Shown here: positions 1 to 64,000 of the stretch, piece after piece
Layout: each line of letters starts with the position of its first letter
How positions within the stretch are numbered: the stretch's first letter is position 1
Virus record (IMG/VR): IMGVR_UViG_3300046791_000499
Span: 79,094 to 143,093 of that record
DNA from: a virus
Length of the DNA stretch: 64,000 bases
Direction: 5' to 3' (one strand)
Position numbers and translations under genes: made by a program
The notes under the pieces: model-generated
Told to the model about the DNA's origin: nothing
Databases searched by the model: none
The model's input: only the letters and a program-made list of their open reading frames with translations

Positions 1-334
1 CCACCGCGGCGAACAGCGGCAGCACGACGGTGCTCCCCACGGCTGCCAGCTTCGGACCGATCCTCGGGGTCAGCAGCAGTTCGAGGCTTGAGCCCTCGGC
101 GACGCCGTTGGTGCCGGGAGCCGCCGAAATGAACTTCGAGTTGTAGTTGCCCGCGCCATCATCCCACGCGTCCTTCATGACGTTAGCGAAGGTGCGCAGG
201 AGGTCCGCTGCAGGGCCGTTCTCGACGTCGATGTTGGCGCTGGTCTCGGCCTTGTACTTGTTCTGCAGGTCGAGCAGGACCATGTCGTAGGTAGCCGGCA
301 GCCAGCCGGTTGTCGTGTCATAGCCGAAGGACAT
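1..334 (-). CDS. Baseplate J-like wedge protein, N-terminal part (cut by window edge)
   Basis: Only the first 111 codons are visible; the rest lies left of base 1. The N-terminus (W-L-P-A-T-Y-D, then an N-I-D-V-E-N-G-P stretch around residues 34-41, then a T-P-R-I-G segment leading into a hydrophobic beta strand) has the pattern of the gpJ/gp47 family. That family joins baseplate wedges to one another and to the tail hub in contractile tails. It is the last gene of the virion operon seen here, 3 bp after the gp25-like gene, the usual P2/Mu-type order. Family assignment is from the N-terminal pattern and position only. Confidence 0.75.
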   Translation of the reverse strand, partial: MSFGYDTTTGWLPATYDMVLLDLQNKYKAETSANIDVENGPAADLLRTFANVMKDAWDDGAGNYNSKFISAAPGTNGVAEGSSLELLLTPRIGPKLAAVGSTVVLPLFAAV

Positions 335-337
335 GAT

Positions 338-709
338 CTACGTTCCGATCTCGATTGATGTACCAGTGATCGTCCGAAAGGTCACTTTGATCGTGACCCT
401 TGGACCGTTCGCCGCTTCGTTGTCCACCGTCACGATGGGCCCCGCAACGACCGACTCGACTCGCGGATGAGCCAGTACGACGTCACGCACGAGCGCACCG
501 CGTTCCTCATCGCTCGTGTTGGGATCCAGGATCCGGTCGTAGTCCAAGCCCTCATCGGTGTTGAACACGTACTTGCCGAACGGCGTGGCCAGTTGCAGGT
601 AGACCTCGACCCGCGTGGCGTTGTCGTCGTCCGTCGTGTAGGCCAGCGGGCGGACGAGTTCACCAGCGTTGGCGCCGGTCGTGTACATGTCGAGCGTCAT
701 GCCGGCCAT
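338..709 (-). CDS. gp25-like / DUF2634-like baseplate wedge protein
   Basis: A 123-aa protein with the hallmarks of small gp25/gpW-type wedge proteins: a central 'PFGKYVFNTDEGLDYDRIL' strand-turn segment and an 'LVRDVVLAHPRVESV' helix near residues 72-86, followed by two beta strands. gp25-like proteins link the inner baseplate to the sheath. The ATG at 709 has a GGAG seven bases upstream; an alternative ATG at 700 would give an ATGA overlap with the preceding gene. It sits next to the gpJ-like gene, as expected for this family. Confidence 0.7.
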   Translation of the reverse strand: MAGMTLDMYTTGANAGELVRPLAYTTDDDNATRVEVYLQLATPFGKYVFNTDEGLDYDRILDPNTSDEERGALVRDVVLAHPRVESVVAGPIVTVDNEAANGPRVTIKVTFRTITGTSIEIGT

Positions 710-942
710 GGGTCATCTCCGATATCGGCCAAACACTGTGGTCGGCGATGGTGCGGGTGGCTGAAATACCGGTCCAACGCTGGCTTCGTGAGCGCAACAG
801 GCGGGCCAAGATTTGGAAGCACCTCGCCGTCGATGCCCATCAAGAGTTCATGTGCGTGCCCCTCGTGCGTGACCCAAGCACACGAAAACCGGCCGGTGGT
901 TCCGCGGCCAGCCAAATAGGCCATGAGTTGCGCTTCGTCCAT
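697..942 (-). CDS. Hypothetical small baseplate-region protein
   Basis: An 81-aa protein without a family I recognise. It starts at the ATG at 942, which overlaps the stop of the hub gene as TGATG, and it ends inside the start of the gp25-like gene, so it is translationally coupled on both sides. The middle carries a short 'FSCAWVTHEGHAHEL' stretch and the C-terminus is rich in His, Arg and Pro. Position between hub and wedge genes suggests a baseplate or chaperone role, which is inference. Confidence 0.55.
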   Translation of the reverse strand: MDEAQLMAYLAGRGTTGRFSCAWVTHEGHAHELLMGIDGEVLPNLGPPVALTKPALDRYFSHPHHRRPQCLADIGDDPWPA

Positions 943-1985
943 CAAAACACTCCCGGAATCGTCTGTAGTTCGTCGAGTTCGAGACGAGTCTCGCCGCCGC
1001 TATTCGTGTCCACCGTGGTCGTAGCGACCTCGATCCGGTAGTTCGCCGTGCGGGTGGGCGTGATCATCGTGACTGCTCGACCGGGCGCGGCGCCGGGCTG
1101 AGCCCATGTACGGACCGCCATCTTGAACGCATCGACGGCCTCGGGCTCGCCGAAGATGTTGCCCGCTGCTGACGAGAGTTCGATCGGCGGGAAGCCGGTG
1201 AGCACGCTCGTCGAGTCGAGGAACAGCAACTCGCCGTTCTGCACCGACCATCGAAGCTGCAGCGCGTCCATGATCTGCTGGACCTGTGGCCGCGCCGGAC
1301 CCGAGGCGTTGTAGCCACCGAGCAGTTTGAGATCGGCGGGCGGCAGGTTCTTGGCGATCATCGCAGCTTGAAGCTGTTGGAGAAGCCGAGCCCGATCCGC
1401 GGTCAGCCCACACGCGGCGATCAGATCCATGATGACGTCGACGACGTTGGTGCCGGGCTTGTAGCTCTTGCCCACGAAGGGCACGACGCCCGCGCCGGCA
1501 GATTGGATCGCCTCGCCGGCTCCGAGCAGGTGAGCCCCATCCTGTACCTCGATCGTCAGGACTTGGTCCCGGCCATCGGGGGCGTAGCGCATCTTGCTCG
1601 ACTGCCCGATGAACCCCACCGACAAGGCCGCGAGCATGTTGGGCGCTTCGCTGTCCGTGAATCCCCACGACAGTTCGACCGAGCCGAGTCCGTAGATCTC
1701 GCTGATCATTTCGATCGTCGCCCCCGACTTCCCAAGCTCGAACAGTTGCGCTCGCTCGGTCGCAGTCCAGTCGGTTCGCGAGCGCACCACCCCGATGATC
1801 AAAGCCGCGGTGAGAGGCGCGGGGTTGTAGAACTGGATCTGCGCGGTGTTGGGCTCAGATCGCAGCGACCTCGTGACGGTGAAGCGGATGCGCGGCTGGA
1901 CGCCAAGCGGGTCGGGGTTCAACGAATCGAAGTACCCCGCGGCGTTCGTGATCCGCAACCGTGCAACGCAGATCGGCGAGCCCAT
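942..1985 (-). CDS. Baseplate hub protein (gpD/gp44/XkdQ-like)
   Basis: 347 aa. The N-terminal 'RFTVTRSLRSEPNTAQIQFYN' type strand pair (residues about 33-52) is typical of phage hub proteins, which form the threefold tail-tip ring around the spike. The rest is mixed alpha/beta, as in Mu gp44 and P2 gpD. It lies between the plug-like protein and the gp25-like wedge gene, where a hub is expected in Pam3/Mu-like tails. The start is an ATG 3 bp after the upstream stop. The family is inferred from the N-terminal pattern plus synteny. Confidence 0.65.
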   Translation of the reverse strand: MGSPICVARLRITNAAGYFDSLNPDPLGVQPRIRFTVTRSLRSEPNTAQIQFYNPAPLTAALIIGVVRSRTDWTATERAQLFELGKSGATIEMISEIYGLGSVELSWGFTDSEAPNMLAALSVGFIGQSSKMRYAPDGRDQVLTIEVQDGAHLLGAGEAIQSAGAGVVPFVGKSYKPGTNVVDVIMDLIAACGLTADRARLLQQLQAAMIAKNLPPADLKLLGGYNASGPARPQVQQIMDALQLRWSVQNGELLFLDSTSVLTGFPPIELSSAAGNIFGEPEAVDAFKMAVRTWAQPGAAPGRAVTMITPTRTANYRIEVATTTVDTNSGGETRLELDELQTIPGVF

Positions 1986-1988
1986 GGG

Positions 1989-2339
1989 TCAAGTCCCCAC
2001 GTCCGCTGCGGGGATGTAGACGAGCCGCACGCCAGATTCGCGCTTCAAGTCGTCGCGCCCGGGGTCAAGCTGGTTGCGGGTCGTGTCCCACACGCGGAGC
2101 TTTCCCGCGCCGTTGCCTGGGTACGCGCTGGTGTTGAGCGACTCCAGAACGTCCTCGCCGTGCCGAAGCACGAGACCAGCTCGGAGCAGGACCCGGTCGG
2201 CGTCGTAGATCGAGAGCGTCCAGAACTGCTCACCCTCGACCCAGAAAACCTCGAGCACGTAGAAGCGCCCGTCGAGTCGGGTCCGAACACGCGAACCGCC
2301 GCGGTCTCCGATGGCAAGATTGACGAACTGCTTGGCCAT
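1989..2339 (-). CDS. Baseplate plug protein (DUF6983 / Pam3 gp18-like)
   Basis: 116 aa, all beta, with the pattern of the small cyanophage Pam3 gp18-type plug: 'LDGRFYVLEVFWVEG' then 'WTLSIYDADRVLLRAGLVL' (residues about 22-58). These proteins seal the tail tip beneath the hub. Its place between a Dit-like protein and the hub gene matches contractile phages of this family. It starts at an ATG 3 bp downstream of the previous stop. Odd feature: a longer C-terminus than the minimal domain. Confidence 0.7.
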   Translation of the reverse strand: MAKQFVNLAIGDRGGSRVRTRLDGRFYVLEVFWVEGEQFWTLSIYDADRVLLRAGLVLRHGEDVLESLNTSAYPGNGAGKLRVWDTTRNQLDPGRDDLKRESGVRLVYIPAADVGT

Positions 2340-2342
2340 GGG

Positions 2343-2930
2343 TCACCCGGGGATCGTCGCGGCGAGGTCGGCGGGTACGGTTTCGGTGCTCTGCTGTCCG
2401 GCGTCAACGATGCCATCAACGCTGTCCGTGATACCTGGGTCCGTTGCCGAGGGCACGGTCGTGAACGAGGTAGAGAAGCGCGAGACCTCCTTGAGCGTGA
2501 TCACGCCGCGCCACGCCTGGACCGTGAAGCCGCCGTTCAATTCGACGGTCTTGCCATCTTCAATGTTGGAGATGACCCACACGCGAGCCCCCGTGGGTGC
2601 ACGCCAGAGCTTCTTGCCGTCAAAGAAGGTGACCTCGGTGCCGAGTTCTTGCAGTAGATACAGTTGCTTGAGGATGACGTCGACGTGGCCTGGCGCGGGC
2701 TCCCACAGCCCGACGATCCCCGAGCCCGCGATCGGCTCCGCGTCGCTCAGCACGACCGTGACCTGGATCTGATACGGCACGCGCTGCCGATGGTTGGCGA
2801 TCGGGGCTCCGCGCTCGAGCGCCGTGTTCGTCATGTCGAAGTCGCGAGGCGCTCGAATGTCCTCGATCACGTCGATGTGAACGACACCAATGCGTCCAGG
2901 GAGCCCGGTGCTGGCGTAAGCAAACGGCAT
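2343..2930 (-). CDS. Dit-like / baseplate initiator tail protein
   Basis: 195 aa. An N-terminal block with 'HIDVIEDIRAPRDFDMTN' is followed by 'RVPYQIQVTVVLSD' and a later 'TVELNGGFTVQAWRG' strand, resembling Dit-like N-terminal domains that form the ring between tail tube and hub. The last 50 residues are Thr/Ser/Asp-rich and look unstructured. It sits between the spike gene and the plug gene. The assignment rests on strand pattern and gene order, so 'baseplate ring protein' is the safer description. Confidence 0.55.
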   Translation of the reverse strand: MPFAYASTGLPGRIGVVHIDVIEDIRAPRDFDMTNTALERGAPIANHRQRVPYQIQVTVVLSDAEPIAGSGIVGLWEPAPGHVDVILKQLYLLQELGTEVTFFDGKKLWRAPTGARVWVISNIEDGKTVELNGGFTVQAWRGVITLKEVSRFSTSFTTVPSATDPGITDSVDGIVDAGQQSTETVPADLAATIPG

Positions 2931-2933
2931 GGC

Positions 2934-3722
2934 CTACTCGCCCTTCGCTTTCAGAGTCTCAGGCGAATTCAGACCGATCGCGGTGTTCCATGCGGTCTGC
3001 GCTGTGGTGGCGCCCGTAAAGGCTGGTCCGGCGCCAGCGGCCACGAGAGCGTTGAGCATCGATGTCATCGCCGAACTCAACGCAGCCCAGTTGGTGAGCG
3101 ACAGCGCAGCCGGACCGCCTATGGTCACCGATTGCCCCGTGGGAACATCGATCGCAACCGAGCCCGAGGCGCTCAGCGTTATGGTGGCCGAGACCACCCC
3201 AGCCTTGGTGAGCGTCAGGACCCCGTCCGGTCCCACTCGAAGCGCATCCCCGACCGGGCCTTGGAGCACCCAGTCTTCGTCTTCGTCGGTGACCGAGGCC
3301 GGTGGTTGCGGCGTCGGCGGGGTAATTCGGAAGGGCAGCACCACCGCGTCGGAGAGATCATGGTGCCGCTGGTCGAGCGAGTGCGCCTGGCCGACGAGTT
3401 TGGTCTGCCTCCATCGCTCGGAGTTGCGATCCGAGCAGACGGCGAGGCACTCGTCGCCGGCCGTCATCGGCCAACGCATGGAGAATCCTCCACCGCCTGG
3501 GAAGGCGACTGGGGCGCTCGGAGCCTGTCCATCGCCTTTCTCTTCGCCGCCGCGCCGCGAGCCGATGCCAGCATCAAAGTCGACGTCCATCTCGCCGAGG
3601 GCCTGTCGCGCGATCGCTGCGATCTTGCCGAGCACGACGGTCCGCGCGTTGCGGATCTTCTCGTCGATGACGACGGCGATCGCCTCGATCAGCACGCCCG
3701 CGTCACCAGTCTTGGCCGTCAT
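2934..3722 (-). CDS. Gp138/gp5-like central spike protein
   Basis: 262 aa. Residues about 80-135 contain 'DECLAVCSDRNSERW' followed by 'HSLDQRHHDLSDAVVLP', the hallmark of the Gp138 N-terminal OB-fold domain of membrane-piercing spikes. The C-terminal part is beta-rich ('ITLSASGSVAIDVPTGQ...') as in spike beta-helices. The N-terminal 40 residues are helical. It would form the trimeric needle under the hub. Its start overlaps the stop of the tape-measure gene by 4 bp (ATGA). No lysozyme domain is visible. Confidence 0.72.
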   Translation of the reverse strand: MTAKTGDAGVLIEAIAVVIDEKIRNARTVVLGKIAAIARQALGEMDVDFDAGIGSRRGGEEKGDGQAPSAPVAFPGGGGFSMRWPMTAGDECLAVCSDRNSERWRQTKLVGQAHSLDQRHHDLSDAVVLPFRITPPTPQPPASVTDEDEDWVLQGPVGDALRVGPDGVLTLTKAGVVSATITLSASGSVAIDVPTGQSVTIGGPAALSLTNWAALSSAMTSMLNALVAAGAGPAFTGATTAQTAWNTAIGLNSPETLKAKGE

Positions 3723-6523
3723 TGGACCCCCGGGATCGTCCGCCCACCGCCGTGCGCAGCGAGCAGCCTCTTGCCCTGCAGCTCGAACATCGCAGCCACG
3801 AGCGCGGGCAAGTCTTCCAACTTGGCGAGCATCGCGTCCCGAGCCTGATTCGCGGCATCCTGCATCGCATCGTTCTCCTCGACCGAACCCGCACCGTGGA
3901 TGGTGATCGTGAGGTTCTCGATCAGTTTGATGATCGGGGCGATTGTGATCAAGAGCGTTTGCGGTGGCGGCCTGCCTTCGAGCACCGAGCCTGGACCGCG
4001 AAGCCCGAGCATGTCGAGGATGTTCTTGGACGCCCCGTCGAAGATCCGGCCGGCCTGGCGAAAGCGCTCCTCGAGTTCCTTGGCCCGCGTGCGACCGGCC
4101 TCGCGTGCGAGCGCGACGGCTTGATCTGGATCGGTGCCGCCAGCGATCAGGCGTTCGAGTTCACGCTGAGCGAACTCCTCGGCCTGTTTCTCGGCCGCCT
4201 TTTTCACGTCCTCCTCGAATTGGAAGAACGTGTCGCCCTTCCCCTTCTTTCCCTTCTTCCCCTTGGCTGCGCCCTTGACCTTGCCGATCTGGCCAACGGC
4301 TGCCTCGGCCGCGGCGTCGGCTGAACCAGTCGAGGCAAAGGTGGCGGTCGCGGTCTCGAACGCTTTCTGGCGCGTCGCTCGATTGCCCTCCAACACGGCC
4401 GCTCGCGCAGCTCGGCCAGCAGCGTCAGCATCCCCGCCGCGCTTTTTGGCCTCGGCTCGGGCTGTCTTCTCAGCTGAGTCCGCTCGGACCCGCTCCGCCT
4501 TCGCCACAGCGTCGTATACCTGGCGGCCCTCGGCGGTGAACAACTTGGAGGCTCCCTGCTCGGCCTGCTCGGCTGTGCCCTTCGAGAGCTGATTGAGCCG
4601 GAAATTGGCCTCATTCACGTCAGTCTCGGCGAGAAGACCCGCGCCCAGCCCTCCAACCGCACCCTGCACACGAGCCTTTGTCGCCTTCTCGCGTTCCTGT
4701 TTCTGCTTGTCGTACGCCTGGTTGCGCTCAAACCTCGCTCGCTCCATCGCGTCGATGTTGGCGTTGGTCTGCCGGATCGATGCTTCGAGCGCCTTGATCT
4801 CCCGCTCGCTCTCCGAGATCGAATCGTTCAAACCCGTGATGTCGGCTACGGCACTTGCGGCCATGTTGCCGAGCGCGAGACCAACAGCACCAGCCGCCAC
4901 GACCAGGCCAGCCGGCCCCATCATCGCCGTGGACATGCCGACGATCAGGAGCGTGGCGTTGATGAGAGCGTTCTCCATCCCGCCCGAGATCTCGATGAAG
5001 CTCTGGATCGCATCGATGATCATGCCGACCGCCTCGGCCCCACCAACCACCGCATCGTAGAAGGCGTCTAGCGCCCCGCCGACATCCTCTGGCGAGACCG
5101 ATCCGATGAACTCGCGGACCGCTTCGATGGCCGTGACGAGTGCATCCGACAGCACTTGCGCAAAGCCGCCGCTCTCGGAGAACCGGCCATTCAGATCTGT
5201 GATCAGGCCCTTGAAGGCATCGAGCGCGCCGGCCTGTGAGACCTGGTCGAAGAACTGCGCGATGCCGTCCTTCAAGTTCGAGATCATGCCGGCAGCGGTC
5301 TCGGTTTGGTTCGCCATCGAGCCGGCGAACTCGGTCTCGCCAAGGCCCTTCAAATAGGCGCTGATCTCGTCAGAGCTTTTGCCGACCGTGGTGGTCAGGC
5401 CCTTGAACGTGAAGGCGACCTTGTCTCCTTGGGTCGACGCCTTGATCCCGAATTCTTTGAGCCGCTCGAACTCGCCGGTACTGGCGTCGGCGACAGCCTC
5501 GACGAACTCGATGATCGGCTTGCCCTGCGCCGCGGCGATGTTACCGAACGCGGTGAGCGATTCGGTCGACGCATCCAGGCCGATGTTTTTGAGCCGGATA
5601 TAGGCGGTGGTGACCTCCTCAAGCTCGAATGGTGTGGTCTTGGCGAACTGCTGGATCAGACCGAACGCCGCGCTCGCACCCTCGGCCGAGCCCTCGACGG
5701 TCTTGAGTCGCGACCGGAGCGACTCGAAGTTGACTCCGGTCGAGAGCACGGCGGTGCCCAGGGCCGCGACCCCGATCGCACCAATGGAGGCGACGCGACC
5801 AACCGTTGCCGCGATCCCGCCGATGTCGCTCGCGGTGCTGCGCAGGATCTCTCGGCGACGATCCCGAGTCGATGCCTCATCGTTCAGATCGTCGAGCCGA
5901 CGACGCTTGCGGTCCAGGAACAGCCGCGCGTCATCGTCGATCATCTTGTGATGCGACCGCTGACGATCCGAGGCGACCTGTTCGGAGTGCTTCCGGTTGT
6001 CCTCCGTTGCCCGCTCTCGGCTGACCCGTAGCTTGTCGAGCGCTCGCCCTTCCGAGGCCGCGATCCTCTGCGACGCTTTCTCCTCTGCCGCCGCCGCTCG
6101 CTCGGATGCTCGGATGCGTGCGGCGATCTGCTTGTCCGACGCTGCGATAATCCGCTCGGACGCGCGCTCGTGGGCGGCGGCCTGCTTCGCGGCGAGAGAG
6201 TCCTCCTTGTCGGCGGCCTTCTCAGCGCTCGAGACCGCTTTCAAGAAGTCGGTCTCAGCCCGAACCGCAGCCTTCGCCCGGGTCGCCGCGGCTTTCTCGG
6301 CTGCCTTCGCAGCGCGCTCGGTCTCCTTGGCGAGCTGCCGTTCGGCGACCGCAGCCTTGGCCGCCGTGCGCTCTGACTCACCGAGTGAGCGGTCGAGATC
6401 GTCGGTTGCTCCGGCCGCTCGCTTCGATGTCCTGCTGAGCTTCTCCGCGTCGGCGTCGGCCTCCTTGAAGCCCTCGCCGTTGTACTTGGTGACGATGGAG
6501 ATGATGAAGCGGCGCAGTTCCAT
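3719..6523 (-). CDS. Tail tape measure protein
   Basis: 934 aa, the longest tail protein here. The N-terminus 'VTKYNGEGFKEADADAEKL' is followed by about 190 residues of Ala/Arg/Glu-rich coiled coil (about 30-220), then the conserved 'FAKTTPFELEEVTTAYIRL' region (about 295) typical of phage tape measures, then two hydrophobic stretches (about 235-262 and 520-560) that could cross the host membrane on ejection. Coiled-coil length sets tail length; at 0.15 nm per residue the tail would be very roughly 140 nm. It follows the two chaperone genes, the standard order. Confidence 0.9.
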   Translation of the reverse strand: MELRRFIISIVTKYNGEGFKEADADAEKLSRTSKRAAGATDDLDRSLGESERTAAKAAVAERQLAKETERAAKAAEKAAATRAKAAVRAETDFLKAVSSAEKAADKEDSLAAKQAAAHERASERIIAASDKQIAARIRASERAAAAEEKASQRIAASEGRALDKLRVSRERATEDNRKHSEQVASDRQRSHHKMIDDDARLFLDRKRRRLDDLNDEASTRDRRREILRSTASDIGGIAATVGRVASIGAIGVAALGTAVLSTGVNFESLRSRLKTVEGSAEGASAAFGLIQQFAKTTPFELEEVTTAYIRLKNIGLDASTESLTAFGNIAAAQGKPIIEFVEAVADASTGEFERLKEFGIKASTQGDKVAFTFKGLTTTVGKSSDEISAYLKGLGETEFAGSMANQTETAAGMISNLKDGIAQFFDQVSQAGALDAFKGLITDLNGRFSESGGFAQVLSDALVTAIEAVREFIGSVSPEDVGGALDAFYDAVVGGAEAVGMIIDAIQSFIEISGGMENALINATLLIVGMSTAMMGPAGLVVAAGAVGLALGNMAASAVADITGLNDSISESEREIKALEASIRQTNANIDAMERARFERNQAYDKQKQEREKATKARVQGAVGGLGAGLLAETDVNEANFRLNQLSKGTAEQAEQGASKLFTAEGRQVYDAVAKAERVRADSAEKTARAEAKKRGGDADAAGRAARAAVLEGNRATRQKAFETATATFASTGSADAAAEAAVGQIGKVKGAAKGKKGKKGKGDTFFQFEEDVKKAAEKQAEEFAQRELERLIAGGTDPDQAVALAREAGRTRAKELEERFRQAGRIFDGASKNILDMLGLRGPGSVLEGRPPPQTLLITIAPIIKLIENLTITIHGAGSVEENDAMQDAANQARDAMLAKLEDLPALVAAMFELQGKRLLAAHGGGRTIPGVQ

Positions 6524-6535
6524 GGCTCGTCTCCA

Positions 6536-7258
6536 TCACTTCTTCGCCGTCGACGTTGCATCCATCGCCCGGCGCTCGACCTCGGCAGCGTGAGCCGCGA
6601 TATCGACCTGGTCCATGAGCGCGACCGGGGTCCAGTCGGTGAGCACTTCATGGCTGCTGGCGACGTAGCCCATCTTGGCGAGGTTGGCCGCCCACTGCAC
6701 CGCGGTCGCTACCCCGGGAACCGGCACGCCGTAGTCTTTGGACTTGGGGCTGCGCAGCGAGTACGGCTTGCGGATCCACAGCGGTTGGAAGGTCTGCTCG
6801 ATCTGAAACGCCAAGACCTGCCAGCGGCCGAACGGGCCAAGCCCTGCCTGCGCCCACGTCGTCCAATCCTCGACCAGCACGTCGTCGACCTTGAGCCGGT
6901 CAAACACCATGCGCTCGAACACCTGCGCAAGCCAACGGCCTTCCAGGTTCGCACTCACGGCGCAGGCGGTCAGCATTTCGACCGTGCGGCGGACACCATC
7001 GGCTGCGATGTCGAGCCCTTGCTCGCGGTCGCGAACGGCGTCACCGATCGTGCCCGTGAACCCGTGGTCGGCCAGCACACCGCTCCACAGCGAGCCGACG
7101 ACGTTGCCTCGGGCAGCGAGCAGCATGACGAGCGGCTCACCGAACCGATCGATCAACTCGGGCTCGAGTTCAAACGCGGTGATCGGGTCGAGAACCTGTA
7201 GCCGGCAGCGTCGGCCGGTCACAGTGAGACGGCCCCACGGCTGCCGGTAGTAGGTCAC
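6536..7258 (-). CDS. Second tail assembly chaperone-type protein
   Basis: 240 aa from a GTG at 7258 that overlaps the upstream stop as GTGA; the frame stays open further upstream but that part has no coding character. It contains an N-terminal beta block ('LQVLDPITAFELEPELIDRF'), a helical middle with an Arg/Asp-rich core and a C-terminal helix. It lies between the first chaperone and the tape measure, where lambda makes gpGT by frameshifting. Here the second protein has its own start codon instead. Function is inferred from position. Confidence 0.6.
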   Translation of the reverse strand: MTYYRQPWGRLTVTGRRCRLQVLDPITAFELEPELIDRFGEPLVMLLAARGNVVGSLWSGVLADHGFTGTIGDAVRDREQGLDIAADGVRRTVEMLTACAVSANLEGRWLAQVFERMVFDRLKVDDVLVEDWTTWAQAGLGPFGRWQVLAFQIEQTFQPLWIRKPYSLRSPKSKDYGVPVPGVATAVQWAANLAKMGYVASSHEVLTDWTPVALMDQVDIAAHAAEVERRAMDATSTAKK

Positions 7259-7872
7259 CCGGATGCAGCCTCGCTTGGGGGCACGGCAGTCGGGGGATCG
7301 ACAGGCTTGGAGGTCGCGGCGACTGGGCGCGCGAAGCTGATCTCGTCGGCGTAGTTGAACCGCAACGACTCCGCGAGCAGGCGCCACTTGGTGGCCGGCG
7401 ACGAGCCCACGAGCACCGCGCCGAGCACCTTGTAGTCGGTGATCCTGATCTCGCCCCTACCGGTCTGGACCAGGGTCTTGTTGAACACGGCCAACTGCAT
7501 GAGGCGATGCAGGTCCTTGGGCTCGAGCCGGGCGAGCAGGACCGGGAACGCCTCGCCGAGAAGGCTGCCGGCCACGTCGGGGAGAACCTCGAGCAGCCGA
7601 GCCCACGCCCTGGCGATGCGACCGTCGGACGTGTCGAGGTCCCCGAGGTTGGCCAGGTCGAAGTCAGCCCCGGAGCCCGTGGTCTCGGCCAGGAACAGCG
7701 CGACCTCTTTGGCGAGCGCGTCGACGACGATGCCGACGCCTACGGCTGCCGCGGGACCGAGCACCCGAAGCAAGATGCACTCGATCTCGAACTGCTCTTC
7801 GGGACCCGTACGCGTGATGATCCACGTACGGTCGTCGAAGCTGAGCGTCTTCTTGGGGTCGATGCGATCCAT
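7255..7872 (-). CDS. Tail assembly chaperone (gpG-type)
   Basis: 205 aa, mostly helical and acidic, with a Pro/Ser/Ala-rich C-terminal tail. The start 'MDRIDPKKTLSFDDRTWIIT' and the helical 'VLLARLEPKDLHRLMQLAVF' segment fit the chaperones encoded between tail tube and tape measure that coat the tape measure during assembly. It overlaps the next gene by 4 bp (GTGA), giving translational coupling rather than programmed frameshifting. It begins 12 bp after the tail tube stop. Confidence 0.62.
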   Translation of the reverse strand: MDRIDPKKTLSFDDRTWIITRTGPEEQFEIECILLRVLGPAAAVGVGIVVDALAKEVALFLAETTGSGADFDLANLGDLDTSDGRIARAWARLLEVLPDVAGSLLGEAFPVLLARLEPKDLHRLMQLAVFNKTLVQTGRGEIRITDYKVLGAVLVGSSPATKWRLLAESLRFNYADEISFARPVAATSKPVDPPTAVPPSEAASG

Positions 7873-7884
7873 GGATTACCTCGA

Positions 7885-8358
7885 TCACGGCATCAACGAG
7901 ATGATCTCTTCTTGGGTCAACTGCGGCGGGTTCACCCACTTGCCGACCTGAGCGATCTGGAACACCCCGATCAGCGGCCAACTGACGACCTCGACGGTAT
8001 CGGCGTTGAAGTTTCGCGTCGGCTGGGCCTCGATCGAGACCGAGCCGGAGACGAACTTCGTGGTCTCGTAGGTCAGCGAGACCCCGAGGATCTTTCCGAA
8101 CTGCCGGATCGCCTTGACCGCCGCGAAGATGAACGAGTCGTCCTCGCTCATCGGCATGACGTTGACCGTGAACCGATAGGCGTTGGACCCGTTGATGATG
8201 TGCGCCGCCGTATTGTGAAGGCCGCCAATGAGCGCCGACTCTGGAGACATCTTCTCCAGGATGGCGATCGTCCCGACATCGGGCAGCGCCGTGATGCGCT
8301 TGCCGCTGATGTTCAGGAACAGATTCGATTGTTGGATGATGACGGTCTCGTTGGACAT
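7885..8358 (-). CDS. Tail tube protein (DUF3277-like)
   Basis: 157 aa with the expected size and beta pattern of myophage inner-tube proteins: 'NLFLNISGKRITALPD' near the N-terminus, 'NAYRFTVNVMPMSEDD' at about 60-75 and a C-terminal strand ending 'VGKWVNPP'. It lies directly downstream of the sheath gene, 12 bp apart, and upstream of the chaperones, which is the canonical order. It would polymerise into the DNA channel inside the sheath. Confidence 0.78.
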   Translation of the reverse strand: MSNETVIIQQSNLFLNISGKRITALPDVGTIAILEKMSPESALIGGLHNTAAHIINGSNAYRFTVNVMPMSEDDSFIFAAVKAIRQFGKILGVSLTYETTKFVSGSVSIEAQPTRNFNADTVEVVSWPLIGVFQIAQVGKWVNPPQLTQEEIISLMP

Positions 8359-8370
8359 GGCTCAGACCTC

Positions 8371-9747
8371 TCAGACGAGCGCGAACTCGGCTTCCACTCG
8401 CAGCGCCGCGAGCTTCGGGGTGATGGTGGCGGAGGCGAGGATGCGCCCGGTCGTCTTGAAGTCGCCGATCGAAAGTTCGGACGGCGGAAGCGTGGACAGA
8501 TCGAGCGGCTCGTAGGTCACGGTGAAGTCGTCGCGGATGACACCAGCGGTGACCAGCGGGATCATGTCCTGGCTGATCTTGTCGCAGACGCTCTGCAGCC
8601 CGGCCTTGTCGAGATTGACGCCAGCGTTCGACTGCAAGATCAAGTCGACGGTCTGGCGGATCGTGTACCACCACCAATCCTCGGCGTGGACTTGGTAAAT
8701 GAAATTGCCGCTGGAGACGTAGCCGCCGAGCGTGCGCAGGTCATCGGCCGGGCTGTAGAACCGCTCGGTGTATGACGTGAAGCGCTGGCGCATCGTCTGC
8801 GTCTGGCTGAGCGACCGAGCAGCGGTGATCGTCGTTTCGTCGCTGCCCTCCGTGACCAGGAAGTGCCAGGTCCGCGAGCCCGGGAACGCCCCGCCGACAC
8901 GGCCAACCCACGCGGCCGCCATGTAGTCGGTCGCCGTCGGGTGGCTCAGCAGGGCGGCACGCTTGTACTCGCCGTTGAACCAGTCCACCGCGATGTTGGT
9001 GGTGTCGCTGCCGTCGTAGACCCCGACGGTCGCGGTCTCGCCGATCATGACGTTGCGGCGGTTCACGACGTCGGCTCCCGCCCATCGGCGGCCTTCGTCG
9101 AGTTCGACGTCGAGCGCACCTGGCATGAGAACGCCCCAGAAATTCGAGAGCGGGTAGGCGGCGTCGAGATCCTCGAACGCCCCGACGTTGGCCACCGTCT
9201 CCGTCACGGTCGGAGCCGTACCGCCTGGTGCTGCCGACGTCGGCGTGAAGCCAACCCCTGGCACGTCGGCCGTGAGACTCAGCGTGTCGGTGTCTACGGA
9301 AGCAGCGGTGATCAGCGCGCCGTAGATGCCACCGTTGAAGGCGGCGACCAACCCGTCCTTGATCTGCGTCGTGGTCGAGCCGCTTGCGGCGAACGTCGCG
9401 GCGAGCGTCCCGTTGATGCTGACGGTGTGGTTGCCGTCGGTCGTGGAGATGATGTCCACGGTCCAGACGTTGGCGACCGGGTTCTCGCGCTTGATCAGGA
9501 CGATCCGAGAAACGGCGGTGGCGGTCGGCTCCTGGCTGAATAGTTGGACCGCAGCGTTGAAGGCCGCGTCACCGGTGTCCCAGCCATCCTCCTCCATGAG
9601 CGCGGTCGACGAGTAGTCCGTCGTCTTCGCGGTGATGCCGGCAGGAACGGCGGGTGCCACAATCGCGAAGATCCGTGGGGTGTCCGGCGGTTCGGGTGGA
9701 ACCTGATTGAGCTGCGAATTGATTGCGATCCAGTCGATTGCGGGCAT
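8371..9747 (-). CDS. Contractile tail sheath protein (DUF3383-like)
   Basis: 458 aa. The N-terminus 'IDWIAINSQLNQV' begins the linker domain; an insertion domain rich in Thr/Ala strands (about 110-190) follows; the C-terminal half ('AAWVGRVGGAFPGSRTWHF' at about 275-293 and 'SSGNFIYQVHAEDWWWYTI' at about 350) is characteristic of DUF3383 sheaths. The sheath contracts to drive the tube through the envelope, so this gene alone defines a myovirus-type tail. The 'TVSINGT... FAASGSTTTQI' part is an extra decoration domain of a type also seen in the cement-like protein at 14382-15686. Confidence 0.88.
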   Translation of the reverse strand: MPAIDWIAINSQLNQVPPEPPDTPRIFAIVAPAVPAGITAKTTDYSSTALMEEDGWDTGDAAFNAAVQLFSQEPTATAVSRIVLIKRENPVANVWTVDIISTTDGNHTVSINGTLAATFAASGSTTTQIKDGLVAAFNGGIYGALITAASVDTDTLSLTADVPGVGFTPTSAAPGGTAPTVTETVANVGAFEDLDAAYPLSNFWGVLMPGALDVELDEGRRWAGADVVNRRNVMIGETATVGVYDGSDTTNIAVDWFNGEYKRAALLSHPTATDYMAAAWVGRVGGAFPGSRTWHFLVTEGSDETTITAARSLSQTQTMRQRFTSYTERFYSPADDLRTLGGYVSSGNFIYQVHAEDWWWYTIRQTVDLILQSNAGVNLDKAGLQSVCDKISQDMIPLVTAGVIRDDFTVTYEPLDLSTLPPSELSIGDFKTTGRILASATITPKLAALRVEAEFALV

Positions 9748-9759
9748 GTCGGTCTCCTA

Positions 9760-10599
9760 CTAGGCGACGTTGAGGGCGTGCCCGATCCGGCGGGCGGCGG
9801 GGACTTGGTATGCAGCGGTGGCGTAGCCCAAGAGCGCGAAGTCGAGGGTGCCTTGCGTCTCGCTGCGATCGGCGAGTGTGGTGTTCTGAGCGAGAAGAAT
9901 TCCGGCCAGGTTCCAACCGGCGGCCTGCAGCTTCGGCTTGAGCACGCGGTGCATGGCTTTGCGGGCGCGGGTCATGAGGTCGAACCCGGTGGCGAAACCT
10001 CGGACCTCGACGCCTCGGAAGGTCACTCGGCAGACCATGCGCGACCACTCGACCTCGAGTTCGGGGAAGCGCTCGACCAGCGGCGTGATCTCGACGAGAT
10101 CGGCGTCGCTCGGAGCGAGAGCGAACAGGGGTTCGTCGGTCGAGCCGGTGACGATGATGCTGGTCGGATCATCGCCATCGATCGCGGCTGTGATCCCAGC
10201 GGGCAACCCGGCGTCGATGATGGCGAACAGGGCAGCCGCGCTGATGTCGGGTGTCTCCTGTGGGTCCAGGCCCTGGTCGGGCGAGTCGTACGAGAACGTG
10301 AGCGGGGAATCGAAGTCGAACCCGACGTACAAGAGCACGGCGAAGGTCCCGGGCCCGTCCACGAGGATCGTGATCTGCTGCTTCACGATCGATGGGATCG
10401 TGCGGACCTCTGGCTGACTCAGCGGCACGAGCGAGGTTGCGACCTGGATCAGCGCGGCCGGGAGCGCCACGTCGGGGGCTCCGTCGTCGCGCTTCTCGGG
10501 GAAGCACACGCGCTCACCGGGGATGCCGGTAGCCGCAACGACCCAGTCATGGATCGCGTTCTCGACCAGCTCGATGGCGATCGGGGCAGTCGCGGTCAT
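9760..10599 (-). CDS. Tail terminator / neck protein (LIC_12616-like)
   Basis: 279 aa. Residues about 1-95 ('IELVENAIHDWVVAATGIPGERV' then 'IPSIVKQQITILVDG') and about 165-235 ('RMVCRVTFRGVEVRGFATGFDLM', 'RRVLKPKL' type helix) fit the LIC_12616-like neck/terminator family that caps the tube. The middle carries a beta-rich insert with 'TDEPLFAL' resembling the inserts in the sheath and cement proteins. It lies just upstream of the sheath gene and overlaps the preceding gene by 4 bp. Confidence 0.65.
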   Translation of the reverse strand: MTATAPIAIELVENAIHDWVVAATGIPGERVCFPEKRDDGAPDVALPAALIQVATSLVPLSQPEVRTIPSIVKQQITILVDGPGTFAVLLYVGFDFDSPLTFSYDSPDQGLDPQETPDISAAALFAIIDAGLPAGITAAIDGDDPTSIIVTGSTDEPLFALAPSDADLVEITPLVERFPELEVEWSRMVCRVTFRGVEVRGFATGFDLMTRARKAMHRVLKPKLQAAGWNLAGILLAQNTTLADRSETQGTLDFALLGYATAAYQVPAARRIGHALNVA

Positions 10600-11036
10600 G
10601 CCGGCCCCCGTTCCGCCGCGCTGTAGAAGCGGTAGCGTGAATCAGCCACGAGCCCGGCATCGTCCCAAATCTCTTCGCCGGTGATCTCGTAGAGCCGGCC
10701 CTGCCATTCGACCTGATCCCCCGGAGGACCGTCGGTGTTCTGCGTCGGCGCGATCTGGAGTCCGGTCCAGTTGAGCGCAATCTGGTCGATGTCGTCTTCC
10801 ACGTAGGCTGCGGAGAGGAACGTCTTGGATGCCCAGATCTGCGTGCCGCCCGTGGTCGAATCGCCGGGAAGTTGGCGGTTCAATTGGGTGCTCGTCGGCT
10901 GGACGTACAGCTTCACGAGCGCAACGACGTCATCGGCAGGCGTGAGGCGACCATCGGCCCCACGCGTGCCTGCTACTCGACGACGCACGCGCGTCAGCCG
11001 AGAGCCTTTTTTGACGGCGTTCTCGATCCCACCCAC
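10596..11036 (-). CDS. Neck / head-closure-type protein
   Basis: 146 aa. The C-terminal 'GDQVEWQGRLYEITGEEIWDDAGLV' block resembles head-tail joining proteins whose beta-barrel closes the portal channel. The N-terminal 30 residues are very basic and may contact DNA. Its order (capsid, DUF4054 adaptor, gp10-like, this protein, terminator, sheath) fits a stopper. Sequence alone does not prove the family, so 'neck protein' is the level I would defend. Confidence 0.5.
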   Translation of the reverse strand: MGGIENAVKKGSRLTRVRRRVAGTRGADGRLTPADDVVALVKLYVQPTSTQLNRQLPGDSTTGGTQIWASKTFLSAAYVEDDIDQIALNWTGLQIAPTQNTDGPPGDQVEWQGRLYEITGEEIWDDAGLVADSRYRFYSAAERGPA

Positions 11037-11039
11037 GGC

Positions 11040-11588
11040 TCAGCCTGCTTTCTTGACGTCCTTGATCCGCGGGACCTTGGCGATCTTGCGGCTCAGCGCC
11101 TCGACCAGTTCCGGGTTGCGACGGTTCTTCGGGCCTGCGATGACCGGCTTCTTGTGCTCGATCTCCATCAACTGCTCGAGTGCGGCACGTCCAGAAGTCC
11201 GAGAGATCAGCGCGGTGAATTCGTCCGGGGTGAGCCCGGCGAGGTTGACCTCGACCACCTGCTTGGCCTCGATCAGCTTGGCGATCTCTTTGTGAGCCGA
11301 AGCCGCGGACCACGTCTTGGCGTCCACGAGATTCAGACCAGGCGTGAACATGCCGATGCTGCCATCGGGAAGGCCGAACGCGACCGGGCTGGGCTCGGCG
11401 TAGCGAGTCGGCGCGGGCGGACGCTTCGGTGCGTTCTTCGGTCGCACAGCGGCCGGGAGTTTCACGAGTTCTGGCTTGTAGTCCACGGCGACCAGCCCGG
11501 GGCTTGTCGGTTGTGGTGCACTCGGCACGGGGCCAGACGCACTGCGGCCGCGGGGGCTTGGCTTCTCGGTCTTGTCTTCTTCGCTCAT
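11040..11588 (-). CDS. Hypothetical neck-region structural protein
   Basis: 182 aa. The first 75 residues are Pro/Ser/Lys-rich and probably disordered. The remainder has 'VDAKTWSAASAHKEIAKLIEA' and 'LTPDEFTALISRTSG' helices and a basic end. No family is recognised with certainty; short helical proteins with similar 'ALIxxTxG' segments occur between neck genes in Mu-like phages. It is ATGA-coupled to the gp10-like gene and ends 3 bp before the next start, so it belongs to the head-tail connector block. Confidence 0.55.
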   Translation of the reverse strand: MSEEDKTEKPSPRGRSASGPVPSAPQPTSPGLVAVDYKPELVKLPAAVRPKNAPKRPPAPTRYAEPSPVAFGLPDGSIGMFTPGLNLVDAKTWSAASAHKEIAKLIEAKQVVEVNLAGLTPDEFTALISRTSGRAALEQLMEIEHKKPVIAGPKNRRNPELVEALSRKIAKVPRIKDVKKAG

Positions 11589-12064
11589 ACGTCGTCTCCG
11601 TCTGTTCCGATCTCGAAATCGATGGCCTTGAGCATGTCGCCGCTGTCGACCAGCTTTTGATCGTGGCCCTTGCGATCGATGGTGCTCTGCGCGAGCGGGT
11701 CTCCGCCCACCTGTCGGGTCTCAATCACCGCCTTGGCCGACTTTTTCATGAGCCGGCCGAGCATGGTGAGAGCCTGGATGGGGGTGGCAACGCAGTCAGC
11801 GACCGCACCGACATCGTCCTTGGCCTCCTCACCGAGTAGCGGTGCACTCTGGTCGGCCGCGATCGAGAGCCAGGGACGTGGCTTGACGTACGGCTCCCCG
11901 TTGTCTCGCTGGGCCTTGGAGCCTAGTTCGTTGATCGCACCCTTGAATGCTTGCTCAGGCTCGAGCAAGCCGGCCGACACGCGCATGCGATCCAGCCCAG
12001 CGAGGTTTCGCTGAGTCTTCCGCCAACCGAGGTCGACGTCTTGGATCTTGATCGTGGTGCCCAT
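11585..12064 (-). CDS. gp10-like head-tail / tail completion protein
   Basis: 159 aa. The C-terminal half 'PLAQSTIDRKGHDQKLVDSG' is the signature of phage virion-morphogenesis/tail-completion proteins (HK97 gp10, Mu gpG group), which carry a conserved T-I-x-R-K-G-x-x-x-P-L-x-D-T/S-G motif. The middle has 'VKPRPWLSIAADQ', also typical. The start is an ATG 3 bp after the frameshift-corrected end of the upstream DUF4054 gene. It probably sits at the tail-terminator side of the neck. Confidence 0.72.
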   Translation of the reverse strand: MGTTIKIQDVDLGWRKTQRNLAGLDRMRVSAGLLEPEQAFKGAINELGSKAQRDNGEPYVKPRPWLSIAADQSAPLLGEEAKDDVGAVADCVATPIQALTMLGRLMKKSAKAVIETRQVGGDPLAQSTIDRKGHDQKLVDSGDMLKAIDFEIGTDGDDV

Positions 12065-12093
12065 CGGTCAGCCGTAGAGAATGGTTCTAGGAG

Positions 12094-12516
12094 TCATGAG
12101 TTTGTCGCTCGCGTGGACCCGATCGAACGGGGGAGAGTTCTGCGACGGGCTTGGCACTTCTCGAACTTGGCCAGCTCGAACGCGAAGAGAGTCCCGAAGG
12201 GCGAGCCAGCGAACAGGCCCGACGCCGAGGTCGCGGTCCCGTAGGTCACCGACACGCGCCCGACCGTCTCGCTCTCGACGGTCGAACCTGACTCAGCACC
12301 GGCACCCGGGGTCACCGTGAGTAGGTGCTGAGCCAGCAAAGTGATCATGTTGCAGGGGTCGACCCCGCAACCGATGTAGGCGAGTTCCTTGGTGGCCTGT
12401 CCGGCTGCGGGCCCGAGCACAATCAAGACCGCCTGTGCGATGAACAGCTCCGCCAGATCGGCGTCGACGTCAGCGAACAGGGGGCCAAGACTGTCCTGGG
12501 TGATCGTGCAGGTCAT
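12094..12516 (-). CDS. DUF4054-type head-tail adaptor, apparently frameshifted near its 3' end
   Basis: The open frame gives 140 aa. The helical 'LFIAQAVLIVLG' and 'MITLLAQHLLTVTP' segments followed by 'GRVSVTYG' and a 'GSPFGTLF' turn fit DUF4054 adaptors that bind the portal ring. After about residue 116 this frame becomes Arg/Ser-rich without coding character, while a neighbouring frame continues with good codon use to a TGA at 12068-12070, just 3 bp before the next ATG, the spacing used throughout this module. I therefore infer a one-base indel near 12155-12165 and a true end at 12068. The start is the ATG at 12516; the frame open further upstream is spurious. Confidence 0.6.
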   Translation of the reverse strand: MTCTITQDSLGPLFADVDADLAELFIAQAVLIVLGPAAGQATKELAYIGCGVDPCNMITLLAQHLLTVTPGAGAESGSTVESETVGRVSVTYGTATSASGLFAGSPFGTLFAFELAKFEKCQARRRTLPRSIGSTRATNS

Positions 12517-12535
12517 GAAGGAATCCGCCTCGAGA

Positions 12536-13156
12536 TCAGCCCATCGCCAACGACGGCTGCGGTGCGTTGGTATCCTTGACCAAGGGCACCGCGCGCTGGA
12601 ACGCGATCGTCTTGAGCTTGACCGGCCGCGCCTTCGCCTGCCGGTCGGCAACCGCGTCGAGGATCTCGGGGCGGCCATCGCCGTGCCGCTCCTGATCCGC
12701 GATCCACTGCAGGCCGGTTGGGTCGATCGACCGAGCGATCAGATCGAGTACGGCGCCGCTGTCATCGGGCAGAGCCGTCAACTCGCGGATCTGCTTGGCC
12801 TTGACCAACTCCATCACCTGGGGATGACCTGGCTCGCCGGCCGCCGACTTGGCGGTCCTCGTGTAGAAGCGCCAGAGGTCGGCTGAGATGACGTTGACCC
12901 CGGGTTGCAGTTGCAGATCCGCCTGCCCGTTCTCCGGCCAGAAAGCCATCAACGGGGAGAGCCGGTGTGCAACTGCTCGGTCGTTCCGAACAGCGCCCTT
13001 GTCTACGGTGCCTCGGCCCACCATGCCGCGGTAGTCGAGGATGACGTGGGTCTTCTTGGGCGGCTTGGCGGCCGCCTCGTTGGGAACGGTAGTGGTTTCG
13101 CTGGACATTGGGGTCTCGCTCTCGGGGTTCACGTCGTCTGCTTTGCGTCGGGCCAT
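12536..13156 (-). CDS. Hypothetical head protein downstream of the capsid gene
   Basis: 206 aa. It opens with a charged Lys/Glu/Thr-rich stretch (about 1-38), then 'THVILDYRGMVGRGTV' and 'LQPGVNVISADLWRFYTRT', a beta/alpha mix, then a Lys-rich C-terminus. It sits between the major capsid protein and the DUF4054 adaptor, where many myophages encode an accessory head protein. The ATG at 13156 lies 5 bp after the capsid stop; an internal ATG at 13108 is possible. No named domain is recognised. Confidence 0.6.
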   Translation of the reverse strand: MARRKADDVNPESETPMSSETTTVPNEAAAKPPKKTHVILDYRGMVGRGTVDKGAVRNDRAVAHRLSPLMAFWPENGQADLQLQPGVNVISADLWRFYTRTAKSAAGEPGHPQVMELVKAKQIRELTALPDDSGAVLDLIARSIDPTGLQWIADQERHGDGRPEILDAVADRQAKARPVKLKTIAFQRAVPLVKDTNAPQPSLAMG

Positions 13157-13161
13157 GACGA

Positions 13162-14364
13162 TCACGCGGTGAAGTCGGCGTACAGGACTTGCTCGGGCAG
13201 CTTGGCGATGACGCCACCGTGGCGCCGGAGCAGCACGTACGTCTGGTTGAGGTAGTCCTCGAAGGGTCCGAAGACCATGGACTCCATGTGCTCCACGTAC
13301 AGGTTCTTGCGATCGTCGGTGTAGACGATCCAGCGCGTGGCGGTGCCGGCTTGGTTGCCGAGCATGAGGTTGTCGGAGAACATCGCCGCGGCGATCCACG
13401 GGTACTGCTCGACCGCGCGCTTCCACACGGAGTCGCCTTCGCCGTTGGCACCGAAGTAGGTGTTCTGCATCGCCAGCCGGTCGGCGTGCGGAATCACCGA
13501 GTGGGTCGGACGTCGGCCCTGGTTGCCCAACATGTAGCGGGCTTCGATGGCCGCGAGACGCTGCATCATCTGCACCGCGGTCGGGACCATCGACGAGAAC
13601 TGCTGACCGACCAGGAGCACCATGGCGCCGCTGATCGTGGCGAAGCCTTCGATGTTCTTGTCGGTCGAGCCCCACCAAGAGACGCGCTCGCGGAAGTCGT
13701 CGGCAGCCTCGACCGCCGCGTACTGTCGCTCGCCCTGGAGATCATCGCCGACGATCGCTGCTTCCCAGTCGTCGGGGAGACCCCAGGTGTACTTGCTGGC
13801 GTAGTAGGCCGCGCCGCGGATCTCCTTCTCGTCGGAGTAGTCCGAGTTCGGGACCTCGCGCAGCGCGTTGGGGTCGGCCCAAACGGCCTGCCCGGTGTGC
13901 TCGCGGATCTTGAACGAGTTCGTCCGGTAGCCGGGCTTGAGCACGTTGCGGGACTGCAACGCCATGACCCGACCAGGACCCGGAACGAACAGCGTCGGCG
14001 CTTGCGGGCGCGTGATGTTCTCGCCGGGGCCACCGACCAACTCGAGCGAACTCGAGGTGAAGTCGGTCACGCCGTCGAACCGAGGATCGATCAACGGCGC
14101 AATGTGGCGCTTGATGATCGCCTTGGCCGCGTCCTGGACCTTCTCCAGCGGGGCGTCCGGCCATTTGCGTCGGAGTGCGGGGACGATCCGCTTCAAGGCC
14201 GCATCGCTGCTGTGCCCGATCTCGAGCCCGAAGCCCGAGTTTGAGAACCCTTGGAACTTGCCCGCCGAGTCGAGTCGGACGTCGTCGAACATGGAATCGT
14301 CGAAGACGACCGCACGTCCGCCTGCCGCATCGAGCCGAGTGATGAATGGTAGATTGGCGCTCAT
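13162..14364 (-). CDS. Major capsid protein (DUF2184 type)
   Basis: 400 aa. The middle carries the DUF2184 hallmarks: 'VWADPNALREVPNSDYSDE' (about 165-183), 'YASKYTWGLPDDWEAAIVG' (about 190-208) and 'FRERVSWWGSTDKNIEGF' (about 225-242), with an HK97-fold-like end. It should form the icosahedral shell and be matured by the protease encoded two genes upstream. No obvious N-terminal delta domain is visible, consistent with a separate scaffold. It follows the cement-like gene by 17 bp. Confidence 0.88.
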   Translation of the reverse strand: MSANLPFITRLDAAGGRAVVFDDSMFDDVRLDSAGKFQGFSNSGFGLEIGHSSDAALKRIVPALRRKWPDAPLEKVQDAAKAIIKRHIAPLIDPRFDGVTDFTSSSLELVGGPGENITRPQAPTLFVPGPGRVMALQSRNVLKPGYRTNSFKIREHTGQAVWADPNALREVPNSDYSDEKEIRGAAYYASKYTWGLPDDWEAAIVGDDLQGERQYAAVEAADDFRERVSWWGSTDKNIEGFATISGAMVLLVGQQFSSMVPTAVQMMQRLAAIEARYMLGNQGRRPTHSVIPHADRLAMQNTYFGANGEGDSVWKRAVEQYPWIAAAMFSDNLMLGNQAGTATRWIVYTDDRKNLYVEHMESMVFGPFEDYLNQTYVLLRRHGGVIAKLPEQVLYADFTA

Positions 14365-14381
14365 GAGGTGCTCCTGTGGGA

Positions 14382-15686
14382 TCAGACGTTGGGCGTGACC
14401 GGGACCGCGATACGAGCGCGACCGATGTGGGTGGAGGGGGCGATGAACATTTCACCGCGGGTGGTTCGGGTGTGGGTGCTGACCTCGGGGTTCGTCTCGA
14501 CGAACGCGATGGTGCCGGGGCCCAGGTTGGTCACGGTCACGGCGCGGCCATCGGCGGGGCCGGTGAGCGTGATGGTCGAGGTGCCACCACCAGCAACGAG
14601 CCCCGTGAGCGTGGGCTTGAGTGCGAGGGCAGCTTTCAGGCCCGTGACGATCAGCGTGGCGGTCGTGCCGGCGCCGCTGGTGAAGCCAACGTGCTCGGTG
14701 ACGGTGACCCCCAGGTTGTTCACGACCGAGACCTGGAAGGCGTAGTCGGTTGCGTCGACCGCCGTTGGCGTTCCCGTCCACAGGTTCGCCGTGGCACCGA
14801 CGGCGGCACCAGCCGCATCCGTCACCATGCCGGCGAGGTAATCGCCCGCGTCGGTGTGTCGGACGTAGACGGCCTCGGGCCCGTTGCTCAGCGTGATCGC
14901 CTTCTCGCCGTAGGCCGAGATGTGCCCGTACTTGGCGTAGGGGATGTTCTGGCCGGACTTGTACTCGCGGTAGGCGAAGCCGGGCTCGACGGGCTGCGTG
15001 TCGGAGCCCCGGAAGATCGGACCGCGGAAGGTCGCGGCCGACATCGAAGACGTGATCTTGGTGAAGTAGGGGCGGCCCTCCTTGTCGTAGCCGGCGGTCC
15101 CCTTGCTCGTGTCGATCCCGTAGAAGAGACCAACCTTGATCGTGTCGGTGACCGGCGACGCGATGGAGGTCGCCGTGTAGCCATCGCCACCGACGGTGCT
15201 GGTGATCACGGCCGAGAACGTCGCGCCTGGGACCCGAGCGGTGAGCCGCAACTTGGCCGCGCTCGCGCCGACCGAGGCGACCACGTAGGAGGCGATGTTG
15301 CCACCCGTGTAGGCCCCCGCGATGGTCGTGATCGCAGCGTTGATCGCCTCGATCAATCCGAGCACGGTGTCCGCGGCGGTGTCCGCCGTCGCTACGAACG
15401 AGGTGCTCGCGGGCGCCATCGCATGCGCCGCGGCCGAGGTCCCCGATTGAGTCGTCAGCATCGTGACCGTGACGGTCCACGTTGCCGAAGACGCGAAGGT
15501 CCCCGTCAGTTCGTAGTCGGTGACCTGAACGACCTGTGGGTAGTGGGCAGTCCCGACATCGTTGATCGAGGTGTCGAAGAAACACCCCGGCTCGATGATG
15601 GTCTCATCCGGGTTGGTGACGCCGTCCGTCTTGAGGAACGGGATGTCGAGATTGTTGGTGAACGGGAACAGGGGTGGAAGTGACAT
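14382..15686 (-). CDS. Capsid cement / head decoration-like protein with inserted repeat domains
   Basis: 434 aa. The core around residues 245-300 ('GEKAITLSNGPEAVYVRHT', 'GDYLAGMVTDAAG') resembles phage structural cement proteins that lie between the protease and capsid genes. Two long Thr/Ala/Val-rich beta insertions (about 60-180 and 320-400) resemble each other and the inserts in the sheath and terminator genes: a 'VTVT...A.T...I.A...' strand followed by 'ALKxxLALKP' or 'AINAAI' helices. The protein is therefore larger than a minimal cement protein. It probably decorates the capsid surface. Confidence 0.6.
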   Translation of the reverse strand: MSLPPLFPFTNNLDIPFLKTDGVTNPDETIIEPGCFFDTSINDVGTAHYPQVVQVTDYELTGTFASSATWTVTVTMLTTQSGTSAAAHAMAPASTSFVATADTAADTVLGLIEAINAAITTIAGAYTGGNIASYVVASVGASAAKLRLTARVPGATFSAVITSTVGGDGYTATSIASPVTDTIKVGLFYGIDTSKGTAGYDKEGRPYFTKITSSMSAATFRGPIFRGSDTQPVEPGFAYREYKSGQNIPYAKYGHISAYGEKAITLSNGPEAVYVRHTDAGDYLAGMVTDAAGAAVGATANLWTGTPTAVDATDYAFQVSVVNNLGVTVTEHVGFTSGAGTTATLIVTGLKAALALKPTLTGLVAGGGTSTITLTGPADGRAVTVTNLGPGTIAFVETNPEVSTHTRTTRGEMFIAPSTHIGRARIAVPVTPNV

Positions 15687-15689
15687 GGA

Positions 15690-18600
15690 TCAGGCCGCTC
15701 CGTGGGGCTGGGTTGGGGGCGCGCCGACGGGCAACGCCGTGTACTGGTTGCGAACTTGCTGGGCCTTGGCCAGCGGGTCGTCGTCCTGCCGGGTGGCATC
15801 GGTCACGGCATTCGCGGCGCGCAGGCGCTCGACGGATGCAAGGGCTTCGGTGCCCTTGTGGTCACGCCGGTCGAGCATCTCGCGTGCATCGGCCAGTCGC
15901 TCTCGCACGGCGTAGGAACGGGCCTCGGGGGTCGGAGCCGCATCGATCCGCTTGATGATCGCCTCGGCCTTGTCGCCGTAGGCTTCTCGGATCGCCGCCA
16001 TCTCCCAATCCACGATCGAGAGCGGGAGAGGTTCGCCGGAGGCTGCATCCTTGCGGGGCTCGGGCGTGTACTCGTTGCCTCGGCAGCGAGCCACGAGAGC
16101 CATCGACTCGGCGATGTGGAGAGCTTGGGCGTTGACCATCCCGAGCGCGTCGGCATGCGAGACCATCTTGGACATCGCGTCGGAGCGCTCGGTCAGCGTG
16201 GTCTTGGCGGCGGCCAATGCCTGCTCGGTCTTGGCGAGGTCGTGCTCGGCCTTATCGGCGCGCTTGCCTGCGCGGTCGGTCCGACCCTCGAGCATGGCTA
16301 CGTACTCGGCGACGGCGAGCGGGACCTGGTACTCGGCCTCGCCGACCACCAACGTGGCGAGGTCGCCAGCAACAACGGGGACCTGGACCTCCTCGTTCGC
16401 AGCGACAACGGCTGGTGCGCCTGCATCCGTCGTCGGCATTGCCGGAGGCACAGGGGGAGCAGCCGCGGCCGGAGCCTTGGGCGCGTCGGGGAACGCCATG
16501 CCGAGCGCGTTGATCTGGTCGGGCGTGAGATCCTCCTCCGACTCCATGAACTTCGCCATGTCTTCGGGCTTGATGCCGATCGCGGTGGCGATGACGTCTT
16601 CGGTCAGGCCGAGCGCCATCGCGGCGGGGATGAGTTTCTTCTTGAGCATGACGACAGAGTCCTGTTGTTGGGTGGGAGGGGCAGGCCGCTTGGCGCTGGC
16701 AGAGTCGAACCGGGTCCAAGAAGGAGGGTCGAAGAACACCGGTTGCACTGGCGGTCTCGCCGAGAGCGCGAGAGCAATGAGTTCGTCGGCGCTGTGCACC
16801 CGGATGCCGGCCGCGTCGGCGCGACCGGTCAGCACCTTGGCCGTGATGGCTGCGCCGTGCGGTTCGCTGGCGAGGCTGTTCCAGGTGATGTTGTCGATCC
16901 ATTGATCGAAGGGCCGACCGTAGTCGTCGGTGCCTGGTCCGCGATGGACGCGGCAGCCGTAGGCGACGGAGACCTCGGGCGCCATCGGCTTCTGACCGTT
17001 GACCCCTTCGATCGCGTAACGCAGGGCGGCGTCCCATGCCTTGGCCCACCCGAAGGTGTGAAGTCCATCGTGGTACTCGTCGACCGTGAGCACGACCCCG
17101 CGCGCAGCTCCGAGAACCGTCGACGGGGTGAGCAGGTCGGAACTGTGCCGCAGTTCCCACGGCGAGCCGATGCCCGAGTCCATGGAGGCCCGGTCGAACA
17201 CGGACTTGCGCGGCCGGAACTCGCGAATGCCGTTGTAGACCTGGATGTTGTCGGCACGCGAGTACAGCACCGGGTAGGTGACCCAGCCGTAGGGATGGAT
17301 GATCGGCGTGCAGTCGGCCGCCATCTCGACGCGGTCGGCTCGGACGATGTCGAAGCTGTTGGTGCGGCTCTCGACGTGGATGGCCGGCGCGTTGCCGGTG
17401 GCCAGGATCCCCGCGAGAGCACCAGCCATCCCGAGCGCCGAAGCACCGGCAGCGGTTCCGCCGAACTTGATCGCAGCACCGGGGCGCACGTCGATGGTGA
17501 TGGCGCCCGCTGCATCCATGGAGATGCGGGTCTCAGCGCCGGGCTTGCCGATCAGCACGCTGCCGTCAGCGCCCACACCGAACAACGCCTGCTGCCCTGG
17601 CGCGGCATCCTTCGCTGCCTTGGCAGCTTCGATCTGGCGGAGTCGCTCTCGAGCCTCGGCCTCGGTGTCGTAGGGGCCGAGTTCTTTGTACCCGTCCGCT
17701 GAGAGCACGACCCACTTGCCGTTCCGTTCCTCGATCCGGTCGTAGTGCTCAGCACCGTCGAAGACGTACCGCTCGCCTGCGCGCCAGATCTCGATGGAAT
17801 CGACCGGCCAGGATCCAGTCGGGACGGTGCCGGTCCAGTCGGTTCCGGGCTCGATGTAGCCGAGGGTGGCGTGGGGCTTCCATGACTCGCCGAGTCGAGA
17901 GACGTCGAGGCCAGCGGAGGCGAGCGCTTGGGCGAGCGCGCCTTGGGCAGCCACGCAGACGGGGGCAACGTCGACAGCGCAGTGAGCCACGCGCATGTCG
18001 TTGTCGAAGTAGGAGAGCGGTCCGAGGTTGACCTGCGAGCCCAGCATGGTCGGTGCCACAGCCCGGACGGCCTCCATGGCTGCGGCCAGTTGTTCCTCGC
18101 TGGTGTGCTTGACGTAGACGCAGGTGACGTGGGGAGCACCGACCTCGGCGTCCTCGGGGAATTGCGCAGCGATGGCGGCTGGGATCGGCAGAACGACGCA
18201 GAGCGAGTCGGCCGCGAAGTCTTGGCGTGCCATCGGCAGCACTTCGACCCGCATGACATCGACGGGGCCGAATACTACGACCTCGCGCTCGGTGGCGATC
18301 GCATTGCGCAGCGGCTCGTTCCAGATCGGGTGGACCTGGTCAGCGATGGCCGAGATCTTGGCGATGGCGTCAGCATCGAGCAGGAGCGCGTCCGGGGACA
18401 CGCTGCCGTGCATGATTGCACCGACCTTGGCGTTGTTGATGTCGCCGGTCGGGATGTAGTCCCCGCTCGAGAACTTGGTCGCCTGCTCGAGCGACGTGGT
18501 CCAGGACTTGTCGCGAGTCGCGTCTGACTCGCCAACGAGCTTCCCGGCGATGCTCGGCGAGATGTTCGACAGGCCGCGGTAGATGCGGTCGGTCTCGGGC

Positions 18601-19082
18601 GCGCGCAGGTATGGGTACTTATCGCGCAGCCCGAGCAGCACTTGGATGCGCGGCTGCGAGAGCTTTTGCCCGTGCGAGTAGTGCTCGACCAGCCACCCGT
18701 GGATCGTCGCTTCATCTGGCTCGCCGTCCTGCCGAGCGTTGAAGTCGTCGAGCAGCCCCTTGGCTGCCTTGGTCGCTCGCTCGCGAACATCGGCCGGCAC
18801 GTCGAGCGGGGTGCCCTGACCAAGCCGGCTCAGCGCTGCACGCAGGGCAGCCGCGTTGATGACCATCTCGCCGTCGACGATGTCGCCAACCGGCATGTGG
18901 AGATCGCCCTTGAGCTTGGTCGACGGGTCCGCGATCAGGTAGGCGGCGGAGACCTTGTCGAAGTCGAGTTCGCCTGCAGCGTTGGATGCCCACGCGAACA
19001 GGCGCTTTTCGGCCGCGCCGCTGTCCCAAGGCTGGTCGATGATCTGGGCCTTGGTGTTGAGCGTGATGCGGAAGTCAGCCAC
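15690..19082 (-). CDS. Prohead polyprotein: capsid N-domain, ADP-ribosyltransferase-like domain, 2H phosphoesterase-like domain, DUF2213-type protease and scaffold
   Basis: 1130 aa from GTG 19082, chosen because a strong GGAGGT lies 5 bp upstream and the start overlaps a small upstream gene. Residues 5-120: domain common before phage prohead proteases (AAEKRLFAWA). Residues 165-285: R-S-E ART pattern, with R169 in YRG, S193-S197 in SWTTS and E265-R-E267 before a V-V-V strand. Residues 290-440: 2H pattern with H318-V-T and H404-A-T, 86 residues apart. Residues 450-490: a KWVVLSADG unit. Residues 500-540: a spike-like beta segment. Residues 565-765: DUF2213-like protease, candidate catalytic H646 and S705 (EVSVAYG). 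Residues 812-1130: acidic, helical scaffold; M812 (base 16649) could be an internal start, as for lambda Nu3. It lies directly upstream of the cement-like and capsid genes. Enzyme activities are inferred from motifs. Confidence 0.82.
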   Translation of the reverse strand: MADFRITLNTKAQIIDQPWDSGAAEKRLFAWASNAAGELDFDKVSAAYLIADPSTKLKGDLHMPVGDIVDGEMVINAAALRAALSRLGQGTPLDVPADVRERATKAAKGLLDDFNARQDGEPDEATIHGWLVEHYSHGQKLSQPRIQVLLGLRDKYPYLRAPETDRIYRGLSNISPSIAGKLVGESDATRDKSWTTSLEQATKFSSGDYIPTGDINNAKVGAIMHGSVSPDALLLDADAIAKISAIADQVHPIWNEPLRNAIATEREVVVFGPVDVMRVEVLPMARQDFAADSLCVVLPIPAAIAAQFPEDAEVGAPHVTCVYVKHTSEEQLAAAMEAVRAVAPTMLGSQVNLGPLSYFDNDMRVAHCAVDVAPVCVAAQGALAQALASAGLDVSRLGESWKPHATLGYIEPGTDWTGTVPTGSWPVDSIEIWRAGERYVFDGAEHYDRIEERNGKWVVLSADGYKELGPYDTEAEARERLRQIEAAKAAKDAAPGQQALFGVGADGSVLIGKPGAETRISMDAAGAITIDVRPGAAIKFGGTAAGASALGMAGALAGILATGNAPAIHVESRTNSFDIVRADRVEMAADCTPIIHPYGWVTYPVLYSRADNIQVYNGIREFRPRKSVFDRASMDSGIGSPWELRHSSDLLTPSTVLGAARGVVLTVDEYHDGLHTFGWAKAWDAALRYAIEGVNGQKPMAPEVSVAYGCRVHRGPGTDDYGRPFDQWIDNITWNSLASEPHGAAITAKVLTGRADAAGIRVHSADELIALALSARPPVQPVFFDPPSWTRFDSASAKRPAPPTQQQDSVVMLKKKLIPAAMALGLTEDVIATAIGIKPEDMAKFMESEEDLTPDQINALGMAFPDAPKAPAAAAPPVPPAMPTTDAGAPAVVAANEEVQVPVVAGDLATLVVGEAEYQVPLAVAEYVAMLEGRTDRAGKRADKAEHDLAKTEQALAAAKTTLTERSDAMSKMVSHADALGMVNAQALHIAESMALVARCRGNEYTPEPRKDAASGEPLPLSIVDWEMAAIREAYGDKAEAIIKRIDAAPTPEARSYAVRERLADAREMLDRRDHKGTEALASVERLRAANAVTDATRQDDDPLAKAQQVRNQYTALPVGAPPTQPHGAA
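16649..16649 (-). promoter_or_regulatory. Possible internal start for a separate scaffold protein
   Basis: An ATG reading M-L-K-K-K-L-I-P begins exactly at the scaffold-like region of the polyprotein, with an AGGA nine bases upstream. Lambda gpC/Nu3 and related phages make scaffold this way. If used, it gives a 319-aa scaffold ending at 15690. Confidence 0.35.
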
Positions 19083-19242
19083 GGCGGACCTCCGTCGCGG
19101 TGTTGCACTTCGGGCATGCGTCGGCAGGGAAGTCGGGGTGCAGTTCGCAGCGGAGTGCGGGCGCAACAACACCGACGCGACCGCCACTATCTCGGCGCGT
19201 CTGCCATTCGCCTGCGTTTTGCTGGGGACCCGAATCGACCAC
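19075..19242 (-). CDS. Small zinc-knuckle protein upstream of the prohead polyprotein
   Basis: A 55-aa open frame from GTG 19242 (a stop codon immediately precedes it) to TGA 19077-19075. It reads V-V-D-S-G-P at the start and ends with 'RCELHPDFPADACPKCNT'-type zinc-ligand spacing: C32, H35, C43 and C46. The last codons overlap the GTG start of the polyprotein by 8 bp, so the two are probably coupled. Codon use is strongly G/C-ending. The function is unknown; small zinc ribbons next to head genes are often nucleic-acid or assembly factors. It heads the virion operon. Confidence 0.55.
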   Translation of the reverse strand: MVDSGPQQNAGEWQTRRDSGGRVGVVAPALRCELHPDFPADACPKCNTATEVRRG

Positions 19243-19243
19243 T

Positions 19244-19258
19244 TAGGCAGGCAGCCTA
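19244..19258. repeat. Dyad TAGGC-aggca-GCCTA upstream of the virion operon
   Basis: A perfect 5-bp inverted repeat with a 5-bp spacer lies 1 bp upstream of the GTG at 19242, within the only non-coding DNA (19243-19328) before the leftward virion genes. On the plus strand a TACATT-like box follows at 19264-19269. It could be an operator for late genes. No convincing -35/-10 pair for the minus strand was found. Confidence 0.3.
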
Positions 19259-19328
19259 GGGGCTACATTTACAGGACGGCAAACATGGCCCGTTGCGCGC
19301 CGCGGTACGGCCGAGATAGAATCCGCGA

Positions 19329-19664
19329 GTGACGGCCGGGACTCGACGGATGCTCGCAAACATCGTGGCCGACGATGACCTGCGAGGCAGTTCGAGCGGA
19401 CGCCCGATTCTCTACGGTTTCGGATACCGGTATCTGCTCCGAATTGGTCGGGTTGCCGGGCGGAAGACGTTGAGGCGGACCATCCTCCGCGGAGTGCCAC
19501 TTCACGACCCGATCATCGCGATCGCATGGGGGCTGGCCCGTCGAGGCAAGCGGGATCTCGCTGCTGCTGTGCTTCGGGAATTCGGCTACTCGAGCGAGTA
19601 CCGGGTCTGCCGTCGGTCGATCTTCCAGGTCGCAATCGCTCGGGCGAAGCCGGTCACGCCCTGA
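19329..19664 (+). CDS. Hypothetical basic protein, isolated plus-strand gene
   Basis: 111 aa, Arg-rich (pI clearly high), with hydrophobic helices 'PILYGFGYRYLLRIGR' and 'HDPIIAIAWGLARRGK' and a Cys at the C-terminal third. It is the only plus-strand gene between 1 and 32 kb. The start is GTG 19329, overlapping the end of a 15-codon ORF (19285-19332) as GTGA; ATG 19350 is an alternative. Third-position G/C is about 70 percent, lower than its neighbours, so I hold it with moderate doubt. It resembles no family I know; a DNA-binding role is a guess. Confidence 0.4.
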   Translation: MTAGTRRMLANIVADDDLRGSSSGRPILYGFGYRYLLRIGRVAGRKTLRRTILRGVPLHDPIIAIAWGLARRGKRDLAAAVLREFGYSSEYRVCRRSIFQVAIARAKPVTP

Positions 19665-19685
19665 CCGGCGGGGCGGCCTACCTGG

Positions 19686-21068
19686 TCATGGGTTCCGGCT
19701 CCGGGTGTGTTCGAGCGCAAACGCCTGGATGTTGGCCACGATGCGCTGGCGAAAGTCGCCGTCGCGCTCGTCTGGGTTTCGCGTCAGCCCGCGAACCTGC
19801 CCGATGCCGTCGAGCGCCTGGCCCGTGGCGCGAGGCACCACGATCACCTGGGTTCGACGTGTTCGGAATAGCCGAGCCTCGGCATGCTCGATCTCGCCGC
19901 GACGCCAGCGTGGAAGTTGCAGCCATTCGCGCCTCTCGTGCTCGCGATGAGGCCGTGCCGAGATGCGCTCATCCAGGCTCGGGCGGTCGGCCGCTGGCAT
20001 CGTGACCAGGAACTCGGGTCCGCAGTACAGGCTATCGGCGTACTCGCGGTGCTTGCCTCGGTCGACCACCCGGGTCGCAGGGCCTCCGAAGCGGGCATGC
20101 TCGCCGGGGATTGGGATCGTGTCGACCAGGTCGGAGAGATCCCGATCTTCGTCGTACAGCCTCCGGGTCCACTCGCTGCGGCTGCGATCGTCTCGGGCAC
20201 TCGGCGTTCGTTGCGAGTCGGCCACAACAACCGCCACGGCCGTCGACCATGTGATCTTCGGCAGCACTCCGGTGAGATTGTGCCCCGTACCTCGGCACGT
20301 CGGGCACCGACCGCGGATCGATTCACCCACGGCAGCCTCGCGCGGCTGGCCGTCCTCACCGATGATCGTCAGCCCAGGAACCGCAACCACCGAGATGCGG
20401 GTGTGCGGTGTGATCGCCAGGCCCGGTCCCGTCTCGCCGATCCCATCGCATCCGAGGCAGTCGCTGGGCTGGCCCTCGAGCGCCTCGAGCAGCAGTCGGC
20501 CGAGATGGGCGATGGCCTTGCCATTGGCGACGCCGGGCGGGATGCCGTGCTTGCGGGTGAATCCGCGACCCTTGCAGGCGGTGCAACGCCGACTCCAGAC
20601 CTCGGTCGGCTCCTCACCATCATCCGTCGGAAAAGTGCCGCCGGTTTGCTCCCAGCCTTCGAGGGCGAACGTAGCGTGGGCAATGGCACGAGTGACCCCG
20701 TGCTGCTTCTCTTCGTACCCATTCCCCTTGCACTCCTTGCATCGCTCCCACCCGTACTCGCTAGCGAGCGGACCTGGCCAACCACCTGCCTGTGGGAAGC
20801 GAAGGGGATGCGGAGTCTCGAACGCGGCCCCGTCTTCGATGTACGACTGCGCCGCATCGAGGCATCCGCTCCGAGTCAGGTGCACCGTCGTGGCGACCAC
20901 GGATCCGTACGTCGCGCCGATCTTCCACTTGGTCTGCCATCGCCTGCCAGCATCTCCGATCGTGACGTGCTCGAGCGTGATCGTAGCGCATGCCTCCGCG
21001 ATCAGCCGAGCGACCTGCATCCGGTTGCGGCGCAGCCTCATGGTCTTGGATTGCTTCGCCTGTCCCAC
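19686..21068 (-). CDS. DnaJ-like zinc-finger protein with four CxxCxGxG motifs
   Basis: 460 aa from GTG 21068 (overlaps the previous stop as TAGTG). It contains four DnaJ-type zinc knuckles, at about residues 110 (CKECKGNG), 162 (CTACKGRG), 204 (CLGCDGIG) and 255 (CPTCRGTG), but spaced about 45-52 residues apart rather than 16-17 as in DnaJ, and with no J domain. In DnaJ such knuckles bind unfolded clients; here they could bind nucleic acid or protein. The C-terminal 200 residues are Arg/Asp-rich. Related CxxC proteins occur at 34732-37409. It ends the leftward accessory run. Confidence 0.7.
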   Translation of the reverse strand: MGQAKQSKTMRLRRNRMQVARLIAEACATITLEHVTIGDAGRRWQTKWKIGATYGSVVATTVHLTRSGCLDAAQSYIEDGAAFETPHPLRFPQAGGWPGPLASEYGWERCKECKGNGYEEKQHGVTRAIAHATFALEGWEQTGGTFPTDDGEEPTEVWSRRCTACKGRGFTRKHGIPPGVANGKAIAHLGRLLLEALEGQPSDCLGCDGIGETGPGLAITPHTRISVVAVPGLTIIGEDGQPREAAVGESIRGRCPTCRGTGHNLTGVLPKITWSTAVAVVVADSQRTPSARDDRSRSEWTRRLYDEDRDLSDLVDTIPIPGEHARFGGPATRVVDRGKHREYADSLYCGPEFLVTMPAADRPSLDERISARPHREHERREWLQLPRWRRGEIEHAEARLFRTRRTQVIVVPRATGQALDGIGQVRGLTRNPDERDGDFRQRIVANIQAFALEHTRSRNP

Positions 21069-21286
21069 TACAACCAGCACTCCACGATCACGGGATCGTC
21101 AGTGGTGGAACGCGAAACACAGATGTGGCCGCTCGGGACTGCCAGTCGGGCCGCCTGGAGATCATCGACCACGGCGAGCGGTACTTGGTCGGGCTTCTCG
21201 CCAACCCAGCGCCTCACCACGAACTTGTCGGGGTAGTCCTTGGGGTTGTCGTAGATCGCGTAGAATTCACCAACCGTCACCGTCAT
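21068..21286 (-). CDS. Conserved hypothetical small phage protein
   Basis: 72 aa, starting M-T-V-T-V-G-E-F-Y-A-I-Y-D, followed by 'DYPDKFVVRRW' and ending in a hydrophobic strand 'PVIVECWL'. It is short, alpha/beta, with no catalytic motif visible. The ATG at 21286 overlaps the end of the previous gene by 4 bp; the long open frame further upstream is a shadow. Proteins that open this way turn up as hypothetical genes in other phages. The role is unknown. Confidence 0.65.
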   Translation of the reverse strand: MTVTVGEFYAIYDNPKDYPDKFVVRRWVGEKPDQVPLAVVDDLQAARLAVPSGHICVSRSTTDDPVIVECWL

Positions 21287-22044
21287 GGGCTTGTGCTCTC
21301 CTCGGCCTTGGCCGGCGTAATCATGTCGAGCGTCGGGCTGACCTCGTGGAAGCCGTGGAACGAGACGATGTCGAGCACCACGTACTCGGACGACCGCTCG
21401 CCCAAGCGGTTCCACGTCGCACACCGCTCATCCCATTCGAGATCGCTGATCTGGTCGGGTTTGTCCGTATTGTTCCAATAGCCGTACTCCTCGAGCCCGG
21501 TGTACTCACGGAGGAAGTCGAGCACGCCGCCCATGAGGCTGGCGCCGTCGCAGTAGGGGATCAGGTAGTACCGGCCACCGAGTTCGCGGATGGCGACCGA
21601 GACGCCGAGGTTCCACTTGCTGCGCTGGAAACTGCTCAACTGCGCGCCGTACTTCTGCGTGACCCAGGGGTCGACATCGAGCACGTCCAGCGGGCGAGCA
21701 TCGTAGCCATCGCCGTGGAGGTCAGCGAGGATCTGCGCGTTGACGACCGACACCCGCGAGACCGGCTTGACCCCGATGCGCTTCTCAGCGGACCGCATGT
21801 ACATGCTCACCGATACGACCCGATCGCTCGTGTCCTTGGTCTCCTCACGCCAGACCTCGAAGTCAGCATTTGCTCGCATGAACCATGTGGACAGCGCCTC
21901 TGCTCGCCCTTCGATGATGTCGCGGTAGACCTCGGCTAGCCGAGCACGAGCAGCGGTTTGGCCCTCGCGCTTGATCGTGAACAGGATCGGCCAGAGCGGG
22001 AAGCCCTCGCGGACGCGGTACGCCTCGTAGATTTTGGTGCTCAT
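21283..22044 (-). CDS. Hypothetical 253-aa phage protein
   Basis: The protein begins M-S-T-K-I-Y-E-A-Y-R-V and has a helical N-terminal half with 'WPILFTIKREGQTAARARLAEVYRD'-type amphipathic helices, followed by beta strands ('SVAIRELGGRYYLIPYCDG', about 150-168) and a C-terminal acidic segment. This two-part architecture recurs in uncharacterised phage proteins. ATG 22044 overlaps the preceding stop (ATGA). There is no membrane segment and no known motif. Confidence 0.7.
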   Translation of the reverse strand: MSTKIYEAYRVREGFPLWPILFTIKREGQTAARARLAEVYRDIIEGRAEALSTWFMRANADFEVWREETKDTSDRVVSVSMYMRSAEKRIGVKPVSRVSVVNAQILADLHGDGYDARPLDVLDVDPWVTQKYGAQLSSFQRSKWNLGVSVAIRELGGRYYLIPYCDGASLMGGVLDFLREYTGLEEYGYWNNTDKPDQISDLEWDERCATWNRLGERSSEYVVLDIVSFHGFHEVSPTLDMITPAKAEESTSP

Positions 22045-22316
22045 CGTGTCTTTCGTTTCTTGCGAACGCTGCCGTAGGTCATGCGGAACCCATCGTCGGT
22101 CAGGTTGAAGGCCCGCGGATTTCCGGGCTCGACCACGGCCAACCCCATGCCGACCAGTTCGGTCCACTCGGTGAAGTCGTCCGAGTCCGTCTCTGCGCAG
22201 TAGTAGTTGCGGTGGCCTCGGAGCATGCCGCCGGTGGCGTAGCGCATCATGTCGAGATGTCGTTGCGTGACCTTCGGCGTGTACCGGATCGGATCAGGTG
22301 GGGCGTGGTTGGTCAC
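22041..22316 (-). CDS. Small hypothetical protein, winged-helix-like C-terminus
   Basis: 91 aa. 'VTQRHLDMMRYATGG' is followed by 'SDDFTEWTELVGMGLAVVE' and 'FNLTDDGFRMTYG', a helix-helix-wing pattern typical of small winged-helix proteins in which a 'LT.dG' strand closes the wing. Possible DNA or RNA binding is inference. The C-terminus is basic (RKKRKTR). It is coupled to the next gene by ATGA. Confidence 0.6.
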   Translation of the reverse strand: MTNHAPPDPIRYTPKVTQRHLDMMRYATGGMLRGHRNYYCAETDSDDFTEWTELVGMGLAVVEPGNPRAFNLTDDGFRMTYGSVRKKRKTR

Positions 22317-22331
22317 GATGCATCCGACCGC

Positions 22332-22655
22332 TCAGGAAGTTGGCGGATTCCTGGCGGCCACATGAGCATCCAGGTCACGAATGCGGCGTCGGATCTCGTC
22401 GCGCCCATCGTATGCGTGGACCGTCTCCCGCCCATTGGCGATGGACCACGAGATGTTGTCAGTGGCTTGCTGCTCGAGCGCGACAAGCCGCTCGCGCTCG
22501 CGGATCTCGACCGGTACAACCACCGCCAGCCGAGTTGCTCGGCGCTCGGCGATCCTCCGCGCACGCTGCCGAGCCCGACGCCACCGGCGAAGGTCTGGGT
22601 CGACGAGCAGCCAGACGAGTAGGCCCGCGGCGAGGATGACCAACTGCTCGAGCAT
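22332..22655 (-). CDS. Small membrane protein with coiled coil
   Basis: 107 aa from ATG 22655, preceded by GGGAG at 8 bp. Residues 1-20 ('LEQLVILAAGLLVWLLV') form one membrane segment; residues 22-100 are Arg/Glu-rich coiled coil on the cytoplasmic side. The topology recalls spanin or holin accessory proteins, but no lysis motif is present. The start overlaps the stop of a 30-codon gene as TGATG. Confidence 0.6.
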   Translation of the reverse strand: MLEQLVILAAGLLVWLLVDPDLRRWRRARQRARRIAERRATRLAVVVPVEIRERERLVALEQQATDNISWSIANGRETVHAYDGRDEIRRRIRDLDAHVAARNPPTS

Positions 22656-22747
22656 CAATACGGCTCCCACCAGAGATGGCCCCACAGCCACGCGATGTCA
22701 CTGCTGACGTGCACGGGCTCTCGCTGGAGTAGCTGGTACGGCGTCAT
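22655..22747 (-). CDS. Very small coupled ORF (30 aa)
   Basis: A 30-aa frame, M-T-P-Y-Q-L-L-Q to W-W-E-P-Y, fully nested in the operon: its ATG overlaps the previous stop as ATGA and its stop overlaps the next start as TGATG. Such double coupling is unlikely by chance. It is Trp-rich (four Trp in the last 12 residues). Function unknown. Confidence 0.5.
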   Translation of the reverse strand: MTPYQLLQREPVHVSSDIAWLWGHLWWEPY

Positions 22748-22992
22748 GCTCGTGCTCGTCGGCTCGCGTGCGCGATGATCCCATCGTAGGTCTCGCGCAT
22801 CTCGTCTTCGGTGTAGTTGCGAGAGTCCCACTCGTTGGTGCCACCCTCGCGGGCGTACCTCTCGTGTGAAGCCCGGAACATGTCGCGCCACTTCTCGAAC
22901 CCGAGCCCGCGCAATTCCTTCACACAGTCTGGTCCGTCGTCGATCTCGCGCAGGTACCTGGCGATGGCCTCGTGAACGGTCAGCCTGCTCAT
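22744..22992 (-). CDS. Hypothetical 82-aa protein
   Basis: It starts M-S-R-L-T-V-H-E-A-I-A-R-Y and continues as a compact, mostly helical acidic protein with 'GLGFEKWRDMFRASHERYA' and a 'EDEMRETYDGII' helix. There is no recognised domain. The ATG at 22992 overlaps the preceding stop by 4 bp. It is one of the string of small coupled genes from 31.9 to 19.7 kb that are probably early or accessory. Confidence 0.6.
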   Translation of the reverse strand: MSRLTVHEAIARYLREIDDGPDCVKELRGLGFEKWRDMFRASHERYAREGGTNEWDSRNYTEDEMRETYDGIIAHASRRARA

Positions 22993-23255
22993 GGTTCGAT
23001 CTCCCGTGCTCGGCAGCCATGCCACTTCCCACCCGGCTGCTCCAAGAACAGGCTCTCGCCCGACTTGGCTGCGACGGTCCACTCCTCGCCCTTGCATCGC
23101 ACGACCTCACCGACCTCATAGGTCCGAGCAGCGCGGTTGTCGATCCACTGCTGGACCTTCCGGGCTTGCGGTGGGATCCGCCAGAGGCACAGCATCCAGC
23201 CGAGTGCGTAGTCGGTAACCTTCGCCGCGGTGGTGAGCACACGCCTGCCGATCAT
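22989..23255 (-). CDS. Hypothetical 88-aa protein with N-terminal hydrophobic helix
   Basis: An N-terminal segment 'VTDYALGWMLCLWRIPPQA' could be a membrane anchor; the C-terminal half is a small beta barrel-like domain ('YEVGEVVRCKGEEWTVAAK', 'LFLEQPGGKWHGC') that reads like an SH3-type fold. The ATG at 23255 gives an ATGA overlap with the upstream gene. Role unknown. Confidence 0.58.
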   Translation of the reverse strand: MIGRRVLTTAAKVTDYALGWMLCLWRIPPQARKVQQWIDNRAARTYEVGEVVRCKGEEWTVAAKSGESLFLEQPGGKWHGCRAREIEP

Positions 23256-23653
23256 GACCCGACCTCCATTGCCGCCATGGCCTCGAGCACGTCGAGTTCG
23301 CTGGGTGCGTAGCCTCGGACATGTGCGACGCGGATCATAGCGATGATCACCCGCATCATTCCGCGGCCGTTGTCGTCTTGGGCGTCTTGCTCGGCCCACT
23401 CCGGGGTCTCGGTCTCGTGGCTGGGGACCCCGCCGACGGACCTTGCCCACGCTTGCACGTGCGCCCACGTCACGCCGGCCTGGCTTACGTCTGCAGGTTC
23501 GACCTTGACGCGACGACGGTGCCACTCGCGATCGGCGAGCAGGGCTGCGATGGCGTCAGCGGCAAGGCTTCCCCACGGTGGAGGCAGGTCGCCGCGCACG
23601 TAGATGCGCAATTGATCCACGTCGTGAAGCGTCATCTTCTCGGGCTCGATCAT
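23252..23653 (-). CDS. Hypothetical 133-aa protein (paralogue of the next gene)
   Basis: An acidic, helical protein with 'ADAIAALLADREWHRRRVKVEPADV' in the middle and a C-terminal 'LDVLEAMAAMEV' helix. The neighbour at 23650-24102 carries the same pattern ('RARVKVEPDDA' and 'LDVLDAMAGAEI'), so the two arose by tandem duplication. Starts at ATG 23653, overlapping the previous stop. No function can be assigned. Confidence 0.62.
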   Translation of the reverse strand: MIEPEKMTLHDVDQLRIYVRGDLPPPWGSLAADAIAALLADREWHRRRVKVEPADVSQAGVTWAHVQAWARSVGGVPSHETETPEWAEQDAQDDNGRGMMRVIIAMIRVAHVRGYAPSELDVLEAMAAMEVGS

Positions 23654-24102
23654 GGCTGGATCTCCGCTCCGGCCATGGCATCGAGTACGTCGAGCGGCGG
23701 CTGGCCTTCCACCTTGGCGACTGCATTCACGAGCGTGGCCATGATGCCGGCGAAGTCAGGCGCATCGGTGAGCTGCGGGATCCGAACATCTCGGCCGCGC
23801 TTCTCCAAGAGCACCATGGTGGTCAGGTCACCGCGACGGGCTTCGATTCGGTTTCCCCAACCAATTTCAAGTAGGTGCGCTTCGACGCGGTGAGGGTCCA
23901 GCCATGCGGCATCGTCTGGCTCCACCTTGACACGAGCGCGGAGCCGCGTGATCAAGGCCGCCTGAGCGTCGACGAGCGAGAGCAGTTCGCGGGTCTCGAC
24001 GTCAGCGAAACATCCTGGAACGGCTATCTCGCACAACCGTCGGATGACATCGAGCCGCTCGGCGTTCGGGACGGGCAGCGGAACCTTGGGCTTGCGCGTC
24101 AT
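23650..24102 (-). CDS. Hypothetical 150-aa protein (paralogue of the previous gene)
   Basis: Starts M-T-R-K-P-K-V-P-L-P at ATG 24102, overlapping the upstream stop. Contains 'VKVEPDDAAWLDPHRVEAHLLEIGW' and ends with the 'LDVLDAMAG' helix shared with the 133-aa neighbour. The N-terminal half is helical with a single 'CEIAVPGCF' Cys pair, not a clear zinc site. Unknown function. Confidence 0.62.
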   Translation of the reverse strand: MTRKPKVPLPVPNAERLDVIRRLCEIAVPGCFADVETRELLSLVDAQAALITRLRARVKVEPDDAAWLDPHRVEAHLLEIGWGNRIEARRGDLTTMVLLEKRGRDVRIPQLTDAPDFAGIMATLVNAVAKVEGQPPLDVLDAMAGAEIQP

Positions 24103-24347
24103 GGATACGCCGCCTGGTCGATCTCGACGTGGCCAAGGTAGCGCGCCTGGTACTCCTGGCTGACCATGAGCGTATCCGGCCTTCCGGTCCAAGTAGCGAC
24201 GACCTTGGGGTAGATGCCCTGCTCTCCGATCGGGTGCGTCACGAGCAACACAGCGCCAGCGAACTCGATGAGATCACCACGGGTCAGCCACGATGCGGCG
24301 CGTGCGTGACTGGTTTCGATCTTCGCGGTTGGCATTGGTTCGGCCAT
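24099..24347 (-). CDS. Hypothetical 82-aa beta-rich protein
   Basis: A small beta-rich protein: 'WLTRGDLIEFAGAVLLVTHPIGE' and 'KVVATWTGRPDTLMVSQEY' suggest an SH3- or OB-like barrel. The ATG at 24347 is used here; a second ATG at 24335 would remove four residues. It is coupled to the following gene by ATGA. No family recognised. Confidence 0.58.
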   Translation of the reverse strand: MAEPMPTAKIETSHARAASWLTRGDLIEFAGAVLLVTHPIGEQGIYPKVVATWTGRPDTLMVSQEYQARYLGHVEIDQAAYP

Positions 24348-24387
24348 GTTGGGCCAACCGCTTCGAGCGCGGCTTATTCCTGGCCGC

Positions 24388-24855
24388 TCAGTCGAAGCGC
24401 TTCCCGATCTTCATGCCGGTTCGCGTGCGGTCGATCGACGTCACAGCCGCAGCCAACGCGCGGACATCGGACCGACGCTTCACCCGGCCGCCGCGGGGCT
24501 GATGGTGCGTGACGATTGCTGCTTCGATGACCTCATCGTCCGAGCAGCCGAGGCCGCGCATCTTGGCGATGACCTCCCCGAACGTGTCCGCCTCGAGCGA
24601 GTCGTCGCCAACGAGGATCTGAAATCGCGGCTCGGGTCCAAGGCTGCGGTAGGGATCAGTCTGCGCCTTGCGGATCCGCGCTCGGGCTCGCCTGCGAGAC
24701 CACGCCAGCCACAGCCGTTGACGCAGCACTTGGATCGCCAGCCATGCCGCGCCGAACAACTCGGCCAGATCAGCGCCATCGCTTGTGCACCGGCACCGGC
24801 CGGTCGGCTCACCCGTCTTCCACCCCTGGCCGCAGCCCTCGCAGCGGACGCTCAT
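24388..24855 (-). CDS. Zinc-ribbon and amphipathic-helix protein
   Basis: 155 aa. The N-terminus carries C-E-G-C (residues 5-8) and a C-R-C (21-23), enough for one zinc ribbon. A hydrophobic helix (about 31-54, 'LFGAAWLAIQVLRQRLWLAW') ending in a run of Arg follows, then an alpha/beta part with 'FGEVIAKMRGLGCSDDEVIEAA'. The last ribbon-like region is basic. It may sit at a membrane or nucleic acid. Starts at ATG 24855, ATGA-coupled. Confidence 0.58.
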   Translation of the reverse strand: MSVRCEGCGQGWKTGEPTGRCRCTSDGADLAELFGAAWLAIQVLRQRLWLAWSRRRARARIRKAQTDPYRSLGPEPRFQILVGDDSLEADTFGEVIAKMRGLGCSDDEVIEAAIVTHHQPRGGRVKRRSDVRALAAAVTSIDRTRTGMKIGKRFD

Positions 24856-25202
24856 TTCGGTGGCAGCCCCTGCGCCGCACGCTTCGCGGGGTTCGGCGAG
24901 ACCGGGCTGATGGTCCCGTTGCGCAGTCCGGCGCCGAGCGCATCGATCACCACGGACAGGCAGAAACTACCGTCGATACGGAAGGCGCGTTCGTCCGCAC
25001 CCCACGTTCGGTCCGAGTCGCCGCTCGCCGTGGTCCAGTCTGCGAAGGTGTAGGGCCCCGCGCCGAGATGCGCTTTCATCCCGATCACGAGGAACGTCAC
25101 CACCTGGTTCCCACATACAAATACCGCATGCTGGGAGAAGCCTTGCGCATCCTCTTTGCGGGCCGTCTCGACCCTGGCGAGCGTCCAACTTGGCGTGGTC
25201 AT
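24852..25202 (-). CDS. Hypothetical 116-aa protein
   Basis: An alpha/beta protein starting M-T-T-P-S-W-T-L-A with a hydrophobic strand 'AVFVCGNQVVTFLVIGMKAH' (about 26-45) and a C-terminal 'CLSVVIDALGAGLRNG' helix. It is not long enough for a membrane protein with certainty. No motif. It overlaps the next gene's start by 4 bp. Confidence 0.55.
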   Translation of the reverse strand: MTTPSWTLARVETARKEDAQGFSQHAVFVCGNQVVTFLVIGMKAHLGAGPYTFADWTTASGDSDRTWGADERAFRIDGSFCLSVVIDALGAGLRNGTISPVSPNPAKRAAQGLPPK

Positions 25203-25229
25203 GCGGTCACGACCGGCCAGGCCAGCCGC

Positions 25230-25490
25230 TCATTCCCGGAACCGAGGCCGACCCAGGCCACCGCTCTCGAGCACCACGTGGGAGTGCGGACGGCCATGCT
25301 CGTGGGCGATGACGTTGGGCGGTAGCACGAACGGGATCGGCCCAGCGAGTTCGATGGTGAACGAGTACGTCTTCCCGTAGTGCACGTCGGGCTTGGGCGA
25401 CGAGCCGAGCCAGGGGCTCGAGGTCACGGGAGCGCCGTCGATGAAGATCTCCACGCGTGCCGGGTCGACGGCGATCACCTGGGTCCCCAT
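25230..25490 (-). CDS. Hypothetical 86-aa beta protein
   Basis: Starts M-G-T-Q-V-I-A-V-D-P at ATG 25490; the open frame upstream is a shadow of the preceding gene. Contains 'RVEIFIDGAPVTSSPWLG' and 'YSFTIELAGPIPFVLPPNV' beta hairpins, then 'HEHGRPHSHVVLE', a His-rich strand that might bind metal. There is a 27-bp gap to the next gene, longer than usual here. Unknown. Confidence 0.52.
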   Translation of the reverse strand: MGTQVIAVDPARVEIFIDGAPVTSSPWLGSSPKPDVHYGKTYSFTIELAGPIPFVLPPNVIAHEHGRPHSHVVLESGGLGRPRFRE

Positions 25491-25492
25491 GG

Positions 25493-26020
25493 CTACGGCG
25501 TCAGCTTCGTCAGGTCGCGAGCCCGAGACTTGGTCAGCGACGCGATGACCGGCGTCACACCTATGTTGAGCGCGGCGGCCATCTGCTCCGGGGTCTTGGC
25601 CTCGCGGATCAACGGGATACACCGGGCGAGGGTCAGGCACAGGATGATCCCCTCGGGGGTGCCGAGCGCCAGTTTGGACGTGGCCTTCGTTTTCATCTCA
25701 GGGTCCAACGTGATCGTGGTCTCGATCATGTTGGAGATGAACGAGGCGAGCGCGACCTCCTCTGGTTCGCACTCGACCCCGCGTTTGCGCAACTCCTCGG
25801 CCATGCGCTCGGCGACATCGAGCATGTCGCCCGTGATCTCGAACGGGGGCACGCGGGACTCGGCCCAGTGCTTGGCCTCTGCTTCCATCGCCGCGAGCAG
25901 GTCCCATTGCGTGACGACCTCCTGGTAGGTGGGTTCGCCTTCACCCTCGCAGCCGAGGTATCCGCGAGCCCACGCGAGGCGGCGGTCCTTTTCGATGTCC
26001 ATGGTCATGTCGGAGACCAT
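25493..26020 (-). CDS. Hypothetical 175-aa helical protein
   Basis: Acidic and helical: 'YQEVVTQWDLLAAMEAEAKHWAE', 'DMLDVAERMAEELRKRG' and a C-terminal part 'EQMAAALNIGVTPVIASLTK' resembling a small helix-turn-helix. Three candidate starts lie close together (ATG 26020, 26008, 26002); the first is adopted because it is 2 bp from the upstream stop. No enzymatic motif. Confidence 0.55.
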   Translation of the reverse strand: MVSDMTMDIEKDRRLAWARGYLGCEGEGEPTYQEVVTQWDLLAAMEAEAKHWAESRVPPFEITGDMLDVAERMAEELRKRGVECEPEEVALASFISNMIETTITLDPEMKTKATSKLALGTPEGIILCLTLARCIPLIREAKTPEQMAAALNIGVTPVIASLTKSRARDLTKLTP

Positions 26021-26021
26021 G

Positions 26022-26528
26022 CTATTCGACCGGCGTGAGCTTGTCGCGGCCGATGAACTGCGAGCGTTTCCCGTCGATGCCGATGTAGTCACCTTGCAGC
26101 TTTCCACCGCCGCCGATCCGCGTTGAACCGAGGGGAACCAGGACGATCTCGCCGAGCAAGTGTTCGTACACGAGATCGTAGCGACACTCGAATTCGTAGT
26201 GGCCGAAGTGACCCTCGTGCATCGACATCTGCAGACGCGGCACGGGCAGGCCGTGTGGGTCCACGTCCAGGCTCGTGTGCCCGGTCCAATGCCTGGCGTT
26301 TTCGAGTTCGTCGATCCGGTCGCGCGCCTCCGCCAGCCGTTCCTCGGCTTCTCCGAGCTGGTCGTTCAGACGCTCGTATAGCTTGACCCGATCCCCGCCA
26401 GCCCGATCGAATTGAATGCCGATCTGGGCCAGTACACAGATATCGTCGTCGTCCACACCCAGGCTGGTGAAAATGGTGGCGTCGGCGGTCAGGGCCCGCA
26501 TGATGGCGTCGAGGCGCTCGGTGTCCAT
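26022..26528 (-). CDS. Hypothetical 168-aa coiled-coil and beta protein
   Basis: Residues 45-80 ('LNDQLGEAEERLAEARDRIDEL') form a short coiled coil. The C-terminal half is beta-rich with 'GHYEFECRYDLVYEHLLGEIVL' and a Gly-rich turn 'IGGGGKL'. The start ATG 26528 follows a 20-bp gap. Nothing identifies a family; the coiled coil suggests oligomerisation. Confidence 0.55.
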   Translation of the reverse strand: MDTERLDAIMRALTADATIFTSLGVDDDDICVLAQIGIQFDRAGGDRVKLYERLNDQLGEAEERLAEARDRIDELENARHWTGHTSLDVDPHGLPVPRLQMSMHEGHFGHYEFECRYDLVYEHLLGEIVLVPLGSTRIGGGGKLQGDYIGIDGKRSQFIGRDKLTPVE

Positions 26529-26547
26529 GTGTCGGCCAACCGCGAAG

Positions 26548-26769
26548 CTACTTGCCAGATTCCCTCGCCAGGCTATCCCAGTAGTCGACTTGGCCGTCAA
26601 CGATGGCCGGCTCGCACCTTGCCCACTCCCCTGGTCGCGGAGGTCGTGGCCCGCCCGGGAGCGCGGTGCGAGCCAGGTTGCTGAGGTCGGTGAAGTCGAT
26701 CCCGCCACGGCGCAGACGCAGCGCGGGATACGGGTGAGCGTCCATGCAGGTTTGTTCAGAAACACTCAT
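26548..26769 (-). CDS. Hypothetical 73-aa protein
   Basis: Starts M-S-V-S-E-Q-T-C-M-D at ATG 26769, overlapping the previous gene by 4 bp. A Pro/Arg-rich middle ('LPGGPRPPRPGEWARCEPA') suggests low structure. No domain is recognised. It is kept because of coupled start, codon use and position in the operon. Confidence 0.5.
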   Translation of the reverse strand: MSVSEQTCMDAHPYPALRLRRGGIDFTDLSNLARTALPGGPRPPRPGEWARCEPAIVDGQVDYWDSLARESGK

Positions 26770-26981
26770 GATCGTCCACCCCTCTTCGGCTGTGCGCGGT
26801 TCTGGTCACGGAGCGCCAGCATGCCGAGCAGCACCCACGTCGCCGCGCCGATCCCCTCGAGCAGCGAGTATGTGTAGCCGTCTTGCACGAGCGGTCCAAA
26901 GAGGTAGCCGAGCCCCATCTGGTGCCCGAGGATCGTGATCCACGGGACGCCGCGAAAGCCCTTGGATCGGGGTTCGGTCAT
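26766..26981 (-). CDS. Small membrane protein, possible holin
   Basis: 71 aa with two hydrophobic stretches (about 13-32 'WITILGHQMGLGYLFGPLV' and 42-58 'GIGAATWVLLGMLAL') and a basic C-terminal tail (QPKRGGRS). This two-helix layout with a charged end is that of class II holins. It lies a few genes from the lysin at 27486-28505, which fits a lysis cassette, but no experimentally defined motif exists, so this is inference. Confidence 0.5.
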   Translation of the reverse strand: MTEPRSKGFRGVPWITILGHQMGLGYLFGPLVQDGYTYSLLEGIGAATWVLLGMLALRDQNRAQPKRGGRS

Positions 26982-27274
26982 CGGTGCCGTCCTCCGCCCA
27001 TGCCGAGAGCGAGCGGCAGCAAGTAGAGCAGAGGGCTCATCCGAAGCTTGGTTCGCCGTGGCCGCCGAGCGCGAACCGGTGCCGGTGTCTGCCGCACGTC
27101 GGCGAGGATCTTCCGCTCGAGCGCGACGATCTCGATGCACTGCGGGCAGCACCACGACGGCGCCACGCCACGCTTGACCGAGCGCGTCTTCCACCCGGCG
27201 ACGACGGCAGCGGGACCGCGCCGGGGTCCGACGCGCCCACACGTGCACACGGCCGATCGGTTCGACTGTCCCAT
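26978..27274 (-). CDS. Zinc-ribbon protein with C-terminal membrane segment
   Basis: 98 aa. N-terminal 'SAVCTCGRVGPRRG' and a central 'SWCCPQCIEI' supply four to five Cys for one zinc site. A very basic linker follows, then a hydrophobic C-terminus 'SPLLYLLPLALGMGGG' that could anchor it in the membrane. ATG 27274 overlaps the previous stop as TAATG. Role unknown. Confidence 0.55.
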   Translation of the reverse strand: MGQSNRSAVCTCGRVGPRRGPAAVVAGWKTRSVKRGVAPSWCCPQCIEIVALERKILADVRQTPAPVRARRPRRTKLRMSPLLYLLPLALGMGGGRHR

Positions 27275-27489
27275 TACCGCCCGGCACCCGCAGCCATGGG
27301 CACCATGCGAGGCTCGGGCTTGACGCTCGCGGGCCGCGGCTTGCCGGCCTGCGCGATCCAGTAGGACCTCGGCGCGGGCGAAAGCGCGCTCGCGAGCAGG
27401 CGGTGGACGAAGACTTCGTTGGTGAGGGTGATCGGTTGGAGTGCCATGTCGCGCCCTACCCAAGAGCCCCGCGGGTTCTTCCCGGTCAT
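27274..27489 (-). CDS. Hypothetical small protein downstream of the lysin
   Basis: 71 aa if started at ATG 27489, which overlaps the lysin stop by 4 bp; an internal ATG at 27447 would leave 57 aa. It is basic and Pro-rich toward the C-terminus. The segment 'VFVHRLLASALSPAPRSYW' may form a helix. No lysis or regulatory motif was recognised. Confidence 0.5.
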   Translation of the reverse strand: MTGKNPRGSWVGRDMALQPITLTNEVFVHRLLASALSPAPRSYWIAQAGKPRPASVKPEPRMVPMAAGAGR

Positions 27490-28505
27490 TCGCCCAACAT
27501 GGCGACCCAGGTGTTCCCGTCGACCACACCGGTCTCGGGCAGCGCCATCTCGCGCTGGAACGCCTTCACCGCGTCGAGCGTCTTGGGGCCCGGGAGCCCA
27601 TCCGGGAAGCCTTCGTCGTCCACGAGCCCATCGGGACCGAAGCCCCAGGCGAGCAGCAAACCTTGGATCTCTTTGAGATGCTGGTCGACGGTGCCCTTGG
27701 TCAAGGTCGCGACCGACACGACGTGGAAGATCCCGCCGGTCCGTCGGGGCACGGGCGGCAGGACCGGGTGAGACGTGGCCAGGCAGGCGAGGAACTCGAT
27801 CACGTCATCATCCTCCATGACCGAATTGATGGTCCAGTAGCAGACGCGCTTGATGCCGGCTGCGACCACGTCATCGATGCATGGCTGCATCGTGGAGACC
27901 GCGTCGTCGGCCTGCTTGTACCCGGCCAAGCCCATGATCCACCCCTCGACCGGCTCGCCGTACCGTTCCCGCCATTCACCGAGGCTGTAGGTGACGACCT
28001 TGTCGGGGCTCGACTGGCTCTCCTCGGTTGCGTAGGACTGGGGCGACCAGACGACGCAGACCTTGGCGAGTTCGACCAGCTCGGTGAGCGCGGCCCCGAT
28101 GCCCGACAGCCCCAGCCGCGGGAACACGCGCTCGGCCTTCGCTGCCGCCGCCGCGTAATCGAAGCACCCGGTGGCGTCGCACCACGGCCCCTCGGCGTCC
28201 CACATGAGCAGGGTGGCGCCCGTGCTGGCGATCAAGCCGGGCAGCACGGCGAGGGCCCCGTCCATGAACAAGTCGTGGGGCATGATCCACGACGTCAGGT
28301 GGACCTCGATACCGGCGTCGCGGCACGCCTTGGCCATCGCGTTGATCTTGTCAACCGGAAACGTCGAAAACGCCGTAGGCCCACGAGCTTTCAAGAAGTC
28401 GTTGAGCATCAAGTTGGCCACCTTTACCTTGGCGGCCTGCAGATTTCGGATCGTCTCCGCTGGGTCAGAGAAGCAGGATGATGGTAGCCAGGCGTGTACT
28501 CGCAC
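27486..28505 (-). CDS. Putative endolysin: TIM-barrel-like domain plus peptidoglycan-binding domain
   Basis: 339 aa from GTG 28505. The C-terminal 70 residues ('LLLAWGFGPDGLVDD', 'LPGPKTLDAVKAFQREMAL', 'GVVDGNTWVAML') are a PG_binding_1 domain. Residues 1-260 alternate strands and helices like a TIM barrel: 'VHLTSWIMP', 'LLMWDAEGPW' (a candidate acidic pair D-E at about residues 102-104) and 'KRVCYWTINS'. This suggests a glycoside-hydrolase-type muralytic domain, but the family cannot be named from sequence reading. It would act on host peptidoglycan at lysis; no signal peptide is present, so a holin would be needed. Confidence 0.68.
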   Translation of the reverse strand: MRVHAWLPSSCFSDPAETIRNLQAAKVKVANLMLNDFLKARGPTAFSTFPVDKINAMAKACRDAGIEVHLTSWIMPHDLFMDGALAVLPGLIASTGATLLMWDAEGPWCDATGCFDYAAAAAKAERVFPRLGLSGIGAALTELVELAKVCVVWSPQSYATEESQSSPDKVVTYSLGEWRERYGEPVEGWIMGLAGYKQADDAVSTMQPCIDDVVAAGIKRVCYWTINSVMEDDDVIEFLACLATSHPVLPPVPRRTGGIFHVVSVATLTKGTVDQHLKEIQGLLLAWGFGPDGLVDDEGFPDGLPGPKTLDAVKAFQREMALPETGVVDGNTWVAMLGE

Positions 28506-28524
28506 GCGCGGAAGGTATCACCGC

Positions 28525-28647
28525 TCACTCGCCGTGCGGAGGTCTATCTCGCAGGGCCTCGCACCGATCGCCGTCACCGAGCCTCGCGTGGACGAACCTG
28601 AACCCCGTCCACGCGAGAGGCTGACCGCATCGTGGGCATGTACGCAT
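28525..28647 (-). CDS. Tiny zinc-ribbon protein (40 aa)
   Basis: A 40-codon frame reading M-R-T-C-P-R-C-G-Q-P-L-A-W-T-G-F, with a C-P-R-C pair at residues 4-7 and a later Cys at 29. An in-frame GTG at 28677, 4 bp after the preceding stop, would add ten residues. The protein fills the space between the lysin and the 38-aa zinc gene, which would otherwise be empty. Coding character is good. Function unknown; phages often carry such single ribbons. Confidence 0.5.
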   Translation of the reverse strand: MRTCPRCGQPLAWTGFRFVHARLGDGDRCEALRDRPPHGE

Positions 28648-28681
28648 CAATCTGCCGTCTTCGGATCCGCTGGTCACCGCG

Positions 28682-28798
28682 CTACCACGGTTCCTCATGG
28701 GGCTTGCGCATGATCTTGTGCATGACCGAGCCTCCGACCACGGCGGCCTCGAAATCGCTGACGCCGTGATCGCACCAACTGCACTTTGCCCTGTTCAT
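28682..28798 (-). CDS. Tiny CxxC protein (38 aa)
   Basis: 38 aa beginning M-N-R-A-K-C-S-W-C-D-H-G, with a single C-x-x-C pair. It has a strong ribosome-binding site (AGAGGA, 6 bp before ATG), and its start overlaps the stop of the RNB gene as ATGA. The 15 bases up to and including its ATG are identical to those before the internal ATG at 30330. Role unknown. Confidence 0.5.
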   Translation of the reverse strand: MNRAKCSWCDHGVSDFEAAVVGGSVMHKIMRKPHEEPW

Positions 28799-30627
28799 GG
28801 CTGGTCCTCTCCATCGTCCGCTGGCGACGCGAGCCCACACCCGAGCGCGAGCACGCGGACACACGCACGCTGCTTGGCTACCTTCGCCGAAGAGGCGACG
28901 ACCCATTTGGTGGCGAACGTCTCCCCGTTGGCTCGGACCGCGGCCTTGACCGCATGGACCAGCGCATGCTCGGGCCCGCGGCGGTCGGTCTCGTAGTCGA
29001 TGCCGCTCCATCCCGCCATCTGCCGACAGAGCATCGCCACCGACACAGCCAGGTGCGGGTTCTCGGCAAGGTAGCTGACGACGGCCTGGCGAAGTCCGGC
29101 CCAGGCCGCGACCTCGGGCGTTTGCATCGGCTCGATCAAGACCGTGAACAGGTCGAGGATCGGCGCGGAGCCGGTCCCCATGCGGCGCTTGAACTCGCGG
29201 GCGAACGCGTCGTTGTAGGAGCCAGACCGCGCGAGCACCTTGGCCACGCGCTCGAACGCCTTCACCGGCAGCGCTGCATAGTCCTCCGTCCGAATGTTCT
29301 CCTCCGCGCGCGCCGTCGCCTGCGTTCGGCCGACATGACTGGCGCGCTCTCGAAGGGCCTCCGTCCGCGCGTTGATGTGGTCGCAGATCCGCGCGATATC
29401 CTCGTGGCTGTAGGGGAGCGCATCGCCTCGGATCCACGCGGTCAACTGCCGCTGGGTCACGAGGTCCGCGAGGCGTCGGATCGGTGACGTGCAATGTAGG
29501 TACCCCGGCAGGTTCAGGCCGAAGTGTCCACGCAGCCGCGACCCGTACTCGGCGCGGTTCATGGACATGTGGGCGTGCAGCCGTAGCAATTCCACGCCCG
29601 CGAGCGGCGTGGCGAGAGCAGCGTTGATCTGGCTCATGAGATCGGCGCGGTCGGGCGCGTGGATCTTGGCCGTGTGGTTGCGCCACGGCACCGGGATCTC
29701 GTGCTCGGCGCACAGCCTGGCGACCTCGGCGTTGGCCAGGATCATCATCTCCTGCACGATGATGTGGCCGATCGTCTCGCGGGTGTCTTTGAGGCGATGC
29801 AGCGCGCCGTCCTCGGTCGTGACCCAGCCAGTGTTCAAGTCGTAGAACACGAGCGCTCCCCGAGCCCGCCGCTTGTCCATGAGCGCGGAGGCCAAGACGG
29901 ACATCGTCTCCATCGGCTGGTGAAACTCATGCGCCATGTCGGCGAGCACGGCGGGGATCTCCGTGTAGGCGAAGCGCTTGCGGCTGGTGAACACCACGCG
30001 CTTGACCTCGGGCAACGCCAGCGGCTCGAGCCCATGATCGAGCAGCATGACGATCCGCATGCCCTGCCGGCGCTCGCCCTCGAGCAGCGACGCCTTGGCC
30101 TCGACCTCCCGGCTGAGCATGGGATGGGTCATGCCATTGGGGAGGTAGCGCGTCTCGACTCGCTCGACCGCGGCGTCGTCCATGCGTGTGCCGATGCCGA
30201 CGCGGTACGCGACGTCGGCGATCGTGACCGTGATCTTCCAGCGTCCGTCCGCGTGCTCGGCCCACACAGCGTCGTCGAGATCCTGCGAATGGCTTGCGTC
30301 GATCGTAACGCCTTTGTCCGTCTTCGTCATGGCTGGTCCTCTTTGATCCTCGGGGAAGGTCATCGCGCACGGGCTCGAGCACGCGGGGCACATGTCTCCA
30401 TCGACCTCGCTCTTGATCACGTGCCGAGAGACGTGGCCTTGCGTGCACCGAACCGTGAACTGGTCGTACCAACGGTCGGGCATCCCCATGAACATGCGGC
30501 CCCCTGCCTCGCGCTCGCGAGCGGCAGCGGCATCCCGGCGAGCCACGAGGGCGGCGATCTCCGCGTCGATCGATGAAGCCGCCGGAGGCTCGAACGCCTT
30601 GGGGTCGATCGGATCGAAGGTGATCAC
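28795..30627 (-). CDS. RNase II/R-family (RNB) exoribonuclease fused to an N-terminal zinc ribbon
   Basis: 610 aa from GTG 30627 (overlaps the upstream stop as GTGA). Residues 61-87 hold C61, C80-P-A-C83 and C87, a zinc ribbon. Residues 100-440 are an RNB domain: D110, D116, D118 and D119 reproduce the D-x5-D-x-D-D metal site of RNase II, and 'CTSPIRRLADLVTQR' (about 345) matches the conserved catalytic Arg motif. The usual cold-shock and S1 domains are absent. The family degrades single-stranded RNA 3' to 5'. An ATG at residue 100 (base 30330) has its own AGAGGA, so a ribbon-free 511-aa form may also be made. Host RNA turnover or decay of cell mRNA is a plausible role. Confidence 0.85.
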   Translation of the reverse strand: MITFDPIDPKAFEPPAASSIDAEIAALVARRDAAAAREREAGGRMFMGMPDRWYDQFTVRCTQGHVSRHVIKSEVDGDMCPACSSPCAMTFPEDQRGPAMTKTDKGVTIDASHSQDLDDAVWAEHADGRWKITVTIADVAYRVGIGTRMDDAAVERVETRYLPNGMTHPMLSREVEAKASLLEGERRQGMRIVMLLDHGLEPLALPEVKRVVFTSRKRFAYTEIPAVLADMAHEFHQPMETMSVLASALMDKRRARGALVFYDLNTGWVTTEDGALHRLKDTRETIGHIIVQEMMILANAEVARLCAEHEIPVPWRNHTAKIHAPDRADLMSQINAALATPLAGVELLRLHAHMSMNRAEYGSRLRGHFGLNLPGYLHCTSPIRRLADLVTQRQLTAWIRGDALPYSHEDIARICDHINARTEALRERASHVGRTQATARAEENIRTEDYAALPVKAFERVAKVLARSGSYNDAFAREFKRRMGTGSAPILDLFTVLIEPMQTPEVAAWAGLRQAVVSYLAENPHLAVSVAMLCRQMAGWSGIDYETDRRGPEHALVHAVKAAVRANGETFATKWVVASSAKVAKQRACVRVLALGCGLASPADDGEDQP

Positions 30628-30998
30628 AGGGTCAACTCCATGTGCTCGACTGCGCGCTTGGTGATCTGGACGCCGAGCTGCCCGTCGATGTCGACCCACT
30701 CGAGCCAGTTGCTGCGGATCGTCTCGAGCAGCCGACTGCCCCGGGAGGTCTCCTTGAACACGACCATGCGGGTGCTGTGCGGCGCGCTCGCGGAGACGTC
30801 GTCGAGGTTCCACCCGTCCATGACGATCTCGCCAGTACGGACAGGACGCCAGGTCTCGCCGCATGCCTTGGCCACGGCGAGTAGGACCATCTCGGTGTCG
30901 CGGTGGCCGGTGAGGCTGTGGGCTCCCGAGCGGATGAGCCGGGCTGGGGTGATGGTGCAGGTGTTCGTATCCATGGGGTTTAGTTGTTGCTCGCTCAT
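30624..30998 (-). CDS. Hypothetical 124-aa protein upstream of the RNB gene
   Basis: Starts M-S-E-Q-Q-L-N-P at ATG 30998 (ATG 30974 possible). Contains 'EMVLLAVAKACGETWRPVRTGEIV' and a C-terminal 'GQLGVQITKRAVEHMEL' segment, an alpha/beta pattern. It overlaps the RNB gene start by 4 bp, so the two are translated together; a shared process is possible but unproven. No domain recognised. Confidence 0.58.
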   Translation of the reverse strand: MSEQQLNPMDTNTCTITPARLIRSGAHSLTGHRDTEMVLLAVAKACGETWRPVRTGEIVMDGWNLDDVSASAPHSTRMVVFKETSRGSRLLETIRSNWLEWVDIDGQLGVQITKRAVEHMELTL

Positions 30999-31000
30999 GG

Positions 31001-31432
31001 TCACCCAAACAGCCAATCCGAGATCACGGCGGTCGCTACGAGAGCGAAGATGAGCGTCCCGAACGGACCCCAACCCCACACGCCAGCGCCGAGCACCCCG
31101 AAGGTCATGAACGTGACGAGACGGAGACCGCTGCGAGCGGGGCTGGACCTCTTGGCGACGGCCGTGGTCGCGGTGGCACGCATTTCGGTACGCTGCCCGT
31201 TGGAGACCGAGACGACCTCGGCCTCGATCGTGCCCGGCGGTTCGGGCTCGCGGGTGTTGGTCGGCACGTACGGCGAGCGCGGATCTGGTCGGAACACTGG
31301 GACCTGCGTGATCGTGTAGCCATCGTTCGGAGCGCGACCGCGCTGCAGGCGTTCTTTGAGTTCGGTCAGATCCGGGGGCGCGGGCCGACGCGGATCTCGT
31401 GGGGTTCGTGGCGGACGGTCAGACCTGGCCAT
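31001..31432 (-). CDS. Membrane protein with two C-terminal helices
   Basis: 143 aa. The first 95 residues are Pro/Arg-rich and charged; residues about 103-122 ('LRLVTFMTFGVLGAGVWGW') and 125-143 ('TLIFALVATAVISDWLFG') form a membrane hairpin. The start at ATG 31432 lies 14 bp inside the end of the previous gene. It and its upstream neighbour are both membrane proteins and may form a pair. Function unknown. Confidence 0.58.
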   Translation of the reverse strand: MARSDRPPRTPRDPRRPAPPDLTELKERLQRGRAPNDGYTITQVPVFRPDPRSPYVPTNTREPEPPGTIEAEVVSVSNGQRTEMRATATTAVAKRSSPARSGLRLVTFMTFGVLGAGVWGWGPFGTLIFALVATAVISDWLFG

Positions 31433-31916
31433 GCTCGCCTCCGGTCTCGGGCTGGGGCCGCGTGTGGATGACGACCGGGGTCTCGTGGAACAGGTCCATC
31501 GTGTGCCGGCCGTAGGATTTGGGCGCGAAGATACTCGCTTGCACCAATCCGACCTTGCCCTTGGCTGTGTCGTAGACCCTGACCTCATCGATGATCCAGA
31601 TGGGCACCGGTGGCTGGCGGACGGAGCCGAGGCTTGATGCTGTCCCCTCGCCGGATGCACCCTTCACGAGCACGTCGCCAGGTCGAAGCTCATCGGCACG
31701 AACGACCACGATGTCCGGCTTGGGCGGCGGCCTCTCGGGCTCGGGGTCCAGCCGCTTCGGGCTCGTCTCGTACCAGATCAGGAACGGAGCGAGGAAGGCC
31801 ATCGCCAGCGCGATGAACGGGCTGACCAACGCGAGCCCCAGCCGCGCGATCGTCCGCCCAACCGGGCTTTCGATCTGCTGGATCCGTTCGATGGTGATGG
31901 GACGTCGCTTGCTCAT
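31419..31916 (-). CDS. Membrane-anchored hypothetical protein
   Basis: 165 aa from ATG 31916. One membrane segment (about 27-48, 'LALVSPFIALAMAFLAPFLIW') is followed by a Pro/Glu-rich linker and a C-terminal beta domain with 'DIVVVRADELRPGDVLVKG'. That strand-turn arrangement is common in surface or capsule-associated proteins. It is the first gene of the long leftward accessory run and faces the portal gene across a 226-bp spacer. Confidence 0.55.
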   Translation of the reverse strand: MSKRRPITIERIQQIESPVGRTIARLGLALVSPFIALAMAFLAPFLIWYETSPKRLDPEPERPPPKPDIVVVRADELRPGDVLVKGASGEGTASSLGSVRQPPVPIWIIDEVRVYDTAKGKVGLVQASIFAPKSYGRHTMDLFHETPVVIHTRPQPETGGEHGQV

Positions 31917-32142
31917 GCCGGCCTCGACCGCGCTCGCGCCCCGCTCATTCCCGCCGCGCCCTTGCGGGAATGCCAGCGATGCTGGATGGTTGAACCTTCG
32001 CACCGCAGCCGGCGGCATGCTGCTCAGGGAGAGCCTGAGAGGACTTCTCGGTTGGTTCATCTGGTTCATGAAACACCGTCGGCTGCGGTAGCCTTGCGTG
32101 CTCAGCTTTCAGAGCAGACGCCAATGCGGTAGGCTATCCCGC
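31917..32142. promoter_or_regulatory. Divergent intergenic region with a 9-bp perfect hairpin
   Basis: This spacer separates the leftward accessory run from the rightward portal gene and should contain promoters for both. The visible structure is CATTCCCGC / GCGGGAATG (31946-31954 and 31964-31972) with a 9-bp loop. A 43-codon frame on the minus strand (31945-32076) has mediocre codon use and is not called. No clear -35/-10 pair was found. Confidence 0.35.
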
Positions 32143-34401
32143 GTGCGCGACGCTCGGCAGGATGGACTCGTCAATGCGGTCACCGGTCTCGGGGACGACG
32201 AGATCGACCTCCGGCTGCACACCCACCGGATCCCGTCGTATCAGCGATCGGTCTACGAGTACGAGTCGGAGTGGCGCGACAACGCCTACGCCCAACGCGA
32301 GGTCAGCCAGGTTTCTGGCGACATCTTCCGCGAGGGGCTCGACCTCATCAACGTCAAACCCGAAGCGATCGACATCGGCGCTCTCAAGAGCTGGCTCGAG
32401 GGGGACACTACTCCCAACCCCGACGGATCGATCAACCGCACGGAGGGCCTGCTCAATTACGCAGAAAAGCTCATCGAGCAGGGTGACAAGGTCGGCGGGG
32501 CTGCCCTCTACGTGATCGTCGACGACGGCTTGGATCCCGTCCACCCGCTCGACTGGCGCCGGATCCAGCGGGTCGTCGCCTGGGTCGTCCTCGATCGGTC
32601 CGAGATCGTGCCCTACATCTCCGAGGGCATGGGCATGGAGCCCGAGTATTGGATGCTTTCCGACGTGCTCTCGACCGCGAAGGTCCAGGGCGGCAAACGG
32701 CAAGCGCTGCGGCCCGGTCAGGTCATCCATCACACCCGGCTTTGGCGACACAAGGGGATCCCGCTGAGCGCCCGCGAGGAACGACTCCGGCAGTTCTGGG
32801 GCGGGTCCGTGCTCGAGGTCAACTGGGATGCCCGCCGCGCGATCGAGGAGGGGACCACCTACGCGAACACCTACCTCCATCGCGCCAGCATGATCCACGT
32901 GTCGCTCGCCGAACTGAACGAGATCTACGGGGCCAAGGATCCAGAGACTGGACAGGAGATCGGGACCGAAGTCATCGACCGGCGCATGCGGCAGTTCCGG
33001 CGCATTGCCTCGACCTTGGACATCATGCTGACCGATGGCGGCCGGCAGGGGTCGAAGTCGTCTGACGGGCTCACGGAAATCCAAGGCCGCAACCCGGACA
33101 AGGTCGAGAGCGTCGTCGAACGCACCGGTGATCTGATCCCGATCGTCGAGTTGAACCGGACCCAATGGCAGAGCGGCTGGGGGGCCCCGCGCGAGATCGC
33201 ATTCGGCGAGCAAACGAGCGCCCTGCGTGGTGGCGACAGCAAAGGGGCTTGGCAGTCCTGGCAAGGTACGATCGATCTCAAGCGCAAGAAGAAGCGCGTC
33301 ATCGGCTTGGTCAACTGGATGCTGACGATCACGTTCGCCTCCCGCGAGGGCCCGACGCACGGCTTGATTCCCACGCAATGGGAGCAGCAATGGCGCCCGC
33401 TTCATGTCCCGTCGGCGATGGAGAAGGCCACGATCGACAAGGCCCGTGCCGACGCCGACAACGCCAGGATCGGGACGCAGGTGGTCACGGCCGAAGAGGT
33501 CCGGCAGCAGCGGATCGTCAACGGCGACGTCGAAGGTCAGCTCACCGTCACCGAAGTGCCGAACTCCGAGAAGGTCACGATCGTCCCGCCAGCTCATGTC
33601 GGTATCGCCAAGGCGATGCTCGACGGTGCGATGGCCGTTGCGACTGGCCAGATCACCAAGGAGTTCTACGCCCGGTACCTGCTGGCGATCGACGGCGCGC
33701 GGTTCACCGAAGAGGAGGCCAATCGCATCGCCGATCAGGCGGCGGCTGGGATCGTTCCGGGAGCGGCGGCGGCCGAGGTCACCACCGACTCGGCGTCTCC
33801 CGTTACCGCGGCCACCGTCATGGCTTCGGGGGGCCAGGTTGCGCAGGGCAAGATGGCCCCGGAGTTCTTCGAAGAGGCGCTGCAGACCCTCGACCCCGAG
33901 CAGTTCGATCCCGAGACGGCAGCTCGGCTGCGCGCGGCAGCGGAAGGGAACGATCCTGACGCGCCCGCGCTCCCGCCCGACGCCCCGCTGGTCGCCCCAG
34001 TTGGAGCAGCCACGGCAGTCGCACCAGCCCTGCCGACGACCGACGCCGCGACGCCCGAGGGTCAGCCATCGCCCGCCCCAGCCGCGCCCATCGAGCCCAA
34101 GGCCAACCCCTTCGCCGTACTCGCCGAGATCCCCGACGATCTCATGACACCCGAGCAGATCGTGGCGGAGATCAAGCTACGCACGCCGCTCCCGATCACC
34201 ACTCGCCACGTCCATGCGATCGCCAAGAAGCACGCGGTCAGGCGCGGGAAGATCAGCGGGGTCACGGGGTACTCGGCCGGCGACGTCGCCACCGCGCTCG
34301 CTCGCGACAACGGGCTACTCCCGCCGGCTGCCGAAGTCGACGAACCCGTGGTCGATGAGTCGCTGGTCGATGGTGGCGAGCCAGAGCCCCTGGTCGAGTA
34401 G
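32143..34401 (+). CDS. Portal protein (DUF1073/Phage_portal_3 type) with C-terminal helix-turn-helix-like extension
   Basis: 752 aa from GTG 32143 (GTG 32098 would add 15 residues). The N-terminal half shows the DUF1073 portal pattern: 'RQDGLVNAVTGLG', 'VGGAALYVIVDDG' (about 120), 'HHTRLWRHKGIPL' and 'NEIYG' segments, then the alpha-rich 'ERTGDLIPIVELNRTQWQSGWG' stem. Databases often label this family 'anti-CBASS Acb1-like', but no HxT pair is visible here. Residues 555-660 are Ala/Pro-rich. Residues 667-725 ('MTPEQIVAEIKLR', 'TTRHVHAIAKKHAV', 'YSAGDVATALARD') look like a DNA-binding helix-turn-helix, unusual for a portal. The gene is isolated on the plus strand, 13 kb from the protease gene. 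Confidence 0.82.
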   Translation: MRDARQDGLVNAVTGLGDDEIDLRLHTHRIPSYQRSVYEYESEWRDNAYAQREVSQVSGDIFREGLDLINVKPEAIDIGALKSWLEGDTTPNPDGSINRTEGLLNYAEKLIEQGDKVGGAALYVIVDDGLDPVHPLDWRRIQRVVAWVVLDRSEIVPYISEGMGMEPEYWMLSDVLSTAKVQGGKRQALRPGQVIHHTRLWRHKGIPLSAREERLRQFWGGSVLEVNWDARRAIEEGTTYANTYLHRASMIHVSLAELNEIYGAKDPETGQEIGTEVIDRRMRQFRRIASTLDIMLTDGGRQGSKSSDGLTEIQGRNPDKVESVVERTGDLIPIVELNRTQWQSGWGAPREIAFGEQTSALRGGDSKGAWQSWQGTIDLKRKKKRVIGLVNWMLTITFASREGPTHGLIPTQWEQQWRPLHVPSAMEKATIDKARADADNARIGTQVVTAEEVRQQRIVNGDVEGQLTVTEVPNSEKVTIVPPAHVGIAKAMLDGAMAVATGQITKEFYARYLLAIDGARFTEEEANRIADQAAAGIVPGAAAAEVTTDSASPVTAATVMASGGQVAQGKMAPEFFEEALQTLDPEQFDPETAARLRAAAEGNDPDAPALPPDAPLVAPVGAATAVAPALPTTDAATPEGQPSPAPAAPIEPKANPFAVLAEIPDDLMTPEQIVAEIKLRTPLPITTRHVHAIAKKHAVRRGKISGVTGYSAGDVATALARDNGLLPPAAEVDEPVVDESLVDGGEPEPLVE

Positions 34402-34445
34402 GGGAATCCGCCCGCGCATCGGACGGTCACCGCCGCGTGCGTCAG

Positions 34446-34730
34446 ATGAAGGCCCACCGGTGCTCCGAGTGCAACGCCGTCTCCTACACGGGGCGCCCCG
34501 GCCTGTACCCGGATCAGTGCATTCCCCACAAGGAGACCTGCTCGGTCTATCCGAGCGCCGGCCAGCGCCAAGTTCTGGCCGAGGCCGACCGGCAGCGACG
34601 GGTCGATTTGGCGCGCACGACCACCGCTCGCCTGATCGAGCGTGGGTTCCTCTCGGCCGAGGTCCAGTTCGACGCGGTGAAGCTGAGCGCCAGCGATGCC
34701 GCGCGGCTGCTCGTCGACATCGGCGGCTGA
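34446..34730 (+). CDS. Zinc-ribbon protein downstream of portal
   Basis: 94 aa from ATG 34446 (GTG 34437 possible). N-terminal C-S-E-C (about 6-9) pairs with 'CIPHKETC' (about 25-32) to form a C2-C2/H zinc site; the rest is helical with 'RARTTTARLIERGFLSAEVQF'. It follows the portal by 44 bp and ends 1 bp before the end of the convergent gene at 34732. Could be a small nucleic-acid-binding or morphogenesis protein. Confidence 0.58.
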   Translation: MKAHRCSECNAVSYTGRPGLYPDQCIPHKETCSVYPSAGQRQVLAEADRQRRVDLARTTTARLIERGFLSAEVQFDAVKLSASDAARLLVDIGG

Positions 34731-34731
34731 C

Positions 34732-35805
34732 CTACCTCGCGCCCTGCCGGATGCCCAAGCGCCGGCCAAGCTGCTGGCCCACATGTCGAGCGTGCTGGCG
34801 CCGTCGTGGGTCCCGGGCTCGCTCGGCTTCGGCCATGGCTTCGAGAGCCTCGCCAACGATCTCGGCCGTTGGGCGGTGGCCGATCTCGAACGTGACGGGT
34901 TCGGCCCCGCCAAACGCGACGGTGTAGGTTCCGGCGGTTGCAGCACTGGCCACGACGGTCGTCACGGGACCGCGCGGCTCGTTGAACATGCGCTCGAGTT
35001 CGTCGCGTATCTGCGTGGTCGTCCGGCCCTCGCCGGCCTCGGGGACCGAGTACTCGTGCTCGCGCCCGTTGATCGAGATCGTGTAGATGCCGGGCTCGAG
35101 GTAGGCCGCCTTCGCTCGAGCAGCCTCCAACCAGTGCAAGAGCAAGACGACCTCGCCGGTGCCGTCTTGGATCTCATCGTCCTCGGACCAGCGGATGCCC
35201 CACGCGAGCGCGAGCCCGGCCGGGCAGCCGCTCGCGAGCCGACGATCAGCCTCGACCTGCAGGTTGGCCATCGCGGCGCCGAAGTCGACGGCCGTCAGGA
35301 ACGCTTGCGCGAGCGTCACGTGCTCGCGGCCGGTGCCGTCACACGCCTGGCATGGCCGCGATGCTCGGACCACGACGTGTGCTTGCCGTCGTGGTTGGCG
35401 CGTGCGTGGGCGCTTCTCCAGTACGGTGGTCCACCCGCGGCGCCCGTAGGACTGAACGCTCCCACGCGCACGGATCAAGCAGCCCTGGCCCTCCCATTCA
35501 TCCTGCGCCCACTCGATCGCTACCAGCTTCCTGGAGCCGCTCCGAGCGAGGCAAGCCGGGCACGGTCCGACGTCGAGCGTCCCGACGTCGAGTTCGACGA
35601 GCAGCGCCCACGCGAGCGCGATCGGTGGCGGCATCGTCCACGTGGCTGGCCCTGCTCCGAGCAGCATGACGCGGATCCCCTCGCGCACCGAGAAGACCTG
35701 CCAGCGGCTCTTGGTCTCCCTCACGTCGAGCGCGAGCCAGCACCCGCGACCACGAGCCCATCGCTCGAGCACGTCCTGCTGCGCCTCGTGTGTGGCGATC
35801 GTCAC
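34732..35805 (-). CDS. CxxC zinc-knuckle family protein A
   Basis: 357 aa from GTG 35805, which overlaps the previous stop as GTGA. It carries 'LAWALLVELDVGTLDVGPCPACLARSG' (one CxxC, about residue 75) and a second knuckle CQACDGTG at about 130, followed by a helical 'LAQAFLTAVDFGAAM' segment. The genes at 35802-36494 and 36487-37409 share the W-A-L..., D-V-G-x-C-x-x-C pattern and the G-D-P-x-G-type helix, so these are paralogues. The last 100 residues have beta strands and an Arg-rich end. Function unknown. Confidence 0.62.
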   Translation of the reverse strand: MTIATHEAQQDVLERWARGRGCWLALDVRETKSRWQVFSVREGIRVMLLGAGPATWTMPPPIALAWALLVELDVGTLDVGPCPACLARSGSRKLVAIEWAQDEWEGQGCLIRARGSVQSYGRRGWTTVLEKRPRTRQPRRQAHVVVRASRPCQACDGTGREHVTLAQAFLTAVDFGAAMANLQVEADRRLASGCPAGLALAWGIRWSEDDEIQDGTGEVVLLLHWLEAARAKAAYLEPGIYTISINGREHEYSVPEAGEGRTTTQIRDELERMFNEPRGPVTTVVASAATAGTYTVAFGGAEPVTFEIGHRPTAEIVGEALEAMAEAERARDPRRRQHARHVGQQLGRRLGIRQGAR

Positions 35806-36494
35806 TCGGTCTGCTCCTGCGCCGCTTTGGCTGCTCGCAGCAGCGCAATCACGGCCACCTTTCGCCATTCCGTGATCGGTGGAAGCCCTGCGATCTCGAG
35901 GCGTGGCGTCGCCAGCCAACACGCGAGACCGTCACCGAGCGGATCGCCGAGCCAGAGCCGTGCGTCTGCGAAGACGGAGAGCGCTTCCCTGGCCACGCTC
36001 ATGTTCTGCCAGGTCTCCAGCACGAGCCGCGCGACCTCGCTGGTGATCCCGCCCTCGCCGTCGCACTGCGGACACGGCCTCCTTCGCTTCGCAGGATCGT
36101 CAGGGTCTCGCTCCCACCCGAGCCCCGCTGCCTCGCCGAGCAGCGGCACGTCGGCCGGCATTCGCTTCCACTTCGAGCCCGCGCATGTGCGGCACCCCAT
36201 GGTGACCTTCGCGTTCGTCTCCAGCGCCCAGGCCCACAGGAGCAGAACGTCAGCGTCGCCGCATGGCCAGCACTTGCCGAGCCCGAAGATGATCAGGGGT
36301 GGCGGGGCTGAGCTTGGTCCTGGATCTTGGACGTGCCAGCCTCGTGGGCGCGAGCGTTCATGGGCTCCGACGGCGAAGCGACGGCCTGACGTTGCTGCCC
36401 ACGAGACCACCGCAAGGGCGGCCATCTCGTCGTCGGGCTCGCGCTCGCCAGCGCCCAGGCTCTCGATCAGCTCGTCGATGGTGAGGCTAGTCAT
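35802..36494 (-). CDS. CxxC zinc-knuckle family protein B
   Basis: 230 aa. Three CxxC units: CWPC (about 74), CRTC (about 99) and CPQCDGEG (about 139), followed by 'AREALSVFADARLWLGDPLGDGLACWL', the segment shared with protein A ('RRLASGCPAGLALAW') and the frameshifted copy C ('ALQFNGDPLGIYIVDWL'). Starts M-T-S-L-T-I-D-E-L at ATG 36494; overlaps both neighbours. Knuckles suggest zinc-dependent binding of nucleic acid or protein clients. Confidence 0.64.
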   Translation of the reverse strand: MTSLTIDELIESLGAGEREPDDEMAALAVVSWAATSGRRFAVGAHERSRPRGWHVQDPGPSSAPPPLIIFGLGKCWPCGDADVLLLWAWALETNAKVTMGCRTCAGSKWKRMPADVPLLGEAAGLGWERDPDDPAKRRRPCPQCDGEGGITSEVARLVLETWQNMSVAREALSVFADARLWLGDPLGDGLACWLATPRLEIAGLPPITEWRKVAVIALLRAAKAAQEQTE

Positions 36495-37409
36495 CGGTGC
36501 CCGGGTAGAGCGGCTCGCCGCGCGCTCGTGCCGAAGCCTGTCGGGCCGCGAGCTGATCGCCCTGGTAGCCGGCGCCGCTGTAGGGGCTCAGGCCGGCTCG
36601 GTCTTGCGGCGTCTGGTCCTTCGTGCGCTCGCCTTTCGGCAGACCCGCGGCCGACTTTCGAAGTTTGGCCTTGCCCGATGGACGCACGCGGACCTGCTTG
36701 CGCTTGTTCTCCCTGTCCACCCAGTGGCTCCCCTCGACCACGTACGCGCGGCCGTCGACGTCGAGCCAGTCGCCGTCCTTGGTCTTGCGTGGCGCCCACA
36801 CGATCCCTCCACGCTTCTCGAACACGAGCCGATCGGTCAGCGCTTCCAAGGCAGCCGCGGCCGCTGGGGCTTCGAGCCCTTCGCCCATGAGCCAATCCAC
36901 GATGTAGATTCCGAGCGGGTCGCCATTGAACTGGAGAGCATCCGCGCGAACGAGCAAGGAGGCGCGCTCGCGGCTGTAGTCACGCGAGTAGTCGCCGGCT
37001 CGGAGCATGGCGAGGTTGATGTCGATGACCTCGCGCCCGGATGCGACCTGTGAGATCTGCGGCGTGTCCCGGGTGTAGCAGGCCGCGCAGCCACCGAGCA
37101 GCACGCGGACGTTGCTGCGGTTCGCCCACACGTCGACGTAGCGTAGGTTGCGTTGTCGAGCACGAGCGATGAACACGGGATCGATGAACGTGCCTTCGTC
37201 GAGAGCATGCGTCGAGCCATTGCAGAACGTGCACTTGCCGACATCGATCATCCCGAGCTGCGCGCCATTGACCAGCGCCCACAGGACCCGAGCGTGTGGA
37301 TCCGGCTCTCGCCAGATCGCGGTCCCCTCGGAGGAGACGAACTCAGCGGGTGAAGGCGTTGCGCAAGGCGAGTTCGGTGGCGTCGTGGCCAGGCAGGTTG
37401 GAGCGCCAT
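36487..37409 (-). CDS. CxxC zinc-knuckle family protein C, N-terminus disrupted by indels
   Basis: The downstream frame encodes about 285 aa with 'LWALVNGAQLGMIDVGKCTFCNG', a second 'GGCAACYT' knuckle and 'GDPLGIYIVDWL', matching proteins A and B. But that frame has no start codon near its beginning. A perfect AGGAGG (37415-37420) precedes ATG 37409; just after it, coding character (W-R-S-N-L-P-G-H-D-A-T-E-L-A-L-R-N-A-F-T-R) is in another frame that stops at TGA 37345-37343, where the good frame resumes with E-F-V-S-S-E-G. Two one-base indels explain this. The product as assembled is broken. Confidence 0.5.
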
Positions 37410-37811
37410 CCGATCCTCCTTGCGGCGGTGCGCGATCACTTCGTCCATAACCTCGCCAAGAACCCGCGCACCCTCGGCGATGAAGGCCGCGTCGAACGAT
37501 GCCGGGAGCATGGCTGCGAGCCTCTCGTCGAGCAGCCGGCGGACCTCGTCGGCGTCTGCCTCGGTGGCGGCGAGACCCTCGGCCGAGAACCGCTTCTCGA
37601 GCGGCGACATGAAGGGGTCCGGCAGCACCGCCCAAGCCACGAACAGCCCACCGGTGGTCAGGATCTCGAGCAAGCAGCCTCGCGCCTCCGGGCTGTCGAC
37701 CCCGTGTGCACGCTCGGCAACCCGCCACCGTCGCTCCATCCCGACGCGAGCGCCGTGCCGGGCGAGCCACGTCAGGATGCGGGCACGTAGTTCGTCGGCG
37801 CTGGCCGCCAT
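37248..37811 (-). CDS. Hypothetical 187-aa protein with unreliable C-terminus
   Basis: Starts M-A-A-S-A-D-E-L-R-A-R-I at ATG 37811 (TGATG overlap with the 557-aa gene). It is helical and acidic through 'FDAAFIAEGARVLGEVMDEVIAHRRKED' (to about residue 133). The final 50 residues run through the start of the next gene and lack coding character, so the natural stop was probably near 37410, lost with the indel described there. No known domain. Confidence 0.5.
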   Translation of the reverse strand: MAASADELRARILTWLARHGARVGMERRWRVAERAHGVDSPEARGCLLEILTTGGLFVAWAVLPDPFMSPLEKRFSAEGLAATEADADEVRRLLDERLAAMLPASFDAAFIAEGARVLGEVMDEVIAHRRKEDRMALQPAWPRRHRTRLAQRLHPLSSSPPRGPRSGESRIHTLGSCGRWSMARSSG

Positions 37812-39484
37812 CAATCCCACCGATCCAGGTTGTAGGCCGCGACCATCCCCGTGGTCGTGGTCACGCGAAAGGACGCGGCCGACCAGGACGATGCGCTACC
37901 AGAGAGGCTCAGCCCGCACGCGGTGGACTCGCTCTTGCCGGTGATCTCCGACCGCTGCATGTACTCCTCCAACGTGCTGCGGATCGAGTGGTACTCCGAG
38001 CGCAGGATCTCGACAAAGAAACCGCCGCCCGCGAGGTGGCCGACGTCGCGAGCCCCGTCGAGGATGGCGATCACGCCGTTGCCGTCCTGGGTCCGACTGT
38101 TCCCGTACCACTGAGCAGGCTGCAGCGTGAACGCATTGACCTTCACCCAGCCGGGCTTGAGGTTCCACTTCGCCGGCATCGAGCCGTCCCTGTAGACGTA
38201 CGCCGACGCCGGGTTGCGCTTGTCCTCGCGGTCCCACTGGATGATCGGTGGGGCCTCTGGATTGGTCGCCGTCACGATCGCGCAGTAGCTGTTGGCCATC
38301 GTGGTGACCTGGTACTCGACGTGCGCAGCTTCGGGCAGCACGGTGGCCGCGAACTTCGTCCACGTCATCCTGACGGCGGGCAGCGTCATGGCTCGGGCGA
38401 CCCGGCCTTCGTGCTGCTGAGCCGCTTCGAGCAGATGCCCGAACACCGGCGCGTGCGGGTTCGGCTTGGGCTCTCGCGTCGGTGGAAGCTGCGGGCGCCA
38501 CAGCGCGTCGACCTCCTCGAGTTTGGCGAAGCGGCGCTCGAGCGAGCCGGCCGTGCGCAGAACCTCGATGATCTTCTCGGCCTGCTTGATGTTGCCGACG
38601 CTCGGCGGTGCTTGGGGGCGCAGATACAGCGACGGATCCATCTTCGCGTCGAACCGCTTCTTGATCGCGTCGAAGCCCAGGCCGGTCTCGATGTCTTCGA
38701 GCAGCGTCCCGATCATGCCCGAGCGCACGTGGCAGAACCCAGCCGGTGCATCAGCGACGGCGAGCCAGGTCACGGTGTTGGACGCGGGAGTGACCCACTG
38801 CGGTTTGCCAACCTCAACCCGTTCGGTAGCCCGCGCCTCGTACAGATCGAGCAGCCACTTGGCCACGCCGACGCACTTCTCCGCGCGGTAGAGCCGGCCC
38901 GATGCGAGCAGTTCGTTCGCCGTGCGGACGGTCGAGAGCGAGAAGTCTCCGAACGATCGACTGAGCATCTCGTAGTCCTTGCGCTTTTCGGCCATGACCT
39001 GGTCGGCGTTCTTGGTCTCCGAGCGGTTGGCGTGCCTCGACGCTGCCTGCACGGAGAAGTGCGACCAGTTGCCCGTGACCGCGGTGCCGAGGTTCAACTG
39101 CTTGGTCAGGAACACGCCGGTGATCTTGGAGCGTGCAACCGCGCGGGTGAGCTGCGCGAAGGCTTCTCCGAGGCCATCGACGTAGAGGCCAGGCACCGAC
39201 CACAGCGCGGAGCGAACCCGTCCGTCCACGATCACGGCGAGCCCGCCGAAACGCTCGACGAATTGCTGGCAGGCGCGGCATTTGTAGTGCTGGCGCCGGT
39301 CGGGCTCGAGGCTCGCGAGGAACAGGTTCCACAGGCTTGGGCCGGACGCGTCCGTGGTGAACAGCGGCACGTCCTGGGTGAGCACGGCGAAGTGCTCTTG
39401 CACCCGAACGAGCGCGTGGTCGTAGTCTTGAAGGTGGTCGCCAGGAGCGGTTGGAGTGACAGGTTGGCCAGATAGATGGGTCAT
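37811..39484 (-). CDS. Large conserved phage protein of unknown function (557 aa)
   Basis: Residues 45-85 contain 'LWNLFLASLEPDRRQHYKCRACQQFVERFGG', an H-x-x-x-C-x-x-C motif that recurs in large uncharacterised phage proteins. The middle (100-330) is helical; the C-terminal third has strands including 'ARDVGHLAGGGFFVEILRSEY' (about 475). No nuclease, kinase or helicase signature is visible. It is ATGA-coupled to the following gene and central to the 34.7-43.3 kb operon. The conserved Cys/His set suggests a metal site. Confidence 0.68.
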   Translation of the reverse strand: MTHLSGQPVTPTAPGDHLQDYDHALVRVQEHFAVLTQDVPLFTTDASGPSLWNLFLASLEPDRRQHYKCRACQQFVERFGGLAVIVDGRVRSALWSVPGLYVDGLGEAFAQLTRAVARSKITGVFLTKQLNLGTAVTGNWSHFSVQAASRHANRSETKNADQVMAEKRKDYEMLSRSFGDFSLSTVRTANELLASGRLYRAEKCVGVAKWLLDLYEARATERVEVGKPQWVTPASNTVTWLAVADAPAGFCHVRSGMIGTLLEDIETGLGFDAIKKRFDAKMDPSLYLRPQAPPSVGNIKQAEKIIEVLRTAGSLERRFAKLEEVDALWRPQLPPTREPKPNPHAPVFGHLLEAAQQHEGRVARAMTLPAVRMTWTKFAATVLPEAAHVEYQVTTMANSYCAIVTATNPEAPPIIQWDREDKRNPASAYVYRDGSMPAKWNLKPGWVKVNAFTLQPAQWYGNSRTQDGNGVIAILDGARDVGHLAGGGFFVEILRSEYHSIRSTLEEYMQRSEITGKSESTACGLSLSGSASSWSAASFRVTTTTGMVAAYNLDRWD

Positions 39485-39972
39485 CGTTCGTTCTCTCGAT
39501 TGGTTTGATTCTCGGGCTTGGGCACGACGCCGGACCGTGCGTCACGAAGGCGCTGCGCCATCTCGTGCCGGCCCTCGACAACGAGGCCACCGAACAGTCC
39601 AGCTCGAACGACCTTCGCCGCGTCTCGCTGCTCATACTCGGGGCCCGAGTACGGGCGTGGCTCGATCATGCTCGGCAGCACCGCGAGCACGACGCGCTCC
39701 CACAGGCGAAGATCGTCGAGGTCCGTCAGCAGGTCGCGCGTGCTCGGCTCGTGAGCGCTGCGATCCTGGACCTTGGCGGCCACGCTGGCAGCGACGCTCG
39801 GGTCCAGGCCGTAGATGAACTCGCACCACGTCGCGTACGTGAAGCGCGTTTCGTCCTTGCTATAGAGCGAATGCCACACATTCCACGCGGGCTTGTTGTA
39901 GCCCGGTTGCTCCTTGGCGCGGTCCCACGCTGACAGGAATGTGAGCAGCTCGGGATCTGCTTTGGCGGTCAT
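39481..39972 (-). CDS. Hypothetical 163-aa protein
   Basis: Starts M-T-A-K-A-D-P-E-L at ATG 39972. It is helical with 'SAWDRAKEQPGYNKPAWNVWHSLY' at the N-terminus and 'MAQRLRDARSGVVPK' near the C-terminus. It carries 'VVRAGLFGGLVVEGRHE', possibly a beta-alpha unit. ATGA overlaps on both sides tie it to the 557-aa protein and the small membrane protein upstream. No family known to me. Confidence 0.58.
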   Translation of the reverse strand: MTAKADPELLTFLSAWDRAKEQPGYNKPAWNVWHSLYSKDETRFTYATWCEFIYGLDPSVAASVAAKVQDRSAHEPSTRDLLTDLDDLRLWERVVLAVLPSMIEPRPYSGPEYEQRDAAKVVRAGLFGGLVVEGRHEMAQRLRDARSGVVPKPENQTNRENER

Positions 39973-40184
39973 AACCACCCCTGCTTGGTTGCGCACCAGT
40001 ACGCGACCACCAAGGCGGCGCAGACGAACGCAAACCGAGCGACGGCGCTGGGGAAAGGCTGCGAGAGCCGTACCGTTCGACCGGCGAACAGCTCCGGCTT
40101 GCCGAAGATGCGAAAGTTCCACGCCTGCCACAGCGCGAGGCAGATGACGAAGAACGAGGCGAGAGCGATCCATGGGTGGGTCAT
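39969..40184 (-). CDS. Small two-helix membrane protein
   Basis: 71 aa from ATG 40184, preceded by AAAGGACCA. Two membrane segments (about 4-22 'PWIALASFFVICLALWQAW' and 45-62 'SAVARFAFVCAALVVAYW') with a basic loop between them. It could be a holin-like or anchoring protein. It lies far from the lysin gene, so no role is assigned. Confidence 0.52.
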   Translation of the reverse strand: MTHPWIALASFFVICLALWQAWNFRIFGKPELFAGRTVRLSQPFPSAVARFAFVCAALVVAYWCATKQGWL

Positions 40185-40212
40185 TAGGTTTGGTCCTTTC
40201 GTGGCCAGGTGT

Positions 40213-41205
40213 TCATCGATCCGGCCAGTAGGCTGCCGGGCTCTCGTGGTCGGGGCGGTTCGCGGCAAGCCACGCCTTGCACTCGGCGACCGCTTGATCT
40301 TTCAGCTCGTCGTGGCGGTCCCACCATGCACGATGGGCCTTCGTCTGCTCGGGATCCGAAGGCCGCTCGCTCGGGATGGGCAGGTCGACACGGTGCTCGG
40401 CCGTGAACAGGACCGCGTCGAGCATCCGGGCTTGGATGGCCGCCACCGCGTCCTTGCACTGGTCCTCCTTCCACTGACCGCGGGCTCGGCCTTGGGCTTC
40501 GAGCGCCTCGTTCAAGTCATCTTCGAGCCGTACCGCCCGCACCCGATCGACCACGCAAAAGCGCACGACCGTGTTGCGCTCGTACACGTCGCGAGAGTCG
40601 ATGCTGTACTCCTCGATCCGATACCGGCGCACCGCGTTGTATAAGATGGCGTCCCGATCCCAAAAGCCGGACTTGTAGAAGAACGACCCGCGCCGGTTCC
40701 CCAAGGCGTCGAGGATGTTGCTGTGCATGCCGTGGCTCGTGCGCTGTTTGGTCCAGCCGGCCGGCATCGTCACGGGGCAGAACAGCTTGTCGTCGGCGAA
40801 CTGCTCGCCGAACACGAAGCCCAGCGCCTCGTAGTCCGCTCGGACCTTGGAGTCACGCGGGTACGGCAGCGTCTCGCTCGCGACGGCTTCGCTCTGGCCT
40901 TGGGCGATCTGGACGTCGAAGGCGTCGGGGCCGATGGCCATCGCCATCATGGTGAAGGTCCCGATCGCGCCCGGGGTTTGAGTGTTGGTTGGTCGACTGG
41001 TCTCGGTCATGCCGGTCCCAACAGCCGAGCCGTCGTCGCATTCCCCGAAGCGCTTGAACGCGCGGTGCTCGAGCGCGCAGGCGAGGCATTGCCCAACGTG
41101 AGCGGCGATCGGCGATGTGAGCGGGCGCCCGAGCAGCCGGCTGGCCTCGCCACCCAGCGCAGGATCCGTGCACCCGATCGGTGCGTCGGCGGAGCCCACG
41201 GTCAT
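40213..41205 (-). CDS. Hypothetical 330-aa protein with N-terminal Cys motif
   Basis: Starts M-T-V-G-S-A-D-A-P at ATG 41205, overlapping the HTH gene's stop by 4 bp. Residues 33-50 contain 'HVGQCLACALEHRAFKRFG', an H-x3-C-x-x-C unit like small zinc-finger anti-sigma domains. The rest (from an internal ATG at residue 66) has 'YRIEEYSIDSRDVYERNTVV' and a long helical stretch. Two genes fused in frame is one reading. Next to an HTH gene it could be a regulator, which is inference. Confidence 0.55.
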   Translation of the reverse strand: MTVGSADAPIGCTDPALGGEASRLLGRPLTSPIAAHVGQCLACALEHRAFKRFGECDDGSAVGTGMTETSRPTNTQTPGAIGTFTMMAMAIGPDAFDVQIAQGQSEAVASETLPYPRDSKVRADYEALGFVFGEQFADDKLFCPVTMPAGWTKQRTSHGMHSNILDALGNRRGSFFYKSGFWDRDAILYNAVRRYRIEEYSIDSRDVYERNTVVRFCVVDRVRAVRLEDDLNEALEAQGRARGQWKEDQCKDAVAAIQARMLDAVLFTAEHRVDLPIPSERPSDPEQTKAHRAWWDRHDELKDQAVAECKAWLAANRPDHESPAAYWPDR

Positions 41206-41456
41206 GGCGTCTCGACCTCCCGGAACAACTCGCTCCGAGGCACACCGAGCGCTTTCGCCATGGCGTCGAGCCGCTCGGGCTTCGGCCACCTTGGGTGTTC
41301 GCCGAGGTACTCGAACCGCAGCTTGGTCGCCGCCTTGTAGGACGCCCCGCCCAAGCCGATCGCCTTGGCGAAGGCGGCCTCGGTCATCTCGCTTTTGGCG
41401 AGCAGCCGGCGGACGTTGTAGGAGAGCAGGCCCGCGGCGGAGAGCGTCGCGGTCAT
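41202..41456 (-). CDS. Small helix-turn-helix (XRE/Cro-like) regulator
   Basis: 84 aa. 'NVRRLLAKSEMTEAAFAKAIGL' then '...PKPERLDAMAKALGVPRSELF' is the helix pattern of Cro/C1-type HTH proteins: a turn near residue 28, a DNA-reading helix around 34-46 with an Arg/Lys-rich face, and a terminal 'ALGVPRSELF' helix. It is the only clear small DNA-binding regulator in the window and could bind the shared operator-like dyads at 43.3, 59.1 and 61.1 kb. ATGA-coupled. Confidence 0.62.
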   Translation of the reverse strand: MTATLSAAGLLSYNVRRLLAKSEMTEAAFAKAIGLGGASYKAATKLRFEYLGEHPRWPKPERLDAMAKALGVPRSELFREVETP

Positions 41457-41743
41457 GGCTCACCCGCCTTCGCCCGCAGTTCGGCGAGGTCCTGTTCTGC
41501 CTGCTCGAGCCGGAGTTTGAGCATGTGGTCGGCCGAAGCCTGCGCCAGTTTGGCGATGTCGGTCGCGAGCACGCGGCCAGACGGGCCGTTGTACCTGCCG
41601 TGCTGGTCGATCCACGCGACCTCGTAGCCGCTGCGATCGGTGTCCACCCACAGGCAAGGCCGGCCGTCATCGTCCACATGCCAGGTGCACGAGAACATGC
41701 TGCCCTCGAGCGGGTACTTGGCGTTCAGTTCGGCGACGGTCAT
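41453..41743 (-). CDS. Hypothetical 96-aa protein, related to the gene at 56955
   Basis: Begins M-T-V-A-E-L-N-A-K-Y-P and contains 'RPCLWVDTDRSGYEVAWIDQHG', which matches the 'APCLWMHVSGHVAWVESGT' block of the protein at 56955-57458; the following 'ATDIAKLAQASADHMLKL' helix also aligns with its 'AAELRAFAQLAEES'. The C-terminus is a charged helix. A duplicated accessory domain of unknown use. Confidence 0.58.
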   Translation of the reverse strand: MTVAELNAKYPLEGSMFSCTWHVDDDGRPCLWVDTDRSGYEVAWIDQHGRYNGPSGRVLATDIAKLAQASADHMLKLRLEQAEQDLAELRAKAGEP

Positions 41744-42222
41744 CGTGCTGCCTCGATTCCAGCCAACAGCATGCTGAGTGCGCGCTCCGGGCCTGGCCCC
41801 TCGCCCGCCGCCGCGAACCTGTCTGCGGCTTCGCGGGCCGACTCGTCGGGCAACATCTTCAACTCGAGCAAGGTCTCGCCGCTGCTCGCCAGCACCAGCC
41901 ACCCTGCCCCGTCGGCATCCAGGTCGTTGATGAGGCCGCCCATCCGGCGCTTGGGGTTCGGCTCCCGACGCAGACGCACGTCCACCATCGCAGCCTTGGC
42001 CTTCACCAACTCGTCGCGCTTGCGGGATCGCTCGTATACGGCGTCGGTCACTGCCCGGGGAACCAGAGCGGTGGCGGAGCCATTGCACGCCAGACCGCAA
42101 CTGTCGGCACAGATGTCGAACGCGTCGGCGGCTGCGTCGAACGTCACCTCCACGCCGCGCATCACGGCGGTGTCGGGGCTGTTCGGATCCCAGGTCCAAG
42201 GCTCGGGGAGTTCGGCGCTCAT
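41740..42222 (-). CDS. Hypothetical 160-aa protein, paralogous to the C-terminus of the next gene
   Basis: Contains 'GWLVLASSGETLLELKMLPDESAREAADRFAAAGEGPGPERAL' at the C-terminus, closely similar to the end of the 273-aa protein at 42219 ('DWLVIAADGKYVLELEMLPGESA...'). N-terminal half: 'VMRGVEVTFDAAADAFDICADSCGLAC', an acidic helix with three Cys. The two genes probably arose by tandem duplication of one domain. Starts at ATG 42222. Confidence 0.6.
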   Translation of the reverse strand: MSAELPEPWTWDPNSPDTAVMRGVEVTFDAAADAFDICADSCGLACNGSATALVPRAVTDAVYERSRKRDELVKAKAAMVDVRLRREPNPKRRMGGLINDLDADGAGWLVLASSGETLLELKMLPDESAREAADRFAAAGEGPGPERALSMLLAGIEAAR

Positions 42223-43040
42223 GACCGCATCTCCGCTACGTACTGGCGGAGGATCTCAGCGGCGCGCTCGGGCCCTGGCGTGTCTTCGGCTGCATCGAAG
42301 CGTGCCTCGGCCACGGCCGCCGACTCGCCGGGCAGCATCTCCAGTTCGAGCACGTACTTGCCATCGGCCGCGATCACCAGCCAGTCGGTCGAGTTGATCT
42401 CGTTGATCGAACCGAGCGCCGCAGCCTCGTGGCTGTACTCGCTACGTGCGTGGGTGCGTGGCAGCTTTTGGATCCCATACAGGGTCTCGAACGCGTACTT
42501 GCCCTCGTACCGAAGTTCGACCCCGGTGATCCGCTCGCCGACGGTGCCGAAGTGACGCGACGCATCGCGACGTGCTTGCTGCGCGGCCTCGCGGTCGGCG
42601 ACGATCTTCTCGGCCAGTTCGTTGTCGGTCAGAGATCCGTGCCCGAGCAGGAAGTTGGCGGCACGCTCGCCGTCCTCCCGTTCCTCGCGGGTGCGTCGCT
42701 CGGCGGCCATCCGCTCGCGGCGCTCGCCATCGCGCAGGTTCGCGATGCGCTCGCGCTTGCCGTCGCGCACGGCCTGACCCTCGCCGGCTTTCTCGGCGCA
42801 GTCGCAGCCGACCTTGAACTTTCGGTCGTCTGCCGTGGCGAAGGTGAACACGTTCCAGATCGCCTGACCGCACAGGTCACATGAGCCCCCGCACATGTTG
42901 GTCGTGTACGGGAGGCCAGCAGCCGAAGCCGCGGCGTTCGTGGCTTGGCGATCCTCGGTGGTCTCGAGCCCGACGAACCGATAGGGGCCCGCGCCGAAGA
43001 TGGCGAAGGGATGTTCGGGGAGTTTGGCGGCGGCGCTCAT
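42219..43040 (-). CDS. Zinc-ribbon protein with C-terminal domain shared with its neighbour
   Basis: 273 aa from ATG 43040. Residues about 49-84 have C-G-G-S-C-D-L-C-G and 'KVGCDCAEKAGEG', the C-x-x-C-G ... G-C-D-C-A pattern also found at the end of the protein at 57799-58692 (zinc site). The middle (about 85-160) is a Glu/Arg-rich helix. The last 60 residues repeat the 160-aa neighbour's domain. Likely a nucleic-acid- or protein-binding accessory factor. Confidence 0.6.
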   Translation of the reverse strand: MSAAAKLPEHPFAIFGAGPYRFVGLETTEDRQATNAAASAAGLPYTTNMCGGSCDLCGQAIWNVFTFATADDRKFKVGCDCAEKAGEGQAVRDGKRERIANLRDGERRERMAAERRTREEREDGERAANFLLGHGSLTDNELAEKIVADREAAQQARRDASRHFGTVGERITGVELRYEGKYAFETLYGIQKLPRTHARSEYSHEAAALGSINEINSTDWLVIAADGKYVLELEMLPGESAAVAEARFDAAEDTPGPERAAEILRQYVAEMRS

Positions 43041-43042
43041 GG

Positions 43043-43324
43043 TCAGATGACCTCCGCTGCCATGACGGCGAAAGTTGTCCCGCGGTGGCCGCTCATCTGG
43101 ATGAAGAAGCCGACCCCCGTGTTGATGTTGCGCATGATCGTACGGTTCGCCTTGCGCTTGCCGACGAGGTCGGCGCCCATCTCGCTCATCTTGGTGATCT
43201 CGCCTTCCCACGCGTGCTCGTTCGAGCCGGTGGAGCGCAGGGTCAGCCTGACGCGGGTGCCCACGGGCATGGCGAACAGTTGCGCGGCGGCGGCTTGGGC
43301 GATCTCGGTGGCGTCGATCATCAT
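43043..43324 (-). CDS. First gene of the 34.7-43.3 kb operon, hypothetical
   Basis: 93 aa (starts M-M-I-D-A-T-E-I; ATG 43324 or 43321). It is a small beta/alpha protein: 'AMPVGTRVRLTLRSTG' and 'VGFFIQMSGHRGTTFAVMAAE'. It follows the promoter-like element at 43334-43361 at a distance that predicts a nearly leaderless transcript. Probably early-expressed; function unknown. Confidence 0.55.
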   Translation of the reverse strand: MMIDATEIAQAAAAQLFAMPVGTRVRLTLRSTGSNEHAWEGEITKMSEMGADLVGKRKANRTIMRNINTGVGFFIQMSGHRGTTFAVMAAEVI

Positions 43325-43333
43325 TGCCCGGCT

Positions 43334-43361
43334 ATTATGTACCGCCGCGCAGGATATACAA
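43334..43361 (-). promoter_or_regulatory. Promoter element, copy a (operon 34.7-43.3 kb)
   Basis: On the minus strand TTGTAT (43361-43356), 16 bp spacer, CATAAT (43339-43334). Start of transcription is expected 6-7 bp further, about 3 bp before the ATG at 43324. The spacer is GC-rich and part of an imperfect dyad. It resembles copies b (59065-59092) and c (61115-61142), including a TATTGTRTA core. A host sigma-70 promoter with an overlapping operator is the simplest reading. Confidence 0.6.
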
Positions 43362-43408
43362 TAGTCCGACGCTGATTTATTTGCGCGCGAATACGCCCGG
43401 CTGGCGCG

Positions 43409-45151
43409 TCACTTCCGCAGCTCTCGCCCGAGCACGACCTGCTTGTCGGCCACGTCGTCCATGAGCCCGAGCCCGCGTAGCTTGGTCATGGCGTTCCTGA
43501 ACGTGCCCGAAGTCGCACTCAGGCCGGCGCGGAATGCTGCCGTCTCCCGGGTGACCGGTTCGCTCGTGGCAGCCAGGACCTCGAACAGCCGGCGGTGCGC
43601 GCCTCCGAGCTTGCCTGCCCAGAACTCGAGCAGTTTCGCGCCGGTGGGCAGGGGCGTGAAGGTGCCCGCGTACTTGCGCTTGGCCTCCGCGCTGGCCTCG
43701 AGCATGCCGGTCGAGACGTCCACGAGCAGGGGCGGTGTGGCACCACGCAGCGTGGTCATCGCATTGCGGAAGGTGCCCGACTTTGGGGAGAGGCCGGCGA
43801 GCAGAGCGGCTCGGGTCCTGGTGACGGGCTTGCCGACTTGGAGCAGTACGGTCAGCACACGGCTTGGAGCGCCGCCAAGATCGCCGGGCGTGGTCTTGAC
43901 CGGCTTCTCGTCGGGCGCGGCGTTGCGTGCCCGCGACGCGCCGACGCTCACCTGCACGATCGGAGTCACCGTCGGCGGAGGCGCGATGATGCGTGGCCTC
44001 GTCGTGGCCTCGGCCATCCAGTCCGGGATCCAAGGATCCGCGATCGCTGGGCTCACATGGCGAGGCTCCGCTGGGGTGACGGCCACGGCCTGACCACCGT
44101 TGGCTCGAGTCCAGCCCTGCGCACGCTGCAGTCCGTCGACTGCCTTGGAGATGGCCTCGCTCAGCCGGGCGTTCTCCCCTCGGACCGCAAGCAGTTCGGC
44201 CTCGAGTTCGGCGACGCGCTCTTGGGCTGCGGTGTCGACCACGATGCGCACCGCTGCTGCTTCCGACTCTGGCTCTGGCACGCCGAGGTCGCCGAGCTGC
44301 GCGACAAGTTCGGCCACTCGCTTGTTCGACGCTGGGACCTGCACGAGATGCCGCGCTCCCGGTCGCACGTGCTGCGTGAGCGTCGTGTGGTTCGTCCTGA
44401 ACCTGGCCACGCCATCGAAATTGAAGGCCGAGCCGCTCGCCATGAACTCGCCGGGCAGCAGCCCTTGGAGCGTCGACCACTTGCTCTTGCCCTCGAACCC
44501 GAGGATCGCCGACGCGCGGGTGAGGTCGAGGTCCTGCGCGAACCTGCCGACCATGAGGTTGTTGGCCTCGGCGGCGGCGTCCTTCGCCAGCTTGGAGAAC
44601 CGCTGGGTCGCGAGGATGCCTCCGAACCCGCGCTTGCGCCCCGAGTCCATGAGGTCGATGACGGCCTGCCTGCTCTCCGCCTTGCCCGACTCTGGCGCGA
44701 ACCGGTGGGCTTCGTCGATCACGATCAGCCGAGGTCGCCACAGAGCACGCGGTGCGGCGAGCAGCCCTTCGATGAACAGCCGCAAGTAGAGCCGCTTGGC
44801 GTCCAGGGTGAGGTCGCTCAGATCCAAGATGGCCGAGCAGTTGAGTTCGAGCAGGCGCAGGGCGAGCCGCATGGCCGTGCTCGGGTCCGCGACGATGTCA
44901 CCCTCGCGCTTGCCTCCGACGAGCACCGCGTTGACGTGCGTGCGCAGGCTGGCGTACTCGCCCTCGGGGTCGACGATGGCGACGGGGATCCGGTTGGCCA
45001 GGCCCTCGATCAGCAGGCGCAACGCTTGGCTCTTGCCGCCGCCCGAGTTCGCGCACAGCAGCAAGCGGGAGACGGTCAGCTCCAAGGGGTCGACGGTGAC
45101 GATCGTCTCGGCGCCGGGCGGGGTCAGGACGATGGGCTCGCGGGTGATCAT
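43409..45151 (-). CDS. HerA/FtsK-type ATPase with two C-terminal winged-helix-like repeats
   Basis: 580 aa. Walker A at 35-42 (ANSGGGKS) and Walker B at 142-148 (LIVIDEA, then H-R-F) define a RecA-fold DNA translocase, with 'PEGEYASLRTHVNAVL' between. This is the HerA/DUF87 pattern; no NurA-like nuclease partner is next to it. The C-terminal 130 residues hold two repeats ('TRAALLAGLSPKSGTFRNAMTTLRG' and 'TAAFRAGLSATSGTFRNAMTKLRG'), each a DNA-binding winged-helix-like unit. It may move or pack DNA, or act in recombination; packaging is usually done by TerL, not found here. Confidence 0.8.
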   Translation of the reverse strand: MITREPIVLTPPGAETIVTVDPLELTVSRLLLCANSGGGKSQALRLLIEGLANRIPVAIVDPEGEYASLRTHVNAVLVGGKREGDIVADPSTAMRLALRLLELNCSAILDLSDLTLDAKRLYLRLFIEGLLAAPRALWRPRLIVIDEAHRFAPESGKAESRQAVIDLMDSGRKRGFGGILATQRFSKLAKDAAAEANNLMVGRFAQDLDLTRASAILGFEGKSKWSTLQGLLPGEFMASGSAFNFDGVARFRTNHTTLTQHVRPGARHLVQVPASNKRVAELVAQLGDLGVPEPESEAAAVRIVVDTAAQERVAELEAELLAVRGENARLSEAISKAVDGLQRAQGWTRANGGQAVAVTPAEPRHVSPAIADPWIPDWMAEATTRPRIIAPPPTVTPIVQVSVGASRARNAAPDEKPVKTTPGDLGGAPSRVLTVLLQVGKPVTRTRAALLAGLSPKSGTFRNAMTTLRGATPPLLVDVSTGMLEASAEAKRKYAGTFTPLPTGAKLLEFWAGKLGGAHRRLFEVLAATSEPVTRETAAFRAGLSATSGTFRNAMTKLRGLGLMDDVADKQVVLGRELRK

Positions 45152-45573
45152 GTTGTGGGATCCTTCACAGGCCCAAGCTTCTTGGATGCCACGCACTGGG
45201 AGCAGATCGGTTCATACGACTGGCCTTCATCGATCGCAGCGGCGCCGGCTGGGATGTCGCCGATCCTCACCACCTGCTCGCGTTCGATCCAGCGCGAGCT
45301 CACATCTGGCGTCTCGCGCAGACGATAGAGTCCGGGAAGATCATCATCGAACTCGCCGAGCCCGACTGCCAGCCACGCCGTGCCCTCGTTGACCGACCAC
45401 CGTTTGACCACGATGACCCCGGGTACGAACACCATAGCAAGCGCGACCGGCTCTCCAAGGCGCGACGTCCTCGAGCGCACGAGTGCTCCACTGGGGACTT
45501 GCATGGCCTCGTCCTCGTGACTCGCGGTGATGCGATGCCAGGCATGCAGCCCTTTGGGGTTCTCGATCCTCAT
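45148..45573 (-). CDS. Hypothetical 141-aa protein
   Basis: Starts M-R-I-E-N-P-K-G-L-H-A-W-H at ATG 45573. A beta-rich N-terminal half ('VALAMVFVPGVIVVKRW', 'GTAWLAVGLGEFDDDLPG') with a C-terminal 'EREQVVRIGDIPAGAA'. Two Cys near the end (C-S-Q-C) are too few for a sure zinc site. ATGA overlaps tie it to the HerA-like gene downstream and to the 168-aa gene upstream. Confidence 0.55.
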   Translation of the reverse strand: MRIENPKGLHAWHRITASHEDEAMQVPSGALVRSRTSRLGEPVALAMVFVPGVIVVKRWSVNEGTAWLAVGLGEFDDDLPGLYRLRETPDVSSRWIEREQVVRIGDIPAGAAAIDEGQSYEPICSQCVASKKLGPVKDPTT

Positions 45574-46076
45574 GACGCCACCTGCCCAGACAGCCACTTG
45601 CGGACATGCGCGAGAGCAGCGGTCCGGGCTTCATCCTCGGTGTCCATGGGGCCCTTGTCCAAGCTGTTGTACTCGCAGCCGTAGAAGTACCAGCCGGCCA
45701 TGCTGGGCACCGTCGTCTGGCTGTAGCGGACACTGGCGAGAACCTTGCCGCCTTTGACCAGGTCGGCTCCGCGAGCTCGCGGTTCCCGAAGGCTGGTCTC
45801 GGTCGACACGCGCCACCGGAGCGGGGACTTGCGGCCGTCGACCTTGACCGCGGCCAGCGCGAGCTCGACGTGCGTGAGAGCAACAAACCCTGCGCCCTCG
45901 ATGTAGACCCCGGCCGTGTGGCCTCCGAGGATGCAGGCTTGGGTCGATGTCACGCCCGTCCTGCCCTCGCCGTCGCGGGTGCCCGTCCAATAGCGGACCG
46001 CGGTCTCGGCCGGATGCTGCCATGCGTCGACCTGCTGTTGGAGTTGCTTCGGGGTGGGCGGCTTGCGGGTGGCCAT
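45570..46076 (-). CDS. Conserved phage beta-domain protein
   Basis: 168 aa from ATG 46076. 'PAETAVRYWTGTRDGEGRTGVTSTQACILGGHTAGVYIEGAGFVALTHVEL' fits a recurrent phage domain (a barrel with V-G/P-T-A-V-R, L-G-G-H-T-A/P and a final strand). The N-terminus is a basic helix and the C-terminal part has 'SMAGWYFYGCEYNSLDKG'. Function unknown; such proteins are often early accessory genes. It is the first minus gene downstream of the 46.1 kb operator region. Confidence 0.55.
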   Translation of the reverse strand: MATRKPPTPKQLQQQVDAWQHPAETAVRYWTGTRDGEGRTGVTSTQACILGGHTAGVYIEGAGFVALTHVELALAAVKVDGRKSPLRWRVSTETSLREPRARGADLVKGGKVLASVRYSQTTVPSMAGWYFYGCEYNSLDKGPMDTEDEARTAALAHVRKWLSGQVAS

Positions 46077-46137
46077 GCGAGCCCGTACCGCGACCGAGCG
46101 TGCCGTCTTCCCGCTGGCCACGCGAAGTTTGCCGGGG

Positions 46138-46176
46138 TATCGTTACACTGATAACGAAACCCATAACGAAACGTAC
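46138..46176. promoter_or_regulatory. Divergent control region with direct and inverted repeats
   Basis: The dyad CGTTA-cactga-TAACG (46143-46158) overlaps two direct copies of ATAACGAAAC immediately before the ATG at 46177. It lies between the leftward 168-aa gene and the rightward terminase-like gene, so it can control both. The sequence is much more A/T-rich than its surroundings, as expected for a promoter with an operator. Confidence 0.5.
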
Positions 46177-46845
46177 ATGCCACGCCACTCCATATTGGAC
46201 AGCCGTACAAAGCGTAATCGTGTAATCCGCGCCGTCGCCGATGGGATGACTTTGAAGGCGGCAGCGGAAGAAGTTGGGATGACGACCATGTCGCTCAGTC
46301 GGTATTGCCGCGCGCATCCCGAGTTCGCAGAGTCGCTGGCTCGAACCCGGGCGGCTGCGGCTGCCGGCCACAATGCCCCCGAACTCGAGCCGCCCGAGCC
46401 CATTGTCGACGAGCCCGATCCCACGCGCGACGCCAAACTGGTCGCCGAGGTTCTCGGGGTTCCGGCGGAGATCGCCATGGACGTCGACCGGCTGGTGCAG
46501 TCCGAGACCGAACTGGCGGTGGGCGAGGCTGTCCCTCGACTCACCCTGCGCTCGTACACGGACCTGTGTTGGAAGCGAGCGAGCGACGGGAAGCGGAAGG
46601 ACGCGTCGGCTTGGGCGAGGCTCCTGGCGCCTGTCATGTTCGGGCCGGTGCTCGATGCCCAAGGCCGGCGAGCCGCAGCGCTTGGCGTGCTCGAGTCTGC
46701 GTCCACGGCTGGCGAGCCCAGCGACACCGACGAAGACGAGAAGCCCTCGCGCGCTGGAATGACCGTGCTCGAAGTCCCAAGGAACGCAGCTCGGCCGCAC
46801 CTGCATCGCGACCGGGAGATCCTGGACGCCGAGGTCGTAGACTGA
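46177..46845 (+). CDS. HTH protein, possible small terminase subunit
   Basis: 222 aa. Residues 18-60 ('VADGMTLKAAAEEVGMTTMSLSRYCRAHPEFAESLA') are a helix-turn-helix like the N-terminus of small terminases, which bind packaging sites; an Ala/Arg helix and Asp/Glu-rich linker follow, then 'RLTLRSYTDLCWKRASDGKRKDASAWARLLAPVM'. No adjacent large terminase is present, which weakens the call; a transcription regulator is possible. It has its own promoter region with repeats. Confidence 0.45.
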   Translation: MPRHSILDSRTKRNRVIRAVADGMTLKAAAEEVGMTTMSLSRYCRAHPEFAESLARTRAAAAAGHNAPELEPPEPIVDEPDPTRDAKLVAEVLGVPAEIAMDVDRLVQSETELAVGEAVPRLTLRSYTDLCWKRASDGKRKDASAWARLLAPVMFGPVLDAQGRRAAALGVLESASTAGEPSDTDEDEKPSRAGMTVLEVPRNAARPHLHRDREILDAEVVD

Positions 46846-46887
46846 GCCGGCTGGAATCGGGCCCGCGGCACGGCGGTCTTGGTCAGC

Positions 46888-47406
46888 ATGAGCAGCGTCG
46901 ACGCCATCTTGTTCTACGGCTACCTGTGGTCTGACGAGGAGGATGACGGCGAGATCGCCTGTGCGATCCATTCTGAGACCGACCCGAGCAAATGCTCCTC
47001 CAACGATTGGGACTCCGTCGTTTACGCGAGGCGCGGCCATCTGAACCCATGGTCCAACTTCACCGAGGATGAGCGGCTCCCCTACGCCGAGCGACAAGCG
47101 GCAACCGCCCGATGGGTTGAGGAGAACCGCGAGGCCATCGACCGATTGCACAAGGAGCAGGCCGAGATCCGCGCGGAGTTCGGCGTCTCGCTCTCCTCTC
47201 ACGGCCATTACGACTGCTCGGTCCCTCATCTCCTGGTCGTCGGCACCAAGCAGACCGTCAGCTTCACCGAAGGGCTCGCGCTTGCGCCGAGCATGCTTGC
47301 CGTCGACCCCGACTGGCGCGACCGGCTCGACAAATGGCTGGCCGAGTTCGGCATCGCGGCGCCCCAGCCCGAGCCGAAATGGTGGATGGTCGCGCACTAC
47401 GGCTAG
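46888..47406 (+). CDS. Conserved hypothetical 172-aa protein
   Basis: Starts M-S-S-V-D-A-I-L-F-Y-G-Y-L-W. The N-terminal 'ILFYGYLWSDEED' and the 'FSLSSHGHYDCSVPHLLVV' segment (as 'VSLSSHGHYDCS') form an alpha/beta core with a Cys/His pair. The protein ends 'PKWWMVAHYG'. Similar openings occur in hypothetical genes of many phages. Its 3' end meets the convergent gene at 47264-47731. Confidence 0.55.
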   Translation: MSSVDAILFYGYLWSDEEDDGEIACAIHSETDPSKCSSNDWDSVVYARRGHLNPWSNFTEDERLPYAERQAATARWVEENREAIDRLHKEQAEIRAEFGVSLSSHGHYDCSVPHLLVVGTKQTVSFTEGLALAPSMLAVDPDWRDRLDKWLAEFGIAAPQPEPKWWMVAHYG

Positions 47407-47731
47407 AAGGCCGAGTGGCCACCAGTTCGCCTGGCGTGAAGCGACGCTGGTTGCCCATCGGCGTCTTCCCGAGCCGACCCCATTCGGCCAGTTCCGCCCA
47501 CAGCCGTGCGAAGCGTGGATCCGTCAGCGCCGCGAACCCGTCGTCATGCAGATGCAGTGTGGCAAAGCTCAGCCGATCGTGTCCCCAATCGAACGAGAAC
47601 TCGTACTTGCAGGAGCCGTCGCTATGGGACAGGCCAACGGTGATGGATGCGCTCTCGTCGACGAGCCTCGCCGCTTCCCAATGCCAGGCTTCATGGTTGA
47701 CGTGATACCCGGCGATGATGTCCTCGGTCAT
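47264..47731 (-). CDS. Hypothetical protein, probable frameshift at its C-terminus
   Basis: The open frame gives 155 aa, but coding character ends near residue 103 ('RRFTPGELVA', about 47425); the rest runs opposite the end of the plus gene and is Arg/Ser-rich noise. A TAG in another frame at 47405-47403 lies exactly where the plus gene ends, so the natural stop was probably there and a one-base indel near 47410-47430 hides it. The N-terminal 100 residues are alpha/beta with an 'HHEAWHWEAARLVDE'-type helix. Unknown function. Confidence 0.5.
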   Translation of the reverse strand: MTEDIIAGYHVNHEAWHWEAARLVDESASITVGLSHSDGSCKYEFSFDWGHDRLSFATLHLHDDGFAALTDPRFARLWAELAEWGRLGKTPMGNQRRFTPGELVATRPSSRSARPSTISARAGAPRCRTRPAICRAGRASRGRRQACSAQARALR

Positions 47732-47790
47732 GTCCCGTCAACCTCGGGTCCCGCGTCCGATTCCCTGGACCTCGTACCTGCCTCGGAGCA

Positions 47791-48558
47791 TCATGGCCCG
47801 ACCCAATCCAGCCCGTACGTTATGGCGCGCTCGAGGTCTTTCCCCGTGAACATGGCGGCGATGGCATCCGCGTCTTCTTTGACCAAGCACATGGCCTTGG
47901 GCAACCGACCTGGTGAAAGGCGAACCGCCCACTCGGACCCGCTCGCCAATGCTCGCCACGGCCGAGGTCGTAGCCGCGCGGCTACGTCGTGGCCAAGTTG
48001 TGTCAGCCCGAATGGACCACTCGTGGTCGGAGCCCACAGGCCGAATCGGACGGCCGTGTCGTAGGCCAAGCACTGCTCCTTGCTCGTCAGATCGATCGGC
48101 GTACTGCAGTCAGCCGCACAACGAAGGAGGAACGCTCGCAGGTTCCAGTTCTCCGCCGAATCATCAGCGCGGATTCGGGCGACGATGAGCCCCGCGTCAC
48201 TGGGCGCCGCGCCTCGTTCTCGTGGTGGCGCCTCCGGCTCACCGCGGCGGGCTTCCGCGTAATCGCGCTGCAGCTTCTCTGCTGCGTCGGTCCACGGCTC
48301 GAGCATGAGTTCGGCTGCGTCGATCAAGCACCGGTGCAGTTCGGCGCCGACGCGCTCGCCATCGACGGCCCACACGATGATCGAGTTCGCGTCGTGGCCA
48401 TCCAGCGGGATGCTCGTCTCCGATGCCTCGACCCACACGCGGCTGGTGAGTTGGCCGGGAGCCGGCTTGAAGTACCGGACCACCAATGTGATCGTGGCGA
48501 TCTCGTCTTCGGCTGCTGCGACCAACAGGCCGCGCTCGGGTGGGTCCTGCTCAGGCAT
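47791..48558 (-). CDS. Hypothetical 255-aa protein
   Basis: Starts M-P-E-Q-D-P-P-E-R-G-L-L-V-A at ATG 48558. The middle contains 'AFLLRCAADCSTPIDLTSKEQCLAYDTAVRFGLWAPTTSG', where a Cys-rich helix pair could bind metal. The N-terminus is beta-rich, the C-terminus helical. It overlaps the previous gene by 8 bp. After its stop an 18-codon ORF follows (47738-47794), which I do not call. Confidence 0.55.
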   Translation of the reverse strand: MPEQDPPERGLLVAAAEDEIATITLVVRYFKPAPGQLTSRVWVEASETSIPLDGHDANSIIVWAVDGERVGAELHRCLIDAAELMLEPWTDAAEKLQRDYAEARRGEPEAPPRERGAAPSDAGLIVARIRADDSAENWNLRAFLLRCAADCSTPIDLTSKEQCLAYDTAVRFGLWAPTTSGPFGLTQLGHDVAARLRPRPWRALASGSEWAVRLSPGRLPKAMCLVKEDADAIAAMFTGKDLERAITYGLDWVGP

Positions 48559-49135
48559 GACCGCGCTCGACCGAGTAGGTGTAGCTGGCAAGGTTGCCGC
48601 GCGAGAGCGGGCAGTTCTGGTCGTGCGTCTCGCCATCGTCTTCGTCGCACTCACACACGAGCCGGCCGTTGGCGTCCATCGTGACGACGGGGCATTCGGC
48701 CGTGCACATGAGCGCCGCCTCGACGACATGCTGGCGGGTCGACGCGATCGCCTGCATGTCTCCGTTGGTCGCAACCCAGCGCCCGACGAACGGGACATCG
48801 ACGAGCCAGCCGGGCAACGCTTCGAGCGCGAACGCACCCAGGGGCGTTCCATCACCGTGCTCACCGACATCGCTACCGAGCCGGTCCATCGGTCCAACCT
48901 CGTGGTCGCGAGCATCCATCCGTTCGCGCAAGGTCGAGACCTCGCCTGCGAGTGCGTCGAACTCGGCGCGCGAGGGAGGGCCGTTCTTCCCGGTCAGCTC
49001 GTCAACGTGGTCGAGCAAGGCAGCGATCTGATCAACGGGCAGCGAGACCGTGGTCCTGCCCTTGGCTACAGCCTTGGCGAGCGGTCGACGGATCAGGCGG
49101 ACCACCATTCCAAGGAGCGTGTCTTCGGCGCTCAT
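48551..49135 (-). CDS. Hypothetical 194-aa protein with Cys-rich C-terminus
   Basis: Starts M-S-A-E-D-T-L-L-G-M-V-V-R-L-I. Residues 5-70 are amphipathic; residues about 140-175 contain C-T-A-E-C, 'VCECDEDDG' and N-C-P, a Cys cluster that could bind one zinc ion. The middle has 'GWLVDVPFVGRWVATN', possibly membrane-peripheral. Unknown; it is one of a set of Cys-rich small proteins in the 47-50 kb block. Confidence 0.52.
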   Translation of the reverse strand: MSAEDTLLGMVVRLIRRPLAKAVAKGRTTVSLPVDQIAALLDHVDELTGKNGPPSRAEFDALAGEVSTLRERMDARDHEVGPMDRLGSDVGEHGDGTPLGAFALEALPGWLVDVPFVGRWVATNGDMQAIASTRQHVVEAALMCTAECPVVTMDANGRLVCECDEDDGETHDQNCPLSRGNLASYTYSVERGHA

Positions 49136-49169
49136 GCTTGCTTGACCTGCGCGGAGGTCCGTCTATTTC

Positions 49170-49592
49170 CTAGTCGCTGCTACAGCTTGACGATCCTCCG
49201 CACGATGAGTCGCTGCTACTGCACCTCGAGTCGCTGTGGCTGTGGCCATGATCGTGCGAGTGGTGCGAGTAGTCGGGGCCGCAATCCGATGGAGCCTCGT
49301 GGTGATGGTGATGGACCGAATTGTCCGGCCAATAGTAGACCTCCGCGATCGGGCTGCTCCGATGAGACGTCGAGCGTGACGCCGCCGACCGAGTCGGTGC
49401 TACGGGCCGCGACGGGCGAGACGGCGACGTTGGGCCATAGGCCGGCGGAGTCGCGCTGTAGGTCTGGCGATCGGCGCTGCGGTGCGCAGGCTCATAGGTC
49501 GGGGTGCTGGTTTCGGTCTCGCGCGGCCGCATCCACCAGATCAGGACGGCGACCGCGAGAACGATGATGGTGACGACGATGACGGTGTCCAT
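49170..49592 (-). CDS. Membrane protein with His-rich and Ser/Cys-rich tail
   Basis: 140 aa. Residues 4-20 ('VIVVTIIVLAVAVLIWW') are a membrane anchor; then a Thr/Ser/Pro-rich linker, a stretch of five His within 'YYWPDNSVHHHHHEAP' (about 87-102), another His/Asp run and a terminal repeat of Ser and Cys ('CSSSDSSCGGSSSCSSD'). The tail could bind metals or form disulphides outside the membrane. I know of no family. Next to it is the zinc-ribbon membrane protein at 49622. Confidence 0.5.
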   Translation of the reverse strand: MDTVIVVTIIVLAVAVLIWWMRPRETETSTPTYEPAHRSADRQTYSATPPAYGPTSPSRPSRPVAPTRSAASRSTSHRSSPIAEVYYWPDNSVHHHHHEAPSDCGPDYSHHSHDHGHSHSDSRCSSSDSSCGGSSSCSSD

Positions 49593-49621
49593 GTCCGGGC
49601 CCGACAGCGCGTGCGTGGCGA

Positions 49622-50866
49622 CTATTCCCGGGTGCCATCGGGACGCCGCAAGCTATCGCAGTCGAGCCGCCGCCACAGCACGCCGACCCTCGCCGCCCAC
49701 ACCGAGTCGGGCTTGAAGCTGGACCACTTCGCCTGCGGGTAGTCGCACTCGAAGGCGCGCGCTGGTTCCTCGTTGGAGACGAAGTGCACGAGGTACTCGG
49801 CCGACTGCGGGCCCTGGCGCTCGCAGCCGAGATGTGTGCGCCGACACGACTCGAACTTTGGCGTCGGCCACGACGGCGGCGGGGCGAGTTGAGATCCGCT
49901 CGCCGTCGCGTATCGCACGTGCTCCCAGCGATCGACGGTGTAGGAGCACTTGTTCTCGTACACCGGAACATCGCGGTACTTGGTCTCGCAGACGCGGCGG
50001 GGCGGGCACCGGACGGAGCCGGACCCGTTGCCATTGTCGACCGTGCTGCACGACCCTGGCTCCGAGCGGCAAGTCTGACCATCGGGCACGTGGTTGACGT
50101 GGTGCAGTTCAGGGTGCCGGCTCACGCTATACGCGTCGCTCGGCATCGACGTGCACCAGTCGCTGTCGTGCACGGCGTCAAAGCGCTCGATCGAGATCTT
50201 CCGCTCCCACGTGTGGCCTTGCACTTCAATGCTGATGTCCTTCTTCCAGAACACGACCAGGCACAGCAGCATGGTGACCACGATGCCGGCCGCGACGGCG
50301 AGCCACTGGTGAGGGGAGAGGCTCGAGCCCGCGCCGATGCCATAGCTACGAAGGTCTGGCGTGTCGAAGTCGTCGATGGGCACGGCCACGGGTGCCGGAC
50401 GCGTTTCGATCCCCGCGCGGTCAGCTTGGTACCGCTCGGCGCGTTGCTGCTCGCGAGCGCGCTGAGCTTCCGGTTGGTGATGCGCGACTCGGGCAGCCCT
50501 CACCGCCGCTGCCCAGGCTTCGGCATCGCGCCGTGCATCGGCCACGGTCTCGCCTGCATGCTCTCCGATCGGCCGGCGCAGCGGGACTTGGGGCGAGCCG
50601 CTGAGCGGCGCACCGCAGCCGCAGCAATGCTGGTGCGAGGGGTCATTCAAGACCGAGCAGTGCAAGCAACTGACTTGCCGGCCGCTGCTCGGAGGCGTCA
50701 CGGCTTGCCGTTGCGACGCCGAAGGGAAGTACCGCAGCCCAGCATCCTGTGGGTGGCCGCAGCCAGGGCAGCACTTGTGCGTGACCCCAAGGTTGGCGAC
50801 GCGGTCGCAAGCCGGGCAGTCCCAGAACATCTCGAATGTGCTTTTGACGTATGCGTTCGCGGCCAT
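49622..50866 (-). CDS. Zinc-ribbon membrane protein
   Basis: 414 aa from ATG 50866. Residues 15-60 have two C-P-A-C / C-C-P-G-C ribbons and residues 70-90 a further C-L-H-C / C-C-G-C unit. A helical middle leads to one membrane segment (about 190-207, 'WLAVAAGIVVTMLLCLVVF'), followed by an outer beta domain with 'DISIEVQGHTWERKISIE' and several Cys pairs. Similar zinc-ribbon membrane proteins are found in bacteria and large phages. Function unknown; the outer domain may sense or bind the cell surface. Confidence 0.55.
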   Translation of the reverse strand: MAANAYVKSTFEMFWDCPACDRVANLGVTHKCCPGCGHPQDAGLRYFPSASQRQAVTPPSSGRQVSCLHCSVLNDPSHQHCCGCGAPLSGSPQVPLRRPIGEHAGETVADARRDAEAWAAAVRAARVAHHQPEAQRAREQQRAERYQADRAGIETRPAPVAVPIDDFDTPDLRSYGIGAGSSLSPHQWLAVAAGIVVTMLLCLVVFWKKDISIEVQGHTWERKISIERFDAVHDSDWCTSMPSDAYSVSRHPELHHVNHVPDGQTCRSEPGSCSTVDNGNGSGSVRCPPRRVCETKYRDVPVYENKCSYTVDRWEHVRYATASGSQLAPPPSWPTPKFESCRRTHLGCERQGPQSAEYLVHFVSNEEPARAFECDYPQAKWSSFKPDSVWAARVGVLWRRLDCDSLRRPDGTRE

Positions 50867-50874
50867 CCGGTGGG

Positions 50875-51354
50875 TCAACCGGCCTCGCCCTGTGACATTC
50901 CCGCCGAATGCAATGGGCATGGCTTGCCTACCAACTGCTCGAACTCGCACCCGCGGCAGTCACCCTCGACCGGCGTGGTCCACGAATACCCATCGGCCGC
51001 GTCTGTGATCACGGTCTCGTCGGTCTTGCACGAGCACTCGACGCGGTGCGCTGGGTCGACCGGTCGCCAGTAGTGACGAGCGACACCGGGATGATGGTTG
51101 TCCTGCTCCGCGCCGACCATGCCGAAGGCTCGGAGAGCGCGCCGGAGTTGCTTCGGCTTCGCCCGCTTGCCGCCTGCTCCGATCGATATGTGCCATTGCG
51201 GACCTGCCCCGTTGCCGTCAGGGTACTCGGCGTTGGCGAGCGCGGACAGCACGACGATCGAACCGAGTCGCCAGGCGCTCGAGGTCATCGACGGGCGTCC
51301 ACCTGGCCAGTCGATCTCTTCCCATTCGAGCGGGTCCGGTCGCAGTTCTCGCAT
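50875..51354 (-). CDS. Conserved phage protein with Cys cluster (159 aa)
   Basis: Starts M-R-E-L-R-P-D-P at ATG 51354. Contains 'QWHISIGAGGKRAKPKQLRRALRAFGMVGAEQDNHH', then 'RHYWRPVDPAHRVECSCKTDE' and a C-terminal 'GDCRGCEFEQLVGKPCPLH' with four Cys. This pattern is common in uncharacterised phage proteins near the lysis or DNA-metabolism region. A metal-binding domain is likely; enzymatic role unknown. Confidence 0.6.
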   Translation of the reverse strand: MRELRPDPLEWEEIDWPGGRPSMTSSAWRLGSIVVLSALANAEYPDGNGAGPQWHISIGAGGKRAKPKQLRRALRAFGMVGAEQDNHHPGVARHYWRPVDPAHRVECSCKTDETVITDAADGYSWTTPVEGDCRGCEFEQLVGKPCPLHSAGMSQGEAG

Positions 51355-51391
51355 GGTCTGGAGACCAGGGAGCAAGCGCCGGGATTCCGGG

Positions 51392-51877
51392 CTACGGGAC
51401 CGGCGCAGCGTTCAGGTCGGCAACGCAAGCAGCGAGCCGATCGATGGCGGCCTGGATCGTCGCGGGCGATCCAGCCCAGTCAGCGGGGGTTCCCGGCGTG
51501 AACGCGGCGTCGACCTTGAGCGCTGCGATGGCCGCCGCGAAGGCGGTCGTGGCGATCTGAGTCGTGTTGGTCCCAGGCACCGCGGTCGGAGCTGCGGGGA
51601 CACCCGTGAAGGTCGGCGACGCGATGTTGGCTTTGAGCGCTGCGATAGCAGCAGCAAACGCCGTGGTCGCAATCTGCGTGGAGTTCGTGCCGGGCGCAGC
51701 AGTCGGGGCAGTTGGTGTTCCCGTGAGCGCAGGCGAGAGCAGCGGCGCTTTCAGGGCGAGGTTCGTGACGACGGTGTTGAACGAGTCTTTGACGGTCGGG
51801 CCACCGGCTGTGCTGGTGTCCGTGATATCGAAGCTGTCTGCCGTCGAAGCAGAACTCTGGCCGGAGAGATGGCTCAT
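51392..51877 (-). CDS. Tail-fibre-repeat protein
   Basis: 161 aa from ATG 51877. Two copies of a 37-residue repeat (about 46-82 and 83-119), each reading S-P-x-x-T-G-x-P-x-A-P-T-A-x-P-G-T-N-x-T, then Q-I-A-T-T-A-F-A-A-A-I-A-A-L-K. These repeats make trimeric fibre shafts in many tail fibres. No receptor-binding C-terminal domain is seen; the protein may be a short fibre. It is 30 kb from the baseplate genes. Confidence 0.58.
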   Translation of the reverse strand: MSHLSGQSSASTADSFDITDTSTAGGPTVKDSFNTVVTNLALKAPLLSPALTGTPTAPTAAPGTNSTQIATTAFAAAIAALKANIASPTFTGVPAAPTAVPGTNTTQIATTAFAAAIAALKVDAAFTPGTPADWAGSPATIQAAIDRLAACVADLNAAPVP

Positions 51878-52311
51878 GGTGACGCTCCTGACGGGAGGGT
51901 TGAACAGCCCGCGGTCGGGATAACCCACAGCCACGGAGCCGAGCCGACCGCGAAAGCTGGCACCGCGATCACGAAGACATCTCCCGGGGATACATCGGTC
52001 TCGGTGACCTCGTGCCCGATGATGGCGCCAGATGTGGCGACGAGCGGACGAACGAGCGTCTTCCGACCGGGCGTCCGCGAAAGCTTGACCAGGCAGGTCG
52101 AGATGCTGGTCGTGGTGTCGGGCACCTGCTCAGCGGTCTCGCCTTTGCCGTTCATCCCAACGACGGTCCAACGAACCACGGAGGCGGTGGCGATCAGCCG
52201 GACCACGTCCGCGTCTGGCACGGTGAGCGTCGCGTCGTCGGCCCACGAATCACCGCCGAAGCTGGACGTGTCCAACTTGCGGATCATTTGGGTGTCGATG
52301 TCGAGAGGCAC
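51874..52311 (-). CDS. Hypothetical fibre-linked protein
   Basis: 145 aa from GTG 52311 (TTG 52350 would add 13). Begins V-P-L-D-I-D-T-Q-M-I-R-K-L-D. It is beta-rich with 'TVPDADVVRLIATASVVRWTVVG' and ends P-W-L-W-V-I-P-T-A. The 4-bp overlap with the fibre-repeat gene suggests they are made together; it could be an attachment or chaperone part of the same fibre. No family recognised. Confidence 0.48.
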   Translation of the reverse strand: MPLDIDTQMIRKLDTSSFGGDSWADDATLTVPDADVVRLIATASVVRWTVVGMNGKGETAEQVPDTTTSISTCLVKLSRTPGRKTLVRPLVATSGAIIGHEVTETDVSPGDVFVIAVPAFAVGSAPWLWVIPTAGCSTLPSGASP

Positions 52312-52365
52312 GCCGGCAGAGGCTATCACACCTAGCCGGCTGGATGGCAAGGGCCACGCTGAGAC

Positions 52366-52743
52366 CTACGCAGGACCACGCGCTGCCCGAGCCTTGCGGG
52401 TCACCGGTGCCGACACGAGCAGCCGAGCCACGCCGTCCTGGTCGTGCAGCGACGGGCCGGTGCATGCGTCCCAATGGCCGGGCAGTTCGAGTTCGTAGAT
52501 GCCCCACGTCCGGGTGTCATAGCCGGCCAGGCGCAAGGTCACCGCGCTCGCGGGAGGATCATCCACGAAGGCCGCGGCATCCTCGAGCGTGCGAAACACG
52601 TAGCCGCCGTTGTAGGTGCTGCCGTCGGGGTCGGGACAGCGCCCGAGTTTGTGCATGCGCCGGCCCTCAAGCGCGACCTCGGTGAGCGCCTGATCGTAGC
52701 TGGCCTCTTTGCCGACGGTGAAGGCGAGCCGGTCGATGGTCAT
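52366..52743 (-). CDS. Hypothetical 125-aa protein
   Basis: Starts M-T-I-D-R-L-A-F-T-V at ATG 52743. Beta/alpha with 'MHKLGRCPDPDGSTYNGGYVFRTLEDAAAFVDD' and 'WGIYELELPGHWDACTG'. Two Cys do not form a zinc site. It lies just downstream of ssb, 7 bp apart, and may be co-transcribed with it. No motif. Confidence 0.55.
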   Translation of the reverse strand: MTIDRLAFTVGKEASYDQALTEVALEGRRMHKLGRCPDPDGSTYNGGYVFRTLEDAAAFVDDPPASAVTLRLAGYDTRTWGIYELELPGHWDACTGPSLHDQDGVARLLVSAPVTRKARAARGPA

Positions 52744-52750
52744 GTGCCTC

Positions 52751-53197
52751 TCAGAACGGGATATCGTCATCATCCGGCCCCGTTGGCGAGTAGTCGCCGG
52801 GGTCGAACTGCCGCTCGGGTCCGCGGTCGGACGCACCATCACTGCCGCGTTGCTGCTCACCCTGGCGACCGCCGCCGAGGAACGTGACCACGTCGGCCTT
52901 GACCTCGGTCGAGTACTTCTTGACGCCGTCCTTGTCGTCGTAGCTGCGCGTCTGCAGTCGACCCTCGACGTAGACCTGGCGGCCCTTGACGAGATGCCGG
53001 TTGCACAGTTCGGCGAGTTCAGCGAACACCGAGACCTTGTGCCACTCCGTCTCCTCGACCATCTCGTTGCTCTGCTTGTTCCTCCACTTGCGGGTTGTGG
53101 CGACCGACAGATTGCAGACGGCTGTGCCGCCTTGGGTGTAGCGCATCTCGGGATCTCGCCCGAGGTTTCCAATCAACATGACTTTGTTTAGGGACAT
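52751..53197 (-). CDS. ssb: Single-stranded DNA-binding protein
   Basis: 148 aa with the SSB OB-fold: 'MSLNKVMLIGNLGRDPEMRYTQGG', 'WHKVSVFAELAELCNRHLVKGRQVYVEGRLQTRSY', a Gly/Arg-rich linker and the acidic C-terminal tip D-D-D-D-I-P-F. The tip recruits replication and repair proteins. The gene has typical length. It lies in a small block with an HD phosphohydrolase and a sigma factor, so this is a DNA-metabolism/early region. No phage polymerase is present, so it probably serves host replication machinery on phage DNA. Confidence 0.92.
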   Translation of the reverse strand: MSLNKVMLIGNLGRDPEMRYTQGGTAVCNLSVATTRKWRNKQSNEMVEETEWHKVSVFAELAELCNRHLVKGRQVYVEGRLQTRSYDDKDGVKKYSTEVKADVVTFLGGGRQGEQQRGSDGASDRGPERQFDPGDYSPTGPDDDDIPF

Positions 53198-53208
53198 TTT
53201 TCTCCGGT

Positions 53209-53466
53209 TCAATTCGCAGGTTCTGGGTTCGGGTTGCCCGAGCGGGCGAGTAGTTCGAGCCAGGTTCCGGGCCCGTGGGACTCGGTCAACTCGGCAGCCC
53301 ATCGCATGTTTCGGGCGTAGCGGGCGGACTGCTCACTGCTGCCTCGACCTCGGCGGGCTTCAAGCTCCCACCATCGGGCACGGCGGCGGTAGTCATCGCG
53401 GGTTCGAGGCGTCGCCAGCATCGGACCGATCCGGCGCTGAGCTTCGGTGATCTGCTCGTCTGTCAT
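53209..53466 (-). CDS. Hypothetical 85-aa helical protein
   Basis: Starts M-T-D-E-Q-I-T-E-A-Q-R-R at ATG 53466, overlapping the HD gene's stop by 4 bp. It is almost wholly helical and Arg/Glu-rich ('YRRRARWWELEARRGRG', 'ARYARNMRWAAELTESHG'). The placement between ssb and the HD gene suggests a nucleotide or DNA role; no proof. Confidence 0.55.
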   Translation of the reverse strand: MTDEQITEAQRRIGPMLATPRTRDDYRRRARWWELEARRGRGSSEQSARYARNMRWAAELTESHGPGTWLELLARSGNPNPEPAN

Positions 53467-54212
53467 CGCAGCAACTGCTCCAATCGGTTCATGAACTGGG
53501 CACTGATCGTCGGGTCTGTGGCTGGCCCATGCGCAGCGAGGATGACGTACTGCTCCGCGACCTCGCGAACCACCGCTTGCCAGTCCTCCCCCTCGCGTGG
53601 GTGAAACAAATGCAGCGTGCCGGCGATCTCGATCCTGGCCTCGATCGCTGCGCTGACCTGCTCGGGCGGAAGGCCGATCGGGTTCGGCAGCACGCGGTCC
53701 TGCGCGCCGGGCTGGTAGAGCAGGGCCTCTTGGTGAAGCGAAACATGGTCCGCCCACTCGACGGCTGGATGTTCGTTCACGAAGGCGACGATGGCCGGTG
53801 CGTTCTCGGTCCCGACGAGATGCTCGGCGATCGCCACGAGGATCCCGGCCTCGAGCGCCGACCGATCCGGCGTCTTGATCGGACCGAGGTCGTCGCCGAC
53901 GTAGCCCTCGGGGCTGTCATGGATCAATCCCGCAAGGGTGAGCCCGATGATCGTGAGGGCATGTTCGATCTTGATGAGGTCGCGTGCTCGCAGCCACCAA
54001 TACACGAGCCGACCGACACGCATCGAATGCGACGCGCCCGACTGCGGGTGAGGACACTCGGAGGGGTCGAGCAACTGCCCATTGAATCGGGTCACCCCAC
54101 GGCGAAGGCCGCGAGCGACGTCCGGTAGATGGACAGCATTCGCCTTGGGATTGACCGGATCGAAGCACCGGCCGGAGCCTGTTGAGATGGACGTCGGAGT
54201 CGGAAGGAGCAC
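53463..54212 (-). CDS. YfbR-like HD-domain phosphohydrolase
   Basis: 249 aa from GTG 54212. HD motif: H62 in S-H-S-M-R-V, then H98-D99 in 'GLIHDSPEGYVGDDLGPIK' and D155 in 'EWADHVSLHQEA'. The order H ... HD ... D and the 'SPEGYVGD' loop match YfbR-type 5'-deoxynucleotidases, which remove phosphate from dNMPs. In a phage this could tune nucleotide pools or destroy signalling nucleotides. The coding frame extends well upstream only as a shadow. Located between ssb and the sigma gene. Confidence 0.75.
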   Translation of the reverse strand: MLLPTPTSISTGSGRCFDPVNPKANAVHLPDVARGLRRGVTRFNGQLLDPSECPHPQSGASHSMRVGRLVYWWLRARDLIKIEHALTIIGLTLAGLIHDSPEGYVGDDLGPIKTPDRSALEAGILVAIAEHLVGTENAPAIVAFVNEHPAVEWADHVSLHQEALLYQPGAQDRVLPNPIGLPPEQVSAAIEARIEIAGTLHLFHPREGEDWQAVVREVAEQYVILAAHGPATDPTISAQFMNRLEQLLR

Positions 54213-54250
54213 GACTCTGAAACAACGCCGCGACCAGCGGCATTCCAGCA

Positions 54251-55024
54251 CTACGCCGCCATCGCGAGCGAGTCGAGTTGCGCGGTCAGTTCTTCGAGCA
54301 CCATGTCGTGGTCCTTGGAATCGGTGACGTCGAGCAGGACAGCAAGGCGAATGACCTCGGCCTGAGCGGGCCGGCGTCCGCGGGTCGTCATGCGCTCGCC
54401 GGCAGGCGAGGCACCTTCGCTGAGCAGTTCGATCTCGGCCGCGTGAGCGTGGAGGATCTTGTGCAAGAGCTTCCGGCCCCGATAGATCCTGCTCATGATC
54501 GTGCCGATCGGGCAGTCCATGATCTCGGCGATCTCTTTGAGCGAGAGCCCGTCGAGATCGACGTAGGCAACCGCGTCGCGGTAGTTGGCCGGCAACAGGG
54601 CGAGCGCGTTGCGGATCATCTGCTGCGTCATCGCGGCGCACACAGCCTCCTCGGGTCCAGGCGGTTGGCTGGTCGAGTTCGCCACCGCAACCGACGAACC
54701 GAGCGAGCGCATCTGCGAGCTGACCGAATCATGGAACTCGCGCTGCCGACCTCGACGGTGGTAGCCGTTGATGAAGGTGTTGCGCAGGATCGTGAACATC
54801 CACGCTTTGATGTTGCTGCCTTCGTCGAACGTGTCCCAGAATCGGAAGGCACGGACGAACGAGTCCTGCACGAGATCCTCGGCTTCGGCTGGGTCGCGAG
54901 TCAGGCGCATCGCGGCACCGTACAGACTGTCGCCGAGCGGGAGCGCCAGCGCTTCGAACCGACGACGATCGGCGGCGGACATGACTCGACAACGAGAATG
55001 GTCTTGGGCTTCGGTGGCGGACAT
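54251..55024 (-). CDS. ECF (group IV) sigma factor
   Basis: 257 aa from ATG 55024. Sigma region 2 at about 25-95 ('AEAEDLVQDSFVRAFRFWDTF', 'IKAWMFTILRNTFIN') and region 4 at about 135-188 ('ALALLPANYRDAVAYVDLDGLSLKEIAEIMDCPIGTIMSRIYRG') are unmistakable. Region 3 is absent, as in ECF factors. A 65-residue C-terminal tail, Asp/Glu- and Ala-rich, is extra. No adjacent anti-sigma factor. A GGGAAT box upstream of the start (55043-55052 area) could be its own ECF promoter; this is weak. ECF sigmas are rare in phages and may switch the host polymerase to late genes. Confidence 0.9.
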   Translation of the reverse strand: MSATEAQDHSRCRVMSAADRRRFEALALPLGDSLYGAAMRLTRDPAEAEDLVQDSFVRAFRFWDTFDEGSNIKAWMFTILRNTFINGYHRRGRQREFHDSVSSQMRSLGSSVAVANSTSQPPGPEEAVCAAMTQQMIRNALALLPANYRDAVAYVDLDGLSLKEIAEIMDCPIGTIMSRIYRGRKLLHKILHAHAAEIELLSEGASPAGERMTTRGRRPAQAEVIRLAVLLDVTDSKDHDMVLEELTAQLDSLAMAA

Positions 55025-55068
55025 GTGTGAAGCGTATCCCAGATCCAGCCCGAGTATTCCCAAACTGA

Positions 55069-55167
55069 TCACGAAACTTGATCGGGCCGTGTGCGACAAC
55101 CGTCAGTCCGTTTGGTCAGGGTCGACCCATCGGGCGATTCCGCGCGTACCTCGAGCGCCTCGATCAC
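55069..55167 (-). CDS. Tiny hypothetical ORF (32 aa)
   Basis: 32 aa, V-I-E-A-L-E-V-R-A-E-S-P-D-G-S, from GTG 55167 that overlaps the corrected stop of the upstream zinc gene as GTGA. Codon use is about 75 percent G/C at third positions. It ends 44 bp before the sigma gene. Moderate chance of being real; no function. Confidence 0.35.
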   Translation of the reverse strand: MIEALEVRAESPDGSTLTKRTDGCRTRPDQVS

Positions 55168-55498
55168 GCGCCCTGCTCGGCTTCCGTGAAGTGGCGCGCG
55201 ATGACTTGGCCACGCGCCGCATCCTGTGGCTCCCACCTTTTGCAGACGTCGCACGTGAAGCCGCACGAGTCCCGGCGCCACGAGCACTTGGATCGGCGAG
55301 GAGCCCTTCGAGTTGCAACTGGCTGTCGGCCAGATCGCAGAGCGCCCGGATGCGCTCGGGCCCAAGGGCGAACAGCCGCTTGAACGCATCGAACTCTTCG
55401 GGGGTGGGGTTCCAGTCCAGGACTGTCCGAACCATGGCGATCTTCGAGTCGGGTACGACGATCGATTCGGTGTCGTCGGGGTTGATGACGCGCAGCAT
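55164..55498 (-). CDS. Zinc-finger protein with apparent frameshift
   Basis: Starts M-L-R-V-I-N-P-D-D-T-E-S-I-V-V (ATG 55498) and is good coding for 66 residues to 'DSQLQLEGLLADP'. Past base 55290 that frame turns Arg/Ser-rich, while the neighbouring frame reads 'KCSWRRDSCGFTCDVCKRW' and then 'VIARHFTEAEQ', a Cys/His zinc finger, to TGA 55164. A one-base deletion near 55288-55293 joins the halves into a protein of about 111 aa. The finger suggests a nucleic-acid-binding regulator next to the sigma gene. Confidence 0.55.
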
Positions 55499-55531
55499 GA
55501 TCGCCTAGACCGCCGCCCCGCGCTCGGCATT

Positions 55532-55852
55532 TCAGCCGGCCCGTTTGCTCGCCCTGGCCGCCCGGCGGGCACGCTTGCGCTCGGCGTCCTTGGCCCGGCA
55601 GCCGGCGCACATGGCCCCACCGTCGGCCGGTTGCTTGCACCGCACGCACAGGCCCGATGCTCGGGTCGCCTCGTATTTCGACCGCTGCTCGGCAAGGTGC
55701 TCGGTGCACAGGGTCTTGCCGGGCTCGGCTGGCTCCGAGCACCAGAGGCAAACCTCGTTCGCTCGAGCGGACGCTTGGCGCTCGCGCAGGGCTTCGGCGT
55801 TGCCGGCTCGCCCGAACGTCCGCTTCGCAGGTTTTTTCTTTGACCCGGCCAT
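55532..55852 (-). CDS. Zinc-ribbon protein
   Basis: 106 aa from ATG 55852 (TAATG overlap). Two ribbons: C-L-W-C ... 'LCTEH' (about 41-58) and C-V-R-C ... C-A-G-C (about 75-92). Both ends are very basic (K-K-K-P-A-K-R, then R-K-R-A-R-R). This looks like an HNH-adjacent or DNA-binding zinc protein without the HNH residues. Found beside the broken zinc finger gene. Confidence 0.6.
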   Translation of the reverse strand: MAGSKKKPAKRTFGRAGNAEALRERQASARANEVCLWCSEPAEPGKTLCTEHLAEQRSKYEATRASGLCVRCKQPADGGAMCAGCRAKDAERKRARRAARASKRAG

Positions 55853-56082
55853 TACTCCGCGGCCTTGTCGATCTGAACCGTTCCCTCGATCTTTAGCCAC
55901 CGGGAAGCCCGAGCGTCATCAATCCATGTTTGGCTCGCTGGGTTGCTCATGGCTGTGAGGTAAAACCGCTTGCCGAACTTCCGCTTGGGCGTTCGATATA
56001 AGCCCGTCTCACGAAGTATCGGGGCTCGCCCCTCGCCGGGCCCATGATCGCTGGACCGAACTGCGATGAGTTGGCCGTTCAT
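55852..56082 (-). CDS. Hypothetical 76-aa protein
   Basis: Starts M-N-G-Q-L-I-A-V-R-S-S-D at ATG 56082, overlapping the previous gene by 4 bp. Beta/alpha: 'ILRETGLYRTPKRKFGKRFYLTAM' and 'WLKIEGTVQIDKAAE'. Basic centre. No domain; kept for position and coding character. Confidence 0.52.
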   Translation of the reverse strand: MNGQLIAVRSSDHGPGEGRAPILRETGLYRTPKRKFGKRFYLTAMSNPASQTWIDDARASRWLKIEGTVQIDKAAE

Positions 56083-56399
56083 GACCGTGCCTCGGAGCGC
56101 ATCGCCCGGAAGCGCTCGCACATGGTCCGACCGTGCTCGACATCGACCGCAGCTCCGACGTAGAGCCCACGGCGATCGTCCTCGGTGTCGAGGTAGTAGC
56201 GCGCCGACGGAACATCGAGGCGGATGGCGACCTCGAGATCCCACACCGGCAGCGGCTTGGGATCCGGCTTGCTGCTGGACCCGCGGAAGGTGACAGCCTC
56301 GGACTCCGAGCCGTCATCGTGAAGCACGGTCCAGTGCCGGACACCCTCGGCGGCGTCATGGTGGATGAAGTACCCGATCGGGTTGGATGAAGTCGTCAT
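56079..56399 (-). CDS. Hypothetical 106-aa protein
   Basis: Starts M-T-T-S-S-N-P-I-G-Y-F-I-H-H at ATG 56399. Alpha/beta: 'VRHWTVLHDDGSESEAVTFRG' and 'VWDLEVAIRLDVPSARYYLD', ending in a helix 'RTMCERFRAMRSE'. It is coupled by ATGA to the next gene. Upstream lies the terminator-like hairpin 56443-56469. Unknown role. Confidence 0.55.
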   Translation of the reverse strand: MTTSSNPIGYFIHHDAAEGVRHWTVLHDDGSESEAVTFRGSSSKPDPKPLPVWDLEVAIRLDVPSARYYLDTEDDRRGLYVGAAVDVEHGRTMCERFRAMRSEARS

Positions 56400-56442
56400 G
56401 GATGCTCTGTCGCGTAAGGTGGCGGATCGATCCCCGGAATTC

Positions 56443-56469
56443 GACGGCGCGGGTTTGAGCCGCGCCGTC
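56443..56469 (-). terminator. Terminator-like hairpin after the gene at 56479
   Basis: A perfect 10-bp stem (GACGGCGCGG/CCGCGCCGTC, 56443-56452 and 56460-56469) with a 7-base loop lies 10 bp downstream of the stop of the 137-aa gene. There is no T-run on the minus strand after it, so it may be a Rho-assisted or weak terminator. Confidence 0.45.
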
Positions 56470-56478
56470 CAGGTCGAC

Positions 56479-56892
56479 TCAGCGCGGCGTGCCCCAGTCC
56501 GTGCGCATGACGAACTTGACGGTGCGCGAGCGCTCGCCGGTCGGGTCGACGTAGCTGCAGCCGTGCTCGCCAAAGAGCTTGCCGCCAGTCATGTGGATCG
56601 TGCCGGTCTTGTCGAACACGCGCTCGGACACCCGTGACGTCTCGGCAACCGACTCGCCCCAGCCGAGCATCAGCCAGCCCACCGAGTCACGGTCCGCCAC
56701 GACGCCGGCAAGTTCGGCGACGGTCTCGCGGACGTTGCGGGTTTCCCATCCGCCGATCGCGTTGGCGAGCAGGAAGTGCGGACGGTCGAGGTCGTGCGCG
56801 AGCAGCAGTTCTCCGGTCTCCATGGAGTAGAAGTCGACGTAGTTGCGGCGGGTGGAAGAGGTCTCGGCTGTCTCGGTCGCGGCTGCTTGCAT
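56479..56892 (-). CDS. Hypothetical 137-aa protein with leaderless-type promoter
   Basis: Starts M-Q-A-A-A-T-E-T-A-E-T-S-S at ATG 56892. A beta/alpha protein with 'VDFYSMETGELLLAHDLDRPHFLLANAIGG' and a 'FDKTGTIHMTGGKLFGEHGCSYVDPTGERSRTVKF' C-terminal beta domain. Its promoter has TACATT just six bases before the ATG, so the mRNA probably lacks a 5' leader. Such genes are often early. No enzyme motif. Confidence 0.58.
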   Translation of the reverse strand: MQAAATETAETSSTRRNYVDFYSMETGELLLAHDLDRPHFLLANAIGGWETRNVRETVAELAGVVADRDSVGWLMLGWGESVAETSRVSERVFDKTGTIHMTGGKLFGEHGCSYVDPTGERSRTVKFVMRTDWGTPR

Positions 56893-56927
56893 GTTTTCAA
56901 TGTAGCCGCACGCCGCACGCAGATCAA
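56893..56927 (-). promoter_or_regulatory. Leaderless promoter for the gene at 56479
   Basis: Minus strand TTGATC (56927-56922), 17-bp spacer, TACATT (56904-56899), then GAAAAC and the ATG at 56892. The stretch CGGCTACATTGAAAACATG is identical to that before the gene at 60618. Start of transcription would fall at or next to the A of ATG. Confidence 0.5.
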
Positions 56928-56954
56928 TAGGCTGGCGAAAGAATTCGGAGATCG

Positions 56955-57458
56955 TCAGCCGGGGGCGTGGTGCCGGCGTAGCTTCTCGGCCGCGCGCTCG
57001 AAAGCGCCCCGCTCGGAGCCCCAGAGCATCGGCCACCCGATCGACTTGGCCGCAGGGCAGAATGTGGCGACGCATGCGAACAGAGCCTCGCCATCGGTCA
57101 CCCCGCCCGAGGGCCGGTTCTCGAACCACTCGACTGCCTTGGCCAAGGTCTCGGGCGAGCCATCCCACACGCGGCTGCGCTCGAGATCGGCGAAGGCGTT
57201 GGCCGTTCGGATCTCGCGGTCGCTGCGGAGATCCTTCGTGGGGCGAGGCAGGATCGCGGACTCCTCGGCGAGCTGCGCGAAAGCTCGAAGTTCGGCCGCG
57301 CTGTAGTCGTGCTCGCCTGTGGGCGTGACCGTGCCGCTCTCGACCCACGCCACGTGGCCACTCACGTGCATCCACAGGCAAGGTGCTCGGCTGCCGTCGG
57401 TGGTCTCCGGCGTCCACCCGAGGCCGGCGAGAACGGCCCGTGGACTGGCGGCGCTCAT
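56955..57458 (-). CDS. Hypothetical 167-aa protein, related to the gene at 41453
   Basis: Starts M-S-A-A-S-P-R-A-V-L-A-G-L-G at ATG 57458. The 'APCLWMHVSGHVAWVESGT' block and the 'AAELRAFAQLAEES' helix align with the 96-aa protein at 41453. The rest is helical with 'ETLAKAVEWFENRPSGGVTDGEALFACVATFC'. The ATGA overlap with the next gene gives coupling. Duplicated accessory protein, unknown role. Confidence 0.55.
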   Translation of the reverse strand: MSAASPRAVLAGLGWTPETTDGSRAPCLWMHVSGHVAWVESGTVTPTGEHDYSAAELRAFAQLAEESAILPRPTKDLRSDREIRTANAFADLERSRVWDGSPETLAKAVEWFENRPSGGVTDGEALFACVATFCPAAKSIGWPMLWGSERGAFERAAEKLRRHHAPG

Positions 57459-57802
57459 GAGCACACCAGGCAGGTAGCGATGGTGCGGACCATGTCGAGG
57501 TCACCGCGCTCGGCGGCCAGGGCGAGGAGGTCACCGACGTGTCGACGGTGCTCGCGGTTCTCGAGGTCGCAATCCTCCGTGAAGCGCTCGAGGTACTCGG
57601 GCAGCGCGTCCAGGGCACGGACGGCAGCGAGGTCGAGCATCCCCGTGGGCGGGCTCGCGGCGTTGCTCAGGGCAGCGGCGCCATCCCAACCGGCTTGCCA
57701 CTCGCGGATGATGTCGACGGCCTTGTATCGGCACGAGTGCCGCGGCTCGTTGTCGGCGAAGGCGGTCGCGCCTTGCCTTCGATACTTGCTGACTTCGGTC
57801 AT
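57455..57802 (-). CDS. Hypothetical 115-aa protein
   Basis: Starts M-T-E-V-S-K-Y-R-R-Q-G at ATG 57802. Helical; 'CRYKAVDIIREWQAGWDGAAAL' and 'YLERFTEDCDLENREHRRHVGDLLALAAERGDLDMV'. The latter resembles the N-terminal helix pair of ankyrin-like or TPR repeats, too short to call. Overlaps the next gene by 4 bp. Confidence 0.52.
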   Translation of the reverse strand: MTEVSKYRRQGATAFADNEPRHSCRYKAVDIIREWQAGWDGAAALSNAASPPTGMLDLAAVRALDALPEYLERFTEDCDLENREHRRHVGDLLALAAERGDLDMVRTIATCLVCS

Positions 57803-58692
57803 GGCGTGGCCAACCGCGTGCGCGCATCGGCGATTCCGGCGTCTTTGATCCCGAGGACGTTTCGGGCACAGTCGCACCCGAACCAGAACCCGTGCTCTAT
57901 GCCTGCATTGTTGGCGATCAAGATCGGCACGAACCTCCCCGATGGGATGCGCTTGCCGCATGCTTCGCAGTCACGGTCCGAGAACCGACTCGAACCGAAC
58001 ACCGTGCCCGGCGGCCACTTCACGAAATAGACCTTGACCATCTTGGGGGCACCATCGGACTGGAACAGGAGCGCGAAACTCGTGTCGCGATCCTGTTCCC
58101 ATCGCCAGCCGATCGGGGCCATCCGACGTGTGGCCAGGTTGAGATCGAGCCCGATGGCGAGCAGCGTCTCGGTGACCTTGGGGCTCACACCGATCTCCGT
58201 GTAGACAGGCAGCGGACGGCTGGCGTCCAGGTCGGTGTAAATATCGCGTAGGGCGACCATGAGCCGCAGCCACGCGCGGGTCACATCGACAGCGATCCTC
58301 GGTGCGATGGCTCGCAGGTCGTCATCCGTCGCTACGTCCAACTCATCGGCGCGCAGGTGCTTACCGTATTGGACCGCGAAGTAGACCCGATATAGCGCTT
58401 GGCTACGCATGTCGTTATGCGCCAGGCCAGGACTTTTCAGGTGTTTGCTGGCGATACCTTTGTTGATGCCCTTGTCCGCGCGCTGCCGGGCTCGGCCCAC
58501 CCAGGTGCCTTGCGTGATGCTCTCGCGGATAACCGCGATGCTCTCGAGGAACGCGGCCAAGCGCGCGCCACCGAAGAACCCGGCGATGATGGCGACGTCT
58601 CCATCATCGGGGCCAGGCACCGCGACGACGTCAAAGGCCGCGCGGTGCAGCGCCATTCCGCGCTCGAGCGCCGTCGGTTTCGTGTCTTGCAT
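57799..58692 (-). CDS. Zinc-ribbon-ended protein (297 aa)
   Basis: N-terminal 200 residues are helical ('ALERGMALHRAAFDVV', 'DVTRAWLRLMVALRDIY', 'SPKVTETLLAIGLDLN'). The C-terminal 55 residues hold 'DCEACGKRIPSG' and 'FWFGCDCARNVLG', the same C-x-x-C-G ... G-C-D-C-A zinc pattern as the 273-aa protein at 42219. A nucleic-acid-binding role is a guess. Starts M-Q-D-T-K-P-T at ATG 58692, 51 bp after the upstream gene's stop, across a hairpin. Confidence 0.6.
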   Translation of the reverse strand: MQDTKPTALERGMALHRAAFDVVAVPGPDDGDVAIIAGFFGGARLAAFLESIAVIRESITQGTWVGRARQRADKGINKGIASKHLKSPGLAHNDMRSQALYRVYFAVQYGKHLRADELDVATDDDLRAIAPRIAVDVTRAWLRLMVALRDIYTDLDASRPLPVYTEIGVSPKVTETLLAIGLDLNLATRRMAPIGWRWEQDRDTSFALLFQSDGAPKMVKVYFVKWPPGTVFGSSRFSDRDCEACGKRIPSGRFVPILIANNAGIEHGFWFGCDCARNVLGIKDAGIADARTRLATP

Positions 58693-58707
58693 GGCGGGGC
58701 CAACCGA

Positions 58708-58736
58708 AGCCGCGGCGGTTCATTCCCGCCGCGGCT
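58708..58736 (-). terminator. Strong hairpin downstream of the gene at 58744
   Basis: AGCCGCGGCGG/CCGCCGCGGCT, an 11-bp perfect stem with a 7-base loop (58719-58725), begins 8 bp after the stop of the 92-aa gene. On the minus strand the stem is followed by TTCGG, not a T-run. It is likely to end or slow transcription between the two operon parts. Confidence 0.5.
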
Positions 58737-58743
58737 CGTCTTC

Positions 58744-59022
58744 TCACCCTGGGATCGCCCCCTGGCTGGGCTCGATCATCCAGGTCATGTTCGAGCTGGA
58801 TCCGCTCGGGCGGTTGGTCGAGATGTCGACCTCGGGGATCGCCAGCCGGACCCGCTGCATCGCACCATCGCGGGATGAGATCTTGATCTGGTCCTCCGTG
58901 GCCGGCGCGCCGTGGAACACCTGCAGGTCGAACGCATCGAACCTGCCACCGGCGATCCCGTGCTGCGCGATCGCACCTTTCAACGCGGAGATCAGTTGGT
59001 CGATGGAGTGCTGGTTGGTCAT
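58744..59022 (-). CDS. First gene after promoter copy b, hypothetical 92 aa
   Basis: Starts M-T-N-Q-H-S-I-D-Q-L-I at ATG 59022. Helix 'IDQLISALKGAIAQHGIAGG' then beta strands 'FDLQVFHGAPATEDQIKISS' and 'SSSNMTWMIEPS'. It has a GAGGAG ribosome site and promoter copy b at 59065-59092, the same control as the genes at 43043 and 61166. Probably early. No family. Confidence 0.55.
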   Translation of the reverse strand: MTNQHSIDQLISALKGAIAQHGIAGGRFDAFDLQVFHGAPATEDQIKISSRDGAMQRVRLAIPEVDISTNRPSGSSSNMTWMIEPSQGAIPG

Positions 59023-59064
59023 GGGTCGCTCCTCGCGTGCGGGATGAATCGCTCCGACCACTGC

Positions 59065-59092
59065 ATTATATACCCCGCGCGGCGGTATACAA
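59065..59092 (-). promoter_or_regulatory. Promoter element, copy b
   Basis: Minus strand TTGTAT (59092-59087), 16-bp GC-rich spacer, TATAAT (59070-59065). With copy c it shares about 50 of 54 positions from the CTATTGT core through the 5' leader. The spacer and -10 form an imperfect dyad TATACC ... GGTATA, as for an operator overlapping the promoter. Confidence 0.62.
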
Positions 59093-59154
59093 TAGACCGA
59101 CGAAGATAATTCGACCGCTCGATATCGCTCGAGGTTGGCCTCGGATCCACCCCG

Positions 59155-59201
59155 CCCCGCGGGGGCGTGAGCGAGCGAAGCGAACGAACGGCGCCGCGGG
59201 G
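59155..59201. repeat. Structured element 1: GC-rich stem with GAGCGAAGCGA-type loop
   Basis: CCCCGCGG...GCG (59155-59167) pairs with CGCCGCGGGG (59192-59201) allowing a bulge; the 24-base loop is purine-rich (GAGCGAGCGAAGCGAACG). It is the first of several hairpins in the gene-free stretch 59093-59426 upstream of promoter copy b. Confidence 0.45.
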
Positions 59202-59206
59202 ATCGC

Positions 59207-59259
59207 AAGTGGCCGGAGGCCCGGAGTGAGCAGAGCGAACGGAGGGTCTCCGGCCACTT
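59207..59259. repeat. Structured element 2: 16-bp stem with purine-rich 21-base loop
   Basis: AAGTGGCCGGAG (59207-59218) pairs perfectly with CTCCGGCCACTT (59248-59259); four more pairs with one G-T extend it (59219-59222 with 59244-59247). The loop, 59223-59243, is again of the GAGC.GAGCGAACG type. Loop length equals that of the element at 61403-61440. Confidence 0.55.
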
Positions 59260-59396
59260 GGGGTTGGGGCCGCGGTCCTGAAACGAGCGCAGCGAGTGCA
59301 AGGGCTGCGAGCGCGGGGCCGTGTGGCGATGGCGAGCGCAGCGAGGCAAGCCGCGCGGCCGGCTGGGTTTGCGCAGCTCGGCGAGAGCGAGCGGGA
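59260..59396. other. Gene-free structured DNA with repeats of a GAGCGCAGCGA motif
   Basis: No coding frame of quality is seen. The motif GAGCGCAGCGA or close variants recur at about 59285-59295, 59333-59343 and 59383-59390, each between short GC-rich inverted segments (GGCC/GGCC, CGGCC/GGCCG). It reads as a series of weaker relatives of elements 1 and 2. Confidence 0.4.
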
Positions 59397-59412
59397 CCCC
59401 GGCGAACCGGGG
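59397..59412 (-). terminator. Hairpin with tetraloop, terminator of the DUF932 gene
   Basis: CCCCGG-CGAA-CCGGGG: a 6-bp stem extended by GGG/CCC across an A-C mismatch to 59393-59416. On the minus strand the loop is TTCG. It lies 14 bp after the stop of the gene at 59427. No T-run follows. Probably a terminator or mRNA-stabilising hairpin. Confidence 0.5.
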
Positions 59413-59426
59413 CCCCGCTCCGAGGC

Positions 59427-60515
59427 TCACGCGATGGCGAGCCGGTCCGCGTCGGGATGCTCGGCGATCGCGGTCATGTTGATGTCGCTGAACTCGCCGA
59501 AGACTTCGGCGACGGTGAACGACCGCTGTGCCATGACCATGGCGACGTCGAGGCCCCGCTTGATCGCGGTGGCACCCGCTCCGAATGCGCCCGCGTTGGC
59601 GCGGCTACCCGCATCGCGACCGGCGTGATGCGTGTGGTACTCGGTCAGGGCATTCCATAGGCCCCAGTACGTACCCTTGGCACCCGGCAGATCCTGGCCG
59701 GTCCCGGTCTCAAACAGGCGTTCGATCTCGGGCAAGCGCCGACCGTTGCGGACCGCGTCGTCGGTTTGCTTATAGACCCCGCCGAGGAATTCGACGATCC
59801 GATCCTGGCCGCCGAGTACCTCGCGTGAGGCCAGGTAGCGGTATGCCTCGCCAGCGGCGGTAAGGCGAGCATCGATCTGCTCGATCTTGCCGGCGACATC
59901 TTCGAGCCGCTGCGCAGCCTTGCCGCGATGCAGGATCTTGAAAATGCCGTCCGGCGTGTTGGTGCGCTTGCCGGTGCTCGGGTCGATCCCGATCGCAGCG
60001 GACAAGGTGTTATGGCAGACCACTCGGATCGGCGTGATGCCTGCTCGGATCGCTAGGGATCCATCGTGTGCGTGCGCGAGCAGTACGTATTTGTCCACCG
60101 TGTCTTCGCCCTGGATCACGATGGGATCGCCCTTGATCTTGGCGAGAACCCACACGCGTTTTCCGTCCATGAGAACGCCGGCCGTCTCCAGTTCGACGAG
60201 CCCGCTCGCGAGCCACGGCTCGAACCAGCCGAACGCGTCGGCATTCTGCAGGGGCTCGAAGTCGGGCCCGACGCTGGCGATCACGCGCTTGGACTCGACG
60301 CCGTTCGCGTCCGTGTCGATGCGAATGATCGACTGGCTCGGAGTCGAAACGAGCCCGCCGTCGATCGTGGTCAGGTTCGGCGAGGTCTCAACTCGCCAGT
60401 CCAGGCCCGCGGCGATCATCGCCTCCGCGATCGTGGGTGGGTGGTCCAGTTTGACGCCGAGGCCATGCCAGGGAGTCGCGCCTACAAACATCATCGAAGT
60501 AACGTGGTGTGTCAT
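59427..60515 (-). CDS. DUF932 phage/plasmid protein
   Basis: 362 aa from ATG 60515. DUF932 (TIGR03299-type) pattern: 'TPWHGLGVKLDHPPTIAEAMIAAGLDWRV' at the N-terminus, 'VGPDFEPLQNADAFGWFEPWL' (about 95), 'RVVCHNTLSAAIG' (about 170-182) and the helical 'KAAQRLEDVAGKIEQI' region. The family is widespread on phages and plasmids; its molecular role is unknown, with links to DNA maintenance. It is often expressed early and at high level. It has a weak upstream promoter and a hairpin after it. Confidence 0.85.
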   Translation of the reverse strand: MTHHVTSMMFVGATPWHGLGVKLDHPPTIAEAMIAAGLDWRVETSPNLTTIDGGLVSTPSQSIIRIDTDANGVESKRVIASVGPDFEPLQNADAFGWFEPWLASGLVELETAGVLMDGKRVWVLAKIKGDPIVIQGEDTVDKYVLLAHAHDGSLAIRAGITPIRVVCHNTLSAAIGIDPSTGKRTNTPDGIFKILHRGKAAQRLEDVAGKIEQIDARLTAAGEAYRYLASREVLGGQDRIVEFLGGVYKQTDDAVRNGRRLPEIERLFETGTGQDLPGAKGTYWGLWNALTEYHTHHAGRDAGSRANAGAFGAGATAIKRGLDVAMVMAQRSFTVAEVFGEFSDINMTAIAEHPDADRLAIA

Positions 60516-60577
60516 CGGAGTATCAGCCTTTCGTGCGGTTGCCCGCGTATCGGAATCGTTGGAGTTCGGGAGAGAAT

Positions 60578-60610
60578 CGCGGGGGCCGGGCAGATTCACC
60601 AGCCCCCGCG
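60578..60610 (-). terminator. Terminator-like hairpin after the gene at 60618
   Basis: CGCGGGGGC (60578-60586) pairs with GCCCCCGCG (60602-60610), 9 bp perfect, loop 15 bases, starting 8 bp downstream of the 130-aa gene's stop. On the minus strand ATTCTCTCCC follows. It separates this gene from the DUF932 gene. Confidence 0.5.
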
Positions 60611-60617
60611 TCGTGGG

Positions 60618-61010
60618 TCAGCCTGCGCGGAACCCTTCCATGATGATGACCGGGCCGGAGATCCAGCCGTCCGGCCAGTTGATCCGGCGGGTCGCGTGCA
60701 TGTTCGGGAGCAGGCGCGCGGTCGTGTGCATGGCGTATGCCTCTTCGCCATCCATGAAGGCATCGACGGGCTTGATCGTCCCGCCGAGGCGTGCCTGCAG
60801 TTCGGGCAGGGTCGGGCGGTTGGTGGGATCTCGCAGTTCGACAACCTCGAATCCACCGGGCTGGATCGTGGTCAGCTTGGCCGTGGCCGTCGCGGGGGAG
60901 TCGACCGTGATGGTCAAGGCCGCGGCCGTGTGGGTGTAGGTTTGGACCACGCGCGCGTCAGGCGAACGCGTGGTGGATGGGGGTTGTTGGCCGTTTTCAG
61001 TGGCGGACAT
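60618..61010 (-). CDS. DUF3846-like protein with leaderless-type promoter
   Basis: 130 aa from ATG 61010. C-terminal part 'LGGTIKPVDAFMDGEEAYAMHTTARLLPNMHATRRI' then 'ISGPVIIMEG' follows the DUF3846 pattern (GG.I..v...d.e..am.....G.LPN..AT, I.G.vvi.g). The N-terminal 55 residues are Thr/Ala-rich strands. DUF3846 proteins are small phage proteins of unknown function, often next to DUF932 genes and anti-restriction genes. Its promoter matches that of the 137-aa gene. Confidence 0.55.
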   Translation of the reverse strand: MSATENGQQPPSTTRSPDARVVQTYTHTAAALTITVDSPATATAKLTTIQPGGFEVVELRDPTNRPTLPELQARLGGTIKPVDAFMDGEEAYAMHTTARLLPNMHATRRINWPDGWISGPVIIMEGFRAG

Positions 61011-61045
61011 GTTTTCAATGTAGCCGATTCTGGCCGCGCTGTGAA
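61011..61045 (-). promoter_or_regulatory. Leaderless promoter for the gene at 60618
   Basis: Minus strand TTCACA (61045-61040), 17-bp spacer, TACATT (61022-61017), GAAAAC, ATG. CGGCTACATTGAAAACATG is shared with the region before 56892. Confidence 0.48.
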
Positions 61046-61114
61046 CAGTCAGGCGCAGGTTTTCGACCACTGTATCCGGTTCGGATCACCGGTCGATTTA
61101 TTTTCGCCTGGCTA

Positions 61115-61142
61115 TTGTGTACCGCCGCGCGGGGTATATAAT
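61115..61142 (+). promoter_or_regulatory. Promoter element, copy c (rightward operon 61.2-62.8 kb)
   Basis: TTGTGT (61115-61120), 16 bp, TATAAT (61137-61142), with the same CCGCCGCGCGGGGTA spacer and following leader as copy b. The transcript start is about 61149, 17 bp before the ATG at 61166. The imperfect dyad overlaps the -10 box. Confidence 0.65.
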
Positions 61143-61165
61143 GCAGGGGTCGGAGCGAATCACCC

Positions 61166-61384
61166 ATGACCACCGCCAAGCCCACCGTCATCATCATCCC
61201 CGTCCCCGCGCGCGCTGACTCGCCGGTCTACCTCCCGAGCGACGAGAGCCAAGCGGCGACCCGCCGCGAGATGGGGCGCATGGGCCTCGGCAAGCTGCTG
61301 ACCTCGCAGCCGAAGCTCACCGCCGCGCAAAAGCGCGACGCCGAGGCGAAAGCCAACGCGGCGAAGTGGGGGATGGCCAAGTAG
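61166..61384 (+). CDS. First gene of rightward operon, hypothetical 72 aa
   Basis: Starts M-T-T-A-K-P-T-V-I-I-I-P-V-P-A-R at ATG 61166. A hydrophobic strand at the N-terminus is followed by a Lys/Ala-rich helix 'LTAAQKRDAEAKANAAKWG'. It is driven by promoter copy c. The stop codon TAG lies inside the 5' arm of the long inverted repeat at 61379. Function unknown. Confidence 0.55.
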   Translation: MTTAKPTVIIIPVPARADSPVYLPSDESQAATRREMGRMGLGKLLTSQPKLTAAQKRDAEAKANAAKWGMAK

Positions 61385-61462
61385 GCTGCGCCGGTTCGGG
61401 GCGAGGGTCCGAAGCAAGCGAAGCGAGCGCAGGGCCCTCGACTGGTACGGCGCAGCCTACTT
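61379..61462 (+). repeat. Structured element 3: 15-bp perfect inverted repeat enclosing a second hairpin
   Basis: AAGTAGGCTGCGCCG (61379-61393) is exactly complementary to 61448-61462. Inside it, CGAGGGTCC (61402-61410) pairs with GGGCCCTCG (61432-61440), one G-T pair, around a 21-base purine-rich loop containing AAGCGAAGCGAGCGCA. It spans the gap between two co-directional genes. It may be a terminator, an mRNA processing site, or a protein-binding RNA. Confidence 0.6.
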
Positions 61463-61487
61463 GATCCCAACCACGGAGATCCCGATC

Positions 61488-62011
61488 ATGACCACTTCAA
61501 TCGACTGGAACGCCCGCGCCCGCGCGCAGTATCTCGACCCCGCCGCCGCCGTCGCCCGCGTCATGCGGGAGCCCACCGAGCGCGAGCAGCTCAGCCGCGC
61601 GAGGTACATGCTCGCGTTCACCCGCAACCCACAGTACCGGTTCGACCTGCTCGCCAGCGACATCCCGGCCGAGGTCGTGTCCGCGCTCGAGGCCATCGTG
61701 GCCAACCTTGCTCCCACCACCGACGGGGCCGTGCTCGCGCTCGCGGAACGGTCTACACGCTCGACCAACTGGTCGACTCGCGGCAGTCGATTGAGTCGGA
61801 CCTGCTCGCGTACATGCGCGGCGAGGGCCCACCGCCGACCCGCGAGAACGATGCAAAGGGGATCGACGGGGTGACCCTGCTCGATCGCCTGACTACGGAG
61901 ATCATCCGACGCAAGGCGTTGCCGAGCGCTGGACCGACGGCCGTGCACTACGAGGTCATGCCCGACGGCTCCGACCCGATTCGATTCTCCAACACCGTGC
62001 TGTGCTTTTGA
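61488..62011 (+). CDS. Hypothetical protein of about 174 aa, apparently frameshifted
   Basis: ATG 61488 with GGAG 9 bp upstream. Coding for 85 residues ('WNARARAQYLDPAAAVARVM' to 'TTDGAVLALA'), then the frame fails near 61742. The next frame continues at once with 'TVYTLDQLVDSRQSIESDLLAYMRGEG' and 'VTLLDRLTTEIIRR' to TAG/TGA at 62011. A one-base deletion in the GC run CTCGCGGAACGG would explain it. The ORF starting at 61814 is only its C-terminal part. No domain known. Confidence 0.5.
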
Positions 62012-62015
62012 AGCC

Positions 62016-62348
62016 ATGGCCACCAAACGCAAGACGATCGCCACCGCTTGCTCGGAGCCACCGACCCTGCTCGCGCTGGCGTGCCGACACGGCCTCCCGC
62101 CTGGTACCTGGGATGCGAGCGGGCAACTGGCGCTGCTCCTGCTCCGAGCCACGGCCATCAACTACAAGACCGCGTGGTACCACTGGAATGCGATCGAGGA
62201 TGAGGCCGAGCGTCGATACGAGGCAGCCCACCCGCGGGCCGAGCCTCCGCCGGAGTTGGAGCCCGAGCCTGGCGAGGCTGTCCGGCTCGAAGTCTTGGTG
62301 CTCGAGCCGCCACCGGCTCCTCACCCGCCGGCCTACATGGAATTCTGA
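62016..62348 (+). CDS. Hypothetical 110-aa protein
   Basis: Starts M-A-T-K-R-K-T-I-A-T-A-C at ATG 62016, 4 bp after the previous stop. N-terminal helix 'LLALACRHGLPPGTW' and a mid-protein 'YKTAWYHWNAIEDEAERRYEAAH' helix; the last 40 residues are Pro/Glu-rich. Ends 2 bp before the HNH gene, so they are probably co-translated. No motif. Confidence 0.55.
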   Translation: MATKRKTIATACSEPPTLLALACRHGLPPGTWDASGQLALLLLRATAINYKTAWYHWNAIEDEAERRYEAAHPRAEPPPELEPEPGEAVRLEVLVLEPPPAPHPPAYMEF

Positions 62349-62350
62349 TC

Positions 62351-62839
62351 ATGGACCACGACGAGCGAGAGGCTGCAGCGGTCGCGTTCGGTCGAGCGCT
62401 GCGCGAGGAATCGGCCACCGAGCCCGAGCGCATCGCCTCGAACGCCAGGGCCTACCGACAGCATATGCTCAAGGCTCGCGGGCAAACGCCAAACAGGCCA
62501 CAACGTCGGCGAGGGACCAGGCGTCAGCGAGCACGTCGCGAACTTCGGCGCACCTGCCTACAGCGCCAGGGCTACAAGTGCCACTACTGCCAGATCCCGA
62601 TCTCGGACATGGACGGCACCGCCACCCTCGATCACGTCATGCCCGTGTCCAAGGGCGGCGCGGTGTTCGACCTCGACAACTGCGTCGCTGCGTGTGGACC
62701 GTGCAACACCGCCAAGGCTGACGCATTGCCATCTGAAATAAACCTGCGCGCTCGACTGATCTCAGGCCACTTGCCCGAGCATCCAGTCAGCGAACTCGGT
62801 CACGAGCCCGAGCGTCTCGCCCGGAGTGACGACTCGTGA
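62351..62839 (+). CDS. HNH endonuclease
   Basis: 162 aa. The HNH signature: C77-x-x-C80 ('YKCHYCQIPI'), D94-H95-V ('TLDHVMPVSKGG'), N110 and C115-x-x-C118 ('CGPCNTAKAD'). The zinc is held by the two CxxC pairs, and H95 with D94 would bind the catalytic metal. The first 65 residues are a basic helix for DNA. The C-terminal 26 residues overlap the convergent gene by 78 bp. Phage HNH enzymes act in packaging, homing or host DNA degradation. It closes the operon driven by copy c. Confidence 0.85.
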   Translation: MDHDEREAAAVAFGRALREESATEPERIASNARAYRQHMLKARGQTPNRPQRRRGTRRQRARRELRRTCLQRQGYKCHYCQIPISDMDGTATLDHVMPVSKGGAVFDLDNCVAACGPCNTAKADALPSEINLRARLISGHLPEHPVSELGHEPERLARSDDS

Positions 62840-63307
62840 CGCACCGGGAGCATCGCTTGGATGCGCGACCAGCCGGCCCTCGCGGGCTCGCAGTTCGGTG
62901 ATGCGATCGGTCAGCGGAACCGGAGGCGTCAGCAAGAGCTTCTGCTCGCGCTGAGCCTCGGCCACCTTGGCCTGAGCAAAGCACTCCTCGGCCGGCAGCC
63001 CTTGCGCCTGCAGCCGAGCGAACTCGATCTGGCCGAACTCCGACGCCTTCGCCTTCATCGCCTCCCGCCACCCGGCGAGGTCATCTTCGACCACGGAAAG
63101 CTCGGCAGCGATCACATCGTCGGCCCACGCGACGAAGCACAAGTATCGCTGGCGGGCGCGGCCATCTGGATCGGGAGGAGCGTTGACGTAGACCCACATA
63201 TCGCCGTCCGCACCCTCGCTCAACTTCACGCTGTGCACGTGTGCCGGCCGATCCGAATCGAGTGCCACGAGTGGGGCGATCTTCTCCGCGACGTTCATCC
63301 TCGCCAC
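62762..63307 (-). CDS. Hypothetical 181-aa protein
   Basis: Starts M-A-R-M-N-V-A-E-K-I at ATG 63307 (ATG 63298 possible). Residues 15-70 are beta-rich ('HVHSVKLSEGADGDMWVYVNAPPDPDGRARQRYLCFVAWADD'); then an Ala/Glu-rich helical part (85-150) that resembles a coiled coil. The C-terminus 'LGLVTEFADWMLGQVA' overlaps the HNH gene. No family. Confidence 0.55.
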   Translation of the reverse strand: MARMNVAEKIAPLVALDSDRPAHVHSVKLSEGADGDMWVYVNAPPDPDGRARQRYLCFVAWADDVIAAELSVVEDDLAGWREAMKAKASEFGQIEFARLQAQGLPAEECFAQAKVAEAQREQKLLLTPPVPLTDRITELRAREGRLVAHPSDAPGASRVVTPGETLGLVTEFADWMLGQVA

Positions 63308-63313
63308 TATAAC

Positions 63314-64000
63314 CTACCTCGCCTCTGCCTGCAGACGGGCCCGGATGACGGCGAGCACGACCGCGGGATCCGATGTCTCCGATGGCCAGCGGTCGCCGAA
63401 GTCTGCTTTGGCATCTGCGTCGAATGGCTCGAGTCGAAGCCCTCGGACCCGGCCTCGCGCAAGCCGATCGAAGTTCATCTCCTTCTCCTCGGACCTCTCG
63501 CCACACTTGCCGCTCGAGATCAGCCTGTATGCCGAGCGCAGATCATCCGCGTTGCATCGCTGCAGCCCATCGCGGATCGACCAGATCGCTGTCACGGTCG
63601 CGACCGTCAGATCGCACAGCGACCATGGCGGTGCGTCCGTCGACCAGTGGTGCATGTAGAGGCCGGTGTTCATGGCGTACGCACCACGCCCGATCCCCCA
63701 CGCGCTCAGAGTCCCGACGACCTTGCCGTCCTTGTCGTAGACGGAGACCCTCGCCTCGCGCCATCGCTCGGTCGACATCATCCGCCCGCGCCTGGCCGAA
63801 CTGCGGTTTGCTTCGAGATCCGGGTTCCGAATGTGGACGGACTCCTCGTTGCCGCTGGCCTCGAAGATCGACTTGCGGAACAAGAACTCGGCTGCCAGCC
63901 GGTCGCCGCCCATCTCGTCGACGATGATCCCGATCTCCCAACGGACCTGCTCCTGGTGAGCGTCTCGCTCGGCCCTGTTGCGCAGCCATGACGGCAAGCG
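63314..64000 (-). CDS. Hypothetical protein, 5' end possibly beyond the window
   Basis: The open frame reaches the right edge and has no ATG near it: the first candidate start is TTG 63997, so the start probably lies outside. It contains 'RWEIGIIVDEMGGDRLAAEFLFRKSIF', then 'WREARVSVYDKDGKVVGTLSAW' and 'WSTDAPPWSLCDLTVATVTAIW' blocks, and a C-terminal helix 'AVVLAVIRARLQAEAR'. Function unknown. Confidence 0.5.
   Translation of the reverse strand, partial: RLPSWLRNRAERDAHQEQVRWEIGIIVDEMGGDRLAAEFLFRKSIFEASGNEESVHIRNPDLEANRSSARRGRMMSTERWREARVSVYDKDGKVVGTLSAWGIGRGAYAMNTGLYMHHWSTDAPPWSLCDLTVATVTAIWSIRDGLQRCNADDLRSAYRLISSGKCGERSEEKEMNFDRLARGRVRGLRLEPFDADAKADFGDRWPSETSDPAVVLAVIRARLQAEAR

Follow-up and report, generated by a model that had tools for sequence, protein, structure and literature searches.

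In phage lambda, the operators OL and OR overlap the boxes of the promoters PL and PR, with three dyads at each promoter. Lytic phages carry families of near-identical early promoters. In cluster A mycobacteriophages, the stoperators are asymmetric sites, 20-30 in number, that lie mostly away from promoters (PMC6550527). Here we describe a promoter region that occurs in two near-identical copies (b and c), together with a third related site (a), in a 64,000-nt window, i.e., the whole stretch of DNA analysed (positions 79094-143093 of the 143,093-bp virus record IMGVR_UViG_3300046791_000499; G+C 65-66%). The explanation that suits these sites best is a duplicated promoter-operator module: a familiar, ordinary kind of phage control in an unfamiliar phage.

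The window encodes a portal protein, a terminase and an apparent tail sheath alongside many orphans, and the phage is large and myovirus-like. Searches of IMG/VR gave no homologues of the first genes after promoters b and c, of the DUF932 protein between them or of the terminase, and the tail sheath gave there a single 20-residue match that was of no use; the putative capsid protein had no match in the phage records searched, and the terminase relatives are distant (about 32%). By these comparisons, the lineage is one without a close relative in the collections searched. The phage encodes an ECF-type sigma factor (54251-54982, minus strand) that scores above the cut-off of TIGR02937, its best-scoring model being SigH_actino at a score below that model's cut-off. 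Because the best matches of this protein are bacterial MAGs (53-59% identity), two of which carry the label Polyangia or Myxococcales, the host is probably a member of Polyangia (Myxococcota). Elsewhere in the record lies an adenylosuccinate synthetase homologue (G000:C1:14508-15782, L004, in whole-record numbering) for which PurA models outscore PurZ—the enzyme of 2-aminoadenine phages—with all scores below cut-offs. In the same numbering, the 119-bp repeat of the record ends (G000:C1:1-127, 142975-143093) has a third copy inside the record (22862-22988), directly after a TnpB-like gene (21936-22861), and the end repeat may therefore be an assembly artefact or the mark of a mobile element rather than the true genome ends.

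Copies b (59045-59117, minus) and c (61090-61162, plus) align without gaps over 73 bp, of which 65 are identical (BLAST E about 3e-19). The block takes in an AT-rich upstream element, the -35, the dyad and spacer, the -10 and the start of the leader, so that it spans about -55 to +15 of both promoters, and in a per-10-bp profile the identity drops to background on either side. Within it, the 28-mers from -35 to -10 (59065-59092 minus; 61115-61142 plus) differ at one position. Across all 143 kb of the record, no further place matches the 73-mer at more than 38/73 positions, a value within the 34-40 matches that 30 Markov-1 random windows of equal dinucleotide composition give; the match between b and c is therefore far beyond chance, and the similar matches at random GC-rich sites against which the first-pass annotation had wished it checked did not turn up. 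That annotation had described near-identity across about 54 bp with about four differences: the near-identity is real and sits where it was placed, but the differences number eight in 73 bp and the extent was drawn too short, as some 25 bp ahead of the -35 are conserved too.

The two promoters face outward, 2 kb apart, and between them a DUF932 / TIGR03299 phage/plasmid-like protein is encoded (59430-60533, minus). Promoter b is followed by the gene of a 92-aa orphan protein (58744-59022, minus; no Pfam or PHROG match; poor structure model) and promoter c by that of a 72-aa orphan (61166-61384, plus; no Pfam or PHROG match), and the two products have no evident similarity by eye. The earlier proposal of a duplicated control module is upheld, in that the shared block stays within the regulatory segment, the genes that come first after it are apparently unrelated and a third member exists; we infer that b and c are the product of a recent duplication of this ~73-bp block.

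Several further features surround these promoters. The gene run begun at promoter c is closed by an HNH endonuclease gene (62351-62839, plus), and its second open frame (61493-61900, plus) has an apparent break near 61750, continuing in another frame into 61814-62011, which appears to be a frameshift or a sequencing error. Very strong nested hairpins with variable stems and GAGCGAAGCGAGCG-like loops cluster at 59145-59430 and 61378-61470, the latter folding at -63 kcal/mol across the stop codon of the gene for the 72-aa orphan. Within the record these loop motifs occur only in the hairpin cluster, bar two isolated matches, and are accompanied by no U-tract; the hairpins may be terminators that insulate these two promoters. 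A second repeated promoter pair, CGGCTACATTGAAAACATG, lies on the minus strand at 56890-56908 and 61008-61026, identical over 19 bp. The ATG follows the end of its -10 (TACATT) by 6 nt, and both mRNAs would therefore be leaderless; the 61045 site of this pair is third among the sigma-70-like sites.

The -10 boxes of copies b and c are TATAAT without a mismatch, set 16 bp from -35 boxes of fair quality (b: -35 TTGTAT at 59087-59092 and -10 at 59065-59070, minus; c: -35 TTGTGT at 61115-61120 and -10 at 61137-61142, plus). Under a sigma-70 weight matrix—an approximate E. coli matrix—b is the highest-scoring site of the whole record, c the fifth and a the sixth. Their hexamers are 16 bp apart, inside the 15-19 bp taken to define a sigma-70-type promoter upstream of a gene. 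All three sites are intergenic and directly upstream of genes, the starts of which follow the -10 by about 10-43 nt, and each has, equally far ahead of the -35 (about 10-20 bp), an AT-rich stretch that may be a UP-type element. An ECF-sigma promoter was considered in view of the ECF sigma factor of this phage, and was rejected because the sites show sigma-70-type boxes without the GGAAC-type -35 that known ECF promoters have.

Superimposed on these boxes is a 33-bp imperfect palindrome with a half-site of about CTATTRTRTACC, centred on the same base at c (plus), b (minus) and a (plus), and in this register the left arm holds the -35 and the right arm the -10. The dyad occupies 59063-59095 on the minus strand at b (CTATTGTATACCGCCGCGCGGGGTATATAATGC, spacer 16), 61112-61144 on the plus strand at c, and 43332-43364 at a (CTATTATGTACCGCCGCGCAGGATATACAATAG), where the sequence is promoter-like on both strands and the gene lies on the minus strand. 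Counted on the sequences, 11/16 pairs form at b, confirming the imperfect dyad that had been noticed over the spacer, and 9/16 at a. Dyad scores of >=11/17 are found at about 0.2% of genome positions, and part of the symmetry arises from the -35 and -10 being alike in reverse complement. Between b and c there is one difference in the 33-bp dyad as against seven in the 40 flanking bp, a disparity that is suggestive of stronger constraint on the dyad while not significant on its own, and the GC-rich spacer is conserved at 16/16 positions. In the 143 kb the dyad occurs at three sites, all of them at promoters, and the next best is far weaker. With three sites only and no homologues, constraint and recent shared ancestry are not cleanly separable.

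The main argument for a bound regulator comes from site a. This site matches c at 27/33 positions on the plus strand and 20/33 on the minus strand, and its 11-bp GC core matches at 10/11 on the plus strand (i.e., opposite to the gene) and 3/11 on the gene strand. On the minus strand its boxes read TTGTAT-16-CATAAT, with a -35 side that is likewise similar to the upstream side of b. The first gene after promoter a is predicted to encode a 93-aa protein of unknown function (43043-43324, minus); with only some 10 nt between the -10 and its ATG (43324), the mRNA would have almost no leader. A search for a plausible plus-strand gene after the site gave none. With direction taken from the genes, the promoter at a would thus read against the orientation of the dyad. 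As the core is kept while the direction appears reversed, the dyad would be bound by a regulator instead of being a mere promoter part: contact with polymerase would not explain a reversed core, whereas a dimeric regulator would.

We consider it probable, with some reserve, that these are strong sigma-70-type promoters duplicated along with the operator of a regulator common to them, in what is probably a Polyangia phage. In such a scheme, host sigma-70-type RNA polymerase would read sites a, b and c as strong promoters, and a dimeric DNA-binding protein, most likely one of the phage's own, would bind the dyad and block polymerase at all three, so that their small operons would be switched on and off together. 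Unlikely, to our minds, is the more unusual version, in which one palindrome could be fired either way, the regulator's half-sites doubling as -35 and -10, in a myxobacterial phage lineage; it is suggested by the promoter-like sequence of site a on either strand.

The best-placed candidate for the regulator of the dyad, and no more than a candidate, is an 84-aa XRE-like helix-turn-helix protein encoded in the run of genes that follows site a (41202-41456, minus; weak HTH_3/RHH_1 matches). Its model has five helices (mean pLDDT 70), and Foldseek pairs it with Cro/C1-type domains (P22 c2, 434 Cro and C.AhdI among them; E 7e-3 to 0.3); if it were the regulator, it would close a negative feedback loop. 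Two clear HTH_3 proteins score above the curated cut-off (G000 66440-66592 and 62696-62836), and neither gene (G000 66.4 and 62.7 kb) has a dyad copy beside it. Candidate HTH proteins are thus present in the record, and none is linked to the dyad. Integrase, resolvase, ParA-type ATPase and S24 repressor domains were sought in the record and none was found (PF00589, PF00239 and PF00717 gave no match); a lysogeny switch is therefore not called.

A simpler account would make these plain, strong, unregulated early promoters, alike through what polymerase needs in an AT-rich upstream element, boxes and initial transcribed sequence, and through recent duplication, and symmetric by accident. The boxes are indeed among the strongest in the record, the equidistant AT-rich stretch suits such promoters, lysogeny genes did not show up among the families tested, and the first genes are small orphans, which are typical of early phage genes. 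Yet polymerase reads little of the GC-rich spacer, and it is exactly this part that is unchanged between b and c and whose core is kept at site a on the opposite strand; we therefore hold unregulated promoters to be possible but doubtful. The earlier idea that the conserved leader perhaps binds RNA or protein finds no support, nor does that of an RNA element such as a riboregulator or protein-binding RNA. Copies b and c do share a conserved stretch of about 20 nt beyond the -10, but the leaders are short (about 17 nt at c and about 36 nt at b), do not fold more stably than shuffled sequences (z about +1), match nothing in Rfam and have no counterpart at site a. At c, moreover, the stretch holds a probable Shine-Dalgarno (GGAG, 61152-61155, 10 nt before the ATG at 61166). 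At b, the conserved GGAG is too far from the start for use—the likely ribosome site there is GAGGAG (59029-59034) before the ATG at 59022—and inheritance by recent duplication is therefore its simplest explanation. An RNA element accordingly strikes us as very improbable.

The dyad might instead be bound by a host regulator or nucleoid protein, through which the phage would time its genes to the state of the host. Phages do use host regulators, and the common register of all three sites would fit one. Against this, the half-site plus core was found in one of 318 Polyangia genomes at one mismatch, the same as for a backwards control and hence a chance-level match, and the GTDB species genomes searched contain no exact match to the motif. 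Being essentially absent from the 318 genomes, the motif is unlikely to be the site of a widespread host regulator, and we view this alternative as improbable, mindful that the true host may be outside the set and that host sites could be more degenerate. The motif was likewise not found in the seven genomes with relatives of the ECF sigma factor, among IMG/VR contigs searched with its DNA pattern, or among phages and plasmids in a distant blastn search, and searches of the literature for phiC31 inverted repeats, for early promoters of lytic phages and for sigma factors of Myxococcota phages brought nothing to light.

The duplicated promoter-operator module, as we favor it, offers three testable predicted promoters and one candidate operator, all in a phage for which the collections searched gave no close relative. 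Should the dyad prove to be a shared switch, it would mark operons that are co-expressed during infection and provide a route to the phage's regulator. The arrangement of b and c recalls lambda PL and PR, in that two near-identical operator-promoters point outward from a central segment of ~2 kb and the operators overlap the boxes. However, there is one dyad per promoter here in place of three, the central segment encodes the DUF932 protein and no recognisable repressor, and neither an integrase nor an S24-type repressor was found; the repressor between outward promoters, the integrase and the cleavable repressor that define a lambda-like immunity region are therefore not in evidence here. As with the operators and stoperators of cluster A mycobacteriophages, one binding sequence recurs at several places, including an early promoter (PMC6550527), although here it takes the form of only three near-symmetric dyads, all at promoters, and these are not stoperators as so defined. 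With the early promoter families of lytic phages, the sites share strong promoters for host polymerase that are conserved from the upstream element to the -10, and they differ from these in that the GC core of the spacer is conserved as well, and with dyad symmetry.
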